Shown piece by piece: positions 1 through 64,000 of a stretch of DNA of 64,000 nucleotides. A program made the position numbers and the translations under genes. Source of the stretch: Paenibacillus sp. URB8-2 (GTDB lineage Bacteria; Bacillota; Bacilli; Paenibacillales; Paenibacillaceae); NCBI RefSeq assembly GCF_013393385.1, contig NZ_AP023239.1:3224001-3288000 (forward strand), written 5' to 3'. Below the pieces are notes generated by a model. It saw only the letters and a list, made by a program, of their open reading frames with translations. It was not told the DNA's origin and did not search any database. The first letter of the stretch is position 1; every line of letters starts with the position of its first letter.

Positions 1-395
1 GGAAATAGCCTCGACGGGAAATATCTTTTCGGGAAATATCCTCCCCGTCAGAGGTGAACTGGTCCGCAGCATTCTAAAAAGGAATTTCTCCCCCTTATTT
101 CTGCTAGAGTGGCTTCAAGCCAAGCCTGGGAGGGAAATCCTCCTGCTTAATTATGCGCTTTTATGGAAAAATAAGAAAACGGGGCCAATAAGCCGGAGCT
201 TTTCCCGTTTAGGGTCCGGTAACCGCCCTTTTTTGAATATAAAAGGGACGTTTTCCCGTTCATGCGTGCGCCTGTTAAAGATCCGATAGAGTATAAAAGT
301 ACCTTTTTTAGAGTTATACCTAGGTCAAGTTGAATCCGATATCCTTTATCCATGATCGCTTTGAACAGCTTACGCGGCAATCACTTTGGCCGCGT
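1..395. other. Window edge, no supported gene
   Basis: No convincing coding region. The first 50 bases hold two copies of GGGAAATATC about 15 bases apart plus a related GGAAATAGCC, so a short imperfect direct repeat. A 77-codon minus-strand frame at 147-380 has no ribosome binding site, runs through a terminator-like hairpin and has no recognisable similarity; I treat it as chance. The segment next to topB is its 3' flank. Confidence 0.5.
168..210 (-). terminator. Probable topB terminator
   Basis: On the minus strand AAACGGG (from 210) pairs with CCCGTTT (to 177) around a loop of about 20 bases containing a further GC pairing, followed by TTCTTATTTTT. It lies about 190 bases after the topB stop, so the distance is rather long. 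Confidence 0.45.
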
Positions 396-2858
396 TCATT
401 CCACCGCCAGCTCGCCCGTTTCCGGGCTTCTGAGGATCAGCTTGCCTTCCGCTGCCGAACCGTCCGGCAGCACCAGCTTCAGCTTGGCGGTGCGCCCTTT
501 TTCAATAAGCGCCTTGATTTGGGTGTCGGTAAGCTGTCTGCCATAACTCTCCTTCCAGATCACGAATCCGCAGCCTTCCTTGTAATGGGAGCATCCGTAC
601 CCCTTGCGGCCCATAAAGATTTGGCCGCCGCAGCCGGGCCGCGGACACGCCCCGATGAACTTAGGCGCGCCGGACCGGGAAGCTCCACCTGCAGAGGCAT
701 CGCCGCCCATCTTCGCGCCGCGTGGCGCCGAAGAAGCGTTGTCACCCGTGGCATCGCCGCCCGTCTTCACGCCGCTCCGCCCCGGAGAAGCCGAGCCCGC
801 TGCGGCGTAACCGTCTGCGGCCGCGTCCAATGCCGCTGCGGCGGACCGGCCTGCGGCCCCTTCCCTAGCGGCTCCGCCAGCCTCGCCTCCCGCTTTCCCG
901 GATGCGCCGCTCCGCCGGCTGCCGGAGCCTGAGCCGTCCTTCCCGCCGCTTGTGCGCCGAGAGCCCCCCCTTCCTTTCCCTCTCGTGCCGGAAGCCGGTT
1001 CGGAGCTTTCAAAGGACATTTTGTCGGCTCGGGACTGCGCGCGGACCTTATCGACGATCATCGCCGCGAATTTTTTTACATTCTCCATAAATTGCAGGTC
1101 CGACGCCACTCCGCGCGAGATTTCAGTCAGACGGCGCTCCCACTGGCCCGTCATTTCCGGAGAAGTCAACAGCTCGACGCCGGCTCCCCGGATCAGCTCG
1201 ATCGCGGTTCGGCCCTTTTGCGTAATCAGAATCTTTTTACCCTGCATCTCGATGTAGCCAACCTTTTTCAGCCGTTCGATCGTTGCCGCTCTGGTCGCCG
1301 GAGTTCCCAGACCCGAATCCTTCATCGCGTCCCGCAGCTCCTCGTCCTCAATCTGCTTGCCTGCGCTTTCCATGGCCTTCAGCAGGGTGCCTTCCGTAAA
1401 AGCCTTCGGCGGCTGAGTCTCCTTCTCCTTCACAACGGCGTCTCCGCAATGCACGCCTTCGCCGGAAACAATGGAGAATGGCTCGCTGACCTCGGTCTCC
1501 TCTTCCTCTTCATCTTCCTTGCCCTTGGCCCTGCCGCCCCTTGGCTTATCCTTCTTCTGATCACTGTAAATGACCTTCCAGCCGAGACTCAGCAGCTCTT
1601 TGACCGTCGTCTTGAACTTTTCTTCCTCTACTTCGGTAATGACGGCATGCATCTTGTATTCGGCGGCAGGATAGAACTGCGACAGGAACCGGCGGACAAT
1701 GAGATCGTACAGCTTCTGCTCGTCGGGACCAAGTCCCGCCGCTTTGCGTCCTGTCGGCAGGATGGCATGGTGATCTTCAACCTTTGCCGGGTTGCAGACA
1801 AACTTGTTACCTTTGTGGACCAGATTTCGGTTGGCGCCTTTCACCCAGTCATCGTAGGCTGTTCCCGTAAGGGAGGACAGCGTCTTATGCATCTCCGGAA
1901 TATTCTGCTCGGTCACATAGTTGGAATTTGTTCGCGGGTACGAAATCACCTTATGCTTCTCGTACAGCGCTTGGGCAAGGTCGAGCGTCTTTTTGGCCGA
2001 AAAACCGAATTTGCCGTTCGCTTCACGCTGCAACAGGGTCAGATCGTACAGCCTATTCGGATATTCTTTCGTTTCCTTAACTTCGTAAGAGGCTATTCGT
2101 CCCGGTTTGCCTTTGACCTTGGCGGCCAGCGCATCCGCTTTATCCTTCTCTGTCAGGCGGTCGCCCTGCCATAAGCCCTTATAAGATACATCTCCCTGCG
2201 TAAAGTGACCCTCCAGCTGAAAAAATTTCAGCGAGGAAAAAGCTTCGATTATCTTCTGTCGCTCATAAATCAGGGCAAGAACAGGCGTCTGCACCCGGCC
2301 AACCGATAGAAGCACGTTATGTCTCGTGGTGAAGGCGCGCGAACCATTCATCCCGATCAGCCAGTCGGCTTCGCTGCGGGCTTTGGCCGCTTTCGTCAAA
2401 TTGTCGTACTCCGAGCCTTCCTTCAGCTCCCGGAAGCCTTTGCGGATCGTCTCGGGCGTAAGATCGGATATCCACAGCCGCTTCACCGGCTGCATCAGCT
2501 TTAAATGCCGCTGGATTAGCGAAAAAATATGCTGTCCCTCCCGCCCGGCGTCACAGGAATTGATCAGAAGATTGCTTCGCTTCGCGAGCTCTCCGATCAC
2601 TTTCAACTGGTCGACGGTCTTCCGGTTCGGAATGAGCTTGAATTGCTCAGGGATGATCGGCAGGTCGCCAATATTCCATTTCTTATATTTCGGATCGTAA
2701 GCCTCGGGCGCCGCCAGTTCGATCAGATGCCCGATGGCCCATGTAATAATATACTGCTCCCCTTCGAGGTAGGAACGGTGATTTTTAGCTTTCGGGTCAA
2801 TTGCGGCGGCGATATTCCGTCCCATATCCGGTTTTTCCGCAATGATCAGTGTCTTCAA
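396..2858 (-). CDS. topB: DNA topoisomerase III (type IA)
   Basis: Type IA topoisomerase that passes single strands through a transient 5'-phosphotyrosyl break; TopB acts in decatenation and recombination intermediates. N-terminal TOPRIM domain with the LIIAEKP lysine/glutamate motif and the acidic SCDAGREGQ motif near residue 103; catalytic tyrosine in ISYPRTNS near residue 307. After the core comes a glycine/serine/alanine/arginine-rich linker of about 100 residues and a C-terminal zinc-ribbon-like module beginning CPRPGCGG. I take the TTG at 2858 as start because AGGGAG sits 9 bases upstream; an in-frame TTG at 2882 would lack this. Length 820 residues, longer than B. subtilis TopB because of the linker. 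No terminator lies between this gene and the T-box/proS scar upstream, so read-through from that leader is possible (inference). A TATAAT at 2912-2917 may also provide its own promoter. Confidence 0.95.
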   Translation of the reverse strand: MKTLIIAEKPDMGRNIAAAIDPKAKNHRSYLEGEQYIITWAIGHLIELAAPEAYDPKYKKWNIGDLPIIPEQFKLIPNRKTVDQLKVIGELAKRSNLLINSCDAGREGQHIFSLIQRHLKLMQPVKRLWISDLTPETIRKGFRELKEGSEYDNLTKAAKARSEADWLIGMNGSRAFTTRHNVLLSVGRVQTPVLALIYERQKIIEAFSSLKFFQLEGHFTQGDVSYKGLWQGDRLTEKDKADALAAKVKGKPGRIASYEVKETKEYPNRLYDLTLLQREANGKFGFSAKKTLDLAQALYEKHKVISYPRTNSNYVTEQNIPEMHKTLSSLTGTAYDDWVKGANRNLVHKGNKFVCNPAKVEDHHAILPTGRKAAGLGPDEQKLYDLIVRRFLSQFYPAAEYKMHAVITEVEEEKFKTTVKELLSLGWKVIYSDQKKDKPRGGRAKGKEDEEEEETEVSEPFSIVSGEGVHCGDAVVKEKETQPPKAFTEGTLLKAMESAGKQIEDEELRDAMKDSGLGTPATRAATIERLKKVGYIEMQGKKILITQKGRTAIELIRGAGVELLTSPEMTGQWERRLTEISRGVASDLQFMENVKKFAAMIVDKVRAQSRADKMSFESSEPASGTRGKGRGGSRRTSGGKDGSGSGSRRSGASGKAGGEAGGAAREGAAGRSAAAALDAAADGYAAAGSASPGRSGVKTGGDATGDNASSAPRGAKMGGDASAGGASRSGAPKFIGACPRPGCGGQIFMGRKGYGCSHYKEGCGFVIWKESYGRQLTDTQIKALIEKGRTAKLKLVLPDGSAAEGKLILRSPETGELAVE

Positions 2859-2919
2859 AAACAATCGCTCCCTGTCTATCAATCTCGGTAGTTAAAAAGG
2901 TCCAGTAGTCTATTATACA

Positions 2920-3122
2920 TCAGATCCGATTGTTTTTAATATGCTCCTTAATGCGCCGGAAGGTCTCCTCCAGCCCGAGCGTCTCTTTAACGCCGCTGAC
3001 CCGGTCCTCGTATTCCACTCTCTCAAGCGCCGCTTCTCTGCCAATCACAACGACCTGCGGCGCCCCGATCAGGCCAGATTCTTTAAATTTGACCCCGGGA
3101 CGCTCCTCTCACTTTGTCGCAT
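2920..3122 (-). pseudogene. proS: proS deletion scar (prolyl-tRNA synthetase remnant)
   Basis: A ribosome binding site (AAGGGGGAA) precedes ATG at 3122, and the first four codons read MRQS, the usual start of bacterial ProS. The reading then meets a stretch that in another frame (3108-2920, about 62 codons) reads EERPGVKFKESGLIGAP and ends in IKEHIKNNRI-stop, clearly the C-terminal anticodon-binding domain of ProS (family motif DDR-ERPGVKF-LIG-P). About 500 internal codons are missing and the two ends are joined out of frame near 3105-3111; the frame from the ATG ends after 17 codons. It lies directly behind a T-box leader, where a T-box-controlled proS is expected. A functional ProS must be encoded elsewhere. 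The remnant identity is read from sequence; the deletion mechanism is unknown. Confidence 0.85.
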
Positions 3123-3137
3123 CCCGATTCCCCCTTA

Positions 3138-3500
3138 ACAAAAATAAAGACACATTCGTCAGGGACGAATGTGTCGTGATACCACCCTAATTCAACTCTC
3201 TGTCTTCAGAGACAGAACAGTCCTTAAAACGGATAACGGCCGTTAACCGGCAGCGTTTCACGCCCGGAGCGCTCGATCAGGATGCGGCTGCACTGCCGCT
3301 TATCCGTCAGAGGACTCTTCAGCCAATGGCCGCATACCCTGGGGACACGGAGCCATATGGCTCAAGCACTTCTTCACTGCAGCTACCAAGGCGGGGGGCA
3401 GGCTGGCGTCTCGGAGAATCTCTCAGCCGGTGGATTCTCTTTCTGTTCCAACGCGTATTCGCAATCAAGAGGGAGGAATTCGGAAATACTGGCTTCAGCG
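3138..3500 (-). promoter_or_regulatory. T-box leader (proline type inferred)
   Basis: Minus-strand leader with the T-box core TTAGGGTGGTATCACG (3190-3175) directly before a strong terminator, GACACATTCGTC/GACGAATGTGTC (3175-3149), followed by a T-rich run. Upstream are Stem I-like elements, including AGAGAATCCACCGGCTGAGAG around 3445-3420. Uncharged tRNA would pair with the TGG in the T-box bulge and allow read-through. Amino acid specificity is inferred from the ProS remnant immediately downstream; CCT at 3402-3400 is one possible specifier but I could not place Stem I with certainty. The 5' end is approximate. The leader starts right after gltD, so it may have its own promoter in the gltD 3' region. 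Confidence 0.88.
3149..3175 (-). terminator. T-box regulatory terminator
   Basis: Perfect 12-bp stem GACACATTCGTC/GACGAATGTGTC with a 3-base loop, followed on the minus strand by TTTATTTTTGTTAA. Its 5' arm is adjacent to the T-box core, as needed for switching with the antiterminator. Confidence 0.9.
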
Positions 3501-3520
3501 TTTCCGCCTGCTTCCATAAC

Positions 3521-5008
3521 TTAAGGCAGAACCGTCGAACCCATCAAATATTTATCCACCTCGCGGGCGGCCGCGCGTCCTTCGTTGATCGCCCATACGA
3601 CCAAGCTTTGTCCGCGGCGCATATCACCGGCGGCGAATACTTTTTCAACATTGGTATTAAATTGGTCGTACCGCGCCTTCACGTTCGTGCGGCGGTCGGT
3701 CTCCAGCTTCAATTCCTGAACCAGATCCTGCTCCGGTCCGTCGAAACCGATGGCGATCAGCGCAAGCTGCGCCGGATAAACCGCTTCGGTGCCGGGAATC
3801 GGCTGGTAAATTTTACGGCCCGTCTCATCCACCATCCGGCGAATGTTGACCGTATGCAGCTCCTTGAGGTTTCCGTTCTCGTCGCCGACGAATTTCGTCG
3901 TCATGATGGAGAACTCGCGCGGGTCGCTGCCGAATATGGCCTTCGCTTCCTGCTGGGCGTAGTCCAGCGTGTATACATTCGGGAACTGCGGCCAAGGATT
4001 CGCGATCGGATCGCGCTCCAGCGGCGCCTGCTCATGCGTACCGAACTGGGTAATGCTATTGCAGCCATGACGCAGCGACGTAGCTACGCAGTCGGAGCCG
4101 GTATCGCCGCCGCCAAGCACGATTACGTCCTTGCCTTCGGCAGATACGAAATTTCCGTCTTCAAGACCCGAAGCCAGGTAGCTCTTGATCGTGCCGTTCA
4201 AATAATCCATAGCGTACATTACGCCGTTCAGATCACTGCCTTCCGCGGTGAACTTGCGGGCTTTGGTCGCACCGCCGCACAGAACGACGGCATCGTACTC
4301 GTCAACCAGCTGCTGCGCCGGGATATCCTTGCCAATCTCCGTGCTTACGACAAAATTCACGCCTTCCGCCGCCAGCAGGTCAACCCGGCGCTGCACGACG
4401 CGCTTGTCGAGCTTCATCGTCGGAATACCGTAGGTCAGCAGTCCGCCGACCCGGTCGCTGCGCTCGTAAACGGTAACCGTATGGCCCGCTTTGTTAAGCT
4501 GCGCCGCCGCCGCGAGTCCGGCGGGTCCTGAGCCGACAATCGCGACTTTTTTGCCTGTGCGTTTCTCTGGAGGCTCCGGAACGACCCAGCCCTCTTCGAA
4601 GCCTTTGTCGATAATGGCCAGCTCGATCGTCTTGATCGTTACCGGTTGTCCGATCAGACCGACCGTACACGATCCCTCGCAGGGAGCCGGACAGATGCTG
4701 CCGGTAAACTCAGGGAAGTTGTTGGTCTTGTGCAGACGCTCCAGCGCCTCCCTCCACAGTCCGCGATATACAAGGTTGTTCCACTCGGGAATGAGGTTGT
4801 GCACCGGGCAGCCCGAAGTGCCGCCGGCCATATCGATTCCGGTATGGCAGTATGGCGTACCGCAGTCCATACAACGTGCCCCTTGCGTCCGCAGCTCCTC
4901 TTCGGACAGATGCTCATGGAACTCCTTCCAGTCCTTCACCCGCTGCTGCGGATCGCGGTCCCCCGGGAGTTGTCTTTTATATTCCATAAATCCAGTAGGT
5001 GTAGACAT
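3521..5008 (-). CDS. gltD: Glutamate synthase small (beta) subunit
   Basis: NADPH-dependent electron-supplying subunit of glutamate synthase, which makes two glutamates from glutamine and 2-oxoglutarate. N-terminal cysteine-rich Fe-S region (CMDCGTPYCHTG, then CPVHN and CPAPCEGSC), an FAD-binding GSGPAGLAAAAQL motif, a second nucleotide-binding GGGDTGSDC motif, and the C-terminal FAAGDMRRGQS signature. I place the start at ATG 5008 (MSTPTGFMEYKR) since family members begin there and GGGGGAT lies upstream; an in-frame ATG at 5038 has no ribosome binding site. Length 495 residues, normal. The large subunit gene gltA/gltB is not adjacent, so it must be elsewhere or GltD-like activity serves another partner. 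Transcribed towards the T-box leader. Confidence 0.93.
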   Translation of the reverse strand: MSTPTGFMEYKRQLPGDRDPQQRVKDWKEFHEHLSEEELRTQGARCMDCGTPYCHTGIDMAGGTSGCPVHNLIPEWNNLVYRGLWREALERLHKTNNFPEFTGSICPAPCEGSCTVGLIGQPVTIKTIELAIIDKGFEEGWVVPEPPEKRTGKKVAIVGSGPAGLAAAAQLNKAGHTVTVYERSDRVGGLLTYGIPTMKLDKRVVQRRVDLLAAEGVNFVVSTEIGKDIPAQQLVDEYDAVVLCGGATKARKFTAEGSDLNGVMYAMDYLNGTIKSYLASGLEDGNFVSAEGKDVIVLGGGDTGSDCVATSLRHGCNSITQFGTHEQAPLERDPIANPWPQFPNVYTLDYAQQEAKAIFGSDPREFSIMTTKFVGDENGNLKELHTVNIRRMVDETGRKIYQPIPGTEAVYPAQLALIAIGFDGPEQDLVQELKLETDRRTNVKARYDQFNTNVEKVFAAGDMRRGQSLVVWAINEGRAAAREVDKYLMGSTVLP

Positions 5009-5261
5009 ATCTTCGTATCCCCCATCCGTTCTCTTCATGTTGATTTCAGTACATTGGAACCTGATGCTGCAGTTCAAAAGAGCGCATACTGCGCAGTGAG
5101 GCTCCTGTACATGATGAGTCGCCCTAACGTAACTAATTTTTATTATATTAGCATTCCTAACTTTTGCACGTTAATGGACTAATTTGCTGATTGTTTGTAC
5201 TTTTTTCACATGTTATGTCAGATAGTTGGGACGACAGGCTTCCGGTCGAAGAGTTTAGGGA

Positions 5262-5759
5262 TTACAGTTTATCCGTACGTTCGTATACGACAAACCGATA
5301 ATCATACGGATTCTTCTCATCGCGGATCCCCTGCGTGCTTGAAACCTCTTTCCACTTGCTCCAGTCCGTTTCAGGAAAAAAAGTATCGCCGTCAAAGGAC
5401 TCATCGATTCGGGTAACGATCAGCTTGTCGGCAAAGGGAAGCGTCATCCGGTAGACTTCCGCTCCGCCGATCACCATCAGCTCGTCCTGGCCTCGGCCAA
5501 GCTCAAGAGCCTCCTCCAGACTGTGGACGGTTTCCGCTCCTTCTGGAGCGGCGCTTTCGTCCCGGGTCAGGATCACGCTCTTTCTTCCGGGAAGCGCCCT
5601 GCCTCCCAAGGAATCCCAGGTTTTGCGCCCCATCAGCATCGTCTTGCCCATCGTCTGCGACTTGAAGAACGCGAAATCCCGGGGCAGCCGCCAGGGCATG
5701 CCGCCGTCCTTGCCGATAACTCCCTTTTCGCCCATGGCCCAAATTAAGCTTATACTCAT
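5262..5759 (-). CDS. dfrA: Dihydrofolate reductase
   Basis: Reduces dihydrofolate to tetrahydrofolate with NADPH, regenerating the folate oxidised by thymidylate synthase. Shows the N-terminal SLIWAMGEKGVIGKDG strand-loop, MPWRLPRDFAFFK (substrate-binding acidic position and helix), GRKTWDSLG, and VIGGAEVY for cofactor binding. Length 165 residues, typical of the bacterial family. Start ATG 5759 chosen for similarity to family N-termini and GGAAGGAGG upstream, although the gap of 12 bases is long. It lies 52 bases downstream of thyA on the same strand; the pair forms the common thyA-dfrA folate operon. Confidence 0.93.
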   Translation of the reverse strand: MSISLIWAMGEKGVIGKDGGMPWRLPRDFAFFKSQTMGKTMLMGRKTWDSLGGRALPGRKSVILTRDESAAPEGAETVHSLEEALELGRGQDELMVIGGAEVYRMTLPFADKLIVTRIDESFDGDTFFPETDWSKWKEVSSTQGIRDEKNPYDYRFVVYERTDKL

Positions 5760-5811
5760 CGCTATGTCTTTCCTCCTTCCGGCATTGATAACCTCTATCG
5801 CGGGATGTCTC

Positions 5812-6606
5812 CTACACGGCGACAGGCGCTTTGATTCCCGGATGATAGCGGTAACCTTCGAACTCAAAATCCTCGTAAGTGTAGTCGAATATACTGTCCG
5901 GTTTTCGGCGGATGACAAGCTTTGGAAGCTCGTAGGGCTCCCTGGAAAGCTGCGTCGCAACCTGCTCCAGATGATTTGTATAAATATGCACATCCCCGCC
6001 GGACCAAATAAAATCTCCCGGCGCAAGCCCCGTCTGCTGAGCAACCATATGCGTCAGTAGGGCGTAGCTTGCAATATTGAACGGCAGCCCCAGAAACGTA
6101 TCCACTGACCGCATCGTCAGCATGCAGGACAGCTTGCCGTCCGCTACATAGAACTGAAAGACGAAATGGCAAGGGGGCAGCTTCATTTGATCGATCTCGC
6201 CCACATTCCAGGCGCTTACGATATGTCTGCGGGAGTCCGGGTTCTTCTTGATCGACTCGATGACATTCGAGATCTGATCGATATGGAGTCCGTCCGCGCT
6301 TTCCCACGCTCGCCACTGCGAGCCGTATACCGGTCCCAATTCGCCGTTCTCGTCCGCCCATTCGTCCCATATTGTGACTCCGTTTTCTTTCAGATAAGCG
6401 ATGTTCGTCTCGCCTTTCAGAAACCAGAGCAGCTCGTGCACCACCGATTTCAGATGAATCCGCTTGGTCGTCATCAGCGGGAATCCTTCCGACAGATCAA
6501 AACGCAGCTGGCGGCCGAATACGGATATTGTCCCCGTTCCCGTACGGTCGCTCTTGCGGGTTCCATGATCCAATACATCTTGCAGAAGATCTAAATATTT
6601 TTGCAA
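5812..6606 (-). CDS. thyA: Thymidylate synthase
   Basis: Methylates dUMP to dTMP using methylene-tetrahydrofolate. Contains [12 protein letters not shown] near the N-terminus (phosphate-binding arginine), the LWFLKG and WDEWAD motifs, catalytic cysteine in [12 protein letters not shown], and [10 protein letters not shown] and GDVHIYTNH. Start taken as TTG 6606: it gives 264 residues, exactly the normal size, and GGAGGAG lies upstream; longer in-frame starts would add a non-conserved tail. Encoded just upstream of dfrA, which recycles the dihydrofolate produced here. Confidence 0.95.
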
Positions 6607-6793
6607 GCTTTCAACGCTCCTCCACTCATATTCTCTTCTAAGTTTACCATGACTAACGTCGCTATGTAACATGCCAAACTATAGAAAAGGACATGATTCG
6701 CGGCGCTCAAGAAGAAACGACTGCGCCATCCGTTAAGAGCAGCACCCGTTTCCGGAGAAATTTAAGGCAGTTTATACTTGATTATATGTTTTG

Positions 6794-6827
6794 AAAAAGG
6801 GCGAAAACGCCAATGCGTCTTCGCCCT
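6794..6827 (-). terminator. pdh operon terminator
   Basis: Stem AGGGCGAA (6827-6820) with TTCGCCCT (6805-6798) plus inner pairs, followed on the minus strand by TTTTTC. It lies about 40 bases after the pdhD stop. Confidence 0.85.
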
Positions 6828-6867
6828 ATTCTGTCAGCCCGCCATAGCAGGCTTCTTGTTTGTATGA

Positions 6868-8283
6868 TTAGCGGGTCAGAACGTGAATCGGATGTCCTTC
6901 AACCAGCTCGGCCGCTTCCATAACTACTTCGCCGAGTGTCGGATGGCCGTGAATGGTCAGAGAGATATCTTCAAGCGTAGCGCCCATTTCGATCGCAAGA
7001 CCCAGCTCGGCGATCAGGTTGGAGGCTTCGATGCCGACGATTTGCGCGCCCAGCACGATATTGTTCTCTTCATTCGCGACAATCTTGATGAAGCCGTCCG
7101 CATTGTTCAGGGACAGAGCGCGTCCGTTGCCTGCAAACGGGAATTTGCCGGATTTGACTTTGTAGCCTTTGTCCTTGGCTTCTTTCTCTGTCAGACCGAC
7201 GCTGGAGCATTCCGGATCGGTAAATACAACAGCCGGAATCACTTTGTAGTCGACAACGGATTTATGTCCCGCAATCGCTTCAGCGGCAATTTTGCCTTCG
7301 TAGGAAGCTTTGTGGGCCAGCGCAAGGCCAGGAACCACGTCGCCGATGGCGAAGATGTTCGAAACGTTGGTGCGCCCTTGATGGTCGACCTTGATCAGTC
7401 CGCGCTCATCCAGCTCAATGCCGATCAGATCGAGTCCCAGTTCGCCATCCGTGTTCGGACGGCGTCCTACCGTCACGAGCAGATATTCCGCCGTTACTTC
7501 CTTGGACTCGCCGCCCACGGAGTACTTCACGGTTACGTCTGTGTCGGTCTGCACTGCGCTTTCCGCTTTGGCGTTCGTTACGATATCGATGCCGGTCTTA
7601 GCCATGTTCTTCGCTACCAGACGCGTCATGTCTTTGTCAAAGCCCGGCAGCACGGTGTCCAAGCCTTCGATAATCGTTACTTTGGTGCCGAATTTGGAAT
7701 ACATTTGGCCGAGCTCCGCTCCGATATAGCCGCCGCCGATAACGATCAGGCTCTTCGGAATTTCCGGCAGCTCAAGCGCCTCGGTGGAGGACAGAATGCG
7801 TCCGCCGAATGGGAAAGGCTTAAGCTCGATCGGGCGGGAGCCCGTCGCGATGATGCAGTTCTTGAAGCGGTAGCGCGGCGATTCGTGATCGTTGAATACG
7901 CGGGCTTCCGTTGTGCTGATGAACATGCATTCTCCGTTGAATATCTCAACCTTGTTGCCTTTCAGCAAGCCGGCGACTCCGCCGGTCAGCTTCTTGACCA
8001 CACTGGTCTTGAATTCCTGCGTCTTGGTAAAATCCACCTTCACGTTCTCGGCGGTGACGCCGAACGCTTCGCCGTGCTTAGCGGACTCATACTGGTGAGC
8101 AGCCGAGATTAGCGCTTTGGAAGGGATACAGCCGCGGTTCAGACATACGCCGCCGACTTCGGATTTGTCTACGATGAGTACCTTTTGTCCGAGCTGGGCG
8201 GCCCGGATAGCCGCAACATATCCGCCGGGACCTGCACCAATTACCAATGTATCAATATCGAGTGAAGCGTCTCCCACTACCAT
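6868..8283 (-). CDS. pdhD: Dihydrolipoyl dehydrogenase (E3)
   Basis: Flavoprotein that reoxidises dihydrolipoamide on E2 with NAD, the last step in the pyruvate dehydrogenase cycle. N-terminal FAD site VIGAGPGGYVAAIRAAQLG, redox-active disulfide in GGVCLNRGCIPSKAL, NAD-binding VIGGGYIGAELGQMY, FAD-contacting AIGDVVPG, and C-terminal active-site HGHPTLGE supplied across the dimer. 471 residues, normal. GGAGGTGTAACAT precedes ATG 8283; only 3 bases separate it from the pdhC stop, so it is last in the pdhABCD operon and followed by a terminator. Confidence 0.97.
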   Translation of the reverse strand: MVVGDASLDIDTLVIGAGPGGYVAAIRAAQLGQKVLIVDKSEVGGVCLNRGCIPSKALISAAHQYESAKHGEAFGVTAENVKVDFTKTQEFKTSVVKKLTGGVAGLLKGNKVEIFNGECMFISTTEARVFNDHESPRYRFKNCIIATGSRPIELKPFPFGGRILSSTEALELPEIPKSLIVIGGGYIGAELGQMYSKFGTKVTIIEGLDTVLPGFDKDMTRLVAKNMAKTGIDIVTNAKAESAVQTDTDVTVKYSVGGESKEVTAEYLLVTVGRRPNTDGELGLDLIGIELDERGLIKVDHQGRTNVSNIFAIGDVVPGLALAHKASYEGKIAAEAIAGHKSVVDYKVIPAVVFTDPECSSVGLTEKEAKDKGYKVKSGKFPFAGNGRALSLNNADGFIKIVANEENNIVLGAQIVGIEASNLIAELGLAIEMGATLEDISLTIHGHPTLGEVVMEAAELVEGHPIHVLTR

Positions 8284-8286
8284 ATG

Positions 8287-9618
8287 TTACACCTCCATAA
8301 CCAGCAGCTCGGGATTGGCGAGCAGCGATTTAATGTAGTTCATAAAGTTCTGCGCGGTTGCGCCGTCAATCAGACGATGGTCGAAGCTGAGTGAAAGGGC
8401 CATTACCGGAGCGGCCACAATCTCGCCGTTCTTCACGACCGGCTTCTCGCTGATGCGGCCCGTACCGAGAATAGCCACTTCAGGATAGTTAATGATCGGA
8501 GTAAAGAACATGCCGCCGGCGGAACCGATGTTCGTAATCGAAATCGTGCTGCCCTTCATTTCATTCGGGCTCAGCTTGCCTTCGCGTCCGCGGGCTGCCA
8601 GATCGCTGATCGCCGATGCGATCATCCAGATGCTCTTGCGGTCGGCATCCTTAATTACCGGAACGATCAGGCCGTTGTCCGTATCAGTGGCGATACCGAT
8701 GTTATAGTATTTCTTGTACACAATTTCATTCGCTTCTTCGTCAATGGTTGCATTGAGAGCCGGGAACTGACGGGAAGCCGCCACAAGCGCTTTGACGATG
8801 AACGGAAGGTAGGTTACCTTCACGCCCTTCTTCTCGGCGACAGGCTTCATTCGTGTACGGAAAGCGACCAGTTCGGTTACATCTACTTCGTCCATAATCG
8901 TCACGTGCGGAGCAGTATAAGCCGATTTTACCATGGCGTTCGCAATCGCTTTGCGGATGCCCTTGAACGGTACGCGCTCTTCTTCGAGGCTGACATTGCC
9001 CGAAGCCGCCGCTGCCGGAGCCGCAGATTTTTCTTCCGGTGCCGCTTCGGAAGCCGCTGCAGCTGCCGGAGCCGCAGCCTGCCCGCCGCTCAGGAAGGCT
9101 TCCACGTCTTCACGGGTGATTTTGCCGTTTTTACCGCTGCCGTTCACCTTGGAAATATCCACGCTGTTGTCGCGGGCGAATTTGCGCACGCTAGGCGTAG
9201 CCAGAACGTCGCGGTCCGGTGCCGGAACGGCTTCCGCGCCGCCTGCTTCGCCGGCTTTGGCGTCCGCAGGACTGGCTGCCGCCGGAGACGAAGCCGTGTC
9301 CGCGCTGCCTTTTGCCGAATCGGCTTCCTGCGCTCCCTGCTCCTCGGCGTGGCCACCTTCCTGCTCGGGAATATCTCCTTCCGCGTCGATTACCGCCACG
9401 GTTTGGCCTACGCGAAATACTTCGCCATCCTTGGCGAGCACTTCCAGAACGGTTCCGTTGACGGGACAAGGAACCTCGACGACCGCCTTGTCGTTCTGTA
9501 CTTCCATAATGATGTCTTCATCGGTTACTTTATCCCCGGCCTTAATATGCATCTTGATGATTTCGCCTTCGTGCAGGCCTTCGCCCAGTTCGGGGAACGG
9601 GTAATTAAATTTTGCCAC
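8287..9618 (-). CDS. pdhC: Dihydrolipoamide acetyltransferase (E2) of pyruvate dehydrogenase
   Basis: Core of the pyruvate dehydrogenase complex; transfers acetyl groups from lipoamide to coenzyme A. One N-terminal lipoyl domain with the lipoylated lysine in VQNDKAVVEVP (residue about 44), an Ala/Glu/Gly-rich flexible linker, a peripheral subunit-binding domain (ATPSVRKFARDNSVDIS, about 140-178), a second Ala-rich linker, and the catalytic domain ending with the DHRLIDGA histidine motif. 443 residues. Starts with GTG, with GGAGG 9 bases upstream. Third gene of the pdh operon. Confidence 0.96.
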   Translation of the reverse strand: MAKFNYPFPELGEGLHEGEIIKMHIKAGDKVTDEDIIMEVQNDKAVVEVPCPVNGTVLEVLAKDGEVFRVGQTVAVIDAEGDIPEQEGGHAEEQGAQEADSAKGSADTASSPAAASPADAKAGEAGGAEAVPAPDRDVLATPSVRKFARDNSVDISKVNGSGKNGKITREDVEAFLSGGQAAAPAAAAASEAAPEEKSAAPAAAASGNVSLEEERVPFKGIRKAIANAMVKSAYTAPHVTIMDEVDVTELVAFRTRMKPVAEKKGVKVTYLPFIVKALVAASRQFPALNATIDEEANEIVYKKYYNIGIATDTDNGLIVPVIKDADRKSIWMIASAISDLAARGREGKLSPNEMKGSTISITNIGSAGGMFFTPIINYPEVAILGTGRISEKPVVKNGEIVAAPVMALSLSFDHRLIDGATAQNFMNYIKSLLANPELLVMEV

Positions 9619-9697
9619 GATCGAAAACCTCCTCTTTCAAGTGTCTGGATTTAAACAAAACGCCCGTGTCTTGTGCCCGTGTCTTGTGTAAGTAGGA

Positions 9698-10675
9698 TTA
9701 AAATTCCAAAACTTTCTTCACGCCGGCGATAATGCGGGCGGGATTTGGCAGCCAGGTATCTTCGATTTGGGCAAACGGATATACCGTATCCGGCCCTGCA
9801 ATCCGCAGAACGGGAGCTTCGAGATGAAGAATGGCCTTTTCATTGATTTGCGCAATGACTTCGGCGGCAACGCCTGCGCTCTTTTGGGCTTCCTGCACCA
9901 CAATGGCGCGGTTCGTTTTCTTCACGGATTCCACAATCGTGTCGATGTCAATCGGGCTGACCGTGCGCAGGTCGATAATCTCGGCCTTGATGCCGCTCTT
10001 TTCAAGCTCGTCGGCCGCCTTGGTGGCGGTATGTACCATCAGGCCGTAAGCGATGATCGTTACATCGGAACCTTCACGAACGACGTTGGCTTTGCCGATC
10101 TCGACCGTATAATCCTCTTCCGGCACTTCCGCTCGGAACGCATGGTACAAGTTCAGGTGCTCCATGAAAAATACCGGATCATTGTCGCGGATAGCCGCAA
10201 TCAAAAGGCCTTTCGCATCATATGGATTGGATGGAATGACGACCTTGATGCCGGGGCTTTGGGCGATAAGTCCTTCCAGGGAGTCGGTATGCAGCTCGGC
10301 CGCTTTGACGCCGCCGCCAAACGGCGTGCGGAACACGACAGGAGACGTATATTTGCCGCCGGTGCGGTAGCGCAGACGGGCTGCCTGAATAACCATTTGG
10401 TCCAGTGCTTCAAAGATAAAGCCGACGAACTGGATCTCGGCAATCGGCCGGAAACCTTGAACGCCAAGGCCCACGGCAAGACCGCCGATAGCGGATTCCG
10501 CCAGCGGTGTATCAAATACGCGATCTTCGCCGAATTCCTTCTGAAGTCCCTCCGTCGCCCGGAACACGCCGCCGACATGGCCGACGTCTTCGCCGAAGAT
10601 CAGGACGTTCGGATCGCGTTTTAATTCGACGCGCATCGCGTCGCGAATCGCTTCTTTCATATTCATTTGTGCCAT
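9698..10675 (-). CDS. pdhB: Pyruvate dehydrogenase E1 component, beta subunit
   Basis: Forms with PdhA the thiamine diphosphate-dependent E1 that decarboxylates pyruvate and acetylates lipoyl groups of E2. Transketolase-like pyrimidine-binding domain ([45 protein letters not shown]), then the transketolase C-terminal domain ([15 protein letters not shown]). 325 residues, normal for Gram-positive E1 beta. Located 15 bases after pdhA. Confidence 0.96.
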
Positions 10676-10690
10676 AGCCAGAACTCCTCC

Positions 10691-11758
10691 TTATTCAAAA
10701 TCCGCTTTTTGCGCTTCAAGATCCTTCGGCGTCGTTTCGAACATGCTGTCGATCAGGCCGGAGATCGTCATTTTTTCGGTTTTTTCCGCAATCTTGATTT
10801 CTTCGTTCACTTTCGCTTTCGCCTCATCCTTCACGCGCTGTGTGTCTTCATCGCTCCACAAGCCTTTCGACTCCAAATACTTGACCACGCGGGCGATCGG
10901 GTCTTTCTCATTCCATTGACCCTCTTCCTCTTTCGTGCGGTATTTGCTGGCGTCATCGGACAGGGAATGCGGACGGAACCGATACGTAACGGCTTCGATC
11001 AAGGTAGGTCCCTCTCCGTTACGGGCGCGCTCAGCGGCTTCCTTAACCGCTTGAATGACTGCAAAAATATCCATTCCGTCGACTTTCACACCGGTAATGC
11101 CCGCTGCAACCGCTTTATGGGCGATCGACTTGGCCGCAGTTTGCTTCGCGAACGGGGTCGTGATGGCGTAGCCGTTATTTTGAACAAAGAAAATAACCGG
11201 CAGCTTGAAACGGCCCGCAAAGTTAAGACCTTCGTAGAAATCGCCTTCGGAGGAACCTCCGTCACCGGTGTAGGTAATGGCGACATTCTTCTGATTCTTC
11301 AATTTAAAGCCCATTGCGATGCCGACGGCATGCAGAATTTGGGCGCCGATAATGATTTGCGGAGGCAGCACGCTTACATCCTCGGGGATTTCACCGCCGT
11401 GCTGGTGGCCGCGGGAATACAGAAACGCCTGGTGAAGAGGCAGGCCGTGCCAGACCAGCTGTGGAATGTCGCGGTAGCCCGGGCACACGAAGTCTTCCTT
11501 CTCAAGTGCAAATTCGCTGCCGACCATTGTCGCTTCCTGTCCGGAAGTCGGCGCGTAGAATCCAAGACGGCCTTGGCGGCCAAGGTTAACCGCACGGTCA
11601 TCCCATGTACGGGTGAAAATCATGCGGTAAGCAATTTCTTTTAATTGATCATCAGTAAGCGCAGGCATTTTGTCCTTGTTGATCACTTCTCCAGCCGGAG
11701 AAAGAACCGTAAGAGCCTCCACGTCCTCTGTATAAACCTCATAAGGAACTTTACTCAT
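10691..11758 (-). CDS. pdhA: Pyruvate dehydrogenase E1 component, alpha subunit
   Basis: Thiamine diphosphate-binding subunit of E1. Contains the ThDP motif GDGGSSEGDFYEGLNFAG...NNGY and the phosphorylation-loop region YRFRPHSLSDD. I use ATG 11758, 6 bases after GAGGTGA; an in-frame GTG at 11767 overlaps that ribosome binding site. 355 residues. First gene of the pdhABCD operon, which has a near-consensus vegetative promoter upstream. Confidence 0.96.
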   Translation of the reverse strand: MSKVPYEVYTEDVEALTVLSPAGEVINKDKMPALTDDQLKEIAYRMIFTRTWDDRAVNLGRQGRLGFYAPTSGQEATMVGSEFALEKEDFVCPGYRDIPQLVWHGLPLHQAFLYSRGHQHGGEIPEDVSVLPPQIIIGAQILHAVGIAMGFKLKNQKNVAITYTGDGGSSEGDFYEGLNFAGRFKLPVIFFVQNNGYAITTPFAKQTAAKSIAHKAVAAGITGVKVDGMDIFAVIQAVKEAAERARNGEGPTLIEAVTYRFRPHSLSDDASKYRTKEEEGQWNEKDPIARVVKYLESKGLWSDEDTQRVKDEAKAKVNEEIKIAEKTEKMTISGLIDSMFETTPKDLEAQKADFE

Positions 11759-11823
11759 TATCTTCACCTCAGTAAAAAAATTTGAATAACAATTTGAATA
11801 TTGGCTGCCACTGTTATAGAATT

Positions 11824-11853
11824 ATTATACACCTGTTTCGTCAATTTCGTCAA
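11824..11853 (-). promoter_or_regulatory. pdh operon promoter
   Basis: TTGACG (11853-11848), 18 bases, TATAAT (11829-11824) on the minus strand, about 65 bases before pdhA. The spacer repeats the -35 sequence: TTGACGAAA occurs twice, 9 bases apart, which could be part of an operator. Confidence 0.8.
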
Positions 11854-12025
11854 AGATATACGCATTTAATTTATAGCAGCGTATACTTTGTATGTATAAC
11901 AGTCTAAATTTTTTCATATAACAGTTTTGGTGTTTTTCAAAATGTAAATGATTTTTGCCACAATGTCCATTTTAACTCATTGCCGGAAGCATTGCAAAAT
12001 CCGACAAGAAAGGCGGCCGACAGCC

Positions 12026-12757
12026 ATGAATGATTCTGTTTTTCTGAAACGTACAATTGTAAAACATACCCTGTGGAGCGATAGTCTTGGGGAGGACCGC
12101 AAGCTGCGGGTTTACCTTCCTCCTGGTTATAACGAGCTTCTCAGCTATCCTGTGGTCTATTGCCAGGACGGTGAGGAGTTCTTCAACTTTGGGCGTATCG
12201 CGACCATAGCTGGCAGGCTGATTCTCGAAGAAGGCGCCGAACCGTTCATTATTGTGGGGGTAGAAGTGAACGTTGCCGTCCGAACCCAGGAATATGCGCC
12301 TTTCGGCACCCGGTTCGATCAGTACCTGACATGCTTTGCCGAAGAAATTATCCCCTACATTGAGCAAAATTATCCGGCTCGCCGCACACCGTCCGAACGG
12401 ATCATTGCCGGAGACTCGCTTGGGGGAAGCGTTTCGCTGCATCTTGCCCTCCGCTATCCTGATCTGTTCACCCGCGTGCTCAGTCTTTCCGGCGCATTCT
12501 ACCCCCTTACTCTGGAATGGATTGAGGATGAGACCGATCTTTCCCGGCTGGAGATCAACATGGTCGTTGGGCTGCAGGAAAGGGATTACCAGACCGACAC
12601 GGGTATTTACGACTTCGTTCAATTAAACCGTGATGCCAAGAAGCTGCTGGAAGAGCGAGGCGCCAAAGTGGATTACCGGGAAAAAGAAGGACGCCATATA
12701 TGGGGCTTTTGGCAAAAGGAACTTCCCGAATCGCTCCTCTATTTCTTAAACGCTTGA
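12026..12757 (+). CDS. Putative esterase, alpha/beta hydrolase (Fes/YbbA type)
   Basis: One of the few plus-strand genes. Alpha/beta hydrolase of the esterase family that includes enterochelin-esterase-like proteins. LRVYLPPGYNE and YPVVYCQDG at the N-terminus are typical; the nucleophile serine is in IAGDSLGGSVSLH (G-x-S-x-G), and a C-terminal histidine in GRHIWGFWQ probably completes the triad. No signal peptide, so cytoplasmic. Start ATG 12026 chosen for AAGGCGG about 9 bases upstream; 243 residues. Substrate unknown: siderophore, acyl or carbohydrate ester are all possible. Divergent from pdhA, convergent with the phosphatase gene that follows. Confidence 0.8.
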   Translation: MNDSVFLKRTIVKHTLWSDSLGEDRKLRVYLPPGYNELLSYPVVYCQDGEEFFNFGRIATIAGRLILEEGAEPFIIVGVEVNVAVRTQEYAPFGTRFDQYLTCFAEEIIPYIEQNYPARRTPSERIIAGDSLGGSVSLHLALRYPDLFTRVLSLSGAFYPLTLEWIEDETDLSRLEINMVVGLQERDYQTDTGIYDFVQLNRDAKKLLEERGAKVDYREKEGRHIWGFWQKELPESLLYFLNA

Positions 12758-12828
12758 ACCGGGCTTGAACGCCCAAAATGGTGAACAATCTCTTACAAAT
12801 GCGACTCACGGCCTATGATTGCGCTTAC

Positions 12829-12866
12829 AAAAGAGGGGGAAAGAAAGAGAACCGCAGCCCTCTTTT
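12829..12866. terminator. Bidirectional terminator
   Basis: AAAAGAGGG (12829-12837) pairs with CCCTCTTTT (12858-12866), with T-rich tails in both directions. It sits between the convergent esterase and phosphatase genes. Confidence 0.8.
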
Positions 12867-12867
12867 T

Positions 12868-13338
12868 CTATTTTGACGCCAGGTCTTGTTTCAGCTTGTC
12901 CAGCAGAACCCCGCAGCCCGCATCGACCAGATCATAGACTTCCTCAAAATTCCCTGTAAAATAAGGGTCCGGCACTTCCTTATGCTCATCGTCCGGCAGC
13001 AAATCCATAAAGTACATAAGTTTCGCATCCTCGCCCCCGGGCAGTTTGCGCACATTGACTCCATTTGAGTTATCCATACAGATGATATAATCGAATTGGC
13101 CAAAGTCTTCGCCGCTTACTCTCCGCGCAGCCATGCCTTTATAACTGATTCCGTACTGGTCCAGCATACGCCTTGTTCCTTCGTGCGGCGGCTTTCCGAT
13201 ATGCCAGTCCCCGGTACCGGCTGAATCCACAGATATTTCTTGCCCAAGGCCTTCCTTAGCGATCTTGTCCCTAAGTACGGCTTCCGCCATTGGAGAGCGG
13301 CAAATATTCCCCAGGCACACAAACAGCACGTGCAGCAC
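12868..13338 (-). CDS. Low-molecular-weight protein-tyrosine phosphatase
   Basis: Cytosolic phosphatase of the arsenate reductase/LMW-PTP fold. P-loop with catalytic cysteine in FVCLGNICRSPMAEAV (C-x5-R) at residues 7-19 and the general-acid aspartate in PDPYF near the C-terminus. 156 residues, usual size (compare B. subtilis YfkJ/YwlE). Start is GTG 13338 with AGGGGGA upstream; the product therefore begins MLHVLFVC. Likely substrates are phosphotyrosine or phosphoarginine on proteins; the sequence does not decide. Convergent with the esterase gene. Confidence 0.9.
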   Translation of the reverse strand: MLHVLFVCLGNICRSPMAEAVLRDKIAKEGLGQEISVDSAGTGDWHIGKPPHEGTRRMLDQYGISYKGMAARRVSGEDFGQFDYIICMDNSNGVNVRKLPGGEDAKLMYFMDLLPDDEHKEVPDPYFTGNFEEVYDLVDAGCGVLLDKLKQDLASK

Positions 13339-13438
13339 AACTTTTCCCCCTTGTTAAATCGACATTTCCCGGTGCCTCAAATCCTTGTCCCGACTGCACT
13401 TAAAGGCACCTTCCCCATTTTAGCCCGGACAATGTTAA

Positions 13439-13467
13439 TTGTACAACATTTCATTGTGCTTTATACT
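13439..13467 (+). promoter_or_regulatory. Promoter of thiN
   Basis: TTGTAC (13439-13444), 17 bases, TATACT (13462-13467), 46 bases before the thiN start codon. Good match to the vegetative consensus. Confidence 0.65.
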
Positions 13468-13513
13468 AGGTCAGGATTACAAATGCTGCACCAAAACGGA
13501 AGGAGGACCCGCG

Positions 13514-14155
13514 ATGCCAGCACGCAGATGCGTTATTTTTGCCGGCGGAGAGCTATCCGAGCTGTACTTGAAGGAACTGGATAAAGAAGATTACATTATC
13601 GGCGCCGATCGCGGAGCGCTGTTTCTCATTAAACATGGCGTTATTCCCGATATTGCCGTGGGCGATTTCGACTCGATTACTCAGGAAGAGTTCAAGTTAA
13701 TAGAAGAACAATGCCCTAAGGTCATTGCCTGCGACCCCGTCGACAAGGATTTGACCGACAGCGAGCTTGCTCTGGATTTGGCAATAGAAACTCAACCGGA
13801 AGATATATTGCTCTTTGGCGTTACCGGTACCCGTATCGATCATACTCTCGCCTGCATCCAGATGATGGCCCGTGCGCTTCAGCGGCAGATCCGCTGCTCG
13901 GTGATGGATCTCAACAATTATGTTACGATTACCGGTTCCCACGCCCTTGTTCAGGAGCGCGGCTATACCTATGTATCTCTGCTGCCTGTTACTCCGGAAG
14001 TCACGGGGATTACGCTGCAGGGCTTTCAGTATCCATTATACGAAGCTACGCTTAAGCTGGGACAATCTCTGGGGATCAGCAACCGGCTGACCTCTCAGGC
14101 AGGAACCGTAACGATCCAGAGCGGTCTACTCCTGATTATTCAGAGCAAGGATTAA
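13514..14155 (+). CDS. thiN: Thiamine pyrophosphokinase
   Basis: Transfers pyrophosphate from ATP to thiamine, giving thiamine diphosphate, the cofactor of the nearby PdhAB. Motifs: IGADRGALFLIKHG, DIAVGDFDSIT, and KDLTDSELAL (acidic, Mg-ATP binding), GVTGTRIDHTL in the catalytic domain, and a C-terminal thiamine-binding domain with LTSQAGTVTIQSG. 213 residues, usual size for B. subtilis ThiN. Start ATG 13514 lies 7 bases after AGGAGG. Followed by a strong terminator, so monocistronic. The companion gene rpe/rsgA, which is upstream in Bacillus, is absent. Confidence 0.92.
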   Translation: MPARRCVIFAGGELSELYLKELDKEDYIIGADRGALFLIKHGVIPDIAVGDFDSITQEEFKLIEEQCPKVIACDPVDKDLTDSELALDLAIETQPEDILLFGVTGTRIDHTLACIQMMARALQRQIRCSVMDLNNYVTITGSHALVQERGYTYVSLLPVTPEVTGITLQGFQYPLYEATLKLGQSLGISNRLTSQAGTVTIQSGLLLIIQSKD

Positions 14156-14204
14156 TCGGAGTCTGATTAAATTAAGACATCTTTGTAACTTTGGTTTCAT
14201 TCTC

Positions 14205-14252
14205 AAAAAGGCGGATTCCCCTTTATTAACAAGGGTTTATCCGTCTTTTTTT
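14205..14252 (+). terminator. thiN terminator
   Basis: AAAAAGGCGGAT pairs with ATCCGTCTTTTT, with an inner CCC/GGG pairing, followed by TTTTTTT. Confidence 0.85.
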
Positions 14253-14442
14253 GTACCGGGTGACCTGTAAAAATTAATTTATTGTAACTTTTAATGTACT
14301 TTTAATAAAACGCATACACTCCTTGTCCGCCAAGTGTTTGAGCGTTTCCCGCCAAATTTTAGGGTGTTTCAGACCTGTTATACTACGTTCATGCCAGGAC
14401 AACAACTGGACAAATATCTTACATCTTTGGAGGTTCTACAAC

Positions 14443-14946
14443 ATGAGAAAAACCACTTTCATTCATAAAGCACTGGTTGTCGGAGTATGTACTGCTATCG
14501 GCTTTGGCGGAATCATGGCAAGCGGCGAAGCGACACCGACCGCACAAGCGGCCTCGGTATCGACAACGGGCTCGAAAATTGTAAGCTTGGGCAAACATTT
14601 TTTGGGAAGACCTTATAAATTCGGTGCTTCCACATCGACAACTCGCAACTTCGACTGTTCTTCCTTTACCAAATATATTTTCAAAAAATACGGCGTAAAT
14701 CTGCCACGCACTTCGGTTGCGCAATCCAAAGTGGGCAGAGCGGTATCTAAAGCCAACCTGCGTGTGGGCGATCTCGTATTCTTCTCCAGCGGCGCCCGCG
14801 CCAACGGCCGAAACGTAACCCATGTGGCAGTCTATGCCGGAGGCGGAAAAATCCTGCATACGTACGGCTCTCCGGGTGTTACGATTTCGAACCTGAACTC
14901 TGGTAACTGGAAAAGAACGTATCTGAAAGCACGCCGCGTTCTGTAA
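14443..14946 (+). CDS. NlpC/P60 family cell wall hydrolase, secreted
   Basis: Predicted secreted gamma-D-glutamyl-diamino acid endopeptidase acting on peptidoglycan stem peptides. N-terminal signal peptide (MRKTTFIHKALVVGVC..., cleavage likely after AQAAS near residue 32). The remainder is a single NlpC/P60 domain: catalytic cysteine in RNFDCSSFTKYIF, catalytic histidine in VTHVAVYAG, and a third polar residue near ILHTYGS. No LysM or SH3 domain, so a minimal enzyme of 167 residues. Start ATG 14443 with TTTGGAGG 9 bases upstream; an in-frame ATG at 14323 lacks that site. Confidence 0.92.
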   Translation: MRKTTFIHKALVVGVCTAIGFGGIMASGEATPTAQAASVSTTGSKIVSLGKHFLGRPYKFGASTSTTRNFDCSSFTKYIFKKYGVNLPRTSVAQSKVGRAVSKANLRVGDLVFFSSGARANGRNVTHVAVYAGGGKILHTYGSPGVTISNLNSGNWKRTYLKARRVL

Positions 14947-14979
14947 TTTTTCTAGGCATCGGTTATTTACATTCCGAGC

Positions 14980-15723
14980 TTATGCATATGGCGCCATTTC
15001 TGGCGCCTTGACTACATAACCCGCGCCACGCACCGTGTGAATCAGCTTCTCACGGTAGCCTTTGTCCACCTTTAATCTCAGATGGCGGATGTACACATCC
15101 ACCACATTGGTGCCAGCCTGAAAATGGTATCCCCATACATGACGCAAAATGTCATCGCGGGAACAAATCTCGCTGCGGTTCGCGGACAAATAATACAGCA
15201 GCGCGAATTCTTTGGGTGTAAGTTTCAGATCCCGGCCATCGCGGACAGCCCGCCTTTGGGACGGCTCCAGAACAAGGCCGTTGATCTTCAGCTTGCCGCC
15301 GGCGTGCCGACGGTGCGTCAGCGTCAGCAGATTCTCGATTCTGCATTTCAGCTCGCCGGCGTGAAGCGGATGAGTCATATAATCGTTGGCTCCCGCCTTG
15401 AAGGCGGATTCTGCCGAATCTCCGCCCTGTACGGCGGAAATAGCCAGAACCGGAAAGCTTTTACCGTTCTCCCGGGCTTCTGCCACCGCCTCCCAGCCTT
15501 CCCAAGGTTCGCCGCCCGGAATCTCCGCTACGAGCATAGCGGTGTCGTGCTGCGACAGGCCGTTCCGCAGGCTCTTTATATCCATGCTTTCCACAACCGT
15601 CAGGCCGGTCTCCCGGAGTATGCGGCCGATTGCGTCCCACCCTTTCCCCGGCTCTTCAAGACCGTTATGTAGAAGCCGGTCCTCCTTCCCTTCAGGGAAG
15701 AACCAAATTATAATCTCATCCAC
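14980..15723 (-). CDS. OmpR/PhoB-type response regulator with a degenerate receiver
   Basis: DNA-binding transcription factor. The C-terminal winged helix (about residues 130-240) is well conserved: LKLTPKEFALLYYL, ICSRDDILRHVWG, and NVVDVYIRHLRLKVD. The N-terminal domain resembles a receiver, but the phosphoacceptor position (usually DLMLPG) reads VAEIPGGEP with no aspartate, the usual acidic pair at the N-terminus is missing, and the conserved lysine-proline near the end reads HPLHAGEL. Phosphorylation by a histidine kinase is therefore unlikely, and no kinase gene is adjacent. GTG 15723 is chosen as start (GGGGGAT upstream); 247 residues. Target genes unknown. Confidence 0.85.
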   Translation of the reverse strand: MDEIIIWFFPEGKEDRLLHNGLEEPGKGWDAIGRILRETGLTVVESMDIKSLRNGLSQHDTAMLVAEIPGGEPWEGWEAVAEARENGKSFPVLAISAVQGGDSAESAFKAGANDYMTHPLHAGELKCRIENLLTLTHRRHAGGKLKINGLVLEPSQRRAVRDGRDLKLTPKEFALLYYLSANRSEICSRDDILRHVWGYHFQAGTNVVDVYIRHLRLKVDKGYREKLIHTVRGAGYVVKAPEMAPYA

Positions 15724-15792
15724 GGAAATCCCCCATATCCGCCGTCTGCGCAAGCAGTGTTACCGGCGCTGCATATGTGGTCTAGAGTTCCC

Positions 15793-15828
15793 TAAAATAA
15801 AACGGCCATTCCATAGCGGATGGCCGTT
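15793..15828 (-). terminator. Terminator of the ThiF/MoeB-like gene
   Basis: AACGGCCAT pairs with ATGGCCGTT, followed on the minus strand by TTATTTTAGGG. About 35 bases after the stop codon at 15863. Confidence 0.8.
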
Positions 15829-15862
15829 GTGCTTGAAATATCAGAAAGTATAAACTGCGCAC

Positions 15863-16933
15863 TTATCCAAAATAACGATGATAGACGCTCCTCGCCGCCG
15901 ATATGTCGTTCGTCCCGTGCACAAGGGCCCTGCCGTCCGCAAACACGACGACACGGTAATCTCCATCATTAAAGGAGACGAGATAAGGATTACTCTCGAC
16001 CTTGCCCAGTCCCAGTCTGGACAGCCTGCCCGCAGTTTCAGGAAGCGATAACGAGCTGCGGACCGCCGGACGGATCTGCACTGTGTTCCGCCCGCATAGC
16101 ACATCGCTGCGCTCTGTGTTCGCCGCGGTCAGATACGGATACACCGGATCTTTGCCGCATGAAGGGCAGTGCTCCTTGCGGGCGGCGCTTACGCCGATTT
16201 CCTGGTACTCGTTGCGCCAGATGTCAAACGTCATCAGCTTCCGGCGAAGCTGTTCCTTCTTCCCGCCAAGCAGCTTGAGCGCCTCAGCCGTAGCGTTCGA
16301 AGTCACCATCTGTACGGCTTGCGGCAGGATGCCCGCCGTGTCGCAGGTGTCGCCGCCCAGAGGGACGGTGCCAAGCAGACAGTTTAGACAGGGTGTTTCG
16401 CCCGGAATAAACGTATAGGTAACCCCATAGCTTGCCACGCAGGCGCCGTATATCCACGGAATGCCGTGCTTCTGCGCGATATCGTTGAGGATGAGCCGGG
16501 TATCGAAGTTATCCGTCCCATCCATAATGAGGTCGATGCCTGGTACCAGCGCCTCCAGCTCTTCCGCTCGTACGTCCATGATGTGGCTTTCAACCGCGAC
16601 TTCAGAATTGATTGCCTCCAGCCTCGCTTTTGCAGCAGCTGCTTTCGGTATACGGCGCTCGGCGTCCTCCTCCGTATAGAGCTGCTGGCGCTGCAGATTG
16701 CTCCATTCCACATAGTCGCGGTCGGCAATGACAACTCGTCCGACACCGCAGCGGACCAGCGTCTCGGCGATGCCGGTTCCCAAAGCTCCCGCTCCCACGA
16801 CAAGCACGCTCGATTGTCCAAGCCTGCGCTGGCCCTCCTCGCCGAACGGCCCAAACCTGACCTGACGCGAATATCGTCCGTCTCTTCCGGCGGCTGCGTA
16901 AGTCGTCTTCTCTATCTCCAGATCTTTCTCCAT
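15863..16933 (-). CDS. ThiF/MoeB/HesA-family adenylyltransferase
   Basis: E1-like enzyme that adenylates the C-terminus of a ubiquitin-like sulfur carrier (ThiS or MoaD). ATP-binding motif VGAGALGTGIAETLVRCGVG, catalytic arginine region DYVEWSNLQRQQLYTE, DGTDNFDTRLILND, and two zinc-binding Cys pairs (CLNC and CPSC). About 90 residues follow the zinc site; they contain no clear rhodanese active-site cysteine motif. ATG 16933 gives 356 residues and has GGAGGGGGA upstream. No thiS, moaD or other pathway gene is adjacent, so thiamine and molybdopterin roles cannot be separated. Confidence 0.87.
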   Translation of the reverse strand: MEKDLEIEKTTYAAAGRDGRYSRQVRFGPFGEEGQRRLGQSSVLVVGAGALGTGIAETLVRCGVGRVVIADRDYVEWSNLQRQQLYTEEDAERRIPKAAAAKARLEAINSEVAVESHIMDVRAEELEALVPGIDLIMDGTDNFDTRLILNDIAQKHGIPWIYGACVASYGVTYTFIPGETPCLNCLLGTVPLGGDTCDTAGILPQAVQMVTSNATAEALKLLGGKKEQLRRKLMTFDIWRNEYQEIGVSAARKEHCPSCGKDPVYPYLTAANTERSDVLCGRNTVQIRPAVRSSLSLPETAGRLSRLGLGKVESNPYLVSFNDGDYRVVVFADGRALVHGTNDISAARSVYHRYFG

Positions 16934-16951
16934 GCCGAAATCCCCCTCCAT

Positions 16952-16998
16952 ATTCAAAAGTCCGGGAATACGGCGCCTTTACCGCCGTCTCCCGGACT
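16952..16998 (-). terminator. Hairpin terminator between the ABC-F gene and the ThiF-like gene
   Basis: Perfect 9-bp stem AGTCCGGGA/TCCCGGACT with a 6-bp inner stem ACGGCG/CGCCGT, followed on the minus strand by TTTTGAATAT. It is just upstream of the ThiF-like ribosome binding site, so it ends the ABC-F transcript or acts as an attenuator. Confidence 0.65.
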
Positions 16999-17098
16999 TA
17001 TCTTTATATTTCTGGACCTGCACGATGTGCGCCCCCCGGGTGACCGGAGGCGTTGCTTGCGCTTATAAGCCATTATAAACGGCAAGCTCCGGTTCGCG

Positions 17099-18652
17099 TT
17101 ATACGGATTGTGTGGACCACTGCTCAACATCCCAAGTTTTGGTCACCCAATCTTCATAAAAATCGGGTTCATGGGATACGAGCAGAACGGTGCCCTTGAA
17201 CTCTTTGAGCGCCCGCTTCAACTCTTCCTTGGCCACGACGTCCAGATGGTTCGTAGGTTCGTCGAACAAGATCCAGTTGCTCTCGCGCATCAACAGCTTG
17301 CACAGCCGCACTTTCGCCTGCTCTCCCCCGCTCAGCATGTTCAGCGGACGGGTTATATGCTCGTTCTTCAGGCCGCAGCGCGCCAAATGCGCCCGGACTT
17401 CATGCTGATTCAGGCTGGAGAACTCATTCCAGACATCGTCGATCGGAGTGAGGTTGCCGGCTTTGACCTCCTGCTGAAAGTAAGCGGGGGACAGGAAGTC
17501 GCCCAGGTAAGTCTTTCCGCTGAGCGGCGGAATGGCGCCCAGAATCGTCTTCAGCAGCGTCGATTTGCCGACTCCGTTGCAGCCGACGATGGCGATCTTC
17601 TCGCCCCGCTCGATCGTCATGTTCAGCTTGGGGAGCAGCGGACGGTCGTAGCCGATCTCGAAGTCGATGCCCTCGAACACCGTCTTGCCGCTCGCCCGGC
17701 TCTCTTTGAACTGGAAAGTCGGCTTGGCGGCTTCTTCCGGCCGGTCGATCCGTTCCAAGCGATCAAGCTGCTTCTCGCGGCTCTTCGCCCGTCCCGAAGT
17801 CGAGTAACGGGCTTTGTTGCGCTGGATGAAATCTTCCTGCTTTTTAATAAATTCCTGCTGCTTCTCATACGCTTCGATGTGCTGTGTCTTATTGATGTAA
17901 GCCATGTCCAGGAACTTCTCGTAATTGGCCGTATAACGCGTCAGCTTCGCAAATTCCAAATGGTAGACGACATCCACGACCTTGTTCATAAACTCCGTAT
18001 CATGGGAAATCAGCATGAACGCATACGGGTACTGCTTCAAATAATTAGTCAGCCAATCGATGTGCTCCACATCGAGATAGTTGGTCGGCTCATCGAGCAG
18101 CAGTACGTTCGGTTTCTCCAGCAGCAGCTTGGCCAGCAGAACTTTCGTACGTTGTCCGCCGCTCAGGGCGGCCACATCCCGGTCCAGTCCGATTGCGGAC
18201 AGTCCGAGCCCGTTGCCCATCTCCTCCACCTTGACGTCAATCAAGTAGAAGTCGCCGAGATCAAGCTGTTCCTGGATCTCGCCCATCTGCTCAAGCAGAA
18301 GCTCGAGCTCTTCCGGCGAGGCGTCGGCCATTTTCTCGGTGATGCCCATCATTTCCTGTTCCAGCTCAAGCAGCGGCAAAAAAGCGTCCTTCAGCACATC
18401 GCGCACCGTCTTGCCCGGCGTGAGCACCGTGTGCTGGTCCAGGTAACCATAGCGGACCCTCGGAGTCCACTCCACTTTGCCGCTGTCCTTCAGCAGCTTT
18501 CCCGTCAAAATATTCATCAAGGTCGACTTGCCGACCCCGTTCGCTCCTACAAGCCCGACATGCTCTCCGGCAAGCAGCCGGAACGATACATTCTTGAACA
18601 GCTGACGGTCCCCAAAATTGTGGGAAACGTCTTCTACAGTAAGTAAACTCAT
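17099..18652 (-). CDS. ABC-F family ATPase (YfmM/YbiT type)
   Basis: Soluble tandem ABC protein with no membrane domain; ABC-F proteins act on the ribosome, some relieving stalled peptide-bond formation. Two nucleotide-binding domains: Walker A GANGVGKST (about residue 36) and GCNGVGKST (about 355), signature ALSGGQRTKV and MLSGGEQAKV, Walker B LLLDEPTNYLD and ILFDEPTNHLD. Between them is the linker with YEKQQEFIKKQEDFI and SREKQLDRLERI, a charged helical segment as in the P-site tRNA interaction motif. Length 517 residues matches B. subtilis YfmM. Not an obvious antibiotic-resistance subtype. Confidence 0.9.
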   Translation of the reverse strand: MSLLTVEDVSHNFGDRQLFKNVSFRLLAGEHVGLVGANGVGKSTLMNILTGKLLKDSGKVEWTPRVRYGYLDQHTVLTPGKTVRDVLKDAFLPLLELEQEMMGITEKMADASPEELELLLEQMGEIQEQLDLGDFYLIDVKVEEMGNGLGLSAIGLDRDVAALSGGQRTKVLLAKLLLEKPNVLLLDEPTNYLDVEHIDWLTNYLKQYPYAFMLISHDTEFMNKVVDVVYHLEFAKLTRYTANYEKFLDMAYINKTQHIEAYEKQQEFIKKQEDFIQRNKARYSTSGRAKSREKQLDRLERIDRPEEAAKPTFQFKESRASGKTVFEGIDFEIGYDRPLLPKLNMTIERGEKIAIVGCNGVGKSTLLKTILGAIPPLSGKTYLGDFLSPAYFQQEVKAGNLTPIDDVWNEFSSLNQHEVRAHLARCGLKNEHITRPLNMLSGGEQAKVRLCKLLMRESNWILFDEPTNHLDVVAKEELKRALKEFKGTVLLVSHEPDFYEDWVTKTWDVEQWSTQSV

Positions 18653-18763
18653 AAATTCTCCGCAAGCTCCTATCTATATTTAAAATCATGGATATTCCGC
18701 AGGTTATACAACGACTAATTTTAGCATAAAAGACCCGCTTTCTGAAATAAAAAAGTTTACATT

Positions 18764-20263
18764 TCATCTTTTTTTTCGCTGTAGAAAGCTTCCCTTTTTC
18801 TGCCTGCTATCCTTTTTCAGTATTCCGGCGAACAAATCCCGCAGCGCCGATTCCAGGCTTCCTCCGGCTTCGAAAGGCTCAGGCTGATAGGGAAGTGTAT
18901 ACACTTCCCGGCTGCCCAGCGTCCCTTTCAACAATTCGGCGGCTTGGCGTCCAGCCAGCGGCAGGACAATCTTCCAGCCGCCGTCCTGCCGCCACCCGCT
19001 GCGGCGCAGCCACATTAGCGTCTCCTCCATACGCCAATCGGCCCCCGATGCCAACAGCAGGGGAATGTCGCCGCGGGCAAATTCCGCGGAAGCCCCCTCA
19101 TACGCTCCAATGCCCATATCAAGGACAACGTATCGGTATTGGCCTGCCAGTTCCTCCAATCCGCCGTCCTCGGGTCGCTTCCAGCAATGAACGCCGTTAA
19201 TCTCAATGGGACCACCCGTCCCCTCGGATGGAGTCCGCCTCCCGGCGGCTTCGGCCAAAACGCTGATTCTCCCGTAGACAGGCGATTCCGGCGCATAATC
19301 GACCCAGGCCGCCTTGCCATAGCGGCCCAGCACACTTGCAGCGGCCAGCGACGCATGCGTGGTGCCGATGCCGGATGCCGTACCCATCATTGTCACGATG
19401 CTTGCCTTGCCTGACGAAGGAAGGATTTCCGCCGCCGGCTCTTTCTTCCGTGTCCCGGCAGAACGGACAGCCTTCACCCCTTCCAGTATCCGAAGCACTT
19501 CTCCAGCACTCCCGAAACGGTCCTCAGGCCTGGGCCGAAGCAGCCGCCGCAGCACGGGAATGAGCGGCTCCGGAACACGGCCTTCAAGCCTGCGCTCCAT
19601 CCCGGCAGACCACCAGCTGGACTTCCCGCCCGTGGCCAAGTACAGCAGCAGGGCTCCCAAACCATACAGATCGGACCGGTGATCGCTCTGGCCGCTTCCG
19701 TACTGCTCCGGGGCGGCGAATCCAACCGTTCCCAGCTTGACCGTATCTTCGCCCGCGCCGTCCCTGTGCCTGCGGGCAATCCCGAAATCGATCAGCATGA
19801 GTCCGTTCTCCGGAGTCAGCATAATATTCGAGGGTTTCAAATCGCGGTAAACGATAGGCGGGCGGTGCTCATGAAGATAATGCAGCACTTCCAGCAGCTG
19901 CCTCGCGAACAGAAGCAAAGTGTCTCCCGGAATCTTGCGGCCCACAGAATCCATATAGCGGTCCAGCGTCAACCCTTCGATATAGTCCATCACAAGATAG
20001 GAATAACCGTCTTCATCCGGTGGAAAGAAATCGGCAACCCTCGGAAGGCGCTGGTGATCCAAGGCGATCAGCAGCTCCGCCTCTGCCTGCACATTCCCGT
20101 AAAGATCCTCTGCCACGCATTCTTTAATGGCCCAGCGCTTGCCGACCAGCCGCAAATCCTCGGCCAGATGCACATGGCTGCTTCCCCCCGAACCGATGAT
20201 GCCGGATACCAAGTACCTGCCGCCCAGAATTTGACCCCGTATTAGCTTTGATTTATACCGCAT
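18764..20263 (-). CDS. Ser/Thr protein kinase fused to a MinD/ParA-like P-loop domain
   Basis: Two-domain protein of 499 residues. Residues 10-265 are a Hanks-type kinase: glycine loop GSGGSSHVHLAED, VAIK-equivalent lysine in WAIKEC (47), catalytic YRDLKPSNIM (139-148), DFG (159-161) and APE in APEQYG. From about 285 a P-loop NTPase-like domain follows, with TMMGTASGIGTTHASLA replacing a canonical Walker A: the lysine is missing, although VDYAPES and YVVLDMGIG resemble MinD/ParA switch strands. There are no PASTA repeats or membrane segments, so the protein is cytoplasmic. ATG 20263 is preceded by AAGGAGG. Substrates unknown. Confidence 0.82.
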   Translation of the reverse strand: MRYKSKLIRGQILGGRYLVSGIIGSGGSSHVHLAEDLRLVGKRWAIKECVAEDLYGNVQAEAELLIALDHQRLPRVADFFPPDEDGYSYLVMDYIEGLTLDRYMDSVGRKIPGDTLLLFARQLLEVLHYLHEHRPPIVYRDLKPSNIMLTPENGLMLIDFGIARRHRDGAGEDTVKLGTVGFAAPEQYGSGQSDHRSDLYGLGALLLYLATGGKSSWWSAGMERRLEGRVPEPLIPVLRRLLRPRPEDRFGSAGEVLRILEGVKAVRSAGTRKKEPAAEILPSSGKASIVTMMGTASGIGTTHASLAAASVLGRYGKAAWVDYAPESPVYGRISVLAEAAGRRTPSEGTGGPIEINGVHCWKRPEDGGLEELAGQYRYVVLDMGIGAYEGASAEFARGDIPLLLASGADWRMEETLMWLRRSGWRQDGGWKIVLPLAGRQAAELLKGTLGSREVYTLPYQPEPFEAGGSLESALRDLFAGILKKDSRQKKGSFLQRKKR

Positions 20264-20293
20264 TCGCTTCCCCTCCTTCGTCAATTTCTCCAT

Positions 20294-20356
20294 GAAAAAA
20301 AGCATCCCGCTGCAGGAAGCCGCATCGATTGCGGCTCGCCTTTAGCGGGATGCTTT
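20294..20356 (-). terminator. Strong terminator after the RlmM-like gene
   Basis: AAAGCATCCCGCT/AGCGGGATGCTTT, a 13-bp perfect stem with an inner GCCGCA/TGCGGC hairpin, followed on the minus strand by TTTTTTT. It ends the nfo-to-rlmM operon just before the kinase gene. Confidence 0.9.
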
Positions 20357-20391
20357 CCGGAGCTAGTATGCCTTTGTATTCATTAATCTCT

Positions 20392-21459
20392 TTAATATTT
20401 AATCATATAAAGTGTTATCTCGTCCCGGTTATGGAACAGCTGCTTCGCCCGCTGGATCTGCATCCGCTCGCCTTCGAACATGGCCATTATCTCCTTGATC
20501 AGCGCAAGCGGCTTTTTGTAGAGCAGCTTTACCGTGACGACGGCGGTTCCTCCGGGCGCCAGGCTGTATAGGAGTCCAGTCACGAGCTTGGCCATCAGCT
20601 TGGGGCTCCAGCTCATGTCGCAGACGAGCAGATCAAATTCATTCTCTTTGAATTTGACTTCTCCGGCATTTTTGCGCAGCACTTTTAGGGCCGGATGATC
20701 CTTCAGCGATTCATGCATGCGCGCCGGATCAACCGCCGTCACTGCGAGGCCCCGTTCCAGCAGGAAAGACGTCCAGCCGCCGGGCGCCGCCCCGATGTCG
20801 AGAGCGCGGCGGAAGCTGCCGAACGAAACGCCGAATTCCTTCTCCGCTTCCATCAGCTTGAATTTCGCCCGCGAAATTTGGCCGTCCTCGCGCCGGAAAC
20901 GGATCGCTCCGCCGTTCCAGTCGGATAAATTGTCCTCGGGCCGGGAAACGCCGGCGTACAGCGCGTTTGCGGCCGCATACACCGAGACAATCCATGCAGG
21001 GCTCTGCACGGTAAATTCGGCGGCGATGCCTTCAAGCTTGGCCTGCAGCCATTCACGTAGCTCGCCCGGACTTTCGCGCCAGAACGAATCATCGGTCTTG
21101 CGCACCTGTATGGCGATTCTCTCCCCTTGGAGCTCGCTTCTGCGGCCCAAATAGACCGCCAGCCGCTCCAGCGCTTCCTCTCCGCCTTCATCCTGCAGCT
21201 GAACCGGCTGAATATGGCGCAGAAAAATCGGCGGGTTCTCCGCCAGCCGCCTCGTTACTTCCTCCGGCTCCGCCTGAAGAGTAGCCAGAAATATCTCGCC
21301 GGGCAGCAGCAAGGAACTTTTGACCGAGCCGAACTGGCGCCGGAGCTCCTCCTGGGCGTATGGGGCAAAGCCGTGATTGGCGGTGCAAATATAACGGGAA
21401 ACCGTCTCGTTCCCTTCCGGGGACGGATTTTGTTCAATGTGTGGGTTAAGCTCGTTCAA
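20392..21459 (-). CDS. RlmM-like rRNA 2'-O-methyltransferase (THUMP + FtsJ)
   Basis: SAM-dependent RNA methyltransferase. The N-terminal half (residues 20-165) resembles a THUMP RNA-binding region; the C-terminal half is an RrmJ/FtsJ domain with SAM motif LDIGAAPGGWTSFLLERG and the catalytic K-D-K-E tetrad (lysine in RAKFKLMEAEK, aspartate in CDMSW, lysine in VTVKLLYKK, glutamate in NRDEITLYM). This architecture matches E. coli RlmM, which methylates C2498 of 23S rRNA; the target here is inferred. TTG start at 21459 with GGAGG 9 bases upstream; 355 residues. Overlaps the ABC ATPase gene upstream by 4 bases. Confidence 0.85.
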   Translation of the reverse strand: MNELNPHIEQNPSPEGNETVSRYICTANHGFAPYAQEELRRQFGSVKSSLLLPGEIFLATLQAEPEEVTRRLAENPPIFLRHIQPVQLQDEGGEEALERLAVYLGRRSELQGERIAIQVRKTDDSFWRESPGELREWLQAKLEGIAAEFTVQSPAWIVSVYAAANALYAGVSRPEDNLSDWNGGAIRFRREDGQISRAKFKLMEAEKEFGVSFGSFRRALDIGAAPGGWTSFLLERGLAVTAVDPARMHESLKDHPALKVLRKNAGEVKFKENEFDLLVCDMSWSPKLMAKLVTGLLYSLAPGGTAVVTVKLLYKKPLALIKEIMAMFEGERMQIQRAKQLFHNRDEITLYMIKY

Positions 21460-22238
21460 ATGGATATTCCTCCACGTTTAATTTTTATCCAGGGTCGCTC
21501 TTCCTCCCATTCGATCTCAACAGGAAGCTCATAGGCAGCCAGCATCATCTCGCGGGTCAGCACCTCTTTCTTCGGACCCGCCCCGGCCAGCCTGCCTTCG
21601 CGGATCAGCGCCACATGGGTAAACAACGGCACAATCTCCTCGACATGATGGGTGACATACACGACGGTTACCTCCCGCCGGTTAAGCTTGTCCACCTCTG
21701 CCAACATTTTTTCCCGCTCGTAGAGATCCAGACCCGCGCATGGCTCGTCCATAATGAGAAGCTTCGGGTCTGCCATCAGGCAGCGCGCCAGCATCGCCTT
21801 TTTGCGTTCTCCCTGGGAGAGCGTGCCGAACGGATGATCCGCCAGCCGTCCCAAATTCATGTCCTCCAGCAGACTGATCGCCTTGGCCTTGATCTCCCCG
21901 GGAATCTGCTGATAAAAGCGCAGGTAGGCGTACGCCCCCGTGGCCACAACCTCCCAGACAGGGTCGCGCAGGGTTAGTTTCTCCATAAGCGACGGTCCGA
22001 TGTAACCGATCTCCTTGCGCACTTCGCGCAAGTCGACTTGACCGTAGGTGTGCCCGAGCACATTGACCTTACCGCTGCTTGGGAACATATAGCCGGTCAT
22101 CATCTCCAGCAGCGTCGTTTTGCCCGAACCGTTGCGTCCGAGGATTACCCAATTCTCGCCTGCATTGATATTAAGCGAAACATCATCCAGTATAAGATTC
22201 TGCTCTCTGCGCAGGGTAAGATGCTGTAAAGAAATCAT
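21456..22238 (-). CDS. ABC transporter ATP-binding protein (YlmA-like)
   Basis: Single ABC ATPase of 260 residues: Walker A GRNGSGKTTLLEMM, signature TLSQGERKKAML, Walker B LLIMDEPCAGLDLYE, and switch histidine in VYVTHHVEE. No permease or binding-protein gene is adjacent, and the gene sits inside an operon of nucleic-acid genes, with 1-base overlap to the thioredoxin-like gene and 4 bases to the methyltransferase. It resembles B. subtilis YlmA and PhrA/ModF-like solitary ATPases, whose roles are not well defined. Confidence 0.85.
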   Translation of the reverse strand: MISLQHLTLRREQNLILDDVSLNINAGENWVILGRNGSGKTTLLEMMTGYMFPSSGKVNVLGHTYGQVDLREVRKEIGYIGPSLMEKLTLRDPVWEVVATGAYAYLRFYQQIPGEIKAKAISLLEDMNLGRLADHPFGTLSQGERKKAMLARCLMADPKLLIMDEPCAGLDLYEREKMLAEVDKLNRREVTVVYVTHHVEEIVPLFTHVALIREGRLAGAGPKKEVLTREMMLAAYELPVEIEWEEERPWIKIKRGGISI

Positions 22239-22561
22239 TATGAATTCACACTCCTTATGTATTCCAGCACACGCTCCACCGAATAAAAAGCATAATGAAT
22301 GTGCGGCGGCCGATTGCGTTCTGCGTCAAAAACAAGCAGTGCCGGAACGCTGGAAATACGGTACTGACTTACAATATTTGGAAGAAGATTAATATCGCCG
22401 GATATGACCTGGGCATCCTGTGGGAGCAGATGTCCGGCAACATCCAGCATCCGGCGGGCCGCTTTGCATGTGCCGCACAGCGGCGTCTCCAGGAAGACGG
22501 CAAGCGGAGCTCCGCTCCGGCCTATGGCTTCAAGCAGTTCGATTTCGTTCATTTCATTCAT
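22238..22561 (-). CDS. Thioredoxin-like protein
   Basis: Thioredoxin fold of 107 residues with redox motif TPLCGTCKAARRM at about residue 30 and the cis-proline in ISSVPALLVFD. Lacks a signal peptide, so cytoplasmic. Probably a disulfide reductase or a partner protein of an unknown substrate. Its ATG overlaps the stop codon of the preceding gene (ATGA), indicating translational coupling in the nfo operon. Confidence 0.87.
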   Translation of the reverse strand: MNEMNEIELLEAIGRSGAPLAVFLETPLCGTCKAARRMLDVAGHLLPQDAQVISGDINLLPNIVSQYRISSVPALLVFDAERNRPPHIHYAFYSVERVLEYIRSVNS

Positions 22562-22902
22562 AAATCGGAGGCTCCCGAAACGATTTCCCGCAGCTTTTCC
22601 GGCGGCATCGGCCCGTTATGGACCATTGTTGCTTCCGGCCTCGCGGGGTATAGAAGCTCAAACATTTCTTTTCTGCCGGACGCGCTTGAGGTATGCAGAT
22701 AAATTTCTCGGGGGAACAGCGCTTCAAGCACGATGCTTTTGGCAATGAACCCTCCGGTTTCGTCTTCCGGCCCCATGTCATAGTCGAGGGAAAGCACACC
22801 GACCTCGCATTCGCGAAGCAGCAGCAGACACTCCTCCGTCGTACGGGCAAGCGTAAATCCTTGCGGAACACGCCTGTAATCGTCCATATACACATGAATC
22901 AT
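22558..22902 (-). CDS. Cyclic-phosphate processing receiver-like protein
   Basis: Small protein of 114 residues beginning MIHVYMDDYRRVPQGFTLAR. The pattern (strand, MDDYR, P-G-F-T-L-A-R-T, later VLSLDYDMG) looks like the family of stand-alone receiver-like domains predicted to be associated with cyclic-phosphate processing of nucleic-acid ends. The acidic DD and DYD positions that would bind a metal are kept. ATG 22902 has AAGGGGG upstream. It lies 13 bases after nfo, an AP endonuclease, and is coupled to the thioredoxin-like gene; a role in end processing is inference. I recognise the family by motif only. Confidence 0.6.
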   Translation of the reverse strand: MIHVYMDDYRRVPQGFTLARTTEECLLLLRECEVGVLSLDYDMGPEDETGGFIAKSIVLEALFPREIYLHTSSASGRKEMFELLYPARPEATMVHNGPMPPEKLREIVSGASDL

Positions 22903-22915
22903 CCGCAAAGCCCCC

Positions 22916-23767
22916 TTACGCATCAAACCATGACCGCACCGCCGCAATTTCATTTTTATGCGTGCCGTCAGGACCCTTCTCCGTCTCCAGAACGGCTGGT
23001 TTGCCAAGAAAGGGCTCCGATGTCAGCAGCTCTTTCATACTTTTGGCGCCGATATGGCCTGTGCCGATCTGAGCATGCCTGTCCCGCTTGGAGGAAAACG
23101 GATACCGTGAATCGTTGAGATGAACGGCTGCCAAATGCGGCCAATAGTCCAGCCTATAACCCGACTCCAGCAGATCTCCGCTGCGCTCCGGATTCCATAT
23201 TCCCGCGGCAAAAGCATGGCAGGTATCGAAGCAGAATCCGATTTTTTCCGGGTAACGGCTCAGTTCACGGATCTTGACCAGTTCTTCCAGGCTCGTTCCC
23301 TCGAAGCCGCCATTGCCCGCCTGGTTCTCAATCAGCAGCTTGACCGTTCCATTCCAGGACTGAAGCGTTTCATTTATACATTGTATAATATTTTGATAGC
23401 CTTGTAACGGCTGCAGCTTGTGAAAATGCCCAAAATGCACCACGATTCCCAGCGACCCGCAGGCTTCGGCGATCTCCAGGTCGTTAAGCAGCGACTTGAC
23501 CATCACTTCCCTGCTAGGTACGTCCCCGTCTCCGGCGGCGAGATTCGTGGGATAGGGTGTATGGGCAATGGACAACAGTCCTTTTTCCCGGCAAAAAGAC
23601 GCGCACTTTCCCGCATCCTTCGCGTTAAGTGCCTTAAGCTGGAGACTGCGCGGATTTTTCGGAAAATATTGAAAACAGCCCGCGCCGCTTTCCCGCGCCG
23701 CTCTGGCCGCCTGCGCGTATCCGCCGCGGATGCTGACATGCGCTCCGATATACGGCTCAGCGATCAT
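22916..23767 (-). CDS. nfo: Endonuclease IV
   Basis: Class II AP endonuclease that cuts 5' to abasic sites in base excision repair. TIM-barrel with zinc ligands in IGAHVSIRGG (His), VVHFGHFH (His), LLIENQAG (Glu), GFCFDTCHAFAAG (Asp/His), HLNDSRYPFSSKRDRHA (His/Asp) and VLETEKG (Glu). 283 residues, normal for the family. ATG at 23767 overlaps the 3' end of the upstream Fpg/Nei gene by 11 bases, so a glycosylase that makes abasic sites and the nuclease that cuts them are co-transcribed. Confidence 0.95.
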   Translation of the reverse strand: MIAEPYIGAHVSIRGGYAQAARAARESGAGCFQYFPKNPRSLQLKALNAKDAGKCASFCREKGLLSIAHTPYPTNLAAGDGDVPSREVMVKSLLNDLEIAEACGSLGIVVHFGHFHKLQPLQGYQNIIQCINETLQSWNGTVKLLIENQAGNGGFEGTSLEELVKIRELSRYPEKIGFCFDTCHAFAAGIWNPERSGDLLESGYRLDYWPHLAAVHLNDSRYPFSSKRDRHAQIGTGHIGAKSMKELLTSEPFLGKPAVLETEKGPDGTHKNEIAAVRSWFDA

Positions 23768-24572
23768 GCTGGCATTCCGGACAATAGAACACTTTGCGCC
23801 CGGACAGCTCGGCCTTCACAATCGTTCCTCCGCAGCGTTCGCAGGTTTCCCCTCCGCGGTCATATACCTTGCATCTGTCATTGTAGCTGCCCGTGACCGT
23901 ATCCCCCGTCATGAACGGCATCTCCATGTAACCGCCGATGTCCGCCGCCTCGCTCAGCACTTTGCAGACCGCGCGGTATAATCGGGCTATCGACTCCGGC
24001 GTTAATTCCTGTACGAGTGTTGATGGCAGCAGAGCCGCTTCGTACGCGATTTCGTCGGCATAGCAGTTCCCGATTCCGGCGAAGACTTGCTGGTTAACAA
24101 GCAAGCTTTTAAGCGCTCCCCGTCTTCCTTTCAGCAGTTCGGCAAAGCGTTTATCATTCATACGCTTGTCCAGCAGCTCGGGACCCAGCTTGGCGAGGGC
24201 CGCCTGCGTCTCCTTAACGGATAACAGATGCAGGTAGCCGAGGCGCAGACCCATAAAATACAAAATCCGGTCGCCGAAGGCAAGCTCCACCTGCGTGCTG
24301 CGGTCCGGACGCTCTTCCTCAGTCCCGAAGAACAACAGTCCGCCAAGCATCAGATGAAGCAACAGCCTGCGGCCGTCATGCAGATGGAACACCAAATGCT
24401 TCCCTCTGCGCTCCACAAAAACAACGCGCGCGCCGATTAGACTTTTTATGAATATATCCTGCTCCACATTTATTGATTTGTCCCTGTTAACCGTCACCCC
24501 GGTGATCGGTAAATTAACTATGTGCTTCGAAAGCAGCCTTCGGTAGTTTTCCATTTCCGGAAATTCCGGCAT
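23757..24572 (-). CDS. Fpg/Nei family DNA glycosylase
   Basis: Bifunctional DNA glycosylase/AP lyase. Catalytic proline and glutamate in MPEFPEMENYRRLL, the catalytic lysine in ERRGKHLVFHL, helix-two-turn-helix with QQVFAGIGNCYADEI, and a C-terminal zinc finger, CERCGG...FYCPEC. 271 residues. The N-terminus reads MPEFPEME rather than the MPELPEVE of canonical MutM, so it belongs to an Fpg/Nei side branch and its damage preference may differ from 8-oxoguanine. First gene of the operon with nfo and the cyclic-phosphate receiver-like gene. Confidence 0.9.
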   Translation of the reverse strand: MPEFPEMENYRRLLSKHIVNLPITGVTVNRDKSINVEQDIFIKSLIGARVVFVERRGKHLVFHLHDGRRLLLHLMLGGLLFFGTEEERPDRSTQVELAFGDRILYFMGLRLGYLHLLSVKETQAALAKLGPELLDKRMNDKRFAELLKGRRGALKSLLVNQQVFAGIGNCYADEIAYEAALLPSTLVQELTPESIARLYRAVCKVLSEAADIGGYMEMPFMTGDTVTGSYNDRCKVYDRGGETCERCGGTIVKAELSGRKVFYCPECQHDR

Positions 24573-24627
24573 CGTTCATCGTCCTCTCCAACTGTACTCT
24601 CCTAATAATGAAAATGCAGCTCTGCCA

Positions 24628-25434
24628 TTATACACCAAGCAGCACGCGTAAATCAGCCAAATTACGGCAAATATAATTCGGGGAAATCCCTGTCAGCTCC
24701 TTATGCCGCTCCAGATTGTCCTCCGTTGTTACTCCCGTCAGCAGCAGTACCGTACGGCAGCCCGCATTAGCTCCCGCGGAGATATCCGTCCTCATATTGT
24801 CGCCAACAACGACGGCCTCTTTGGGGTCGATGCCAAGCAGCGACGTTGCATAGTTCATCAAATGGCGGTGCGGCTTGCCTATAATCACCGGCGTCATGCC
24901 GCTGGCAGCTTCGATTGCCGCTCCCAGTGTGCCCGCACCCGGCACCATGCCATCGTCGGAGGGCAGCATCAAATCCGGATTGGTCAGCACAAAGGTCGCG
25001 CCCCCGGCGATCCAGCGCGCCGCCCTGGTCAGGGAATCATATGTAAAAGAACGGTCAATACCTTGGACGACGTACTGCGGCGAATCGGAAACGATGTTCA
25101 GGCCCGCTTCCTCGCACGCCCGGTGCAGCCCTTCTTCCCCCAGTATCGCCACGGACGCCCCGGGCGATTCCCCGGCGATATATCTTGCCGCCGCAAGTGA
25201 AGAGGTGCAAACCTCCTGCGCCTGGGCTTCAATCCCCATCGCGCGCAAATGGTCGGCAACGCTTTCCGGCGTACGAGACGAATTGTTCGTTACAAACAGA
25301 AACGGAATACCTTTTGCTCTAAGTCCCGCAATAAGCTCATCCGCTCCGGGGATCATGATGCCGCCGTGATACAGCGTACCATCCAAGTCCAAGAGCAGCC
25401 CTTTTATGTTATCGGTCAGTATGTTATCGGTCAT
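24628..25434 (-). CDS. HAD-IIA family phosphatase (NagD/AraL type)
   Basis: HAD hydrolase of the p-nitrophenyl phosphatase/NagD group. Motif I LLLDLDGTLYHG, motif II VTNNSSRTPE, the C2 cap between residues 80 and 190, motif III lysine in IIGKPHRHLM, and motif IV VVGDNMRTDISAG. I use ATG 25434 because it gives the family-typical N-terminus; GGGAG and GGAGG both lie upstream. 268 residues. Substrate is probably a sugar phosphate or nucleotide in house-cleaning; not determinable from sequence. Confidence 0.88.
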   Translation of the reverse strand: MTDNILTDNIKGLLLDLDGTLYHGGIMIPGADELIAGLRAKGIPFLFVTNNSSRTPESVADHLRAMGIEAQAQEVCTSSLAAARYIAGESPGASVAILGEEGLHRACEEAGLNIVSDSPQYVVQGIDRSFTYDSLTRAARWIAGGATFVLTNPDLMLPSDDGMVPGAGTLGAAIEAASGMTPVIIGKPHRHLMNYATSLLGIDPKEAVVVGDNMRTDISAGANAGCRTVLLLTGVTTEDNLERHKELTGISPNYICRNLADLRVLLGV

Positions 25435-25699
25435 TTTCTCCCATTTCCTCCCCATCTTATAATTAATGGCATAAATGAATAACGGGATAAATTTTAGGTT
25501 CGAAATCTATTTCCCGTGATCGCCGTTTTAAGTCTCAAAAAACGAAATTTCTCCTAAAATTTAAGACATTTTTCTCCATGCTTTTGGTGAAAGAAGCCCT
25601 CTAAAAGTCGAACGGCATCGAACGGGCAGTTGCGAAAGCATTTTTTGACGGTCGTCTGTCGCTTCCTGCGCTTTCCCGGAAAATAATTTAATTTCTCCT
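25435..25699. other. Intergenic region without clear feature
   Basis: AT-rich gap between the HAD phosphatase gene and rnz. I see no coding region with a ribosome binding site and no classic terminator. Confidence 0.5.
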
Positions 25700-26635
25700 T
25701 CAATTTCCCGTCTTTCGTTCCACCGGATACAGCCGAAATTCCTCGGCGAGCAGCGTGTTTGAGAATATGGATCGCGCCTCTTCAAGCAGCGGAATAAGCT
25801 CGTCCAGAGAGCCGTATCTTGAACTGAAATGCGTAAGAATGAGCTGACGGGCGTGTGCTTCCTTGGCGATTTCCGCTGCCTGAACGGTCGTGCTGTGATG
25901 GTAGTCCCGAGCCATCTTGGCCAGATCATGGCTAAAGGTCGCCTCATGGACCAGCAGATCGGCTTCCCTTGCAAGCGGAATGGAATTCCCGCAAGGTCTG
26001 GTATCTCCCAGAACGGTGATGATCCGGCCGCGTTTAGGTTCGCTGAGCACATCGGCGGCGGCAATCGTTATTCCTTCGTCCGTGGTCACATTCCGGCCGC
26101 TCTTCAGCACGCCGTACAAAGGGCCGGGTTTCAGGCCGTAAGCTTTAAGCCGCTCGGTATTGAGGCTGCCAGGCCGGTCCTTTTCCGTGACACGGTAGCC
26201 GTAGCTGTCTATCCGGTGCTCCAGAAGAGCCGATTCCACTTTAAAACTTTCATCTTCAAAAATAAGCCCGCCGTTATGCTCGATCACTTCGAGCTTGTAC
26301 GGAACCCTGGACTGGCTGACGGACAGCGAAATATCCAGAAACGCCTTGAGTCCGGGCGGACCGTATACGGTCAGAGGCGCGGTGCCTCCTTGATATCCCC
26401 TGCTGCTCAGCAGCCCGGGAAGTCCGAAGAGATGGTCGCCGTGAAGATGGGTAATGAACAGCTTTTCCAGCCTGCCAAGCCGCAGCGGCGAACGGAGGAC
26501 CTGATGCTGTGTTCCTTCTCCGCAGTCGAACATCCATAGGCTTCGGCGCTCTTCGAGCAGCCGCAGGGCGACCGAGCTTACATTTCGCTGCAAAGTGGGA
26601 ACGCCCGCATTGGTGCCCAAAAAATAGATCTCCAT
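25700..26635 (-). CDS. rnz: Ribonuclease Z
   Basis: Metallo-beta-lactamase endonuclease that trims 3' tails from tRNA precursors lacking encoded CCA. Metal-binding FITHLHGDHLFGLPGLL (HxHxDH), GDTRPC (Asp), and a distal histidine in ILTHFSSRY; exosite region between residues 150 and 175. 311 residues, matches B. subtilis Rnz. ATG 26635 with GGAGG upstream. The metH terminator lies within its leader. Confidence 0.95.
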   Translation of the reverse strand: MEIYFLGTNAGVPTLQRNVSSVALRLLEERRSLWMFDCGEGTQHQVLRSPLRLGRLEKLFITHLHGDHLFGLPGLLSSRGYQGGTAPLTVYGPPGLKAFLDISLSVSQSRVPYKLEVIEHNGGLIFEDESFKVESALLEHRIDSYGYRVTEKDRPGSLNTERLKAYGLKPGPLYGVLKSGRNVTTDEGITIAAADVLSEPKRGRIITVLGDTRPCGNSIPLAREADLLVHEATFSHDLAKMARDYHHSTTVQAAEIAKEAHARQLILTHFSSRYGSLDELIPLLEEARSIFSNTLLAEEFRLYPVERKTGN

Positions 26636-26695
26636 ATCTGCCCTCCTTTCCTCCCTGTGATCTTATTCATCCCGCAAATCCTCCCGATCTTCCAG

Positions 26696-26722
26696 CAAAA
26701 AGCCTCCCGTAACCGGGAGGCT
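26696..26722 (-). terminator. metH terminator
   Basis: AGCCTCCCG/CGGGAGGCT with a 4-base loop, followed on the minus strand by TTTTTGCTGG. About 40 bases after the metH stop. Confidence 0.88.
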
Positions 26723-26764
26723 GGTACAACGGGAAGTTCCCTTAAGACTATTCTGTCCAAAAGC

Positions 26765-29700
26765 TTAGGCTTTCTCCACATTGAAATACTGCGCTTCAGG
26801 ATGGGCGAAAACCATCGCAGACACGGACGCCTCAGGTTCCATCATAAAACCGTCCGTCAAGTGGACTCCGATATCCTCGGGCGACATCAGCTTGAACAGC
26901 GGCCCTTGGTCCTCCAGGTCCGGGCAAGCCGGGTAACCGAAGGATACGCGGATGCCTTGATAACGGGCGCCGTGTCTTTGTTTCATCGTCATATCCGCCG
27001 AGTCGGGGAAGCCCCAGGTGTCCCGCATCATATGATGGACGCGTTCGGCCAATCCTTCAGCGACTTCAAGAGCCAGGGCTTGCAGTGCATGGGAACGCAG
27101 GTAGTCGCCCTTGTTCTTCAGTTCCTCGGACAGTTCGCGTACTCCGTGTCCCGCTGTCACCACGAGGAAACCGACATAATCCATTACGCCGCTGTCCACA
27201 GGCTTCAGGAAGTCGGCCAGGCAAAGATACGGCTCAACCTGCTGTCTTGGGAAAGTAAAGGTATGCAGAACCTTTCCCGTATCCTCAGGATCATAGATCA
27301 GAATATCATTGCCCCTGGACTGAGCCGGGAAGAACCGGTACATCGCATGCGGGCTGATCGTTCCGTTTACCGTCGCCTCAAGCAGCAGATCGTCCACTGT
27401 CTCTTTCAATTCGACCGCGCGGGATTCTCCTGCGGCCAGCTGCGCCTCGACCGAGCCTCTTAGACCCAAATGATGGCCGAGCAGCATTTGCATGTTCACA
27501 TAAGGGATTACGTGGCCAAGCGGATAATTGCGGAGCACATGCCGCTCCAGGTCCGGCGGAATATAGACCGGCGCATCCTGTGATATATTCGAGCGCACCG
27601 CTCTTGTAAGCTGGGGAAGCTCCGGTTTCTGCGGAGCAGCCGCAGCGGCCTCGTTCTCCTCCCGCATCTCCTCGGCCATCTTGGCCCGTTCCAGCGGGTT
27701 CATCAGCTTATTGGCTAGATCAAGCCCGTCCATGGCGTCCTTGGCGTACAGCACAAGTCCGTCGTATTCCGGACGGATACGTGTCTTGGTGAACTTGCGG
27801 GTCAGAGCCGCCCCGCCGACCATAATCGGCACGTCTATTCCCGCCGTACGCAAATCCTGCGCCGTCAGAACCATCTGCTGCGCCGACTTCACGAGCAGGC
27901 CGGACAAGCCGATGGCATCGGCTTTCTCCCGTCTATACGCTTCGATGATCGTCTCCGGTGGTACTTTTATACCCAAATTGACGATTTGATAACCATTGTT
28001 CGAGAGGATGATCTCGACGAGATTTTTGCCGATATCATGCACATCCCCCTTAACGGTGGCAAGCAGAATCTTGCCCTTGACCGAGCTCTCGTTCTTCTCC
28101 ATGAACTGCTCAAGATGGGCTACCGACGCTTTCATCACTTCAGCGCTTTGCAGCACCTCCGCGACAATGAGCTCATTGTTGTTGAACAGCCGCCCGACCT
28201 CGGACATTCCGCTCATGAGCGGTCCGTTGATAATCTCCAGCGCGCCGTATTTCTTCAGCGCCTCGTCGAGATCAGGGATCAGCCCTTCTTTGCTGCCCTC
28301 CACCACATAGGAAGCCAGACGCTCTTCGAGAGTCAGGTTGGAGATCTTCTCCTTCTTCTCGACTTTCTTGCCACGGAAGGCGGCGACAAAGACGGCAAGC
28401 GTCTCGTCGTTCGTATTATAAATCAGATCTTCGGCCAAGCGGCGCTCTTCCTCCGGAATCGAGGCATAACGCTCCACCTTCTCCGTATTGACGATCGCAT
28501 AATCCAGTCCCGCCTTGGTGCACTCGTAGAGGAACACGGAATTCAGCACTTCCCGGCCCGCTTCCGGCAGTCCGAACGATACGTTGCTGATTCCCAGCAC
28601 GGTATGGACACCCGGCAGTGCTTCCTTGATCAGACGGATACCGTCGATCGTTTCCTTCGCCGAGCCGATATACTGTTCATCCCCTGTGCCGACAGGGAAC
28701 ACCAGCGTGTCGAAGATCAAATCTTCAGGCGACAAGCCGTACTTGCCTACGAGGAGATCATAGGAGCGTCTGGCCACCGCGAGCTTGTCTTCCGCCTTGA
28801 TGGCCTGGCCGCTTTCGTCGATGGTCCCGACGACCACCGCCGCGCCGTACTTGTGAATGAGCGGCGTGACGTGCTCAAATTTTTCTTCACCATCTTCAAG
28901 ATTAATGGAGTTAATTATCGCTTTGCCCTGGCAGTACTGCAGAGCAAGATCAATAACCTTGGGATCGGTCGTATCGATCATAAGCGGAACTTTGACCTTT
29001 TTCACGACCAGTTCCAGGAATTGCTCCATATCTTCCGTTTCATCCCGGTCGGGGTCCTGTACGCACACATCCACAACCTGAGCCCCGCTCTTCACCTGAG
29101 CGCGCGCGATTTCCGAAGCCTCTTCATACTTGCCTTCAACGATGAGCCGTTTGAATTTGCGGGAGCCAAGCACGTTGGTCCGCTCTCCGACCATATAAGG
29201 CCGGTTATCCTGCTCGATGTATACAGGTTCGATTCCGGACAATGCCGGCGGATGGCTTCCGTTCAAAGGGCGCGGAGGATATTCCGACAGGGTGTCCGCC
29301 ATCGCGCGGATATGCTCCGGTGTAGTGCCACAGCAGCCGCCGGCGATGTTAAGCCAGCCCTTCTCAGCGAACGCCGCGACCTTGCGCGCCAGCGAATCCG
29401 GCGACTCGTGGTAGTTCCCGTTCTCGTCGGGCAGACCCGCGTTCGGATAGCAGCTGACCGCCGATTTGGCCATAGCGGACAACGAACGGATATGGTCCCG
29501 CATGAATTCCGGACCGGTCGCGCAGTTAAGGCCGATGGAGATCGGCTTCAAATGCTCCAACGAGATATAAAAGGCTTCGATGTTCTGGCCGGCCAGTGTC
29601 GTGCCCATCGGCTCGATCGTCCCGGAAATCATAACCGGCAAGGTGATGCCTGTCTTCTCGAATGCATTGCGAATGCCAATGCTGCCCGCTTTTACATTCA

Positions 29701-30202
29701 AGGTATCTTGAGAAGTTTCGAGCATCAGGGCGTCTACGCCGCCTTCGATCAGCGCGATCGCCTGCTCTTCGTAGCTTTCCGTCAGTTCGCTGAATGTCAC
29801 GCCTCCGGTAACCGACAGCGTTTTGGTTGTCGGGCCCATTGCGCCCACAACGTAGCGCGGACGATCCGGAGTATCATATTTATTAACAGCTTCCCGGGCG
29901 ATTGCAGCGGCGACAAGATTGATTTCGCGCGCTTTTTGAGGAATATCGTATTCCGCAAGCACAACCGAGGTTGCCCCGAACGTATTCGTCTCGATCAGAT
30001 CGGCGCCTGCTTCCAGGTAGGCTTCATGAATATCCCGAATGACTTCGGGTCTGGTCAGCACAAGCATTTCGTTGCAGCCATCCAGCTCGTCTCCGCCAAA
30101 ATCTTCCCCAGTCAAAGGAACCTGCTGAATCATGGTGCCCATAGCACCGTCTAGAATCAGTATGCGCTGCTCCAGCGCTTCTGCAAGTGTAGGTTTAGCC
30201 AA
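26765..30202 (-). CDS. metH: Cobalamin-dependent methionine synthase
   Basis: Transfers methyl from methyltetrahydrofolate through cobalamin to homocysteine. Four modules in order: homocysteine-binding domain with zinc ligands in [10 protein letters not shown] (Cys about 227) and [10 protein letters not shown] (Cys pair about 290); pterin-binding domain (about 330-590, [19 protein letters not shown]); cap plus cobalamin-binding domain with the axial histidine in [10 protein letters not shown] (about 722); and the S-adenosylmethionine activation domain (about 890-1140, [19 protein letters not shown]). TTG 30202 is chosen (GGGGGGATT upstream), giving 1145 residues. I find no cobalamin or SAM riboswitch in the short leader. 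Confidence 0.96.
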
Positions 30203-30315
30203 CTTCCAATCCCCCCAGTAAAACATTAGAGTAAGTTTAGCAGAATAAAGGGAATTCGGAAAGTATCCCGGCCCACTCTGCAAGTCTGTCTTATTTCCAG
30301 CCGGTCTCCCGGCAT

Positions 30316-30738
30316 TTATTGCGGCTTAACGGTCAACGATTTTGTCGGCATGGAGTGCTGCGTCCGCGCGGTTGCATGCGAGGTCACACTATAGGTTCCT
30401 GCTTCCTCCAGCGCCCCCACTGCCGTATATTTCCCCTCTCCGTCCGGCTGTCCCGTGAGCTCAAGCTTTTTTGACGGATCGGCGGTATTTACGACTTCAA
30501 ATAATACTTCATTGGCATCGTCCACCACATCGCCGCCCTGGGTTATTCTGGCTTCAAAGGTTATCTCCTGATGGACTGTCGCCTCGGCTGGACTCCACGT
30601 TAGCTCGACCTTGATCGGTTCCATTGACATCTCGGACATATCCATGGCCGTGTGATTGTTCCCTCCGGTAGAGCAGCCTGTAAGCGTTGCGGCAATAACC
30701 ATGGAGTACACAATCTTCTTCAGGATTAATCTCGACAT
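30316..30738 (-). CDS. FixH/YtkA-like lipoprotein
   Basis: Secreted lipoprotein of 140 residues. Signal sequence with lipobox ATLTGCSTG (Cys near 22), then a methionine/histidine-rich stretch (HTAMDMSEMSMEPIKV) that could bind copper, then an Ig-like beta domain typical of the YtkA/FixH family (VELTWSPAEATVHQEITF, TYSVTSHATA). GGGGGG precedes ATG 30738. Possible role in copper delivery or envelope quality control; inferred from family and the Met/His motif. Confidence 0.78.
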   Translation of the reverse strand: MSRLILKKIVYSMVIAATLTGCSTGGNNHTAMDMSEMSMEPIKVELTWSPAEATVHQEITFEARITQGGDVVDDANEVLFEVVNTADPSKKLELTGQPDGEGKYTAVGALEEAGTYSVTSHATARTQHSMPTKSLTVKPQ

Positions 30739-30937
30739 ACGCAGCCCCCCAGGTGGACTAAGTGTGGTATGGATGCTTGATTACATCTTGCGTTAATGCT
30801 GCGTTAAGTGTACCTATCCTATTATACATGGATTAACGTCTTTGGGGGATATCAAACGCCACCTTACCTATAAAAAAAGAGATATTTATCACACAACCGG
30901 CTTAACCATTCATATCGGCATTGTGCAAAATTCTCAA

Positions 30938-30973
30938 ATAAAAACCGATATCCCTTATTACAGGAATACCGGT
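30938..30973 (-). terminator. Terminator of the HAD hydrolase gene
   Basis: ACCGGTATTCC/GGGATATCGGT, an imperfect stem followed on the minus strand by TTTTTATTT. About 30 bases after the stop codon at 31000. Confidence 0.75.
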
Positions 30974-30999
30974 CCAAAAGAAGTAAATCACTGATAGTG

Positions 31000-31785
31000 T
31001 TAGAGACTCTCAACCAGCGGAAGCAGTTCCGACAAATGTTTAATTTCATAATGAGGGATAATTTCCGGGTCGGATGGTTTGCCGGTACGGTTGATCCATA
31101 CCGTTGTAAGACCGGCCGCCAAACCGCCGCGGATATCTGTCGTGAGCTTGTCGCCGACCATGATTCCCTGCTCTGGAGCAATTTCCAGCCGCTTAAGCGC
31201 ATGCTCGAAAATCGACGCATCCGGCTTGCCTTTTCCAAAGGTCCCTGATATGACGATGTGATCAAAAAAAGGAATCAGCTCAGGTACGCCATCCAACTTC
31301 TCCTGCTGCAGGGCCGGACAGCCGTTGGTCAGCAGCAGCAGCTTTACACGCCCGCGCAGCGCAGTCAGGATTTCCAGCGTCTCTTCATACATATAAGGAC
31401 GGCCCCGCCGTTCCGAAGCAAAACGCGCAGCCAGCGTCTCAGCCAGGCTCTCATCGTCTATGCCCACAGCCGCAAGTCCGCGGCGCCAGGATTCCTTCCG
31501 GTAAATTGGGGCAAGCTGTTCCAGCTTCCGGAACTGTTCCTGTTCTCCGGCCGTAAAATTCGCCCACAGCGCTTCAAACGGGTTAATTCCGATCATCTGC
31601 GTAAAAGGAAAAGTTTCGTAAGACTCATAGAGACTTCTCGCTTCGCGTCTGACCGCAGCTTCAAGTTCCTTGGGGTCCACGGCTTCACCCGCCGCTTTAC
31701 AAGCGTATTCAAAGGCTTCCTCAATGCTTCGCTCATCCCACAAAAGGGTATCATCCAAATCGAACAGTACGGCGGCAATCGGCAT
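31000..31785 (-). CDS. HAD-superfamily hydrolase (YfnB/YjjG type)
   Basis: Subfamily I HAD phosphatase. Motif I VLFDLDDTLLWDE, motif II LLLTNGCPALQ, motif III lysine in GTFGKGKPDASIF, motif IV MVGDKLTTDIRGG; helical cap between residues 18 and 110. 261 residues. Likely a nucleotide or sugar phosphate phosphatase. Downstream of a small membrane protein gene. Confidence 0.88.
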   Translation of the reverse strand: MPIAAVLFDLDDTLLWDERSIEEAFEYACKAAGEAVDPKELEAAVRREARSLYESYETFPFTQMIGINPFEALWANFTAGEQEQFRKLEQLAPIYRKESWRRGLAAVGIDDESLAETLAARFASERRGRPYMYEETLEILTALRGRVKLLLLTNGCPALQQEKLDGVPELIPFFDHIVISGTFGKGKPDASIFEHALKRLEIAPEQGIMVGDKLTTDIRGGLAAGLTTVWINRTGKPSDPEIIPHYEIKHLSELLPLVESL

Positions 31786-31826
31786 TCCATTACTCCCTCT
31801 CTATATTAAACTTTATAATTGCTTGT

Positions 31827-32351
31827 TTATTCGTTTTCCAACGGAATTTTGTTTAACTTGGCAAACTGATCCATCCGCTCTCCCATGGCCACCGTATCGT
31901 AACGGTTGATCAACCGGGAGAATATCCAATGACCCCGTTTGGCTTTGGGCTTAATGCTGACGGACTTCCGCGAAACGATAATCTTCTCGATGTCCGCCGC
32001 GTCCAGAAACTTTTGGCGGTTAAACTTAAAGGTGGATACCCGCGCCCGCTCCACTTTCAAATAAGGGCGACGGAAGAACATCATTGCCGCCAGCGCAAAA
32101 TAGAGCACAACGCCAACCCAATTCATCACCAGGCTGTTTGGGCTGCCGGAAGAGGTATCAAACTGGCCGATCATCCAGTACAAAGCCCCAAGTCCCGCAA
32201 GAAGAACGGGAAATACGATATTCCGTCCTCTATACACGTCGGTTTGGCCTGCCTGGCTTGACCTATGGATCGAATCTTTACCTTCCTTTTTTCTTTTCTT
32301 ATTGACCTGCTGCGAGTTACGTTGAACCATTCTTTCCCAAGAACGGGCCAT
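31827..32351 (-). CDS. Conserved small membrane protein, function unknown
   Basis: 174 residues. The N-terminus is basic and polar (WERMVQRNSQQVNKKRKKE), then two hydrophobic segments (FPVLLAGLGALYWMIG and WVGVVLYFALAAMMFF, about 47-93) and a cytoplasmic C-terminal region with FNRQKFLDAADIEKIIVSRKSV. I do not recognise a named family; it looks like a Paenibacillus-type conserved hypothetical. Between ynzC and the HAD gene on the same strand. Confidence 0.7.
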   Translation of the reverse strand: MARSWERMVQRNSQQVNKKRKKEGKDSIHRSSQAGQTDVYRGRNIVFPVLLAGLGALYWMIGQFDTSSGSPNSLVMNWVGVVLYFALAAMMFFRRPYLKVERARVSTFKFNRQKFLDAADIEKIIVSRKSVSIKPKAKRGHWIFSRLINRYDTVAMGERMDQFAKLNKIPLENE

Positions 32352-32398
32352 TTCATTTCCCCCTAGTCTTCCTGAAATATCTATGAATAGACGGCTGA

Positions 32399-32608
32399 TT
32401 AGTGCAAGGGTCCTTTGCCGCCTTGATCATTTCCATCGTTGTCCACAATTTCAATCGAATCCAGTTGAGCCCGGAAGTTGCGGCGGACATTGCCAAGGTA
32501 TATTTCCCGGAGCTTCGCGCGTTCTGCCAGTTCTTCTTCATTAAGTCCTTCGTTCTTATGTTTGCGCGCCAGTTCATTAATGCGGTTAACCAGTTCATCT
32601 ATATTCAA
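32399..32608 (-). CDS. ynzC: DUF896/YnzC-like protein
   Basis: Short helical protein of 69 residues; MNIDELVNRINELARKHKN and LNEEELAERAKLREIYLGN match the DUF896 family, of which B. subtilis YnzC is the model. In Bacillus it is co-induced with lexA-linked genes (yneA-yneB-ynzC); here it follows yneA but yneB (a resolvase) is missing. TTG 32608 start with GGAGGG 8 bases upstream. Confidence 0.85.
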   Translation of the reverse strand: MNIDELVNRINELARKHKNEGLNEEELAERAKLREIYLGNVRRNFRAQLDSIEIVDNDGNDQGGKGPLH

Positions 32609-32709
32609 AATATGTTCCCTCCTAATGATGTTTGCTCTTCTTTCCGGTGGGCCTTATAGTCCTTAAACCGGTGCAACAAGCTTTAAATTCATTCTAACTT
32701 TGCCATGAG

Positions 32710-32748
32710 AAAAAGAGCTTGTCAAGGCAACTCCCCTGAAAGCTCTCT
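32710..32748 (-). terminator. yneA terminator
   Basis: AGAGCTT/AAGCTCT hairpin with a second TCAGGGG/CCTTGA-type pairing, followed on the minus strand by TTTTTCTC. Suggests that ynzC is transcribed separately from yneA here. Confidence 0.6.
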
Positions 32749-32782
32749 TGTATGTTAATAGGATAAAGAATCCACTGTTCAG

Positions 32783-33199
32783 TTATTTGTAAACGGGAAC
32801 CGATAATACCACGCCGGCCTCAATATCCGACCCATTCATATCGTTATACCGTTTAATCGCTTCAATATATACGACGGTTCTCATATCGGAAGGTTTATTC
32901 TTGACCGCAATGCTCCACAATGTATCACCGGGCTCCACAACGACCCGTTTCTCCTGCTGCGGTGAAGATACCGAACTGGCAAAGACCTGACCCACGACGG
33001 TAAATCCGGAAATAATCAGAAGAAGGACAATAACAATTTTGAACAGATTTTGTACTGATGAAAAGGGATGGATTCTCGTACCGGCCACTTTGGAGAATTT
33101 TTCAGATGGATTCCTATGGTGAGAAACAGAACCTCGTTCCGCCGCCGCGGGTTCAGGAGTTTCATTATAAATGCTGCGGTATGTACTGTATTTTAACAT
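32783..33199 (-). CDS. yneA: SOS-induced cell division inhibitor with LysM domain (YneA-like)
   Basis: Functional analogue of B. subtilis YneA, which delays division during the SOS response. 138 residues: hydrophilic N-terminus of about 50 residues, one transmembrane segment (LFKIVIVLLLIISGFTVVGQ), and a C-terminal LysM domain (VVVEPGDTLWSIAVKN... VVLSVPV) facing outside. Divergent from lexA with LexA boxes covering its promoter, so repression is expected. The N-terminus is longer than in B. subtilis YneA. GGAGG 11 bases before ATG 33199. Confidence 0.87.
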   Translation of the reverse strand: MLKYSTYRSIYNETPEPAAAERGSVSHHRNPSEKFSKVAGTRIHPFSSVQNLFKIVIVLLLIISGFTVVGQVFASSVSSPQQEKRVVVEPGDTLWSIAVKNKPSDMRTVVYIEAIKRYNDMNGSDIEAGVVLSVPVYK

Positions 33200-33240
33200 A
33201 AATCATCGACCTCCAAACACTTGTTCTCGCTTGCAAAAAT

Positions 33241-33269
33241 AATATAGCACGAACATGTGTTTCGATCAA
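33241..33269 (-). promoter_or_regulatory. yneA promoter overlapped by LexA box
   Basis: TTGATC (33269-33264), 17 bases, TATATT (33246-33241) on the minus strand. The LexA-like box CGAACATGTGTTTC (33250-33263) fills the spacer exactly, so binding would block transcription. Confidence 0.8.
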
Positions 33270-33278
33270 GAGGTTTTT

Positions 33279-33292
33279 CGAACAATTGTTCG
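33279..33292. promoter_or_regulatory. LexA box (perfect palindrome)
   Basis: CGAACAATTGTTCG, a full match to CGAAC-N4-GTTCG. Centred between the divergent yneA and lexA promoters. Confidence 0.92.
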
Positions 33293-33302
33293 CTTATATC
33301 TT

Positions 33303-33332
33303 AGAACTTACGTTTGTGCGAACGGAGGTTCT
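33303..33332. promoter_or_regulatory. Two weaker LexA boxes at lexA
   Basis: AGAACTTACGTTTG (33303-33316) and CGAACGGAGGTTCT (33319-33332), each with one or two deviations from the palindrome. They overlap the lexA -35/-10 spacer and allow autorepression. Confidence 0.65.
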
Positions 33333-33342
33333 GTGTTATAAT
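33314..33342 (+). promoter_or_regulatory. lexA promoter
   Basis: TTGTGC (33314-33319), 17 bases, TATAAT (33337-33342), 38 bases before the lexA start. Confidence 0.75.
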
Positions 33343-33379
33343 TCTCCCAAACATTACTAGATAGATGGGGTGTATTCCA

Positions 33380-34006
33380 ATGTCAAAAATTTCGAGTCGC
33401 CAGCTGGCGATCCTGGAATTTATACGTAACGAAGTCCGCAGCAAGGGGTATCCGCCCTCCGTCCGGGAAATTGGCGAAGCCGTCGGTCTGGCTTCCAGCT
33501 CCACCGTACACGGACATCTTGACCGGCTGGAGAAGAAAGGGCTTATCCGCCGCGATCCCACTAAACCACGAGCTATTGAGCTGCTGGGTCAGGAAGATTC
33601 CGAGAATGTTCATCAATTCGTCCAGACGATTGCACGAGTGCCGGTAGTCGGAAAAGTAACAGCGGGTGTGCCAATAACCGCGACGGAGAATATCGAGGAT
33701 TATTTTCCTCTTCCCACCCATTATGTCGGAGATAACAAGGTCTTTATGCTTTCCGTCATCGGCGACAGCATGATTGAAGCCGGTATCATGAACGGCGATT
33801 ACGTTATCGTCCGTCAGCAGCAGACCGCCGACAATGGTGATATCGTCGTCGCTATGACCGAAGACGATGAGGCTACCGTCAAGACTTTCTATAAGGAGCG
33901 CGATCATATTCGGCTCCAGCCCGAGAATCCGTCCTACGAGCCGCTTCGGCTTAACCGGGTGAGTATTTTGGGAAAAGTGATCGGATTATTTAGAGACATT
34001 CATTAA
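33380..34006 (+). CDS. lexA: LexA repressor
   Basis: SOS repressor that self-cleaves on RecA filaments. N-terminal winged helix (residues 1-65; [20 protein letters not shown]), hinge, cleavage site Ala95-Gly96 in VTAGVPIT, and a serine-lysine protease dyad: Ser130 in GDSMIEAG and Lys168 in ATVKTFY. 208 residues. ATG 33380 is the start ([12 protein letters not shown]); an in-frame ATG at 33365 is weaker. Divergent from yneA and followed by a terminator-like hairpin and the ldt gene. Confidence 0.97.
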
Positions 34007-34017
34007 TCATGTCACGA

Positions 34018-34058
34018 GAAAAAGGCGGGCTTTCGGTAAACGGAGCCGCTTTTTTTAT
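34018..34058 (+). terminator. lexA terminator
   Basis: AAAAGGCGGGC ... GCCGCTTTT with inner TCGGTAAACGGA pairing, imperfect but ending in TTTTTTT. About 12 bases after the lexA stop. Confidence 0.6.
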
Positions 34059-34116
34059 GTTTTTCTACACATCACATTGTCCGGAGCAGCTCGGAGTTTT
34101 GCTGAAATTCTAAAGC

Positions 34117-34144
34117 ACGGCGTATGTACTCCCCGCATACTTTA
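34117..34144 (+). promoter_or_regulatory. Possible sporulation promoter (SigK/SigE type) for ldt
   Basis: AC (34117-34118), 17 bases, then CATACTTTA (34136-34144), which fits the SigK -10 pattern CATANNNTA. 22 bases before the ldt start. Consistent with a spore-envelope L,D-transpeptidase, but short motifs like this occur by chance. Confidence 0.3.
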
Positions 34145-34166
34145 TTCCGTAAAGGAGTGCTGTGAT

Positions 34167-34505
34167 ATGCCCAATTACCGGATCATTGTCGATTTGTCGG
34201 ATCGCAAGCTGTATTTGTTGGATAACAATAAGGTCGTGAGGGGATTCCCCGTAGGAATCGGTAAGATGCTTACCCAGACACCCGTCGGCGAATATACGAT
34301 TGTTAACAAACAGGCTAATCCGGGCGGACCGTTTGGCGTGCTCTGGATGGGTCTTTCCAAGCCCCATTATGGCATTCACGGAACCAATGATCCCAGTTCG
34401 ATCGGCCATTTGGTCTCGCATGGCTGCATCCGGATGTACAATACAGACGTTCTCGCATTGTCCCGGATCGTTCCGCTGCATACGAGGGTCACGATACGGC
34501 AGTAG
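34167..34505 (+). CDS. L,D-transpeptidase (YkuD domain only)
   Basis: Forms 3-3 cross-links or remodels peptidoglycan using a catalytic cysteine. 112 residues, nothing but a YkuD domain: [19 protein letters not shown] at the N-terminus, [13 protein letters not shown] and [12 protein letters not shown] with the catalytic cysteine and histidine. No signal peptide or LysM domain is visible, which is common for short Bacillales members. ATG 34167 with AAAGGAG upstream. It converges with a LexA-type promoter on the other strand at 34.6 kb. Confidence 0.92.
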
Positions 34506-34552
34506 CCGGGTGTGCGTTTTTCAACGTTTCGGGCAGATTGAGTTGATGCGAG

Positions 34553-34585
34553 TCAGGAATACACCTTCGATCTAATTTGTCCCAT
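34553..34585 (-). CDS. 10-codon ORF behind an SOS-type promoter
   Basis: GGAGG (34599-34595) is 9 bases upstream of ATG 34585, and the frame reads MGQIRSKVYS then TGA. Transcription would come from the LexA-box promoter at 34608-34637. Too short for homology: it could be a leader peptide, the start of a truncated SOS gene, or a chance ATG in front of an antisense RNA that runs into ldt and possibly lexA. Confidence 0.35.
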   Translation of the reverse strand: MGQIRSKVYS

Positions 34586-34607
34586 ATTAATTCGCCTCCA
34601 TGGATTT

Positions 34608-34637
34608 ATTATATGCGAACAATTGTTCTTTATTCAA
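34608..34637 (-). promoter_or_regulatory. LexA-regulated promoter pointing into ldt/lexA
   Basis: Minus strand TTGAAT (34637-34632), 18 bases, TATAAT (34613-34608). The spacer contains a 13-of-14 LexA box, CGAACAATTGTTCT read on the plus strand (34616-34629), the same core as the lexA operator. Ribosome binding site and ATG follow. No annotated gene uses it, so its product is a short ORF or an antisense transcript. Confidence 0.75.
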
Positions 34638-34660
34638 AAAAAGACTCTTCCGCGAAAGAG
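34637..34660 (-). terminator. Terminator before the SOS promoter
   Basis: CTCTT/AAGAG hairpin with TCGCGG loop, followed by TCTTTTTTTG on the minus strand. The T-run merges with the -35 of the LexA-type promoter, which insulates it from the holin transcript. Confidence 0.55.
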
Positions 34661-34687
34661 GATTTTTATTGCTATAATCTATAGAAA

Positions 34688-34716
34688 GCTCCCACCGGTT
34701 ACAACCGAAAGGGAGC
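34688..34716 (-). terminator. Terminator after the holin gene
   Basis: GGCTCCC...GGGAGC hairpin with an inner CGGTTGTAACCG pairing, about 10 bases after the holin stop. T-run is weak (TTTCTAT). Confidence 0.5.
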
Positions 34717-34723
34717 CGATTTC

Positions 34724-35005
34724 TTATTCCTTCGTATTACCGGATCGATTATTAAACACCAACTCGAACAATCCTGTAGCCGACAGGCCCGCAAGCGCAC
34801 CGGACCACAGCCGCAGCGCCAAATCTAGATCCGTAAACGGAAACGCCGCCCATCCGATGAGCAGGCCAATCCCGACGCCGATCAGCGGAATGGCTTTTTT
34901 CGGTAAGTTGATCGTCGTCTTGACAAGCTGCACGGCGGTCATCACAAATACGGACAAGACCGATGCAAAGGCCAGAACGTCTGTTAAGTTTTGATTATCC
35001 ATCAT
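34724..35005 (-). CDS. Phage-type holin
   Basis: 93 residues with three hydrophobic segments (LAFASVLSVFVMTAVQLV, AIPLIGVGIGLLIGWAAF, LWSGALAGLSATGLFELVF) and a charged C-terminus (NNRSGNTKE). Typical of phage holins that open the membrane for an endolysin. ATG overlaps the lysin stop codon, so it is translationally coupled to the GH25 lysin. The order lysin-holin is reversed compared with most phages. Start could also be the second ATG at 35002. Confidence 0.8.
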   Translation of the reverse strand: MMDNQNLTDVLAFASVLSVFVMTAVQLVKTTINLPKKAIPLIGVGIGLLIGWAAFPFTDLDLALRLWSGALAGLSATGLFELVFNNRSGNTKE

Positions 35006-35922
35006 TTGTCATCCTTCTCAATTTTGGACAGCCGCCGCTCAAGCGCTTCAATGTCGGCCACATTACCGGCAATCAACCGCAGGAAGTTGGTCCGCATCTT
35101 TTTAATTACCGCCGCCGTCTCTTCCCGCGTAATCGGCGCACCAGGGCGCGTGCCATCGAAATACCCGCTTGCCGTTGCCTCAGCCCATGCCTTTTCTGCC
35201 CAAGCGCTCACCTTGTCAATATCCCGTTCTGCCACTTTATCCTCAGTCTCCTTTGTTTTTGTGAATCTCTTTTTCAGCTCCTCAAGCGTGCCGGCATACT
35301 CGTTAAGGTCCGGGAAGCCACTGACACCGTCTACTCTGCGGCTGCCGCTCGATCGCAGCCCGCCGCTCTGCCCGTCACTGTACTGCCAGAAATCCCACCG
35401 GGACCAAGCCGTGGTTTCCATCGGCGCCGCCGTACTGTACCGGGCAATCCAGAGCGGATATTTTCCGATGGCAGCCACGAAGTTGGCCGCAAATGAATTG
35501 CCTGTATAAACAATCGGGCGCACGCCGGATAAACGCTCAATCTCCGCGAGAAACGCCGCGGCGACGGCGTTGATCTGCAGCTTGCTCAGGCTGCCGGGAT
35601 TATTTTCATAATCCATCACAGGTGGCAGGTCCAATCTGCCGATACCACCGGCCGCCCGGATCGCGGCGTAGAAGTTCGCCGCCTCCGCCTTGGCATCTGC
35701 CTCACTCACCGCTCTGACAAAGTGATAAGCCCCTACCAATATGCCGGCTTGCCTTGCATTTTTGACATGATCTTCAAAAGTGTCGTCCTTATATGTCTGG
35801 CCCTCACTTGCCTTAAGAAACGCGAAGGAGATGCCATCCGCTTTGACTTTGGCCCAGTTGACGCTTCCATTATGGTGTGAAATATCGATCCCTTGGGCGT
35901 TTTTGCTGTTACGTGCTTTCAT
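35002..35922 (-). CDS. GH25 muramidase endolysin with SLH-like tail
   Basis: Lysozyme-type peptidoglycan hydrolase of 306 residues. GH25 barrel: NAQGIDISHHNGSVNW with the first catalytic aspartate, FAFLKASEGQTYKD, LPPVMDYENNPG with catalytic Asp/Glu, and WIARYSTAAP. The C-terminal region has one S-layer-homology-like motif (AWAEKAWAEATASGYFDGT then RPGAPITREETAAVIKKM), which could bind secondary wall polymer. No signal peptide, as expected for a holin-dependent enzyme. No other phage structural genes occur here, so it is an orphan lysis module. Confidence 0.88.
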   Translation of the reverse strand: MKARNSKNAQGIDISHHNGSVNWAKVKADGISFAFLKASEGQTYKDDTFEDHVKNARQAGILVGAYHFVRAVSEADAKAEAANFYAAIRAAGGIGRLDLPPVMDYENNPGSLSKLQINAVAAAFLAEIERLSGVRPIVYTGNSFAANFVAAIGKYPLWIARYSTAAPMETTAWSRWDFWQYSDGQSGGLRSSGSRRVDGVSGFPDLNEYAGTLEELKKRFTKTKETEDKVAERDIDKVSAWAEKAWAEATASGYFDGTRPGAPITREETAAVIKKMRTNFLRLIAGNVADIEALERRLSKIEKDDK

Positions 35923-36007
35923 AAATTCACATCCTCTCTATCTATTAAATTCCGTTCACCGGCGTAATGCTTGGACTTCTATGCCGCCCTAAAACATAAC
36001 GCACGAG

Positions 36008-36133
36008 TTAACCGTGTTCATCTAAATGAAAGCAATCGTCGCAAGCAGCCTGGTCATTGATGTAATTCTCAGAAAGATAGTCCCCGTGTATACAAGGGCA
36101 AAATAAAAACACGCCTGCATTCGGCGTGTTCAC
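36008..36133 (-). CDS. Possible 41-residue protein with two cysteine pairs
   Basis: GTG 36133 follows GAGGG by 5 bases. The frame reads MNTPNAGVFLFCPCIHGDYL... and ends ...ACDDCFHLDEHG, so CPC and CDDC could bind a metal. The 5' part is also a terminator hairpin, which argues against translation. Could be a relic of the phage segment. Low confidence. Confidence 0.22.
   Translation of the reverse strand: MNTPNAGVFLFCPCIHGDYLSENYINDQAACDDCFHLDEHG
36101..36131 (-). terminator. Second terminator between glnA and the lysis pair
   Basis: AACACGCC/GGCGTGTT with a 7-base loop, followed on the minus strand by TTTTATTTT. Confidence 0.8.
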
Positions 36134-36181
36134 TTTGTCCCTCAAGTCAAGAAAAGAAAAAACATTTTCCCTCAATAGAAA

Positions 36182-36212
36182 AAACCCCCGGCGCTTAAAG
36201 CGCCAAGGGTTT
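36182..36212 (-). terminator. glnA terminator
   Basis: AAACCC...GGCGCTT/AAGCGCC...GGGTTT, then TTTTTTC on the minus strand, directly behind the glnA stop at 36219. Confidence 0.9.
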
Positions 36213-36218
36213 CGTGTC

Positions 36219-37547
36219 TTAGTACAACGTGATGTATTGGTTTCTCTCCCAGTCATGAACCTGCGTCCGGTAGATATCCCATTCGATTTCCTTCAGCTCA
36301 TAGAAATGGGCAAGGGCATGCTCGCCAAGCGCGTCGGTGATAACGGGGTTGCGGATCAGCTCGTTCAACGCTTCCTTCAGATCGGCTGGCAGACTCGGAA
36401 TGCCTTCCTCGATCCGTTCTTCTTCGGACATAATGTAAATATTCCGGTCGATAGGTGCAGGAAGATCAAGCTGACGCTTGATGCCGTCGAGACCGGCTCT
36501 CAGCATAACCGCAAGCGCCAGATACGGATTGGCTGCTGGGTCCGGATTCCGGACTTCAACGCGTGTGCTCAGTCCTCTGGAAGCCGGTATGCGGATCATC
36601 GGGCTGCGGTTGCTGGCCGACCAGGCAACGTAGCAAGGCGCTTCATAGCCGGGCACCAGACGTTTGTAGGAATTCACCGTAGGGTTCGTGATTGCGGCGA
36701 ACGCCCGTGCATGCTTCAGCAGACCCGCCATGTAGTTGCGCGCGGTGTCGCTGAGGCCAAGCTCATCGCTTTCATCGTAGAAGGTGTTCTCACTGCCTTT
36801 AAACAGGGACTGATGGCAGTGCATTCCCGAACCGTTCATTCCGAACAACGGCTTCGGCATAAACGTAGCATGCAGTCCGTGCTGGCGGGCAACCGTCTTC
36901 ACAACCAGCTTGAAGGTTTGAATCTGGTCGGCGGCTTTGATCGCGTCTGCATATTTAAAGTCGATTTCATGCTGCCCGGAAGCGACCTCATGGTGGGAAG
37001 CTTCGATTTCAAAGCCCATTTCCTCCAGGGTCAGAACGATTTCGCGGCGGCAGTTCTCACCGAGATCCATCGGAGCCAGATCGAAATATCCACCTTGATC
37101 GTTCAGTTCCATCGTCGGATTGCCCTTCTCGTCAGTCTGGAACAGGAAAAATTCAGGTTCAGGTCCAACGTTCATAGCCGTAAAGCCCATTTCATTCGCT
37201 TCTTTAAGGCAGCGCTTCAAAATACCGCGGGGATCACCGGCAAACGGAGTTCCATCCGGCATATAGACATCACAAATAAGACGGGCTACGCGGTCTTCCG
37301 TCACCCAAGGAAAGATCACCCAAGTGTCGAGGTCGGGATATAAATACATATCGGATTCTTCGATGCGAACATAGCCTTCAATGGAAGAGCCGTCGAACAT
37401 CATCTTGTTGTCCAGCGCCTTCTCCAGTTGGCTGATGGGAATTTCCACGTTCTTGATCGTACCGAGCAGGTCGGTGAACTGGAGCCGAATAAACCGGACG
37501 TTCTCTTCCTTGGCAATGCGCAAAATATCTTCTTTAGAAAAGCTCAC
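36219..37547 (-). CDS. glnA: Glutamine synthetase, type I-alpha
   Basis: Makes glutamine from glutamate and ammonia with ATP; also feedback-inhibited sensor partner of GlnR. 442 residues: N-terminal [19 protein letters not shown], the [18 protein letters not shown] latch/active-site loop, [56 protein letters not shown], and [17 protein letters not shown]. No adenylylation tyrosine motif, as expected for the Gram-positive I-alpha form. GTG start with GAGAGGG upstream; operon with glnR upstream (30-base gap). Confidence 0.97.
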
Positions 37548-37577
37548 TATACCCTCTCCCTTTCGCGCTTCTGTATG

Positions 37578-37988
37578 TTATTTATTGAAAAACCGGGATA
37601 ACTCCCCTTGAATGAGAGATACTTGCCCCGGTCTTTTACCGGAAACCAACTCCTGCTTAAGCAGCCTGTGGAGCTGGGAATCGGACAGCTCGCGCCGCCG
37701 GACTTCCGTGTCGGGGGTAATGACGGTTGCTTCTTCGGATTCCTTGGATACCGGATTCATCACCTGTTTGATGCCGGCAATATTGACTCCTTTTTCAATC
37801 AATGCCTTGATTTCAAGCAAGCGCTCCACATCGTTAAAAGAGAATAATCGCTGGTTGCCCGAGGTGCGCGCCGGAACAATCAGACTATGCTGCTCATAAT
37901 AGCGGATTTGCCGCGCGGACAAATCGGTAAGTTTCATTACAATTCCAATTGGAAATAACGCCATATTTCTGCGGATTTCATCACCCAT
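37578..37988 (-). CDS. glnR: MerR-family nitrogen regulator GlnR
   Basis: Repressor of glnRA and other nitrogen genes, activated by feedback-inhibited glutamine synthetase. Winged helix at the N-terminus: MALFPIGIVMKLTDLSARQIRYYEQHSLIVPARTSG follows the family closely. C-terminal tail (RLLKQELVSGKRPGQVSLIQ) would contact GlnA. 136 residues. MGDEIRRNM is retained as start because B. subtilis GlnR begins similarly and GGAAGG lies upstream. A GlnR operator lies upstream of the promoter. Confidence 0.94.
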   Translation of the reverse strand: MGDEIRRNMALFPIGIVMKLTDLSARQIRYYEQHSLIVPARTSGNQRLFSFNDVERLLEIKALIEKGVNIAGIKQVMNPVSKESEEATVITPDTEVRRRELSDSQLHRLLKQELVSGKRPGQVSLIQGELSRFFNK

Positions 37989-38025
37989 GACTCATCCAAC
38001 CTTCCAATGATCTTTTTCTCATCTC

Positions 38026-38076
38026 ATTGTACATTTCCGGCTATGACGTGTCAATGGTATGTAAGATATACTCACA
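38026..38076 (-). promoter_or_regulatory. glnRA promoter with GlnR/TnrA operator
   Basis: TGTGA-N7-TTACA (38076-38060) is a perfect match to the GlnR/TnrA consensus TGTNA-N7-TNACA, directly upstream of TTGACA (38054-38049), 17 bases, TACAAT (38031-38026). Autoregulation of the glnRA operon is expected. Confidence 0.88.
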
Positions 38077-38092
38077 ACTTATTATGATCCAT

Positions 38093-39346
38093 TTACAGTA
38101 ATTTGCGTTCGCGCATGCTCTGCAGGGCCATCAGCACACCGTACTTTACATGTGAGTAGGTCAATCCTCCCTGCATGTATCCGATGTAAGGCGCACGTAT
38201 CGGGGCGTCCGCAGACAATTCCAGGCTGCCGCCCTGAATGAAGGTTCCCGCTGCCATAATGACCGGATGCTCATAGCCCGGCATATCCCACGGTTCAGGC
38301 ACGGCATGGCTGTCCACAGCCGCGGCCCGCTGGATTCCCTGGACGAAAGCGATCAAATGCTCAGGTCCGTCAAAAGCGATCGCCTGGATAAGATCAGTCC
38401 GCTGCTCACGCCAAGCAGGCTTGGTGGTGAACCCGCAGCGTTCAAATACCGCTGCCGCAAAGATGCTGCCTTTAAGAGCCTGTCCTACCGTATGGGGCGC
38501 CATAAAGAGGCCCTGGTACAGCCCCCGGGTCGTCCCCAGCATTGCCCCGACTTCGCCGCCGATTCCCGGCGCAGTAAGCCGGAAGGCCGCAAGTTCGACC
38601 AGGTCTCTCTTGCCGCAAATATATCCGCCAGTCTCGGCAATGCCGCCGCCTGGATTTTTAATCAAGGAGCCGGCCATGAGATCCACGCCGGCCTGGGTCG
38701 GCTCCAGCTTCTCCGTGAATTCGCCGTAGCAGTTATCGACGAAGACGACAACGTCCGGGGCCATCTCCTTGATTTTGGCCGTCATTTCTCCGATTTGCCT
38801 AACCGTAAAGGACGAACGCCAGTCGTAGCCGCGCGACCGCTGGATGCCAATTACCTTTGTTCTTGGGGTAAGCTTCTGCGCAACCTCCGCCCAATCGATT
38901 TCCCCCTCTTCGGTCAGCGCCGCTTCCCGGTAGGTTATACCGAAATCCGCGAGGGAACCCGTACCGTCCCCAGGTTTGCCAATCACCTTGTGCAGCGTAT
39001 CATAAGGCCGCCCGGTAATGTACAGCAGCTCGTCCCCCGGCCGGAGTACGCCGAACAGCGCCGTTGAAATCGTATGCGTTCCCGAAGCGAAATGGGGCCG
39101 CACCAGCGCGGCTTCCGCACCGAACACATCCGCATAGACTAGGTCCAGCACCTCCCGTCCTCTATCGTTGTATGCGTACCCAGTGGAGCCTGCAAAGTGA
39201 AAATCGCTGACCTGATGGCGCTGGAACGCCTCAATCACTTTCCATTGGTTGAAATCCACAATCCGGTCAAGAGTTCTGACCGCCTCCTGAATTTCCGCTT
39301 CGGCCGCTTCCGCCGCCTGTAAAATATCTTCTGCAAACAATGACAT
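38093..39346 (-). CDS. ynbB: YnbB-like PLP-dependent lyase (aluminium resistance/methionine gamma-lyase fold)
   Basis: PLP fold-type I protein of 417 residues. KVIGIQRSRGYDWRSSFT and VVFVDNCYGEFTE carry cofactor-binding residues; the Schiff-base lysine is probably in GSLIKNPGGGIAETGGY. The family (B. subtilis YnbB) is often called aluminium resistance protein, but its activity is uncertain. ATG 39346 (MSLFAEDILQ) fits the family length and has AGGCGG upstream. Gene order hflX-ynbB-glnR-glnA is conserved in Bacillus. Confidence 0.9.
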   Translation of the reverse strand: MSLFAEDILQAAEAAEAEIQEAVRTLDRIVDFNQWKVIEAFQRHQVSDFHFAGSTGYAYNDRGREVLDLVYADVFGAEAALVRPHFASGTHTISTALFGVLRPGDELLYITGRPYDTLHKVIGKPGDGTGSLADFGITYREAALTEEGEIDWAEVAQKLTPRTKVIGIQRSRGYDWRSSFTVRQIGEMTAKIKEMAPDVVVFVDNCYGEFTEKLEPTQAGVDLMAGSLIKNPGGGIAETGGYICGKRDLVELAAFRLTAPGIGGEVGAMLGTTRGLYQGLFMAPHTVGQALKGSIFAAAVFERCGFTTKPAWREQRTDLIQAIAFDGPEHLIAFVQGIQRAAAVDSHAVPEPWDMPGYEHPVIMAAGTFIQGGSLELSADAPIRAPYIGYMQGGLTYSHVKYGVLMALQSMRERKLL

Positions 39347-39498
39347 TTCCGCCTGTCTCTCCTTACATTCACTTCCCATAATCATAACAGGAAGCGACAT
39401 ATAGCTGTCACTTCCCAAATCATATAATAGGTTGCAATTGGTAAATAAGTAATACTACACCTGGTAATTTGCGCAATTTAAAAACCGCCATTCAGTCT

Positions 39499-40797
39499 CT
39501 AGTCCTGGTCTGTATGATTCACAAAGTCGGTCAGCATGTAGCCCCATTTTTCGTAATCGTCTTTGTTCACACGCACGCTGTATAAAGTGTCGTTCTCTTC
39601 AAAGGACTGATCCAGCACATCTCCGACTCTATACAGCAGGGAAGTCAAATCCCCCCGGCTGGAAGGGATCCGGAAGCTCAGCGTGTCTCCGGACAGCTCG
39701 TTTTGAATCGTATCGGCAATTCGGGCCAGATCCTCCGCGTTAAAAGCGCTGACCTTCAAATAGCCCGGCCCTCCGGGCAGCATTTCCAACTGCTCCGGTC
39801 GGCAAAGATCACTCTTGTTAAACAGGACAACCTGCGGCTTCCCGGCTGCGCCGAGATCCTCCAGAATAGACTGCACCACTTTCATTTGCTCTTCCCGCAT
39901 TGGGGAAGAAGCATCGACCACATGAAGCACCAGATTCGCTTCGTTGACCTCCTCAAGCGTCGCGCGGAACGAAGCAACCAGATCATGCGGAAGATTCTGA
40001 ATGAAACCGACCGTATCGGTCAGTACGACGCTCTTGCCGCCAGGCAGCTCAAGCAATCGCGATGTCGGATCAAGCGTAGCGAACAGCTGATTCTCGATAT
40101 ACACATCGGCATCGGTCAGCTGCTTGAGCAGTGTGGATTTGCCTGCATTCGTGTAGCCGACTAAAGCCACCTGCACCACCCCGCTCTTGCGCCGCCGCTC
40201 CCGGTGCAGACTCCGTGTCTTCACCACCTCGTCCAGTTGGCGCTTCAGTTCGCCGATCCGGTCCCGGATATGCCGGCGGTCCGTCTCCAGCTTGCTCTCC
40301 CCGGGGCCTCTAGTACCAATGCCGCCGCCCAGCCGGGACAGGTTCTTGCCATGTCCCGACAGGCGCGGCAGCAGGTAAGACAACTGGGCAAGCTCAACCT
40401 GGATAATGCCCTCGCGGGTCTTCGCCCGGCCGGCAAAAATATCAAGAATAAGCTGGGTGCGGTCGATGATCTTCAGGTCAAGGGCCTCCTCCAGATTTCG
40501 CACCTGTGCGCCCGACAGCTCCTGATCGAAGATTGCCGTATTGGCGCCCAGTCCATCAGCGGCCATCCGCAGTTCTTCAACCTTGCCCTTGCCGATGAAC
40601 CATTTTGAATCGGGGGTTTCTTTGTTCTGGCGCAGCACTTCCAGCACTTCAACGCCGGCAGTCTCCGCCAATTGTACCAGTTCTTGAAGCGAATATTCGG
40701 GATCGATTCCCGTCCGTTTCACTTGATCGGTTACAAGACTGACCAATATGGCCCGGTCCTGTATTTCCGAATTTGTATCATGCGTCGTACTCGCCAT
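39499..40797 (-). CDS. hflX: GTPase HflX
   Basis: Ribosome-associated GTPase that splits or rescues stalled 70S ribosomes. N-terminal glycine-rich HflX domain (FIGKGKVEELRMAA, LGGGIGTRGPGESKLETDRR), helical linker rich in arginine, then the G domain: G1 GYTNAGKST, G2 around LFATLDPTSR, G3 LTDTVGF, G4 FNKSDL, and G5 VSAFN. 432 residues. Second of two adjacent ATGs (40797) chosen, 6 bases after GAGGAGA. Confidence 0.95.
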   Translation of the reverse strand: MASTTHDTNSEIQDRAILVSLVTDQVKRTGIDPEYSLQELVQLAETAGVEVLEVLRQNKETPDSKWFIGKGKVEELRMAADGLGANTAIFDQELSGAQVRNLEEALDLKIIDRTQLILDIFAGRAKTREGIIQVELAQLSYLLPRLSGHGKNLSRLGGGIGTRGPGESKLETDRRHIRDRIGELKRQLDEVVKTRSLHRERRRKSGVVQVALVGYTNAGKSTLLKQLTDADVYIENQLFATLDPTSRLLELPGGKSVVLTDTVGFIQNLPHDLVASFRATLEEVNEANLVLHVVDASSPMREEQMKVVQSILEDLGAAGKPQVVLFNKSDLCRPEQLEMLPGGPGYLKVSAFNAEDLARIADTIQNELSGDTLSFRIPSSRGDLTSLLYRVGDVLDQSFEENDTLYSVRVNKDDYEKWGYMLTDFVNHTDQD

Positions 40798-40840
40798 GTT
40801 CATTCTCCTCTTGCGGTTGATCTGTTCACAGACGTCCGCC

Positions 40841-41806
40841 TTACAGTTTAAAATCCTCGGTCCGCAGTGTCATAAGTTCCTGCTTGCCGGGACTGTTATG
40901 CTCGTACTGATTAAGCAGCCTTACCGCCTGGCTGCGGATCGCTTTCTCGATCGAGTTGCGCACATAGCGCGCATTGCTGAAGGCATGCGGGCTTTCATCT
41001 TTCTCCAGCATCACATGCTGCTTTAATTTGAGTATCGCCTGCGGCATCAAAATGTAGTCCCGTTCCTTCGCCATCAGCTCGGCAATCTGCACAAGCTGGT
41101 CGATGGAGTAGTCGGGAAATTCGACCTGAATCGGAAAGCGGGATGGCAGACCCGGATTGCTCATGAGAAAATAATCGATTTCACTGGAATATCCGGCCAA
41201 GATCAGCACGAACTGGCTGCGGTGGTCTTCCATCGCTTTGACCAGCGTATCAATCGCTTCTTTGCCGAAGTCTTTATCTCCGCCCCGGGCAAGGCTGTAC
41301 GCTTCATCAATGAACAGAATGCCGCCCAGTGCCTTTTTGACAAGATCCCGGGTCTTTTGTGCAGTATGTCCGATATATTCACCCACAAGATCGGCCCGCT
41401 CCACCTCGATAAGATGTCCTTTGGTCAGCACGCCCATACGCTGAAACAGTTTGGCTACGATCCGCGCAACCGTCGTCTTGCCGGTACCCGGATTTCCTTT
41501 AAACACCATGTGATACGCCTGGCCGCCGCTTGCCAGACCCGCTTCACTGCGCATTTGGGCAACCTGCAGCAGGGCGTATATCTCGAATACAAGCTCTTTA
41601 ATATTGTCCAGACCTACCAGCGCGTCCAATTCGCTGCCGATCTCCTGAAAAAGGCCGATCTGGGCGCTATTCTTGGAAGCCGACGACTCGCTGATTGCCG
41701 ATGTTCCGCTAACCGCCGGGGTATCGTGATTGCGAAGTACGATATTGATTTGCCGCGATGGTCTGCTTTCGTCCCGCCCGCTTGAAGCTGCGCTGCGTAT
41801 GTTCAT
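40841..41806 (-). CDS. spoVK: Stage V sporulation protein K, AAA ATPase
   Basis: CbxX/CfqX-type AAA ATPase needed for spore maturation in Bacillus. About 50 polar N-terminal residues, then Walker A KGNPGTGKTTVARI, Walker B GGILFIDEAYSLARG, sensor LAGYSSEIDYF, and arginine-finger region NPGLPSRFP, with the four-helix lid ending ...RAIRSQAVRLL. 321 residues, normal. Gene order spoVK-hflX is as in B. subtilis. Confidence 0.93.
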   Translation of the reverse strand: MNIRSAASSGRDESRPSRQINIVLRNHDTPAVSGTSAISESSASKNSAQIGLFQEIGSELDALVGLDNIKELVFEIYALLQVAQMRSEAGLASGGQAYHMVFKGNPGTGKTTVARIVAKLFQRMGVLTKGHLIEVERADLVGEYIGHTAQKTRDLVKKALGGILFIDEAYSLARGGDKDFGKEAIDTLVKAMEDHRSQFVLILAGYSSEIDYFLMSNPGLPSRFPIQVEFPDYSIDQLVQIAELMAKERDYILMPQAILKLKQHVMLEKDESPHAFSNARYVRNSIEKAIRSQAVRLLNQYEHNSPGKQELMTLRTEDFKL

Positions 41807-41901
41807 GGGTTCACCTCGTTACTTAGGGCTGAGTGTTCTACTCAAGTCTATTCCCATGTTCCGGGCGTTATTAGCAGATTCGCCATTTTCCCATTACAGA
41901 C

Positions 41902-42549
41902 TCAGAATGCCTCCTGAAGCTTCCATTTGGTGTAGGCCAATATCTCCCTCGTCTTATACTTGGCCATCGACATCGTCTGTGAATCGGTCAGTCCCAATTC
42001 GGGATTAGCATATCCAAGCTCGGTGGCAATTTCCAGCGCTCTGCGCCCATGAAATGTATGAGTGATTACCACCGCAGTGGACCAGCCCTTTTGGCGCATG
42101 ATTTCCCGGCTGTACAGCAAATTTTCGTAGGTGGATGTCGCTTTGTTCTCTACAGCAATCGCGCTGTCCGGAACTCCTCCGGCAAGCAGATAGTTGCGCA
42201 TTCCCTGGCCTTCCGTATACGAATATCCCGGTTTATCAAGGCCGCCGGTTACGATAAAATGGGAAAATACGCCCTGTTTATACAGCTTCATCCCGTAGTC
42301 AAGCCGTTCCTTCAGCCCGGGACTTGGCTCGTCGCCCCACATCGCCATGCCAAGAATAATGCCTGTATCCGCCTTATTTATCGGAGAAGTCGTTTCGGCT
42401 CTATTGATTAGGGTCAGCACATAAGCGCTCCAGATCAGTCCGGCTGCCAGCAGTGCGACAAGCGTAAGGAGCAAAATCCGTCTGAACCGCCATTTTTGGC
42501 GGCCCGTTACTGCCCGTATCGGCGACGAGCCTCCTACATACCTTTCCAT
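41902..42549 (-). CDS. YdcF/SanA-like DUF218 membrane protein
   Basis: 215 residues with one N-terminal transmembrane helix (ILLLTLVALLAAGLIWSAYVL) and an extracytoplasmic DUF218 domain: GIILGMAMWGDEPSPGLKERL, HFIVTGGLDKPGYSYTEGQ, VENKATSTYENL, and VVITHTFHGRRA. This fold is linked to envelope polysaccharide or cell-wall metabolism in other bacteria, but its activity is unresolved. Begins one base after the DUF402 gene ends, so coupled. Confidence 0.87.
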   Translation of the reverse strand: MERYVGGSSPIRAVTGRQKWRFRRILLLTLVALLAAGLIWSAYVLTLINRAETTSPINKADTGIILGMAMWGDEPSPGLKERLDYGMKLYKQGVFSHFIVTGGLDKPGYSYTEGQGMRNYLLAGGVPDSAIAVENKATSTYENLLYSREIMRQKGWSTAVVITHTFHGRRALEIATELGYANPELGLTDSQTMSMAKYKTREILAYTKWKLQEAF

Positions 42550-43107
42550 TTACGATTTCCTCCTGAATTCTCCATGATGAAACAATTCAGCGCGATGCTT
42601 CAGGGAAAGGGTGAAATAAGGAAAGGCATGGGCGTCAATCCCGCGCATAATATTTCTGGCGGTACTCCAGGCCAAATTGTAATCGCTATCCGAAATATCA
42701 CCCCGTTCGAGTGCTTCCTCCAGCTCATCTTCATCCAGCAGAAACACTTCGCCGTTCCAGAGAACCACCACATCCAGATACAGATCATCGAACCAGGGAA
42801 CCCCTTGATCGGTAACACCCTGAACCTTGCAGGTATCGATGTACCACTGGATAATATTTTGCCGTTCGTCAAACATCGCTGTAACAATATAATGACTGTC
42901 CTTGGGAAAATACTGCAGCCACGAATATCCCTTGTCCGCAATACGGTATGTATGCCGGCCATAGCTCTTCCACAGCGGCTCCTTCAATCCGTAAATCGTG
43001 TAAAGGGTGATGTATCCGCTGAATTCCCGGCTTTCCACATAGCGGCAGGCAAATTGGCGGCGCGTAATCCGGCGCCAGTTGGCCCGGTCTCCGAATTTAC
43101 GTTTCAT
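42550..43107 (-). CDS. DUF402 domain protein
   Basis: 185 residues. The core IVTAMFDERQNIIQWYIDTCK, WFDDLYLDVVVLWNGEVFLLDEDEL and LAWSTARNIM match DUF402 proteins (FomD/Ntdp-like, phosphate-metal binding acidic pairs), some of which hydrolyse nucleoside di- or triphosphates. The N-terminus has a conserved-looking basic stretch (RITRRQFACRYVE). Function here undetermined. Adjacent to the DUF218 gene and upstream of the intron exon flank. Confidence 0.82.
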   Translation of the reverse strand: MKRKFGDRANWRRITRRQFACRYVESREFSGYITLYTIYGLKEPLWKSYGRHTYRIADKGYSWLQYFPKDSHYIVTAMFDERQNIIQWYIDTCKVQGVTDQGVPWFDDLYLDVVVLWNGEVFLLDEDELEEALERGDISDSDYNLAWSTARNIMRGIDAHAFPYFTLSLKHRAELFHHGEFRRKS

Positions 43108-43216
43108 ATAATAACCCTCTCCATTATGGTGTCTTCAGCTTACCACATTTAGGAGATGCACTCAAAATCTCATGTCTTCTAGAGTAAAAGGCTGGCTTGA
43201 CCAGCCCCTCCTCATC

Positions 43217-43249
43217 AAACCGTACGTGAGGTTTTCCCTCATACGGCTT
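43217..43249 (-). ncRNA. Group II intron domain V
   Basis: Hairpin AAGCCGTATGAGG/CCTCACGTACGGTTT with a GAAAA-type loop and the bulged region near the AGC/CCG catalytic triad pattern. Position between the reverse transcriptase stop and domain VI is correct for a group II intron. Confidence 0.8.
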
Positions 43250-43279
43250 TCCGATGTTTGTCATTCATGGGCATGCAGA

Positions 43280-44572
43280 TTACAATAGCGTTTTTAGTCC
43301 ATATTGCTTGGCTAGGTATTTAACCTCCGGTCGTGATCCAATCCATCTCCTGCGCTGTCTCTTCTTTGCATACCACCGGGTTAATCTCTGCAAGATATAC
43401 CAATCTAAAGAGGCTAATTTCTTCTGACTGTAGTTCGTGTAGTAATAATTTCTCCATCCTTGGATCTTCGGATTAAGCCATTCTACATGTTCCACGAACG
43501 ATCTCGAACGCATACTCGGTGGGGACAGTCTTTCTTTGACTACCCCTCGAATACGTTCCTCCGCCTTTTTCGTTAGCCACTGCTGCGTGGTGTAATACAC
43601 CTTGCCTTGAGAGGTTTCTGCCTTCATTTTCCGGTGGTGCATCCCTAAGAAGTCGAATCCTTCCTCTCCTGTCCATAGACCCACAATGCGGGTTTTAGTG
43701 GGGTGTAGGGTTAACTCCAGACGTTCCATTATTTTGCATATAAGCTCATATGCATGTTCGGCGTCCCTTTTGGTTTTACAGACCACTACAAAATCGTCTG
43801 CATACCTTGTCAGTTCTCCTACTCCATTTCCATGTCTCTCCCACAGTCGGTCAAAGTAGTTCAGATAGATATTCGCCAGAAGCGGTGAAATGACGCCTCC
43901 TTGCGGTGTCCCTAATTCGGAACGTCTTACGTTTCCTTCTTCCATAACTCCCGCGTGAAGCCACTTCCATATTAATTTCAGTATCCGTCTGTCATTGATA
44001 CGCATCTGTACCAATTTCATGAGCTTCTCTTGATTAATGTTGTCGAAGTAACCTTGGATATCGACGTCGACTACCCAATTCCCTTTGCGGTTGCAGGCTT
44101 TTCGGATTCGATCTAGCGCTCCTTTCGCACTTCGTTTCGGACGGAATCCGAAGGATACCTCATTGAAATCCGCTTCAAAGATGGGTTCAATCACGAGTTT
44201 CGTTGCCATTTGTATGACTCGGTCGCGCACAGTGGGGATGCCCAGCGGCCTTGTCTTCCCATCTTTCTTTGGGATATAGTGTCGTCGCACGGACTGCGGG
44301 TGGTAGGAACCGTTTTTCAAGTCTTGCTCGCAGGACTTGAGGAACCTCATTTCTCCTTGTTCCTCGATATCTGCGAGCGTTACGGCATCTACTCCTGCAG
44401 CTCCCTTGTTCGCCTTTACTCGCTTCCAGGCTTCACACAGGATGTCCCACCGGTAGACTTTGTCATATAGTGCATGGAATTTACGCTTGTTGTTCTCCTT
44501 GGCCGCATGACCTAGCTTTTCTTGGAGTTGTTGAACTTTTTCCTTTGGTGTTGTTAGCCTTTTGGCATTCAC
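43280..44572 (-). CDS. Group II intron reverse transcriptase/maturase
   Basis: Intron-encoded protein of 430 residues. RT-0/RT motifs GVDAVTLADI, PKKDGKTRPLGIPTVRDRVIQ, EVSFGFRPKRSAKGALD, catalytic YADD (257-260), GTPQGGVISPLLANIYLN, and a maturase X domain (RLTRWYAKKRQRRRW). No HNH endonuclease domain is present after the maturase, and the chain ends KYLAKQYGLKTLL, so it uses an endonuclease-free mobility path. GTG start at 44572 with GGAGGAGG 9 bases upstream. Active-site residues look intact, so the intron may be mobile. Confidence 0.93.
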   Translation of the reverse strand: MNAKRLTTPKEKVQQLQEKLGHAAKENNKRKFHALYDKVYRWDILCEAWKRVKANKGAAGVDAVTLADIEEQGEMRFLKSCEQDLKNGSYHPQSVRRHYIPKKDGKTRPLGIPTVRDRVIQMATKLVIEPIFEADFNEVSFGFRPKRSAKGALDRIRKACNRKGNWVVDVDIQGYFDNINQEKLMKLVQMRINDRRILKLIWKWLHAGVMEEGNVRRSELGTPQGGVISPLLANIYLNYFDRLWERHGNGVGELTRYADDFVVVCKTKRDAEHAYELICKIMERLELTLHPTKTRIVGLWTGEEGFDFLGMHHRKMKAETSQGKVYYTTQQWLTKKAEERIRGVVKERLSPPSMRSRSFVEHVEWLNPKIQGWRNYYYTNYSQKKLASLDWYILQRLTRWYAKKRQRRRWIGSRPEVKYLAKQYGLKTLL

Positions 44573-45111
44573 TCACTCGTACCTCCTCCAAAAGCGTAAA
44601 CAAAGCAGGGCTCCTTCCCTCCCTAAGGTTGTGTTGTCCTTAGGTTCTTCGGTACTATGAGCCCCTCGGACTCCCTTCCCACAGACCATTCATTTCATCT
44701 TCTGGATTTATAGAATGTCTCTTTACGGGTTCCTAAAAAAAAAAAAAAAATTCCCGTGTGGGGGAGGGTCTCCCCAGTTCACTGCATTATCTCTCAACCC
44801 ATGCCGTTCCCTATACGCCGGAGGATTCTTCACTGCTGCTCCAAGTTCTGTACAGTTTCCTTGGCCTTCGTCTATTTTCACGAGACTCGGCACCCTCTTT
44901 TCCCCTTCGCAGGGCCTTTTTGACGGCGCGGCAGGATTCACTTGATGTTGCGGCCTGGATTGTTGCTCGCCCGCTCTCTGACCGGTACTTTCGTCGATGC
45001 GCTTTTACACACAGATTTCGCCATGCGCAAGCATCCTAGCTACAAGGGTGGCTTGGCCCCTCCCTTGGTTGGACTTTCACCAACTAGATAATGCGTGCCT
45101 CTGGGCACGCT

Positions 45112-45176
45112 AAAAAAGAAAAACTCCGGTGAGCCGGATCTTCCGTAGGCAACGGAAGGTCCGGCTCACCGGAGCG
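45112..45176 (-). terminator. pbp1A terminator
   Basis: 15-bp arms CTCCGGTGAGCCGGA/TCCGGCTCACCGGAG with an inner CTTCCGT/ACGGAAG stem, then TTTTTCTTTTTTA. The intron starts within or immediately after this T-run. Confidence 0.9.
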
Positions 45177-45193
45177 ATTTTGCAAAAAAAGCA

Positions 45194-47806
45194 TTAATCC
45201 GACTTGTCGTTACGCTTCTCCTTCTTATCCGATCCGGCGTCGGGGGCCGAAGCCGGTTCCGCCCCATTGTCAGGAACGACTGCACCGGCCGGGCTTATCT
45301 CCGGCAATGGAGACGATGGCGGTGTGGAGTCCTGCTGGGCCGGTGTTGGCGACGGTGCTGCCGGATTATCCTGGCCGCCCGGGTTGTCGCCTCCGTTCCC
45401 ATTCCCGTTCCCATTGCCATTCCCGTTGCCGTTTCCGTTGCCCTGGCCTTGTTCACCTGGATTTCCTTCGGCGCCGTTGTCTCCGTTCCCGCCTTCGCCG
45501 GGCGAATCCGTAGGAAGACCGGGCTCAACCGATGGCGTCGGTTCGATCGAAGGCTCGGCACCCTCGATGAGCACCGATACCGTATTGGAAGGATCGCTTT
45601 CCACTCCCTGATTCGGATAGTATGCCTTCACGTAGTACTCATAGGTCAGGCCTGCCATCGCGCTAAGGTCAGCTGCGCCTGGCGTCAGCGTACTGATCAG
45701 CTGAGTGAAGTCTCCTTCCGAGGTCTCTTTGCGGTACACCCGGTATTCCGCTCCCTCAGTCTCAACAGGCGACCATGCAAGGTTGACGGTTCCGGTCGAG
45801 GAATCGTACTGGGCGGTCAGACCGCTGACAGCTTGAATCTGATTCGGCTCCTTGGAAGGCTCCGGAAGATCAATATTATCCGGTTTCGGGAACGATTTCT
45901 CCGGATAATTCTTCACGACTTCCTCCATGACCTTACCCCAAAACGCGGCGGCCAGCGGACTGCTGTTCTTCAGCAGATGCTTCCGGTCGGGATTGTCGTA
46001 TCCCATCCAGACTGCTGCCGTAAGCTCCGGCGTGTAGCCGACGAACCAGACGTCCCGGTTGGAGTCGACGCCCTTGTATCCGCTCTGGGTCGTACCGGTT
46101 TTGCCGGCGACGGGACGGTCAATTCTCGCTTTTCTGCCTGTCCCGCTCTGCACGACCTCCTGCATCATCTCGGTCAATTGATAAGCGGTGCTCTCCTTCA
46201 TGACGCGTTCGGGGTTCGTGTCCGCCTTATAAACCGTTTCGCCCGTGCTGTCTGTAATGGACTTGATCGCATAAGCCTGCCGTAATTCACCACCGTTGGC
46301 GAACGCGGTATAGGCCTGGGCCATCTCCAGAGTATTGGTGCCTTTGGACATGCCGCCAAGGGCGAGCGACAGGTTTTTGTCATCATCCTGGAGGCCGATG
46401 CCCATTTTTTTGGCAAAATTGAAGCCTGTGCGTATACCGATCTGGTCAAGGAGCCACACGGCCGGAATATTTTCCGATTTCGTCAGGGCTTCGGTCATGC
46501 TGATGGTTGACGAATACCCGTGTAGATTAGTCGGACAGTAATCGCCAAAGCACTGCTTTTCGTTGCTGATCTGCGAGTGAATCGAGAATTGGCCCGATTC
46601 CAGCGCCGGGGCGTACGATACGATCGGCTTGATCGACGATCCCGGCGAACGCCGGCTGCCGGTAATACGGCTGTAGCCTTTTTTCTCGTAATTACGTCCA
46701 CCCATAAGAGCGACAATGCTGCCGTTCTCTTGGTTCATGATAACCATCGAACCCTGCACCGGCTCGTCGTCGACGCTTTTCTCGAAATTGTCGCTATCGG
46801 CAAAAGCGCTCTCAACCACCGTCTGCGCGTCCTTGTCCATGGTCGTGTAAATTTTGTAACCGCCTATGTTGAGATCGTCTTCGGTAAGTCCGAATTTGTC
46901 TTCGGCTTCGTCGATGGCGTAATCGATAAAAGCCTGATAGCGCTGCTTGCTTGCCGGCGGCTTGTAGTTGTAGTTGATATCCTTGGCCTCGTTCATTTCC
47001 TCCTGCGTAATATACCCCTGATCATTCATCAGCTGAAGGACAACCGCTCTGCGTTCCTTGGAAAGATCGGGATTGCGGAGAGGGTTGTAACGGGAAGGAC
47101 CTTTAGGCATGGCCGCCAGCGTCGCGATCTGCCACAGTTTCAGCTTGCTCAGGTCGCTTACACCGAAATAATGCTCGGACGCGGCCTTAATGCCGTAAAT
47201 TGTGCCTCCGAAGTTGATCCGGTTGAGATACAGCGTGATGATTTCATCCTTCGTATGCTGACGCTCAAGGGCCATGGCGATGGACATCTCCGTCGCTTTG
47301 CGGAAGAATGTTTTGTCCCGGGTCAAAAAAATGTTTTTGGCCAGCTGCTGCGTGATCGTGCTGCCGCCTTCGACCATACTGCGGGCGACGACGTCTTTGA
47401 CGGCCGCCCGTCCGATAGACCATAGATCGACCCCTTTATGCTCATTAAACCGTTTGTCCTCCGTCGCGATAAAGGCGTCTTTGATGATTTTAGGAATCTG
47501 GTCACTGTCGACGGGTTCGCTTTTTTCCAAAGCCAGTTCCCCGATCAGGTTAGCGTTGCGGTCGTAAATCTTGGTCGTTTCGTTGACCGTCAGCTTGCCC
47601 TCGTTCTCATTAAGCAGCTTCTCTCCATTGATGGTGATAAACAGATAACCGCCCAGCGCGCAAAAGATAGCCAAAGCCGTTGTAAAAAACAGCGTCCACA
47701 GCACGCGCTTGCGGGTCAGCCTTTTCTTCTTCTTCGGCTTGGGCGGCTGGCTGCCGCCTCCCCCTTTTCTATGACGGTTCGACCGTAGTATTTCGTCATT
47801 CGACAT
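45194..47806 (-). CDS. pbpA: Class A penicillin-binding protein 1A
   Basis: Bifunctional peptidoglycan synthase with glycosyltransferase GT51 and transpeptidase domains. Cytoplasmic basic tail, one transmembrane segment (VLWTLFFTTALAIFCALGGY), GT51 motif with FIATEDKRFNEHKGVD and EGGSTITQQLAKN, transpeptidase SxxK in GSSIKP, SEN in LTKSENIPAV, KTGTT. The C-terminus carries a fibronectin type III-like domain (SGLTAQYDSSTGTVNLAWSP ... EYRVYRKET) and a proline/glycine-rich, (GN)n-repeat tail of about 130 residues, probably wall-spanning. ATG 47806 follows AGGAGG; 870 residues. Gene name not certain beyond the PBP1A type. Confidence 0.93.
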   Translation of the reverse strand: MSNDEILRSNRHRKGGGGSQPPKPKKKKRLTRKRVLWTLFFTTALAIFCALGGYLFITINGEKLLNENEGKLTVNETTKIYDRNANLIGELALEKSEPVDSDQIPKIIKDAFIATEDKRFNEHKGVDLWSIGRAAVKDVVARSMVEGGSTITQQLAKNIFLTRDKTFFRKATEMSIAMALERQHTKDEIITLYLNRINFGGTIYGIKAASEHYFGVSDLSKLKLWQIATLAAMPKGPSRYNPLRNPDLSKERRAVVLQLMNDQGYITQEEMNEAKDINYNYKPPASKQRYQAFIDYAIDEAEDKFGLTEDDLNIGGYKIYTTMDKDAQTVVESAFADSDNFEKSVDDEPVQGSMVIMNQENGSIVALMGGRNYEKKGYSRITGSRRSPGSSIKPIVSYAPALESGQFSIHSQISNEKQCFGDYCPTNLHGYSSTISMTEALTKSENIPAVWLLDQIGIRTGFNFAKKMGIGLQDDDKNLSLALGGMSKGTNTLEMAQAYTAFANGGELRQAYAIKSITDSTGETVYKADTNPERVMKESTAYQLTEMMQEVVQSGTGRKARIDRPVAGKTGTTQSGYKGVDSNRDVWFVGYTPELTAAVWMGYDNPDRKHLLKNSSPLAAAFWGKVMEEVVKNYPEKSFPKPDNIDLPEPSKEPNQIQAVSGLTAQYDSSTGTVNLAWSPVETEGAEYRVYRKETSEGDFTQLISTLTPGAADLSAMAGLTYEYYVKAYYPNQGVESDPSNTVSVLIEGAEPSIEPTPSVEPGLPTDSPGEGGNGDNGAEGNPGEQGQGNGNGNGNGNGNGNGNGGDNPGGQDNPAAPSPTPAQQDSTPPSSPLPEISPAGAVVPDNGAEPASAPDAGSDKKEKRNDKSD

Positions 47807-47914
47807 GTTGCCTCCTGACCCCCCTGATAGCGGCCCCATTAAGCGGAGCCTTGCCTGCAAAGCGTTTTCTAAACACTTTGCGGGGACCCCATAATATATA
47901 TTTTGTAATACCAA

Positions 47915-47940
47915 TGAAAAAACAACCTTATTCAGGTTGC
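47915..47940 (-). terminator. hfq terminator
   Basis: CAACCT/AGGTTG with a short loop followed by TTTTTTC on the minus strand, about 75 bases after the hfq stop. Confidence 0.75.
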
Positions 47941-48015
47941 TCTCTCACCCTTCTATTCAAACGAATCATAAGCAAAAAAGTTTCGCTTCGAACACATTCT
48001 GGCGTATTGGCGGAA

Positions 48016-48255
48016 TTATTCTTCGGAAGCGTTGTCCTGCATCAGGGATACGCTGCGCTGCGGCGTAAACGTTGAAATCGCATGCTTGTACACCATTTGC
48101 TGGCGTCCGTCGCTGTCGATCACGATCGTAAAGTTGTCAAACGCTTTAATAATTCCCCGGATTTGAAAGCCGTTGGTCAAATATACTGTAGCAGGGATAT
48201 TTTCTTTGCGAAGTTGGTTCAAGAACGTATCTTGGATGTTAATGGACTTGTTCAT
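48016..48255 (-). CDS. hfq: RNA chaperone Hfq
   Basis: Sm-like hexameric RNA-binding protein. 79 residues: [18 protein letters not shown] helix, Sm1 motif [21 protein letters not shown], Sm2 [12 protein letters not shown] 48255 preceded by GGGGGT; longer reading to 48303 is not conserved. Follows miaA as in most bacteria (miaA-hfq). Confidence 0.95.
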
Positions 48256-48274
48256 ATGCCGTACCCCCAATGGT

Positions 48275-49255
48275 TCAATTAGATTGTTCAGAAGTATATT
48301 CAAGACCTGAAAGAAACTTTCCTGCTATTATATCACGTAATTTCTCAAAATTCCCGGAAAAGTTTCCGCCGTCGCCTACATCAATCCACTGAATATCCTT
48401 CATGTGGCGAAACCACGACAGCTGTCTTTTGGCAAAACGCCGCGTATCGCGCTTAAGAAGCGTCACCGATTCTTCCAGCGTCATTTCTCCCTCGAGATAG
48501 GCGGCGATCTCCTTGTATCCGAGCCCCTGCATGGAAACGAGGTTCCGGCCAAAGCCGCGTTCCATCAGCCTCTTCACCTCTTCGATCAGCCCTTCCGCCA
48601 GCATTTCGTCGATTCGCTCTTCAATACGGTTATATAGTATTTGCCGGTCCATTGTCAAACCGATGAGGCAAAGGTCGTAGGGTGACTCCGGTTTTTGCGC
48701 TGCCGGAGACTCGGAAAGCGGCGTATCCGTCTGCCGGTAAATCTCCAAAGCCCGGATAATCCTCCGCCGGTCGTTCGGATGCAGCCGTGCGGCGCTGGCA
48801 GGGTCAACTTCGGCAAGTCTCGCGTGCAGCGCCAGCGCGCCGTGTTCCTCCGCAAACTTGTCCATCTCCGCACGGAACGCCTCGTCGGCAACGGCCTCGG
48901 AGAACCGGAAGCCGTAGCAGAGTGACTCGATATACAAGCCCGTCCCTCCCACAATGAACGGCAGCTTCCCTCTGGCGGAAATCTCGCCGATCAGTCTGCG
49001 GCCTTCAGTCTGGAATTCGGCTGCCGAGTAAGGCTCCGCAGGATCGAGGATATCGATCAGATGATGGGAGATGCCCTCCATCTCGGACGGCTTGATTTTG
49101 GCTGTGCCGATATCCATACCGCGGTATACCTGCATCGAATCGCCGGATATAATCTCCGCATGGTATGCGTCGGCTATCGAAAGGCTTAAACGGGTCTTGC
49201 CGACCGCGGTCGGACCAAGCAGCACCAGCACCTTCGGTTTAGCTTCTTTGGTCAA
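48275..49255 (-). CDS. miaA: tRNA dimethylallyltransferase
   Basis: Adds an isopentenyl group to A37 of UNN-decoding tRNAs. P-loop [13 protein letters not shown] (residues 12-24), [35 protein letters not shown], and the C-terminal [11 protein letters not shown]. 326 residues. TTG start at 49255 overlaps the end of the methyltransferase gene by 17 bases; GGGGTGAT is the likely ribosome binding site. Confidence 0.94.
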
Positions 49256-50024
49256 TTGTGATCACCCCGTACGATGTTTTGGTCCCCGGGCGAAGCTGCT
49301 CCGCGAACCCGAGCCGGCTGAACTCGCCGCTGCCTCTTTTCTCTTTCAGCACCACTGCTTTACGCCCAGCCCGGACCGCTTCCGAAACGCTCTCCTGGGT
49401 CAGCGAGTCGCTGTTGGCATAGGCGCGGAGCGGAGATATGCCCGCCGAATCCTCCAGAGGCTCGCGGAACATCGGATCGAAATAGACGATATCCACGCTA
49501 TTGTCCGGAAGGCTCCTCAGGTAGTCCAGGTGATTCCTGTGGACGACATTTATCCGGCGCAGCGCGGCATCTACTTCCCCGAGTCCTGAAGCATAGTGGG
49601 CCATTCCTTCCGTCAGCAGGGCATACAGCGGCAGGGAACTCTCCAGTGCGGTAACATTGGACCGCTCTCCCCCGTGGACGGCAAACAGCAGCGCATCGGC
49701 GCCAAGCCCCGCCGTGCAGTCGAGCACACTGTCGCCGGGAACCATTCCGGCAGCCTCCAGCATGGGGTCGCTTTCACCCTTTAATACCCGCTTGGCGCGG
49801 ACAAATCCCATGCTGGGGTGAAACTGAAGCTGAGGCCGGTCCGGTCTCAGCAATCGCACGCCTTGAAGCAGCACAACGAGCGCCTCTTCGTCACCATAGC
49901 GCGAGAGAAGCTTGGACATAGATTGATTGCCGCGCGGCGCGTAGGGAACGCCTAAATGCTCCGCCAGACGTTCCGCACGCGCGGCAACCTCGGTTAGCGG
50001 GCGATCGCCCGTAGTTATAATCAT
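49239..50024 (-). CDS. RsmJ-like class I methyltransferase
   Basis: SAM-dependent methyltransferase of 261 residues. SAM motif VLDCTAGLGADALLFAVHG, then VVHRNHLDYLRSL and the NPPY-like VYFDPMFREPLE. It resembles RsmJ (16S rRNA m2G1516), which is absent from B. subtilis at this site; the RNA target is inferred. Located between mutL and miaA and co-oriented. Confidence 0.8.
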   Translation of the reverse strand: MIITTGDRPLTEVAARAERLAEHLGVPYAPRGNQSMSKLLSRYGDEEALVVLLQGVRLLRPDRPQLQFHPSMGFVRAKRVLKGESDPMLEAAGMVPGDSVLDCTAGLGADALLFAVHGGERSNVTALESSLPLYALLTEGMAHYASGLGEVDAALRRINVVHRNHLDYLRSLPDNSVDIVYFDPMFREPLEDSAGISPLRAYANSDSLTQESVSEAVRAGRKAVVLKEKRGSGEFSRLGFAEQLRPGTKTSYGVITIDQRS

Positions 50025-50090
50025 GCTGCCTCCGTATATTTTACCAGAATACTTAAATCTGTATATTTAATTAATGGCATTTATTGTTCA

Positions 50091-52181
50091 TCACATTACC
50101 CGCTTGAACAGCTTCTCCAAATCATAGGCTGAGAAGGAGATGACAATCGGTCGTCCGTGCGGGCAGGTATAAGGCTGGCGGCAGGCCGAAAGTCTGGACA
50201 GCAGGCTCTCGACTTCCTGCTCCGTCAGCTTCTGATTCGCCTTGATCGATGCTTTGCAAGAGCATAGAATCGACGATTTCTCGCGCAATTTGGCAAGGTC
50301 GATATTCCTCTCGCCAAGCACCCATTCCGCCATTTCCTCAACGATTTCCTTCTCCTCACCTTTCGGGAACCAGTAAGGAAGTGAACGGACCAGAAACGTC
50401 TGGCCGCCGAAATGCTCCAAATAGACGCCGGCCTGCTCAAACCATTGCAGTCGCTCGCCGAGCAGCCGGCTTTCCGAAGGGGTAAATTCCAGCGTAATCG
50501 GCAGCAGCAGCTCTTGTGAAGCTTCGGCCGGGCGGCCGAACTTCTCATAGTAATACTCGTAATTGATGCGTTCATGCGCCGCATGCTGATCGATCAAGTA
50601 CAGCCCTTCATCGTTCTGGGCGATGATGTAGGTGCCGTGGTGCTGTCCGATATAGTTCAGCTCGGGGAACGGCGGCAGACCGGCCGCCTCGCTTCCGGCC
50701 GGAGCCCACAGTTCTTCGGTTCCAGGGAGAGACTGCCCCTGGCGTGCGGCTGTTCTGGCATCAGGACGGTATCCCCCGTATGCCGCGCCGTCGCGCAGCT
50801 GCGGCTGTAATGAGCCCGTATAAGATGCGCTCCGCTCTCCCCCGCGCGTCTTGCCGGGGGACCTATCATCATAAGCAGAGGAGGGTGAATATGCTCTTGA
50901 GGCGGCTGCTTCGGCCGCGCCGGTCGCGATTCCCGAAGCCGAATCCGTGCCACGGCGGGTTCCAGCTTGTCCCCCACTGTCCTCCGGTGCCGTTCGTCCT
51001 TCCCCCTTCGCTGCAAATTCGTCCTCTCCCGCTCTTGGGGCGGAAGAACCGGGAAGGCCGGTTGCGTTCTCCTTCACTCCATCTTCAGAACCCGGAAAAT
51101 TCGGAGAAGCCTTTGGGAAGGCAAATTGCTCCTGAATGAAAGAGGCGCTGCCTTTCGGGCCGATCGTCTCCCTGCCGGGCCGGGGGATCAAATTTTCGCC
51201 GAGCAGAGTTTTGCGAATTTCCTGCTCCACAAGCTGATACAACTCGGGTTCCTTGCTGAACCGGACCTCCAGCTTGGCAGGATGCACATTGACGTCCACA
51301 AGCGAAGGGTGCATGTCCAGCTTCAGGACCAGCAGCGGATAGCGGTTGATCGGCAGCAGCGTATGGTATGCGCGCATAATGGCCGCGTTCAGTCCGTTGC
51401 TACGGATATACCGGCCGCCGACTATCGTTGTAATCGCGTTCCGATTGGACCGCGTCCATTCCGGACGGCTGACATAGCCTGAAATCCGGTAATCGGGATC
51501 TTCCGCCTGCACCGGCAGCATCGCTTTGGCGGCGGATGTGCCGTAAACGGCCGCAATAACCTGGAGCAGATCACCGTTGCCAAGCGTATGCAGCAGCTGG
51601 TTGCCGTTATGATGCAACGTAAAGGAAATCCCGGGATAGGCCAGCGCCATCCGGTACATGGCGTCGGAGATATGGCCGAGCTCCGTCTGGATGCTCTTCA
51701 TGTATTTCAATCTGGCTGGCGTATTGTAGAACAATTCCCTGACGGACATCTCGGTTCCCCTGCCATGGGCGGTATCCTCATTCGCCGTCAATTTGCCGCC
51801 TTCAATCTCAAGCAGCCGTCCCCTGCCGTCGTCCGAGCTTGCCGTCATCAGGGACACTTTGGCTACGGCGGCGATACTGGGCAGCGCTTCACCCCGGAAG
51901 CCGAGGCTTGTGATTTGAAACAAGTCGCGGCCGTTATCGATTTTGCTCGTGGCATGGCGGTAGAAGGCGGTCTCGCAATCCTCGGGTTCGATGCCCGAAC
52001 CGTTATCTTTAACCCGGATGCTCTGCAGCCCCCCCTCTTCTACGGCCACTTCGATCCGGGTGCTGCCCGCGTCGATGGCGTTCTCCACAAGCTCTTTCAC
52101 CACCGAAGCCGGTCTTTCCACCACTTCCCCGGCGGCAATCTGGTTGGCAATATGCTCGTCCAGCACATGGATTTTGGCCAT
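50091..52181 (-). CDS. mutL: DNA mismatch repair protein MutL
   Basis: GHKL ATPase that couples mismatch recognition to incision. N-terminal ATPase with ELVENAIDAGSTRIEV, DNGSGIEPEDC, ATSKI, and TLGFRGEALPSIAAV; central Ser/Gly/Arg-rich linker of about 170 residues (350-510); C-terminal dimerisation and endonuclease domain with QHAAHERINYEYYYEKFG and SCKASIKANQ, ACRQPYTCPHGRP. Two adjacent ATGs: 52181 is 9 bases after GGAGG and preferred. 696 residues. Confidence 0.95.
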   Translation of the reverse strand: MAKIHVLDEHIANQIAAGEVVERPASVVKELVENAIDAGSTRIEVAVEEGGLQSIRVKDNGSGIEPEDCETAFYRHATSKIDNGRDLFQITSLGFRGEALPSIAAVAKVSLMTASSDDGRGRLLEIEGGKLTANEDTAHGRGTEMSVRELFYNTPARLKYMKSIQTELGHISDAMYRMALAYPGISFTLHHNGNQLLHTLGNGDLLQVIAAVYGTSAAKAMLPVQAEDPDYRISGYVSRPEWTRSNRNAITTIVGGRYIRSNGLNAAIMRAYHTLLPINRYPLLVLKLDMHPSLVDVNVHPAKLEVRFSKEPELYQLVEQEIRKTLLGENLIPRPGRETIGPKGSASFIQEQFAFPKASPNFPGSEDGVKENATGLPGSSAPRAGEDEFAAKGEGRTAPEDSGGQAGTRRGTDSASGIATGAAEAAASRAYSPSSAYDDRSPGKTRGGERSASYTGSLQPQLRDGAAYGGYRPDARTAARQGQSLPGTEELWAPAGSEAAGLPPFPELNYIGQHHGTYIIAQNDEGLYLIDQHAAHERINYEYYYEKFGRPAEASQELLLPITLEFTPSESRLLGERLQWFEQAGVYLEHFGGQTFLVRSLPYWFPKGEEKEIVEEMAEWVLGERNIDLAKLREKSSILCSCKASIKANQKLTEQEVESLLSRLSACRQPYTCPHGRPIVISFSAYDLEKLFKRVM

Positions 52182-52210
52182 TTCCATTCACCTCCGATTC
52201 CGTAATAGCT

Positions 52211-55057
52211 CTATTTCAATTTGATCTTCATCTTCAAGTCATTCAATAATTGCATCGCCTGCAGCGGCGTCATATTCATCAAATCCGCTTCGCCGACCGC
52301 GGCCATAATATCGTCCGCCACCGAATGTTCACGCTGGCCCGCAGCCGATTTGCGTCCGCGCCGAGGCTCCTCGTCGCCGAAGATGGAGAGCTGCACTACT
52401 TCGCCGCCTTCTTCCAAGCGTTCGGCCAAATGCACTGCCGTCTCCCGGCGGGCAAGCTCGGAAGCGCCTAAGTTCCCTTCTTGATGGGATGGGGCTTCCG
52501 AGGCGGAACGGGCAACGGAGCGGGAACTCGGCTCGAAGAACGCTCCCAAGCCATCCCCGGACGCGGCGGCGACTTCTCTGACGCCTTCCGCTTTCGGGCC
52601 ATCTGCCACCGGTCCGCCGCCGTGCTCTTCAGCAGTAGATACCAGTTTTGCCGGTTCATGGGCAGCAGCTGAATGCTCAATTTGCTGAAGCAGGCCGTAG
52701 GCTCGATCGATAATGCTGCCGGGCAGCCCGGCAAGGCGTGCACAGTAAATCCCGTAGCTGCTGTCCGCCGCGCCGGGGATCAGCTTACGGAGGAAATTGA
52801 CCTTGTCTCCGCTCTCCTGCACTGCCATAGAATAATTGCGCAGGCCGTCCAGAGTGTCCTCCAGATGGGCCAGCTCATGAAAATGGGTGGAGACAAGCGC
52901 CTTGCAGCCAATGTGATGGTGCACATATTCGATGACCGCCTGGGCAATCGCCATGCCCTCGCCGGTCGAGGTACCCCGGCCCAGTTCATCGATGATGATC
53001 AGGCTGCGCGGCGTCGCTTTTTCGGTCATGAGCTGAATGTCGGCCATTTCGACCATAAAGGTGCTTTGGCCGCCGATCAGATCGTCAGCCGCTCCGATCC
53101 GGGTGAAAATCCGGTCGATGACCGGGATTTCGGCCTTGTCGGCCGGAACGAAGCATCCCACCTGCGCCATAATGCAGATTAAGGCTACCTGGCGCATATA
53201 GGTGCTTTTTCCCGCCATATTCGGTCCGGTTATCAGCAAGATCCTTCCGTCATCCTGAACAAGACTGCTGCCGTTGGCGATAAAGGAAGTGTCCTTCAGC
53301 ACCGCCTCGACAACGGGGTGTCGCCCGCCTTCAATCTTCAGGTCATAGCCCTCGGTAAGCGTCGGTTTTACAAAACGCTGCTCCGCACTGACCGCGGCGA
53401 GGCTTTGGTATACGTCGATTTCGGCCACTTTTTCCGCCAGACTCTGAAGTCTCGGAATCTGAGAACTTAAACGGTCACGCAGCTCGCAGAACAGGCTGTA
53501 TTCGAGATCGGTCATCTTGTCCTGCGCTTCCAGAATCAGGGCTTCCTTCTCCTTCAATTCGGGAGTCACGAAGCGCTCCGCGTTGGTAAGCGTCTGCTTG
53601 CGTTCATACCTTCCTTCCGGCAGAGACGCCAGATTGGAACGGGTAATCTCAATATAATAGCCGAACACCTTGTTGTATCCGATCTTCAGCGATTTGATTC
53701 CGGTAGCCAGTCGCTCCTTCGCCTCAAGCTCCGCGATCCAGCGTTTGCCGCTGCTGCTCGCTTCCCGAAGCTCGTCCAGCCGGGCGTGGCAGCCGGGCCG
53801 GATCAATCCGCCGTCGCGCACGGATATCGGAGGATCGTCGACAATCGCCGCTTCGATGTCCCCGCGGAGGTCGGCGCATTCGTCTAACGTTTCGCCGATT
53901 TCCCGCAGGGTGGACGAACCGGAAGCCTGGCACAGCTCCTTAAGCGCCGGGATCTGCGCCAGCGACAGCTTCAGGGCGTTCAGATCGCGGCCGTTCGCGC
54001 TCCCGTATGCCACCCGTCCGGTAAGCCGCTCCAGATCATAGATCTCTTTCAGAGCCAGCCGCAAATCTTCGCGCACAATGAACTGGTTGTACAAATAGTC
54101 GACGGCCTCCAGCCGCTGCTCGACTTTGGCGCGCTGCAGAAGCGGCTTGTCTATACGCCGCCGGAGGAGCCGGGCCCCCATCGATGTCTCCGTACGGTCG
54201 AGCAGCCAGAGCAGCGAGCCCTTCTTGGAGCGTTCCCGAACCGTCTCGGTCAGCTCCAGATTCCGCCGGGTGAACGGGTCCAGAATCATATAATTCCCCG
54301 GCTCATACGGGGAGATTTGACTGAGCTGTCCGAGCGACCGCCGCTGCGTTTCGCCAAGGTACGAAATCAGCAGCGCGAGGCACTGGGCCCGCTCGCTTTC
54401 CAGCCGCGTCCAGGCCGCTTCGCCGAATTGGCGCCGCGCACCGGCTTCATCCTTCTTCTCCCATGGAGTATAGACGACGGGCTTCGCTCCCGGCAGCGTC
54501 TCGGTCCGGACGCTCTCCAGCAGCGAGCCGTCCCCGATGACCTCAGCCGGCTCGTACAGGCCGATTTCGCCGCGCAGCGTATCCCCGCCCGAAGGCGATG
54601 AAGTCACATACAGCTCACCGGTCGACAGATCGCAGGCGGCAAGCGCCGTCATCCCTTTTAGTTCGGTGACACAGACCAGATAATTGTTGCTCTTGTCGGT
54701 CAGCGACTTGCCTTCCATTACCGTTCCGGGCGTCACGACGCGGACGATATCCCGCCGCACCATGCCCTTGGTTGTCGCCGGATCGTCAAGCTGCTCGCAG
54801 ATCGCGACTTTGTAGCCTTTTTCAATCAGGCGCTGTATGTAGCCCTCGGCGGAATGGTAAGGGACCCCGCACATCGGAATGCGCTCATCGCCTCCGCCCT
54901 CCCGGCCGGTCAGCGTAATTTCCAGTTCCTTGGAAGCCAGCAGAGCGTCGTCAAAAAACATTTCGTAAAAATCGCCCAGCCGGAAAAAAAGGAAGGCATC
55001 CTTCGCCCCTTCCTTCACTTTCAAATATTGCTCGATCATCGGTGTATATTTTGCCAT
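52211..55057 (-). CDS. mutS: DNA mismatch repair protein MutS
   Basis: Binds base mismatches as an asymmetric dimer. N-terminal mismatch-binding domain with FLFFRLGDFYEMFFDDA (Phe-x-Glu wedge motif), connector and lever domains, then the ATPase with Walker A GPNMAGKSTYMRQ and Walker B LIIIDELGRGTSTGEG. ATG 55057 has GGAGG upstream; 948 residues, about 60-90 longer than many homologues because of an acidic, low-complexity insertion between the ATPase and the C-terminal MNMTPLQAMQLLNDL helix. First gene of mutS-mutL-methyltransferase-miaA-hfq. Confidence 0.96.
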   Translation of the reverse strand: MAKYTPMIEQYLKVKEGAKDAFLFFRLGDFYEMFFDDALLASKELEITLTGREGGGDERIPMCGVPYHSAEGYIQRLIEKGYKVAICEQLDDPATTKGMVRRDIVRVVTPGTVMEGKSLTDKSNNYLVCVTELKGMTALAACDLSTGELYVTSSPSGGDTLRGEIGLYEPAEVIGDGSLLESVRTETLPGAKPVVYTPWEKKDEAGARRQFGEAAWTRLESERAQCLALLISYLGETQRRSLGQLSQISPYEPGNYMILDPFTRRNLELTETVRERSKKGSLLWLLDRTETSMGARLLRRRIDKPLLQRAKVEQRLEAVDYLYNQFIVREDLRLALKEIYDLERLTGRVAYGSANGRDLNALKLSLAQIPALKELCQASGSSTLREIGETLDECADLRGDIEAAIVDDPPISVRDGGLIRPGCHARLDELREASSSGKRWIAELEAKERLATGIKSLKIGYNKVFGYYIEITRSNLASLPEGRYERKQTLTNAERFVTPELKEKEALILEAQDKMTDLEYSLFCELRDRLSSQIPRLQSLAEKVAEIDVYQSLAAVSAEQRFVKPTLTEGYDLKIEGGRHPVVEAVLKDTSFIANGSSLVQDDGRILLITGPNMAGKSTYMRQVALICIMAQVGCFVPADKAEIPVIDRIFTRIGAADDLIGGQSTFMVEMADIQLMTEKATPRSLIIIDELGRGTSTGEGMAIAQAVIEYVHHHIGCKALVSTHFHELAHLEDTLDGLRNYSMAVQESGDKVNFLRKLIPGAADSSYGIYCARLAGLPGSIIDRAYGLLQQIEHSAAAHEPAKLVSTAEEHGGGPVADGPKAEGVREVAAASGDGLGAFFEPSSRSVARSASEAPSHQEGNLGASELARRETAVHLAERLEEGGEVVQLSIFGDEEPRRGRKSAAGQREHSVADDIMAAVGEADLMNMTPLQAMQLLNDLKMKIKLK

Positions 55058-55756
55058 CGTAAACCTCCAGGCCTTATCATGCTTATCCTCTATTATAACA
55101 GAAACCGTCCCGGCAAGCTTAAGCCGAAAGACGGTCGCGAAACGGCGAGGTTCCGGCCGCAGCCGGTGATCCCCTGTTTGATGCGTGCAAAGTATCTTAT
55201 CATAATTCCAAAGTGTTCGCCTAGAGCAAGTAGAATCGGCTCCGCCGTCTTCCTCAGAGGAGACAGACGAAAGTAGGTTCCTCAAAGTTATAGAAGTCGA
55301 TTAATAAGCGTGAAACTAATAGATTCTTATCTTCCAAAAAAACATTTCAAGAGGAAACGGCTTCGCCGTCCTTTTAGGGAGCTTAAGCTTCCGAAGTAGC
55401 GATACGAGTATCGCTTTTAGGTACCGTTTCTCGTAGAAATATAAGACAAAATGATAAGCGCACAGCTTATACATTCTGCTATGAACAAATCTGTCAAGCA
55501 CACAGTTACACACAGGGGCTAAATGGCTCGGCACGGGACAAAAATGCAGTCGTCGGCTTGCACACTGCTATTCGTGGGTTGGATACCACAGGGTAAGCCT
55601 TCGTATGGAGAGCTTCCGCAAACTTAGAACGCACGTCCTGGGATGAATCCCGGGTGCAAGAATGTATCGCGGATTCTCTCCAACCTTTTCTTTTGTCCCG
55701 GGCCCAGCCTTCCAGCCCGGACGTTCTGCTTCTGCCTGTTGCAGAGGGAGATGACT
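55058..55756. other. Long intergenic region with hairpin element and IS flank
   Basis: About 700 bases without a supported gene. 55058-55300 is the mutS leader. 55351-55433 is a multi-hairpin element, described separately. 55500-55756 lies behind the IS110-type transposase and contains several hairpin-forming sequences (AGCTTCC, CCTGGGATGAATCCCGGG, CCCGGGCCCAGCCTTCCAGCCCGGG-like), compatible with a transposon end or structured RNA. Confidence 0.55.
55351..55433. repeat. Three-hairpin element with closing inverted repeat
   Basis: Within 83 bases are ACGGC-TTC-GCCGT (55357-55369), GGGAGCTTAAGCTTCC (55377-55392) and AGCGATAC-GA-GTATCGCT (55398-55415). The outside is closed by GAGGAAACGG (55351-55360) and CCGTTTCTC (55424-55432), which can pair and would compete with the first hairpin. 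No open reading frame. Could be a mobile repeat of the MITE/REP type or a folded RNA upstream of mutS; I cannot test copy number from one window. Confidence 0.5.
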
Positions 55757-56960
55757 CTAGTGGGCCGCAGCGCTCTCCACTTCGCAGGCCACCGCCCACA
55801 CAAACCCGCATAATTCACGCGCCACTGCGGCCACCGCCAGATTCTTCGCCTTACCTCGTTGTACCAGCTTCCGGTATTTCGTATGCAACCGTTCCTGGGC
55901 CTTCCATGAAATCAGCTGAATCTGCGGGTTTAATTCTTCCTGTCGCTTGGCGATTTCGCCCCGCACCGCCGGCTTGTGCCGGTAGCTCCACGCCGCTTCC
56001 ACCAGCAAACGCCGCGCATGCCGGTTCCCCGTCTTTGTCAGTTTCCCCGCCGCACACTCTGCCCTGACGAATACTCCCTCGGCACCAGCCCCAGGTACGC
56101 CATCAGTTGCATCGGGCTGCGAAAACGCCGGAAACTGCCGATTTCGGCCACCAGCGACACCGCCGTCACGAATGCCACCCCTCGCAACCCTTGCAGCGCC
56201 TTGACCAACGCTCCGTTCGCGCCCTGGGCGGCCTGCTCCAAAAGTCCCGTTTCGATCCTCTTCAGCCGCTCTTCTCCTTCTTTCACGGCGTGCAAATATT
56301 CCCGAAACGTTATCGCTTGCGCTTCCTGCTCCAGCTTCAGCCCTTCCAGCCACAGCCGGTAGCGTTTCGTCCATCTACGTTTAATTCCCGCCGGCGGTGT
56401 GATTGAGTACCGCAACAGAAACTTCAGCAGCCGCTGCTTCGCCCGGTGCAGATCTTCCCGGGCGTCTTCCCGCGCCCGCACCAGGTCCCGCAGCGCTTCG
56501 TCTTCCGCGCTTGGCACGTAGACCCCGCTCAGTTCGCCGGCCCGAAGCAGCTCCGAAAGGCGCAAAGCATCCCGTCGGTCCGTCTTGACCTGATCTCCAC
56601 GCCGTACCGGGATGAGCGATGGCGCCACTACCATGCAGCGCACGCCCAGGCTCGTCAGCAAACGGTGCAGTCCGTAGCCCGTCGGCCCGCCCTCGTAGCA
56701 AACCTCCAGCTCTTCCTTTTTTCCCAGTTGTTTCAGCAGTTTGCGGATCGCTCCAGCTTCGTGCTTGATCGCTCCCACATAGCGGGCGGCGTCTCTGCCG
56801 CTTTCCGCTACCGCCCCGCCACCGCTATTGTTTCTTTCGATACATCCAATCCTACATATTTTGTGGTATAATTCATTCCAACCAGCTCCTTTGCTTGTAG
56901 CTCTGAAATGGGGTTTCACGCTTCCATTTTAACCTACGTCCTGCAAACGTGAGCTGGCCT
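55500..56960 (-). mobile_element. IS110-family insertion sequence (approximate ends)
   Basis: Carries the frameshifted IS110-type transposase. IS110 elements lack long terminal repeats, so ends are not visible. Upstream of the ORF, AAAGGCCAGCTCACG at about 56955 marks a change of sequence; the 3' side probably extends beyond the stop codon into the structured region at 55500-55756, where members of the IS1111 group encode guide (bridge) RNAs. Boundaries are rough. Confidence 0.6.
55757..56876 (-). pseudogene. IS110-family transposase, two frameshifts
   Basis: DEDD-type RuvC-like transposase (N-terminal KYVGLDVSKETIAVA then CYEGGPTGYGLHRLL, VKTDRRDALRLSEL) and a Transposase_20 domain (LQGLRGVAFVTAVSL, SPMQLMAYLGLVPREYSSG, KLTKTGNRHARRLLVEAAW). 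ATG 56876 with AAAGGAG 9 bases upstream. One frameshift is at about 56808-56815 in a GGGG run after VSKETIAVA, the other at about 56045 in a GGGG run within CGGCGGGGAAAC; adding one G at each restores a 373-residue protein. A GGGAAAC heptamer sits at the second site, but the first shift has none. Confidence 0.82.
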
Positions 56961-57042
56961 TTTTGTTCATCTTAACTTATATTTCAATAAATGCCGTTCA
57001 CCCGGCATCTCAGCAGTTCGCCGGGTTGGAGCAAGCGCCGTT

Positions 57043-58418
57043 TCATGGCGCTTGCTCTCCGCACCACAACCCGCGGACATCGCGGGTTTCGTCCCAGGTT
57101 CGGCCCGCTTCGATCAGGCGCAGCAGCGGCTCGATGGCGTCTGCCGCGTCAGCGTAGCCCGCCAGCCCCGGAGCTGCGCCTTCAGCGGCTCGAACGCGGC
57201 GCGCAGCGGCGGCTTGTCGCCGCGGTAATACGCGGCGTGCAGGTCGTCGCGGTCGAGCGGGCGCAGCGGCAGGTCTTCGTAGCGGCTCACGATCAGGTGA
57301 GCCAGCGTGACCGCTCCCCGGGCGACGACCGGGGACACAAAGGAAGCTCGGCAGGGTCCGGTACTCGAAGCCGCCGTGCGGCTGGAGCCGGAAATCGCCG
57401 AGCACGCCGTAGCGCGGACGCCGGCCTCCGGCCCGGGCGTCCTCCAGCAGCGCGATGGGCAGCGCGAGGTAGCTGTCCAGCGCGCGCAGCAGCGGCGCCG
57501 TCAGCGTGACGCCGCTGAAGTGCAAGTGCCCGCCGAGGGCCCAGCCCCTCAGCGGCATGCCTCCCGCCCGCCAGCTTAAGGAGCGGTTGGCAATAAGCCG
57601 GTCCGCCTGCCTCGCGGCGGACCTCAGCTGCGCCAGCAGCGCGCGCGGTTCCCCGCGCGGCCGGGGGCGCAGCTCCGCCACCGGGAACGCGCCGCGCGTT
57701 CCCGGGGTCCGGCGTCGCAGCCGGCGACGCCGTCCGCGGGCAGGTACCGCGACGCGGGCACGACGCGGCCGGTGGAGGCCCGGAGCAGAAGGAACTCCGG
57801 GTCCATGCCCATGACGAGGTCCGGCCGTCCGGGCCGTTCCCTCTCCAGGGCGCGGCGCAGCGCCGCCTCGGCCGAGCGGTAGGGCTCGGGAATCCGGCCG
57901 CCGGAGCCGGCTTCCGGCGGCTGGATCCCCTCCACCGCATACCGCCGCTCTCCCCTGGCCGCAATCAGCACTTCCCCGCTGTCCAGGCCAAGGCAGTACA
58001 GCGCTTTGGCGGCCAGGCGGCCCAGCCGCTTCGGCAGGCTTCCCCGCGCGAGAAAGGGAACGGCTGCGTTTTCAGCCGGGGCTCCCGTAGGGTCGCCGTT
58101 GGTAGAGGATCGCGAGCGGGGACGGGCCGTGAGCAGCAGCGCCGCCGGCTTCATTCCAAGTCCAGCTCCAAGAGGCGTGATCTCCAGCGGAGCCAAATTA
58201 TGAACCTTGACCCTGTAGCGCTGGCAATAATACTCCTCCCGGGCGTTGTCCGCCCGGGCTATAATTCCTTTGAGGCTTCCCGGCTTCCCGGAACGGGCGC
58301 CGGGCTCAACGCGGGCGTCTCCTCCGGAGGCAAGGAATGCTTCTATTCCGCTGCGCCGAAGCCGCCGTTCCCTGTCTTCGGGCGTCAACGCATGATAAAC
58401 CTGGATACCCTCGTTCAT
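57043..58418 (-). pseudogene. Putative amidoligase domain protein, three frameshifts
   Basis: Resembles the COOH-NH2 ligase type 2 family of putative amidoligases found in Paenibacillus: EEYYCQRYRVKVHNLAPLE, MGMDPEFLLLRASTGRVVP, DGVAGCDA, FPVAELRPRPRGEP, GGHLHFSGV, LPSFL and VARGAVTLAHLIVSRYED. ATG 58418 has GGGAGG upstream and the correct reading would be about 458 residues. It is broken at about 57700 (one base missing), 57340 (one extra T, in the TTT before GTGTCC) and 57165 (one G missing in GGGG). GC content is very high here. Functional only if these indels are sequence errors. Confidence 0.7.
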
Positions 58419-58502
58419 ATTCCGTCCTCCCGAAGCGCAAAGTAATGCAAACCGGCTTTCCCTCTTGGCGCTCACCCGGACGGCTGGCGCCTCTTTCGCC
58501 CG

Positions 58503-58536
58503 AAAAAAAACAAAAAAAGGAGGGCATCCGCCCTCT
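58503..58536 (-). terminator. cotE terminator
   Basis: GAGGGC/GCCCTC with a 4-base loop, then CTTTTTTTGTTTTTTTT on the minus strand. About 110 bases after the cotE stop. Confidence 0.8.
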
Positions 58537-58643
58537 ACGCCGCTGCCCCCGGTTCATATAATGGAACATATCCGCTCCCGCACATCCGCCAAGCCGGCGG
58601 GATCGGTGCAGCCACCCTTAAACCGGGCGGCGGCGTATCTTCC

Positions 58644-59201
58644 TTACAGTTCATCGTCCAGCGCGTCGGGGTCCAGGTCTTCGAAATCGAAGCCTTCGGC
58701 TTCAAAGTCGTAATCCTTGTCTTCGGGATCGCTCTCCTGATCGCTGACATATACGCGAACCTTGGTTTCAGCCACCAGCTCCGCCTCGAATTCGCGTTCG
58801 ACCCGGATCGTTACGCTGCCCCCGCCCGGAGACACGCCCGCTTCCACACAGTTCGGCTCCTGCATTGCCTCCGCAGAAACCTCCACGGTGGAAGCCCGGT
58901 GTTTCGGGTCGAGATACGAAAGTGAAATCGGCTCCACATAGGAAACGGTCTCTTTCGCTACCTCCGTTTGCTTGTTTTTGTCGTACGAATACCAGATGTT
59001 GATATCGTAAGTACCGATTACCTCAATTCCGTTCCCTGCGGCAACCGCTTCGTATTGGTGGTTGATAATCCAAGCCCCCAAAATACTAGTCGGATGATGT
59101 GGCGGAGTTACGGTATGGGTTACGGTGGAGAACTTACGACCTTTGCCGCAAATCGCTTTCGTAATGATCTCCCTTGTTTGGCGTTTATGGCCTAATGACA
59201 T
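58644..59201 (-). CDS. cotE: Outer spore coat morphogenetic protein CotE
   Basis: Directs assembly of the outer spore coat. 185 residues beginning MSLGHKRQTREIITKAICGK, followed by KFSTVTHTVTPPHHPTSILG and the conserved WIINHQYEA; the C-terminus is strongly acidic (QESDPEDKDYDFEAEGFDFEDL), as in B. subtilis CotE. ATG 59201 has GGAGGAGG upstream. A SigE-like -10 (CATACACT, minus strand at 59243-59236) lies about 35 bases before the start. cotE-mutS neighbourhood is conserved, but the amidoligase and IS110 sequences intervene. Confidence 0.93.
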   Translation of the reverse strand: MSLGHKRQTREIITKAICGKGRKFSTVTHTVTPPHHPTSILGAWIINHQYEAVAAGNGIEVIGTYDINIWYSYDKNKQTEVAKETVSYVEPISLSYLDPKHRASTVEVSAEAMQEPNCVEAGVSPGGGSVTIRVEREFEAELVAETKVRVYVSDQESDPEDKDYDFEAEGFDFEDLDPDALDDEL

Positions 59202-59235
59202 CTTTGAACCTCCTCCATACAATCATTCACTATCA

Positions 59236-59243
59236 AGTGTATG
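59236..59243 (-). promoter_or_regulatory. Possible SigE-type -10 of cotE
   Basis: CATACACT on the minus strand matches CATACANT; no clear ATATT-type -35 is visible 14-15 bases upstream. Confidence 0.35.
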
Positions 59244-59344
59244 CAGGGCGATGGCCCAGGGTGACAACTATTTTTGGATAAGTTAACGAATTCAAAAAAT
59301 CATCAAAAATGCCTGTATTCGGCGCTTTTCGCTCGTTTAGCGCA

Positions 59345-59391
59345 TAAAAAGAGACGGCCGTTTCCCGTAATGGGAGCACAGCCGTCTCTTT
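59345..59391 (-). terminator. Terminator after the exporter gene
   Basis: AAAGAGACGGC/GCCGTCTCTTT, 11-bp perfect stem, then TTTATGCG on the minus strand, about 40 bases after the stop codon. Confidence 0.88.
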
Positions 59392-59431
59392 CGATTTTTC
59401 GGAAAATAGGAAATAAAGGATGAAGCGGACG

Positions 59432-60424
59432 CTATTCTCTTCCGGCCAGGAAAGACCGCGAAGCCATCTGCCGCCGGGCGACAATGGGCGCTTTATACTG
59501 TTTGGCGATTTTGAGATACAGTGCAAGCTCGCGGCACAGCTGGAGAATGGCCGAACGAACCTCGAACTCTTCCCTCGAAGACGGCAGCTTCATTTCCTGG
59601 AACTCCTGCTCCAGCGTGTTCAGCAGCTTCTCCGTTCTTCCCGTGTATTCTTCATTCAACACATCGTTGCTCAATTGCTCGAACAGCTCGGCGACCATTT
59701 CGCCATGGGGCAAATGCTGGTACACCTGAGAGAGGAGCTGAATCATATTCTGGATGGATTCAAGCTGCTCCTTACGCATGTAAAAGTAGACGTTCCAGGC
59801 CTCGTCCGGATGAATGACGCTGTTCTCCATCTCCCTTGCCGCGGCATTCAGGCCGCGCTGAACCGCGCTGCCCGCCTGGATCAGCTCTTTGCCGTCCCAC
59901 ACGTACTGCGGATCATGCAGCGTGTTTGACATTTGCTTGAAAATAATGGAGAAGAGCCCGTCCACCTCTCTGCGTATCCCGTACATCAGTTCACCGGTCT
60001 TCGGCATATAAATCAGGTTGACCAATCCGGCGGACCCGAGCCCGATCGCAAGCAGCTCCACCTGCTGGATCAGCACATGAATGCTCAGCTCGGCTTGTCC
60101 GAACACGCGAAAGACGATAACCGAGCTTGTGACGATCCCTTCCCTAAAGCCTGCACGCACGATCAGAGGGAAGCCGAACAGAACGAAGAGGCAGAGCACC
60201 CAGTAATGGAAGCCGAGCAGCCAGAACAGCCCGCAGCCAAAAAATAGGCCGACCAGCGATGCGAAAAAGCGCGCCGTGATCGTCTTGACGCTTCTTTTCC
60301 GGGTAACCTCAACCCCCAGAATGGCCAGCAGCCCGGCGCTTTGCGCATTCGGTATCCCCGCCGCGGCGGCCAGCAAAACAGACAGCAGCGTCGCCGCCGC
60401 CGTCTTGATGACGCGAAATCCCAT
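59432..60424 (-). CDS. Aromatic acid exporter family membrane protein (ArAE_1/FUSC-like)
   Basis: 330 residues: four or five N-terminal transmembrane helices (TLLSVLLAAAAGIPNA, SAGLLAILGVEVT, FASLVGLFFGCGLFWLLG, VLCLFVLFGFPLIVRAG, LLAIGLGSAGLVNLIYMP), followed by a long cytoplasmic helical region (EVDGLFSIIFKQMSNTL ... LNTLEQEFQEMK). This is the architecture of the Gram-positive ArAE_1 family. Transported compound unknown; efflux of aromatic or lipid-like acids is inferred from the family. ATG 60424 chosen over longer in-frame starts because GCGGGGTAA is upstream and the membrane part begins there. Confidence 0.82.
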   Translation of the reverse strand: MGFRVIKTAAATLLSVLLAAAAGIPNAQSAGLLAILGVEVTRKRSVKTITARFFASLVGLFFGCGLFWLLGFHYWVLCLFVLFGFPLIVRAGFREGIVTSSVIVFRVFGQAELSIHVLIQQVELLAIGLGSAGLVNLIYMPKTGELMYGIRREVDGLFSIIFKQMSNTLHDPQYVWDGKELIQAGSAVQRGLNAAAREMENSVIHPDEAWNVYFYMRKEQLESIQNMIQLLSQVYQHLPHGEMVAELFEQLSNDVLNEEYTGRTEKLLNTLEQEFQEMKLPSSREEFEVRSAILQLCRELALYLKIAKQYKAPIVARRQMASRSFLAGRE

Positions 60425-60588
60425 GAAATTACCCCGCTTTAATAGTTTTGCGAAGCAAAGCTTGCCTCGAGGCTTATGCGCAAGTATTGCATAACAGCAA
60501 CCTCCGAACGCTTGCGTTTGCCGATAAAATTCATGGTACTTGATTTTCTGTAAACACACAATACTTCCAGGACTTGCTTCCACGGCGT

Positions 60589-61431
60589 CTACCGCCGGGA
60601 CAACAGCACTTTCTCAATATATACGACCAGCTGGTACATGGCTGTGGCGACAAAAGCGATAATGATCAGGCTCGACATCACGAGCGTGAAATTGAAGACC
60701 TGAAAGCCGTATATGATGAGATAACCGAGCCCCGATTTCGCGACAAGAAACTCGCCGACAATAACGCCCACCCACGACATGCCGACATTTACCTTGAGCG
60801 TGGAAACGATGGCGGGGAACGAAGAGGGAAGAATAACCTTGAAGAATACCTGTCTCCGGTTCGAGCCGAACGATCTGACCACTTTGACCAGATTGGGGTC
60901 CACCCCGCAAAAGCTGTTGTAAACGACCAGTGTCGTGACAATAATCGTTATCGACAGCGTCGTGACTACTATAGAAGTGAACCCGGCTCCGAACATGACA
61001 ATAAAGATCGGGCCGAGGGCCACCTTCGGCATGCTGTTAAAAACAACCATATAAGGATCAAGCACCGCCGACAAAAAGGGAGACCACCAAATTGCGACGG
61101 CCAGCAGCGTGCCAAGCAGCGTGCCGAGCACAAAGCCGGCCGCCGTCTCTCCCAGGGTAATCCCCAAATGATGCCACAGACTGCCGTCGGCCATATTTAC
61201 ATAGATCTGCCGAAACACTTTGGACGGATAGCTGAACAGCAGCCGATCGATCCAGCCCAGTCTGGCGGCTGTTTCCCACGCCGCGAAGAACAGCACAAGC
61301 AGACCCCCCTGGACGGCAAAAACCGCTCTTTTCCGGAGCCGTTTCGCCCGCTTGAATTCCTCATGACGGCTGCTCAGCCATTCCGAACGGGAAGCCGCGG
61401 TTCCGGTGTTCTCCGTTCGCGCTTTATTCAC
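60589..61431 (-). CDS. ABC transporter permease (nitrate/sulfonate type)
   Basis: BPD-type permease of 280 residues with about six transmembrane helices and the EAA loop region (VVFNSMPKVALGPIFIVMFGAG). Exports nothing itself; it forms the channel with the ATPase and binding protein upstream. GTG 61431 is taken as start with GAGGGGAAGG just upstream; last gene of a three-gene transporter operon. Confidence 0.88.
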   Translation of the reverse strand: MNKARTENTGTAASRSEWLSSRHEEFKRAKRLRKRAVFAVQGGLLVLFFAAWETAARLGWIDRLLFSYPSKVFRQIYVNMADGSLWHHLGITLGETAAGFVLGTLLGTLLAVAIWWSPFLSAVLDPYMVVFNSMPKVALGPIFIVMFGAGFTSIVVTTLSITIIVTTLVVYNSFCGVDPNLVKVVRSFGSNRRQVFFKVILPSSFPAIVSTLKVNVGMSWVGVIVGEFLVAKSGLGYLIIYGFQVFNFTLVMSSLIIIAFVATAMYQLVVYIEKVLLSRR

Positions 61432-61452
61432 AAGCCTTCCCCTCACTTTGCT

Positions 61453-62253
61453 CTAGCCTTCGATCTTCCCGGCTGCACCCTCAATCTTGCCCCCAAGCTC
61501 CATCTCCTTCCACAGCTCATGGAACAGTTCCGCAAATCCAGGCTGATCGCGTGCATAGAGAGGAGGGGTATTCGCGATTCGATCCGGAATCTCGAACACC
61601 CGGCGGATTCGGCCCGGGTTCCGTTCCAGCAGTATGACACGGGTGCTGACCGCGATCGCCTCCGACAGATCATGGGTAACGAGGACAGCTGTCTTTCCGC
61701 GCCTCCGCAACGTTTCGGCTACCAGATCCTCCAGCTGGAGCTTGATTTGATAGTCCAGCGCCGAGAACGGCTCATCCAGCAGCAGCAGACCCGGATCGGT
61801 TGCCAGCGTCCGCACGAGCGCGACCCGCTGGCGCATTCCGCCCGAGAGCTGGCCCGGGTAATAATGCTCCGTTCCTTTCAGCCCCATATCCGCGAGCAGC
61901 TCAAGCGTCTTCCTCCGGCCCGTTTCGTCTAGGCGGCCGGTCAGTTCGAGACCCAAAGCCGCATTGCCCAGTATGCTCCGCCAGGGTAACAGATAATCCT
62001 GCTGAAGCATATAGCCGACTTCCGGAGAAGGGCCGCTCACGGGACGGCCGTTCACATGCACTTCACCCCGGGAGGGCGGGAGCAGCCCGGCGATAATCGA
62101 CAACAGCGTCGTTTTGCCGCAGCCGCTCGGTCCGACCAGACTGACGAATTCGCCGTCTCTAATCTCAAGATTCAGATCCTCCACCGCAAGGGAAGCTTCC
62201 CTGTCACCCAGATAAGCGTGCGTGACCGATTTTAATTCCACAACCGGCGGCAT
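61453..62253 (-). CDS. ABC transporter ATP-binding protein (SsuB/TauB type)
   Basis: ATPase of 266 residues: Walker A GPSGCGKTTLLSIIAG, signature LSGGMRQRVAL, Walker B LLLLDEPFSALD, switch histidine VTHDLSEA. The sequence resembles nitrate/sulfonate/taurine importers. Middle gene of the operon; AAAGGAGG precedes the ATG. Confidence 0.9.
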   Translation of the reverse strand: MPPVVELKSVTHAYLGDREASLAVEDLNLEIRDGEFVSLVGPSGCGKTTLLSIIAGLLPPSRGEVHVNGRPVSGPSPEVGYMLQQDYLLPWRSILGNAALGLELTGRLDETGRRKTLELLADMGLKGTEHYYPGQLSGGMRQRVALVRTLATDPGLLLLDEPFSALDYQIKLQLEDLVAETLRRRGKTAVLVTHDLSEAIAVSTRVILLERNPGRIRRVFEIPDRIANTPPLYARDQPGFAELFHELWKEMELGGKIEGAAGKIEG

Positions 62254-62297
62254 ACAAGACCCTCCTTTAGGAATGGCGTTCAGGGTGCAAAAAACGA

Positions 62298-63305
62298 TTA
62301 TTCTCCGCTCCCCGCCTTCTCCGCAAACGTGTTATTCACAATTTTGGACGCCGGAACCCGTTCTTTCAGTTCTCCCGCGTTTTCCATCACATCAAGCAAA
62401 TTATTCCATTCCTTGTCGTCGATGACCGGATTCAGTGCGTAGGTATCCTGTTCCTTATAGCGTTTAATCGCCGAGACGACGATGTCACGGTCCGTATTTT
62501 CGAAATAAGGCACGACCGCGCCGGCAATTTCCTCTGGACTGTGCTGTTTCACCCAAAGCTGGGCTTTTTGCAGCGCATTGGTGAACTTTTGCACGGTGTC
62601 GCTATTTTTCCCGATAAAGCTGCTCTTGGCCATAAATACCGTATACGGCAAATAACCGCTCTCTACCCCGAATGAAGCGATGACCTTGCCCCGGCCTTCC
62701 CGTTCAAAGATCGACGCCTGCGGTTCGAACAACTGCACGTAGTCCCCGGTTCCCGAAGCAAACGCGCTCGCAATATTCGCAAAATCGATATTCTGGATCA
62801 GCTTAAGATCGGCAGACGTATCGATCCCCTTCTTTTTAAGCGTGAACGCGCCGGCCATCTGAGGCATGCCGCCTTTTCTTTGTCCGAGGAATGTCGACCC
62901 TTTGAGTTCGCTCCAGTCGAAATTCGGATGGTCTTGGCGGGCGAACAGGAACGTGCCGTCTCTTTGCGTCAGCTGGGCGAAATTGATGACCGGATCATCC
63001 GATCCCTGCTGATACACGTAGATCGACGTTTCCGAGCCGACAAGCGCAACGTCGATTGCTCCAGAGAGCAGCGCCGTCATCGTCTTGTCTCCGCCGGGGA
63101 TGGTCTGAAGCTCGACATCCAGCCCCTCCTCCTTGAAAAATCCCTGCGACAGCGCCACATATTCGGGTGCATAAAAGACGGAACGCGTGACCTCGCCAAC
63201 CTTCACCTTGACCGTTTCCGATTTGCCGCCGCCGCAACCAGCAAGCAGCGAGACGGCAAGCCCGATCACCAGCAGCAGCGCTGCTGATCTTGTTGTTCTA
63301 CCCAT
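62298..63305 (-). CDS. ABC transporter substrate-binding lipoprotein (SsuA/NMT1-like)
   Basis: 335 residues. Signal peptide with lipobox SLLAGCGGG (Cys near 24), then a two-lobed NMT1/SsuA-type fold: FYAPEYVALSQGFFKEEGLDVEL, PGGDKTMTALLSGAIDVAL, QRKGGMPQMAGAFTLKKKGI. These proteins bind sulfonates, nitrate, or thiamine-precursor-like molecules; the ligand cannot be told from sequence, and the leader shows no TPP or other riboswitch. AAAGGAG lies 11 bases before ATG 63305. First gene of the operon. Confidence 0.88.
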   Translation of the reverse strand: MGRTTRSAALLLVIGLAVSLLAGCGGGKSETVKVKVGEVTRSVFYAPEYVALSQGFFKEEGLDVELQTIPGGDKTMTALLSGAIDVALVGSETSIYVYQQGSDDPVINFAQLTQRDGTFLFARQDHPNFDWSELKGSTFLGQRKGGMPQMAGAFTLKKKGIDTSADLKLIQNIDFANIASAFASGTGDYVQLFEPQASIFEREGRGKVIASFGVESGYLPYTVFMAKSSFIGKNSDTVQKFTNALQKAQLWVKQHSPEEIAGAVVPYFENTDRDIVVSAIKRYKEQDTYALNPVIDDKEWNNLLDVMENAGELKERVPASKIVNNTFAEKAGSGE

Positions 63306-63531
63306 ATTGCAAATCTCTCCTTTCTCCCATGGGTTACCCCTTCTTGATCTGAACCGCTTCGAAGCGAAAGCCCCGCTTGTAGTGGGATTATTTAAATATA
63401 TGCGGGTGCCTATGGTTTGGTTAAAGAGGGTAAGGGAAAGGAGATCAGTAAGGAGGAAAGTTTAAGAAAAAGCATGAATATAGGGGGAGATACTGAAGCG
63501 ATATTCAATCACGCCGATGTTGCTTCGCCGG

Positions 63532-64000
63532 TCATTTTGCGGCTACAAGCGGTTTCAATTGCAGTAACCATCGGAGAAAAGCGGCGCTGAACTGATCCTT
63601 GCCAACAGGCGCCGCCGACATCCAATCCTCTTCACTCCCGCAGCTCATGCGCAGCAGCCATCCGCATGAAAGGTCTGCAAGGAATGACGCATACTGAAAA
63701 GACCAGCCGCCGCAGCTTCTGGAGCATATCCGCAGCTCTCCTGTCAAATGCCGGCTTTTCACGCTTTGGGCAAACAGGGCGGACAGCCCGGAGTCGCCTG
63801 TCGCCGCCTCCATTTGCCGGCTCAGTTCGCTTAGGGAGCTGAAGGCCGCCTTCTTTCTGATTTCTTGGTACTCATGTCTGGACATCAGAAGGGCGGGACT
63901 GTCCCCGGAGCTTGTTTTCGGCAGGGAAATGCCGTCCAGCAGAAGGGTCCGAACGCCTTCCAGATTATCGGCTTCCTTCAGCTCATAGGAGGAGCTGGCC
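63532..64000 (-). CDS. Unrecognised protein, C-terminal part (runs off the window)
   Basis: Open frame continuing to the window edge, so the N-terminus is missing. At least 155 residues; contains LLLDGISLPKTSSGDSPALL, YQEIRKKAAFSSLSELSRQM, and a cysteine/tryptophan-rich region ICSRSCGGWSFQYASFL...LSCGWLLRMSCGSEEDW. I do not recognise a family. The in-frame ATG at 63885 is internal. Confidence 0.6.
   Translation of the reverse strand, partial: ASSSYELKEADNLEGVRTLLLDGISLPKTSSGDSPALLMSRHEYQEIRKKAAFSSLSELSRQMEAATGDSGLSALFAQSVKSRHLTGELRICSRSCGGWSFQYASFLADLSCGWLLRMSCGSEEDWMSAAPVGKDQFSAAFLRWLLQLKPLVAAK

Follow-up and report, generated by a model that had tools for sequence, protein, structure and literature searches.

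Two deletions very probably inactivated a second prolyl-tRNA synthetase locus and its T-box leader recently in Paenibacillus sp. URB8-2

The region between gltD and topB

In close relatives of Paenibacillus sp. URB8-2, there come after gltD, in this order, a likely promoter, the leader of a proline T-box, a gene for a long prolyl-tRNA synthetase (ProS) with an editing domain, and topB. T-box leaders share a general anatomy, in which Stem I, with its specifier loop, reads the tRNA anticodon and the 3' half, with the conserved core and a terminator, binds the tRNA acceptor end. The DNA analysed here, hereafter the window, is a stretch of 64,000 nucleotides from the strain's genome (G000), which is assembled as one contig of 5,583,866 bases (5.58 Mb). 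Between gltD and topB, the window carries remains of such a leader and of such a gene (Table 1). G013, probably Paenibacillus rhizophilus 7197 and hereafter called P. rhizophilus, is the nearest relative found through the leader DNA. Elsewhere on the minus strand of the window, two Rfam parts, RF02003 at 44943-45086 and RF00029 at 43179-43251, suggest a group II intron of about 1.9 kb (43179-45086).

Table 1. Features of the gltD-topB region, with their positions in the window
Feature	Positions	Strand	Evidence
gltD (glutamate synthase small subunit), upstream neighbour	3521..5005	minus	NCBIfam TIGR01317, 756.8 bits
D1 joint (net 71 bp relative to P. rhizophilus)	3464..3465	minus	alignment with relatives
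T-box leader remains: distal part of Stem I, the 3' strand containing the specifier stretch, the core and the terminator	3149..3464	minus	homology to leaders of G013, G033, G029, G107, G108, G120
CCCCCCGCCTTGGTAGCTGC, Stem I base 3' strand with probable CCC specifier; 5' partner deleted	3379..3398	minus	
T-box core TTAGGGTGGTATCACG	3175..3190	minus	
Intrinsic terminator, 12-bp stem with U-run	3149..3175	minus	
17-codon ORF MRQSERSVPGSNLKNLA (then stop) created by the D2 joint; AAGGGGG upstream at 3136-3130	3069..3122	minus	
D2 joint (net 1571 bp relative to P. rhizophilus)	3108..3111	minus	alignment with P. rhizophilus
C-terminal 62 codons of long ProS, in a different frame from the ATG	2920..3108	minus	TIGR00409 positions 511-565, 22.9 bits
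Candidate topB promoter TTAAAA-16-TATAAT, starting within the last codons of the remnant	2912..2939	minus	consensus scan
topB (DNA topoisomerase III), downstream neighbour	396..2882	minus	NCBIfam NF005829, 666.6 bits

Deletions in the gene and in its leader

What is left of proS consists of its two ends. An ATG at 3122-3120 opens the four codons MRQS (3122-3111), which are joined to the C-terminal codons of ProS in another frame. The remnant, read as EERPGVKF...KNNRI up to its stop codon, has no internal stop codon, and its score against the TIGR00409 profile of the long bacterial-type ProS stays below the cut-off of 306.7 bits that a functional enzyme would be expected to pass. The DNA of P. 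rhizophilus aligns with the window to either side of the joint, over 356 bp at 97.2% identity and 249 bp at 97.6%, and a net 1571 bp lying between these flanks is missing from the window (deletion D2). G033 and G029 have the same arrangement as P. rhizophilus, at lower identity. A preliminary description, made from the letters alone, had already proposed a proS gene collapsed to an MRQS start and its last 62 codons in another frame, behind a ribosome binding site and an ATG downstream of the terminator. All of this was found as claimed, on the minus strand. The identity of the gene is borne out by the profile match and by the relatives that have it in place.

The same description called the T-box complete and held that this regulatory RNA had outlived its gene. 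The core and the 12-bp terminator are indeed intact. Upstream of them, a second joint (D1), where CCCTCTTGA is directly followed by TTGCG, marks a net loss of 71 bp relative to P. rhizophilus. In P. rhizophilus, the corresponding stretch carries a promoter-like TTGACG-17-TAAATT (one site, 0.4 expected in shuffles). At the same places, G033 and G029 have TTGACG and TTGACT, then TAAATT and TAAGTT; the stretch is thus present in these three genomes and missing from the window, while the alignments of G107, G108 and G120 did not reach far enough upstream to cover it. TTGACG also occurs in G035 and G047 but within a terminator-like hairpin, which weakens the promoter reading for these two.

D1 also concerns Stem I. 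The 5' strand of the Stem I base, CAGC-N2-TGACCGAGGAA(A/G)GCAG, is found in all six aligned intact leaders (P. rhizophilus, G033, G029, G107, G108 and G120) and is absent from the window. The gap is clear in two other alignments; the one with the six leaders sets unrelated upstream bases of the window under the missing block. Its partner, CCTTGGTAGCTGC, is retained at 3391-3379, and the two strands pair in the predicted folds of P. rhizophilus and G033. Of the two strands that enclose the specifier loop, the window therefore holds the 3' one and has lost the 5' one at the base. The CCCGCC of the specifier strand is shared by the window and the six intact leaders, and its CCC is probably the proline codon that is read.

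Searches with the Rfam T-box model (RF00230) agree with this loss. No match was obtained in positions 2900-3560 of the window (661 bases) at E ≤ 1 or at E ≤ 10, and the 23 matches that the genome as a whole gives at E ≤ 10 all lie elsewhere. In the equal 661-base stretch of P. rhizophilus, a T-box is found at 39.9 bits (E 2.3e-7, positions 2993-3323 of its locus L087). The first 27 bases of that match are gone in the window, since homology resumes at L087 3020. The other intact leaders score 44.1 (G033), 30.3 (G029), 33.1 (G107), 31.2 (G108) and 30.1 bits (G120), so that all six lie at 30-44 bits, under the gathering score of 93; the alignment of G029 passes over most of Stem I. When 20 loci were scanned, 15 gave a T-box at E ≤ 0.01, with up to 85 bits, likewise short of the gathering score. 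The five that gave none at this threshold are the present locus (L005), that of the short ProS described below (L001), those of G035 (L055) and G047 (L059), and that of P. rhizophilus (L038), which did match in other scans, including the equal-length one. Mere divergence was considered as the cause of the missing match and rejected, because scans of equal size give 39.9 bits in P. rhizophilus and nothing in the window. With the likely promoter and the 5' side of the Stem I base taken away by D1, the leader RNA has very likely lost its function as well; the claim of a complete T-box fails, and that of a surviving regulatory RNA is not supported. Judging from these losses, tRNA-dependent control is very unlikely in a leader that has no whole Stem I and probably no promoter.

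Prolyl-tRNA synthetases in the genome and in the genus

The preliminary description suggested looking for another proS near polC, dxr and rseP. An intact gene for a short ProS (TIGR00408) stands there, between rseP and polC on the same contig, with dxr behind rseP and 15 bases between the end of rseP and the longest open start of proS. It scores 592 bits against a cut-off of 437 in a single open frame without stop codon, and on this basis it appears functional. No other long ProS above the cut-off of 306.7 bits was found in the whole genome. The proposed recent loss of a second ProS, kept behind a T-box leader in relatives while the other one sits in the rseP-proS-polC block, is thus upheld.

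In a set of 100 genomes that includes G000, TIGR00408 passes its cut-off in 97, and the three others are assemblies 71, 72 and 81% complete; TIGR00409 passes in 74 of the same genomes. Within the genus, TIGR00409 is above cut-off in 92 of 100 genomes, a count that takes in P. rhizophilus, whose gene is broken, and G126, where it seems to lie in two halves in separate open frames. G000, G003, G008, G016, G024, G056, G109 and G112 fall below it. By these profile scores, the long ProS is dispensable, eight of the 100 genus genomes, G000 among them, being below the cut-off.

Three frames of the long family, at G066:C69:46110-47375, G133:C1:472671-473900 and G136:C1:409053-410279 (438, 422 and 454 amino acids), match TIGR00409 at both ends but leave out its central part, as would be expected of a ProS lacking the editing insert. 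In G014 (L132, G014:C1:4650000-4662000), a T-box of 69.4 bits and a long ProS are found about 1.5 Mb from gltD, unlike in the relatives where the locus is linked to this gene. Some 9 kb from its long ProS, G085 has an extra ProS-like frame of 530 amino acids (G085:C1:2026570-2027952), which reaches 118 bits against TIGR00408, short of the cut-off.

Of the seven other genomes without long ProS, G003, G008, G016 and G056 were examined at the locus (the contig of G024 stops inside gltD). The distance from gltD to topB is about 2399 bp in G003, 858 in G008, 820 in G016 and 133 in G056, and between the two genes neither a proS (best tblastn E 0.63) nor a leader (best blastn E 0.78, over 16 bases) was found in these four. 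A leader search of the seven other genomes without long ProS gave no match at E ≤ 1e-12. This search is insensitive: it gives hits in no more than 47 of 100 genomes, G000 among them, and is silent in many with an intact gene. No other genome was thus seen to have leader remains and no gene, which does not prove that G000 is unique.

The editing function was followed through free-standing proteins of the tRNA_edit family (PF04073). G000 has three full-length ones and one short frame, G003 and G008 one full-length protein each, and G016 and G056 none. The older losers of the long ProS thus seem, from these searches, to have few or no such proteins; G000 keeps three, so that no editing crisis is implied.

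Interpretation of the locus

Taken together, these observations argue strongly for a second prolyl-tRNA synthetase locus put out of action recently by two deletions. D2 joined the first four codons of proS, out of frame, to the last 62. D1 took away the likely promoter along with the 5' side of the Stem I base, and the leader can therefore no longer build the domain in which the tRNA anticodon is read. If transcribed at all, by read-through from gltD, this leader would simply terminate transcription between gltD and topB, and proline charging would fall entirely to the short ProS.

The age of the deletions was judged from the divergence between the window and P. rhizophilus. The retained leader differs by 1.3% (4 of 311 sites), gltD by 2.2%, topB by 3.2% over its first 1800 bp, and the remnant by 3.3%. 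These low values, and a remnant still free of stop codons, indicate recent events. Changes were also assigned to the two branches by outgroup comparison with G033 and G107. Those derived in the window and those derived in G013 number 4 and 0 among 180 sites of the remnant, 2 and 1 among 311 of the leader, 12 and 8 among 1485 of gltD, and 21 and 17 among 1800 of topB. Faster decay or relaxed selection on the branch of the window was considered; the changes are too few to show it.

The order of events is less certain than the outcome. The proS of P. rhizophilus has a 2-bp deletion relative to G033 and G029, at about L087 4285, which breaks the frame in the part that matches tRNA_edit in G033. 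This frameshift could be genuine, could stem from the draft assembly, or could go back to an early hit that the window had in common with P. rhizophilus, the last being possible because the site falls in the stretch that the window has lost. The gene could then have died already before the two lineages split, the two deletions being later decay. We regard this course as possible and somewhat doubtful: a mistake in the draft assembly or an independent, later mutation could account for the frameshift, and the leader and promoter region of P. rhizophilus look intact. Such an ancestral death changes the order of events and not the main reading. An assembly artefact hiding an intact proS is hardly credible. 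A repeat-driven collapse is unlikely because the longest word common to the ends of the stretch deleted by D2, as seen in P. rhizophilus, has 4 bases; moreover, the genome is a single contig, two separate deletions affect one locus, and the assembly has no long ProS above cut-off to stand for the missing one. It is also very improbable that the T-box still works, its 3' half binding the tRNA acceptor end on a read-through transcript from gltD and switching the 17-codon ORF or topB. The intact core and terminator, the lack of a terminator-like site between gltD and the leader, and the few sites at which the retained leader differs from that of P. rhizophilus would fit such a role. However, Stem I has lost the 5' strand of its base and Rfam finds no T-box; the sole ORF directly behind consists of 17 codons of joint sequence, and the candidate promoter of topB (one found, 0.4 expected in shuffles) sits beyond the terminator. 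For this last reason, control of topB by the leader was set low.

With the two-deletion reading retained, the 3' half of the leader may still serve gltD, since its terminator is the first terminator-like site after this gene in the window, as it is in P. rhizophilus, G033, G029, G107, G108, G120 and G058. In G035, G047, G044 and G049 an earlier site is present; in G012, G018 and G036 the leader lies more than 2.5 kb away from gltD, with a weak 6-bp site before it in G012 and G018. Another terminator-like site stands behind gltD in three genomes that lost the long ProS (G003, G008 and G056), and the same simple scan finds none in G016. A partial exaptation, in which the T-box 3' half would have been selected as a plain gltD terminator once the sensing half and the gene were gone, supposes that this is the only gltD terminator in the clade, and we consider it rather unlikely.

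The case is an ordinary loss of a redundant synthetase at an early stage, an event of a known kind whose stages are still visible. No orphan or decaying proS T-box was found among the titles and opening lines of abstracts listed for the small open-access set of literature consulted, and no first report is claimed. Beside intact sisters and lineages without it, the locus shows a duplicate tRNA synthetase and its riboswitch decaying together. It also shows that a perfect core and terminator are not enough to call a T-box complete, and that the sensing half must be checked.

Compared with the T-box leaders (RF00230) that precede the long ProS in Paenibacillus, the window is homologous in its core and terminator and in what it retains of Stem I (the distal part and the specifier strand), and differs from those of intact relatives by the absence of the likely promoter, of the 5' strand of the Stem I base and of an Rfam match. 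Compared with the long bacterial-type ProS (TIGR00409), it keeps the last 62 codons, in a gene deleted after codon 4 and with a broken frame. Finally, it resembles other losses of redundant aminoacyl-tRNA synthetases in that a second ProS remains; in all four losers examined at the locus no proS or leader was found, whereas G000 still shows remains of both.
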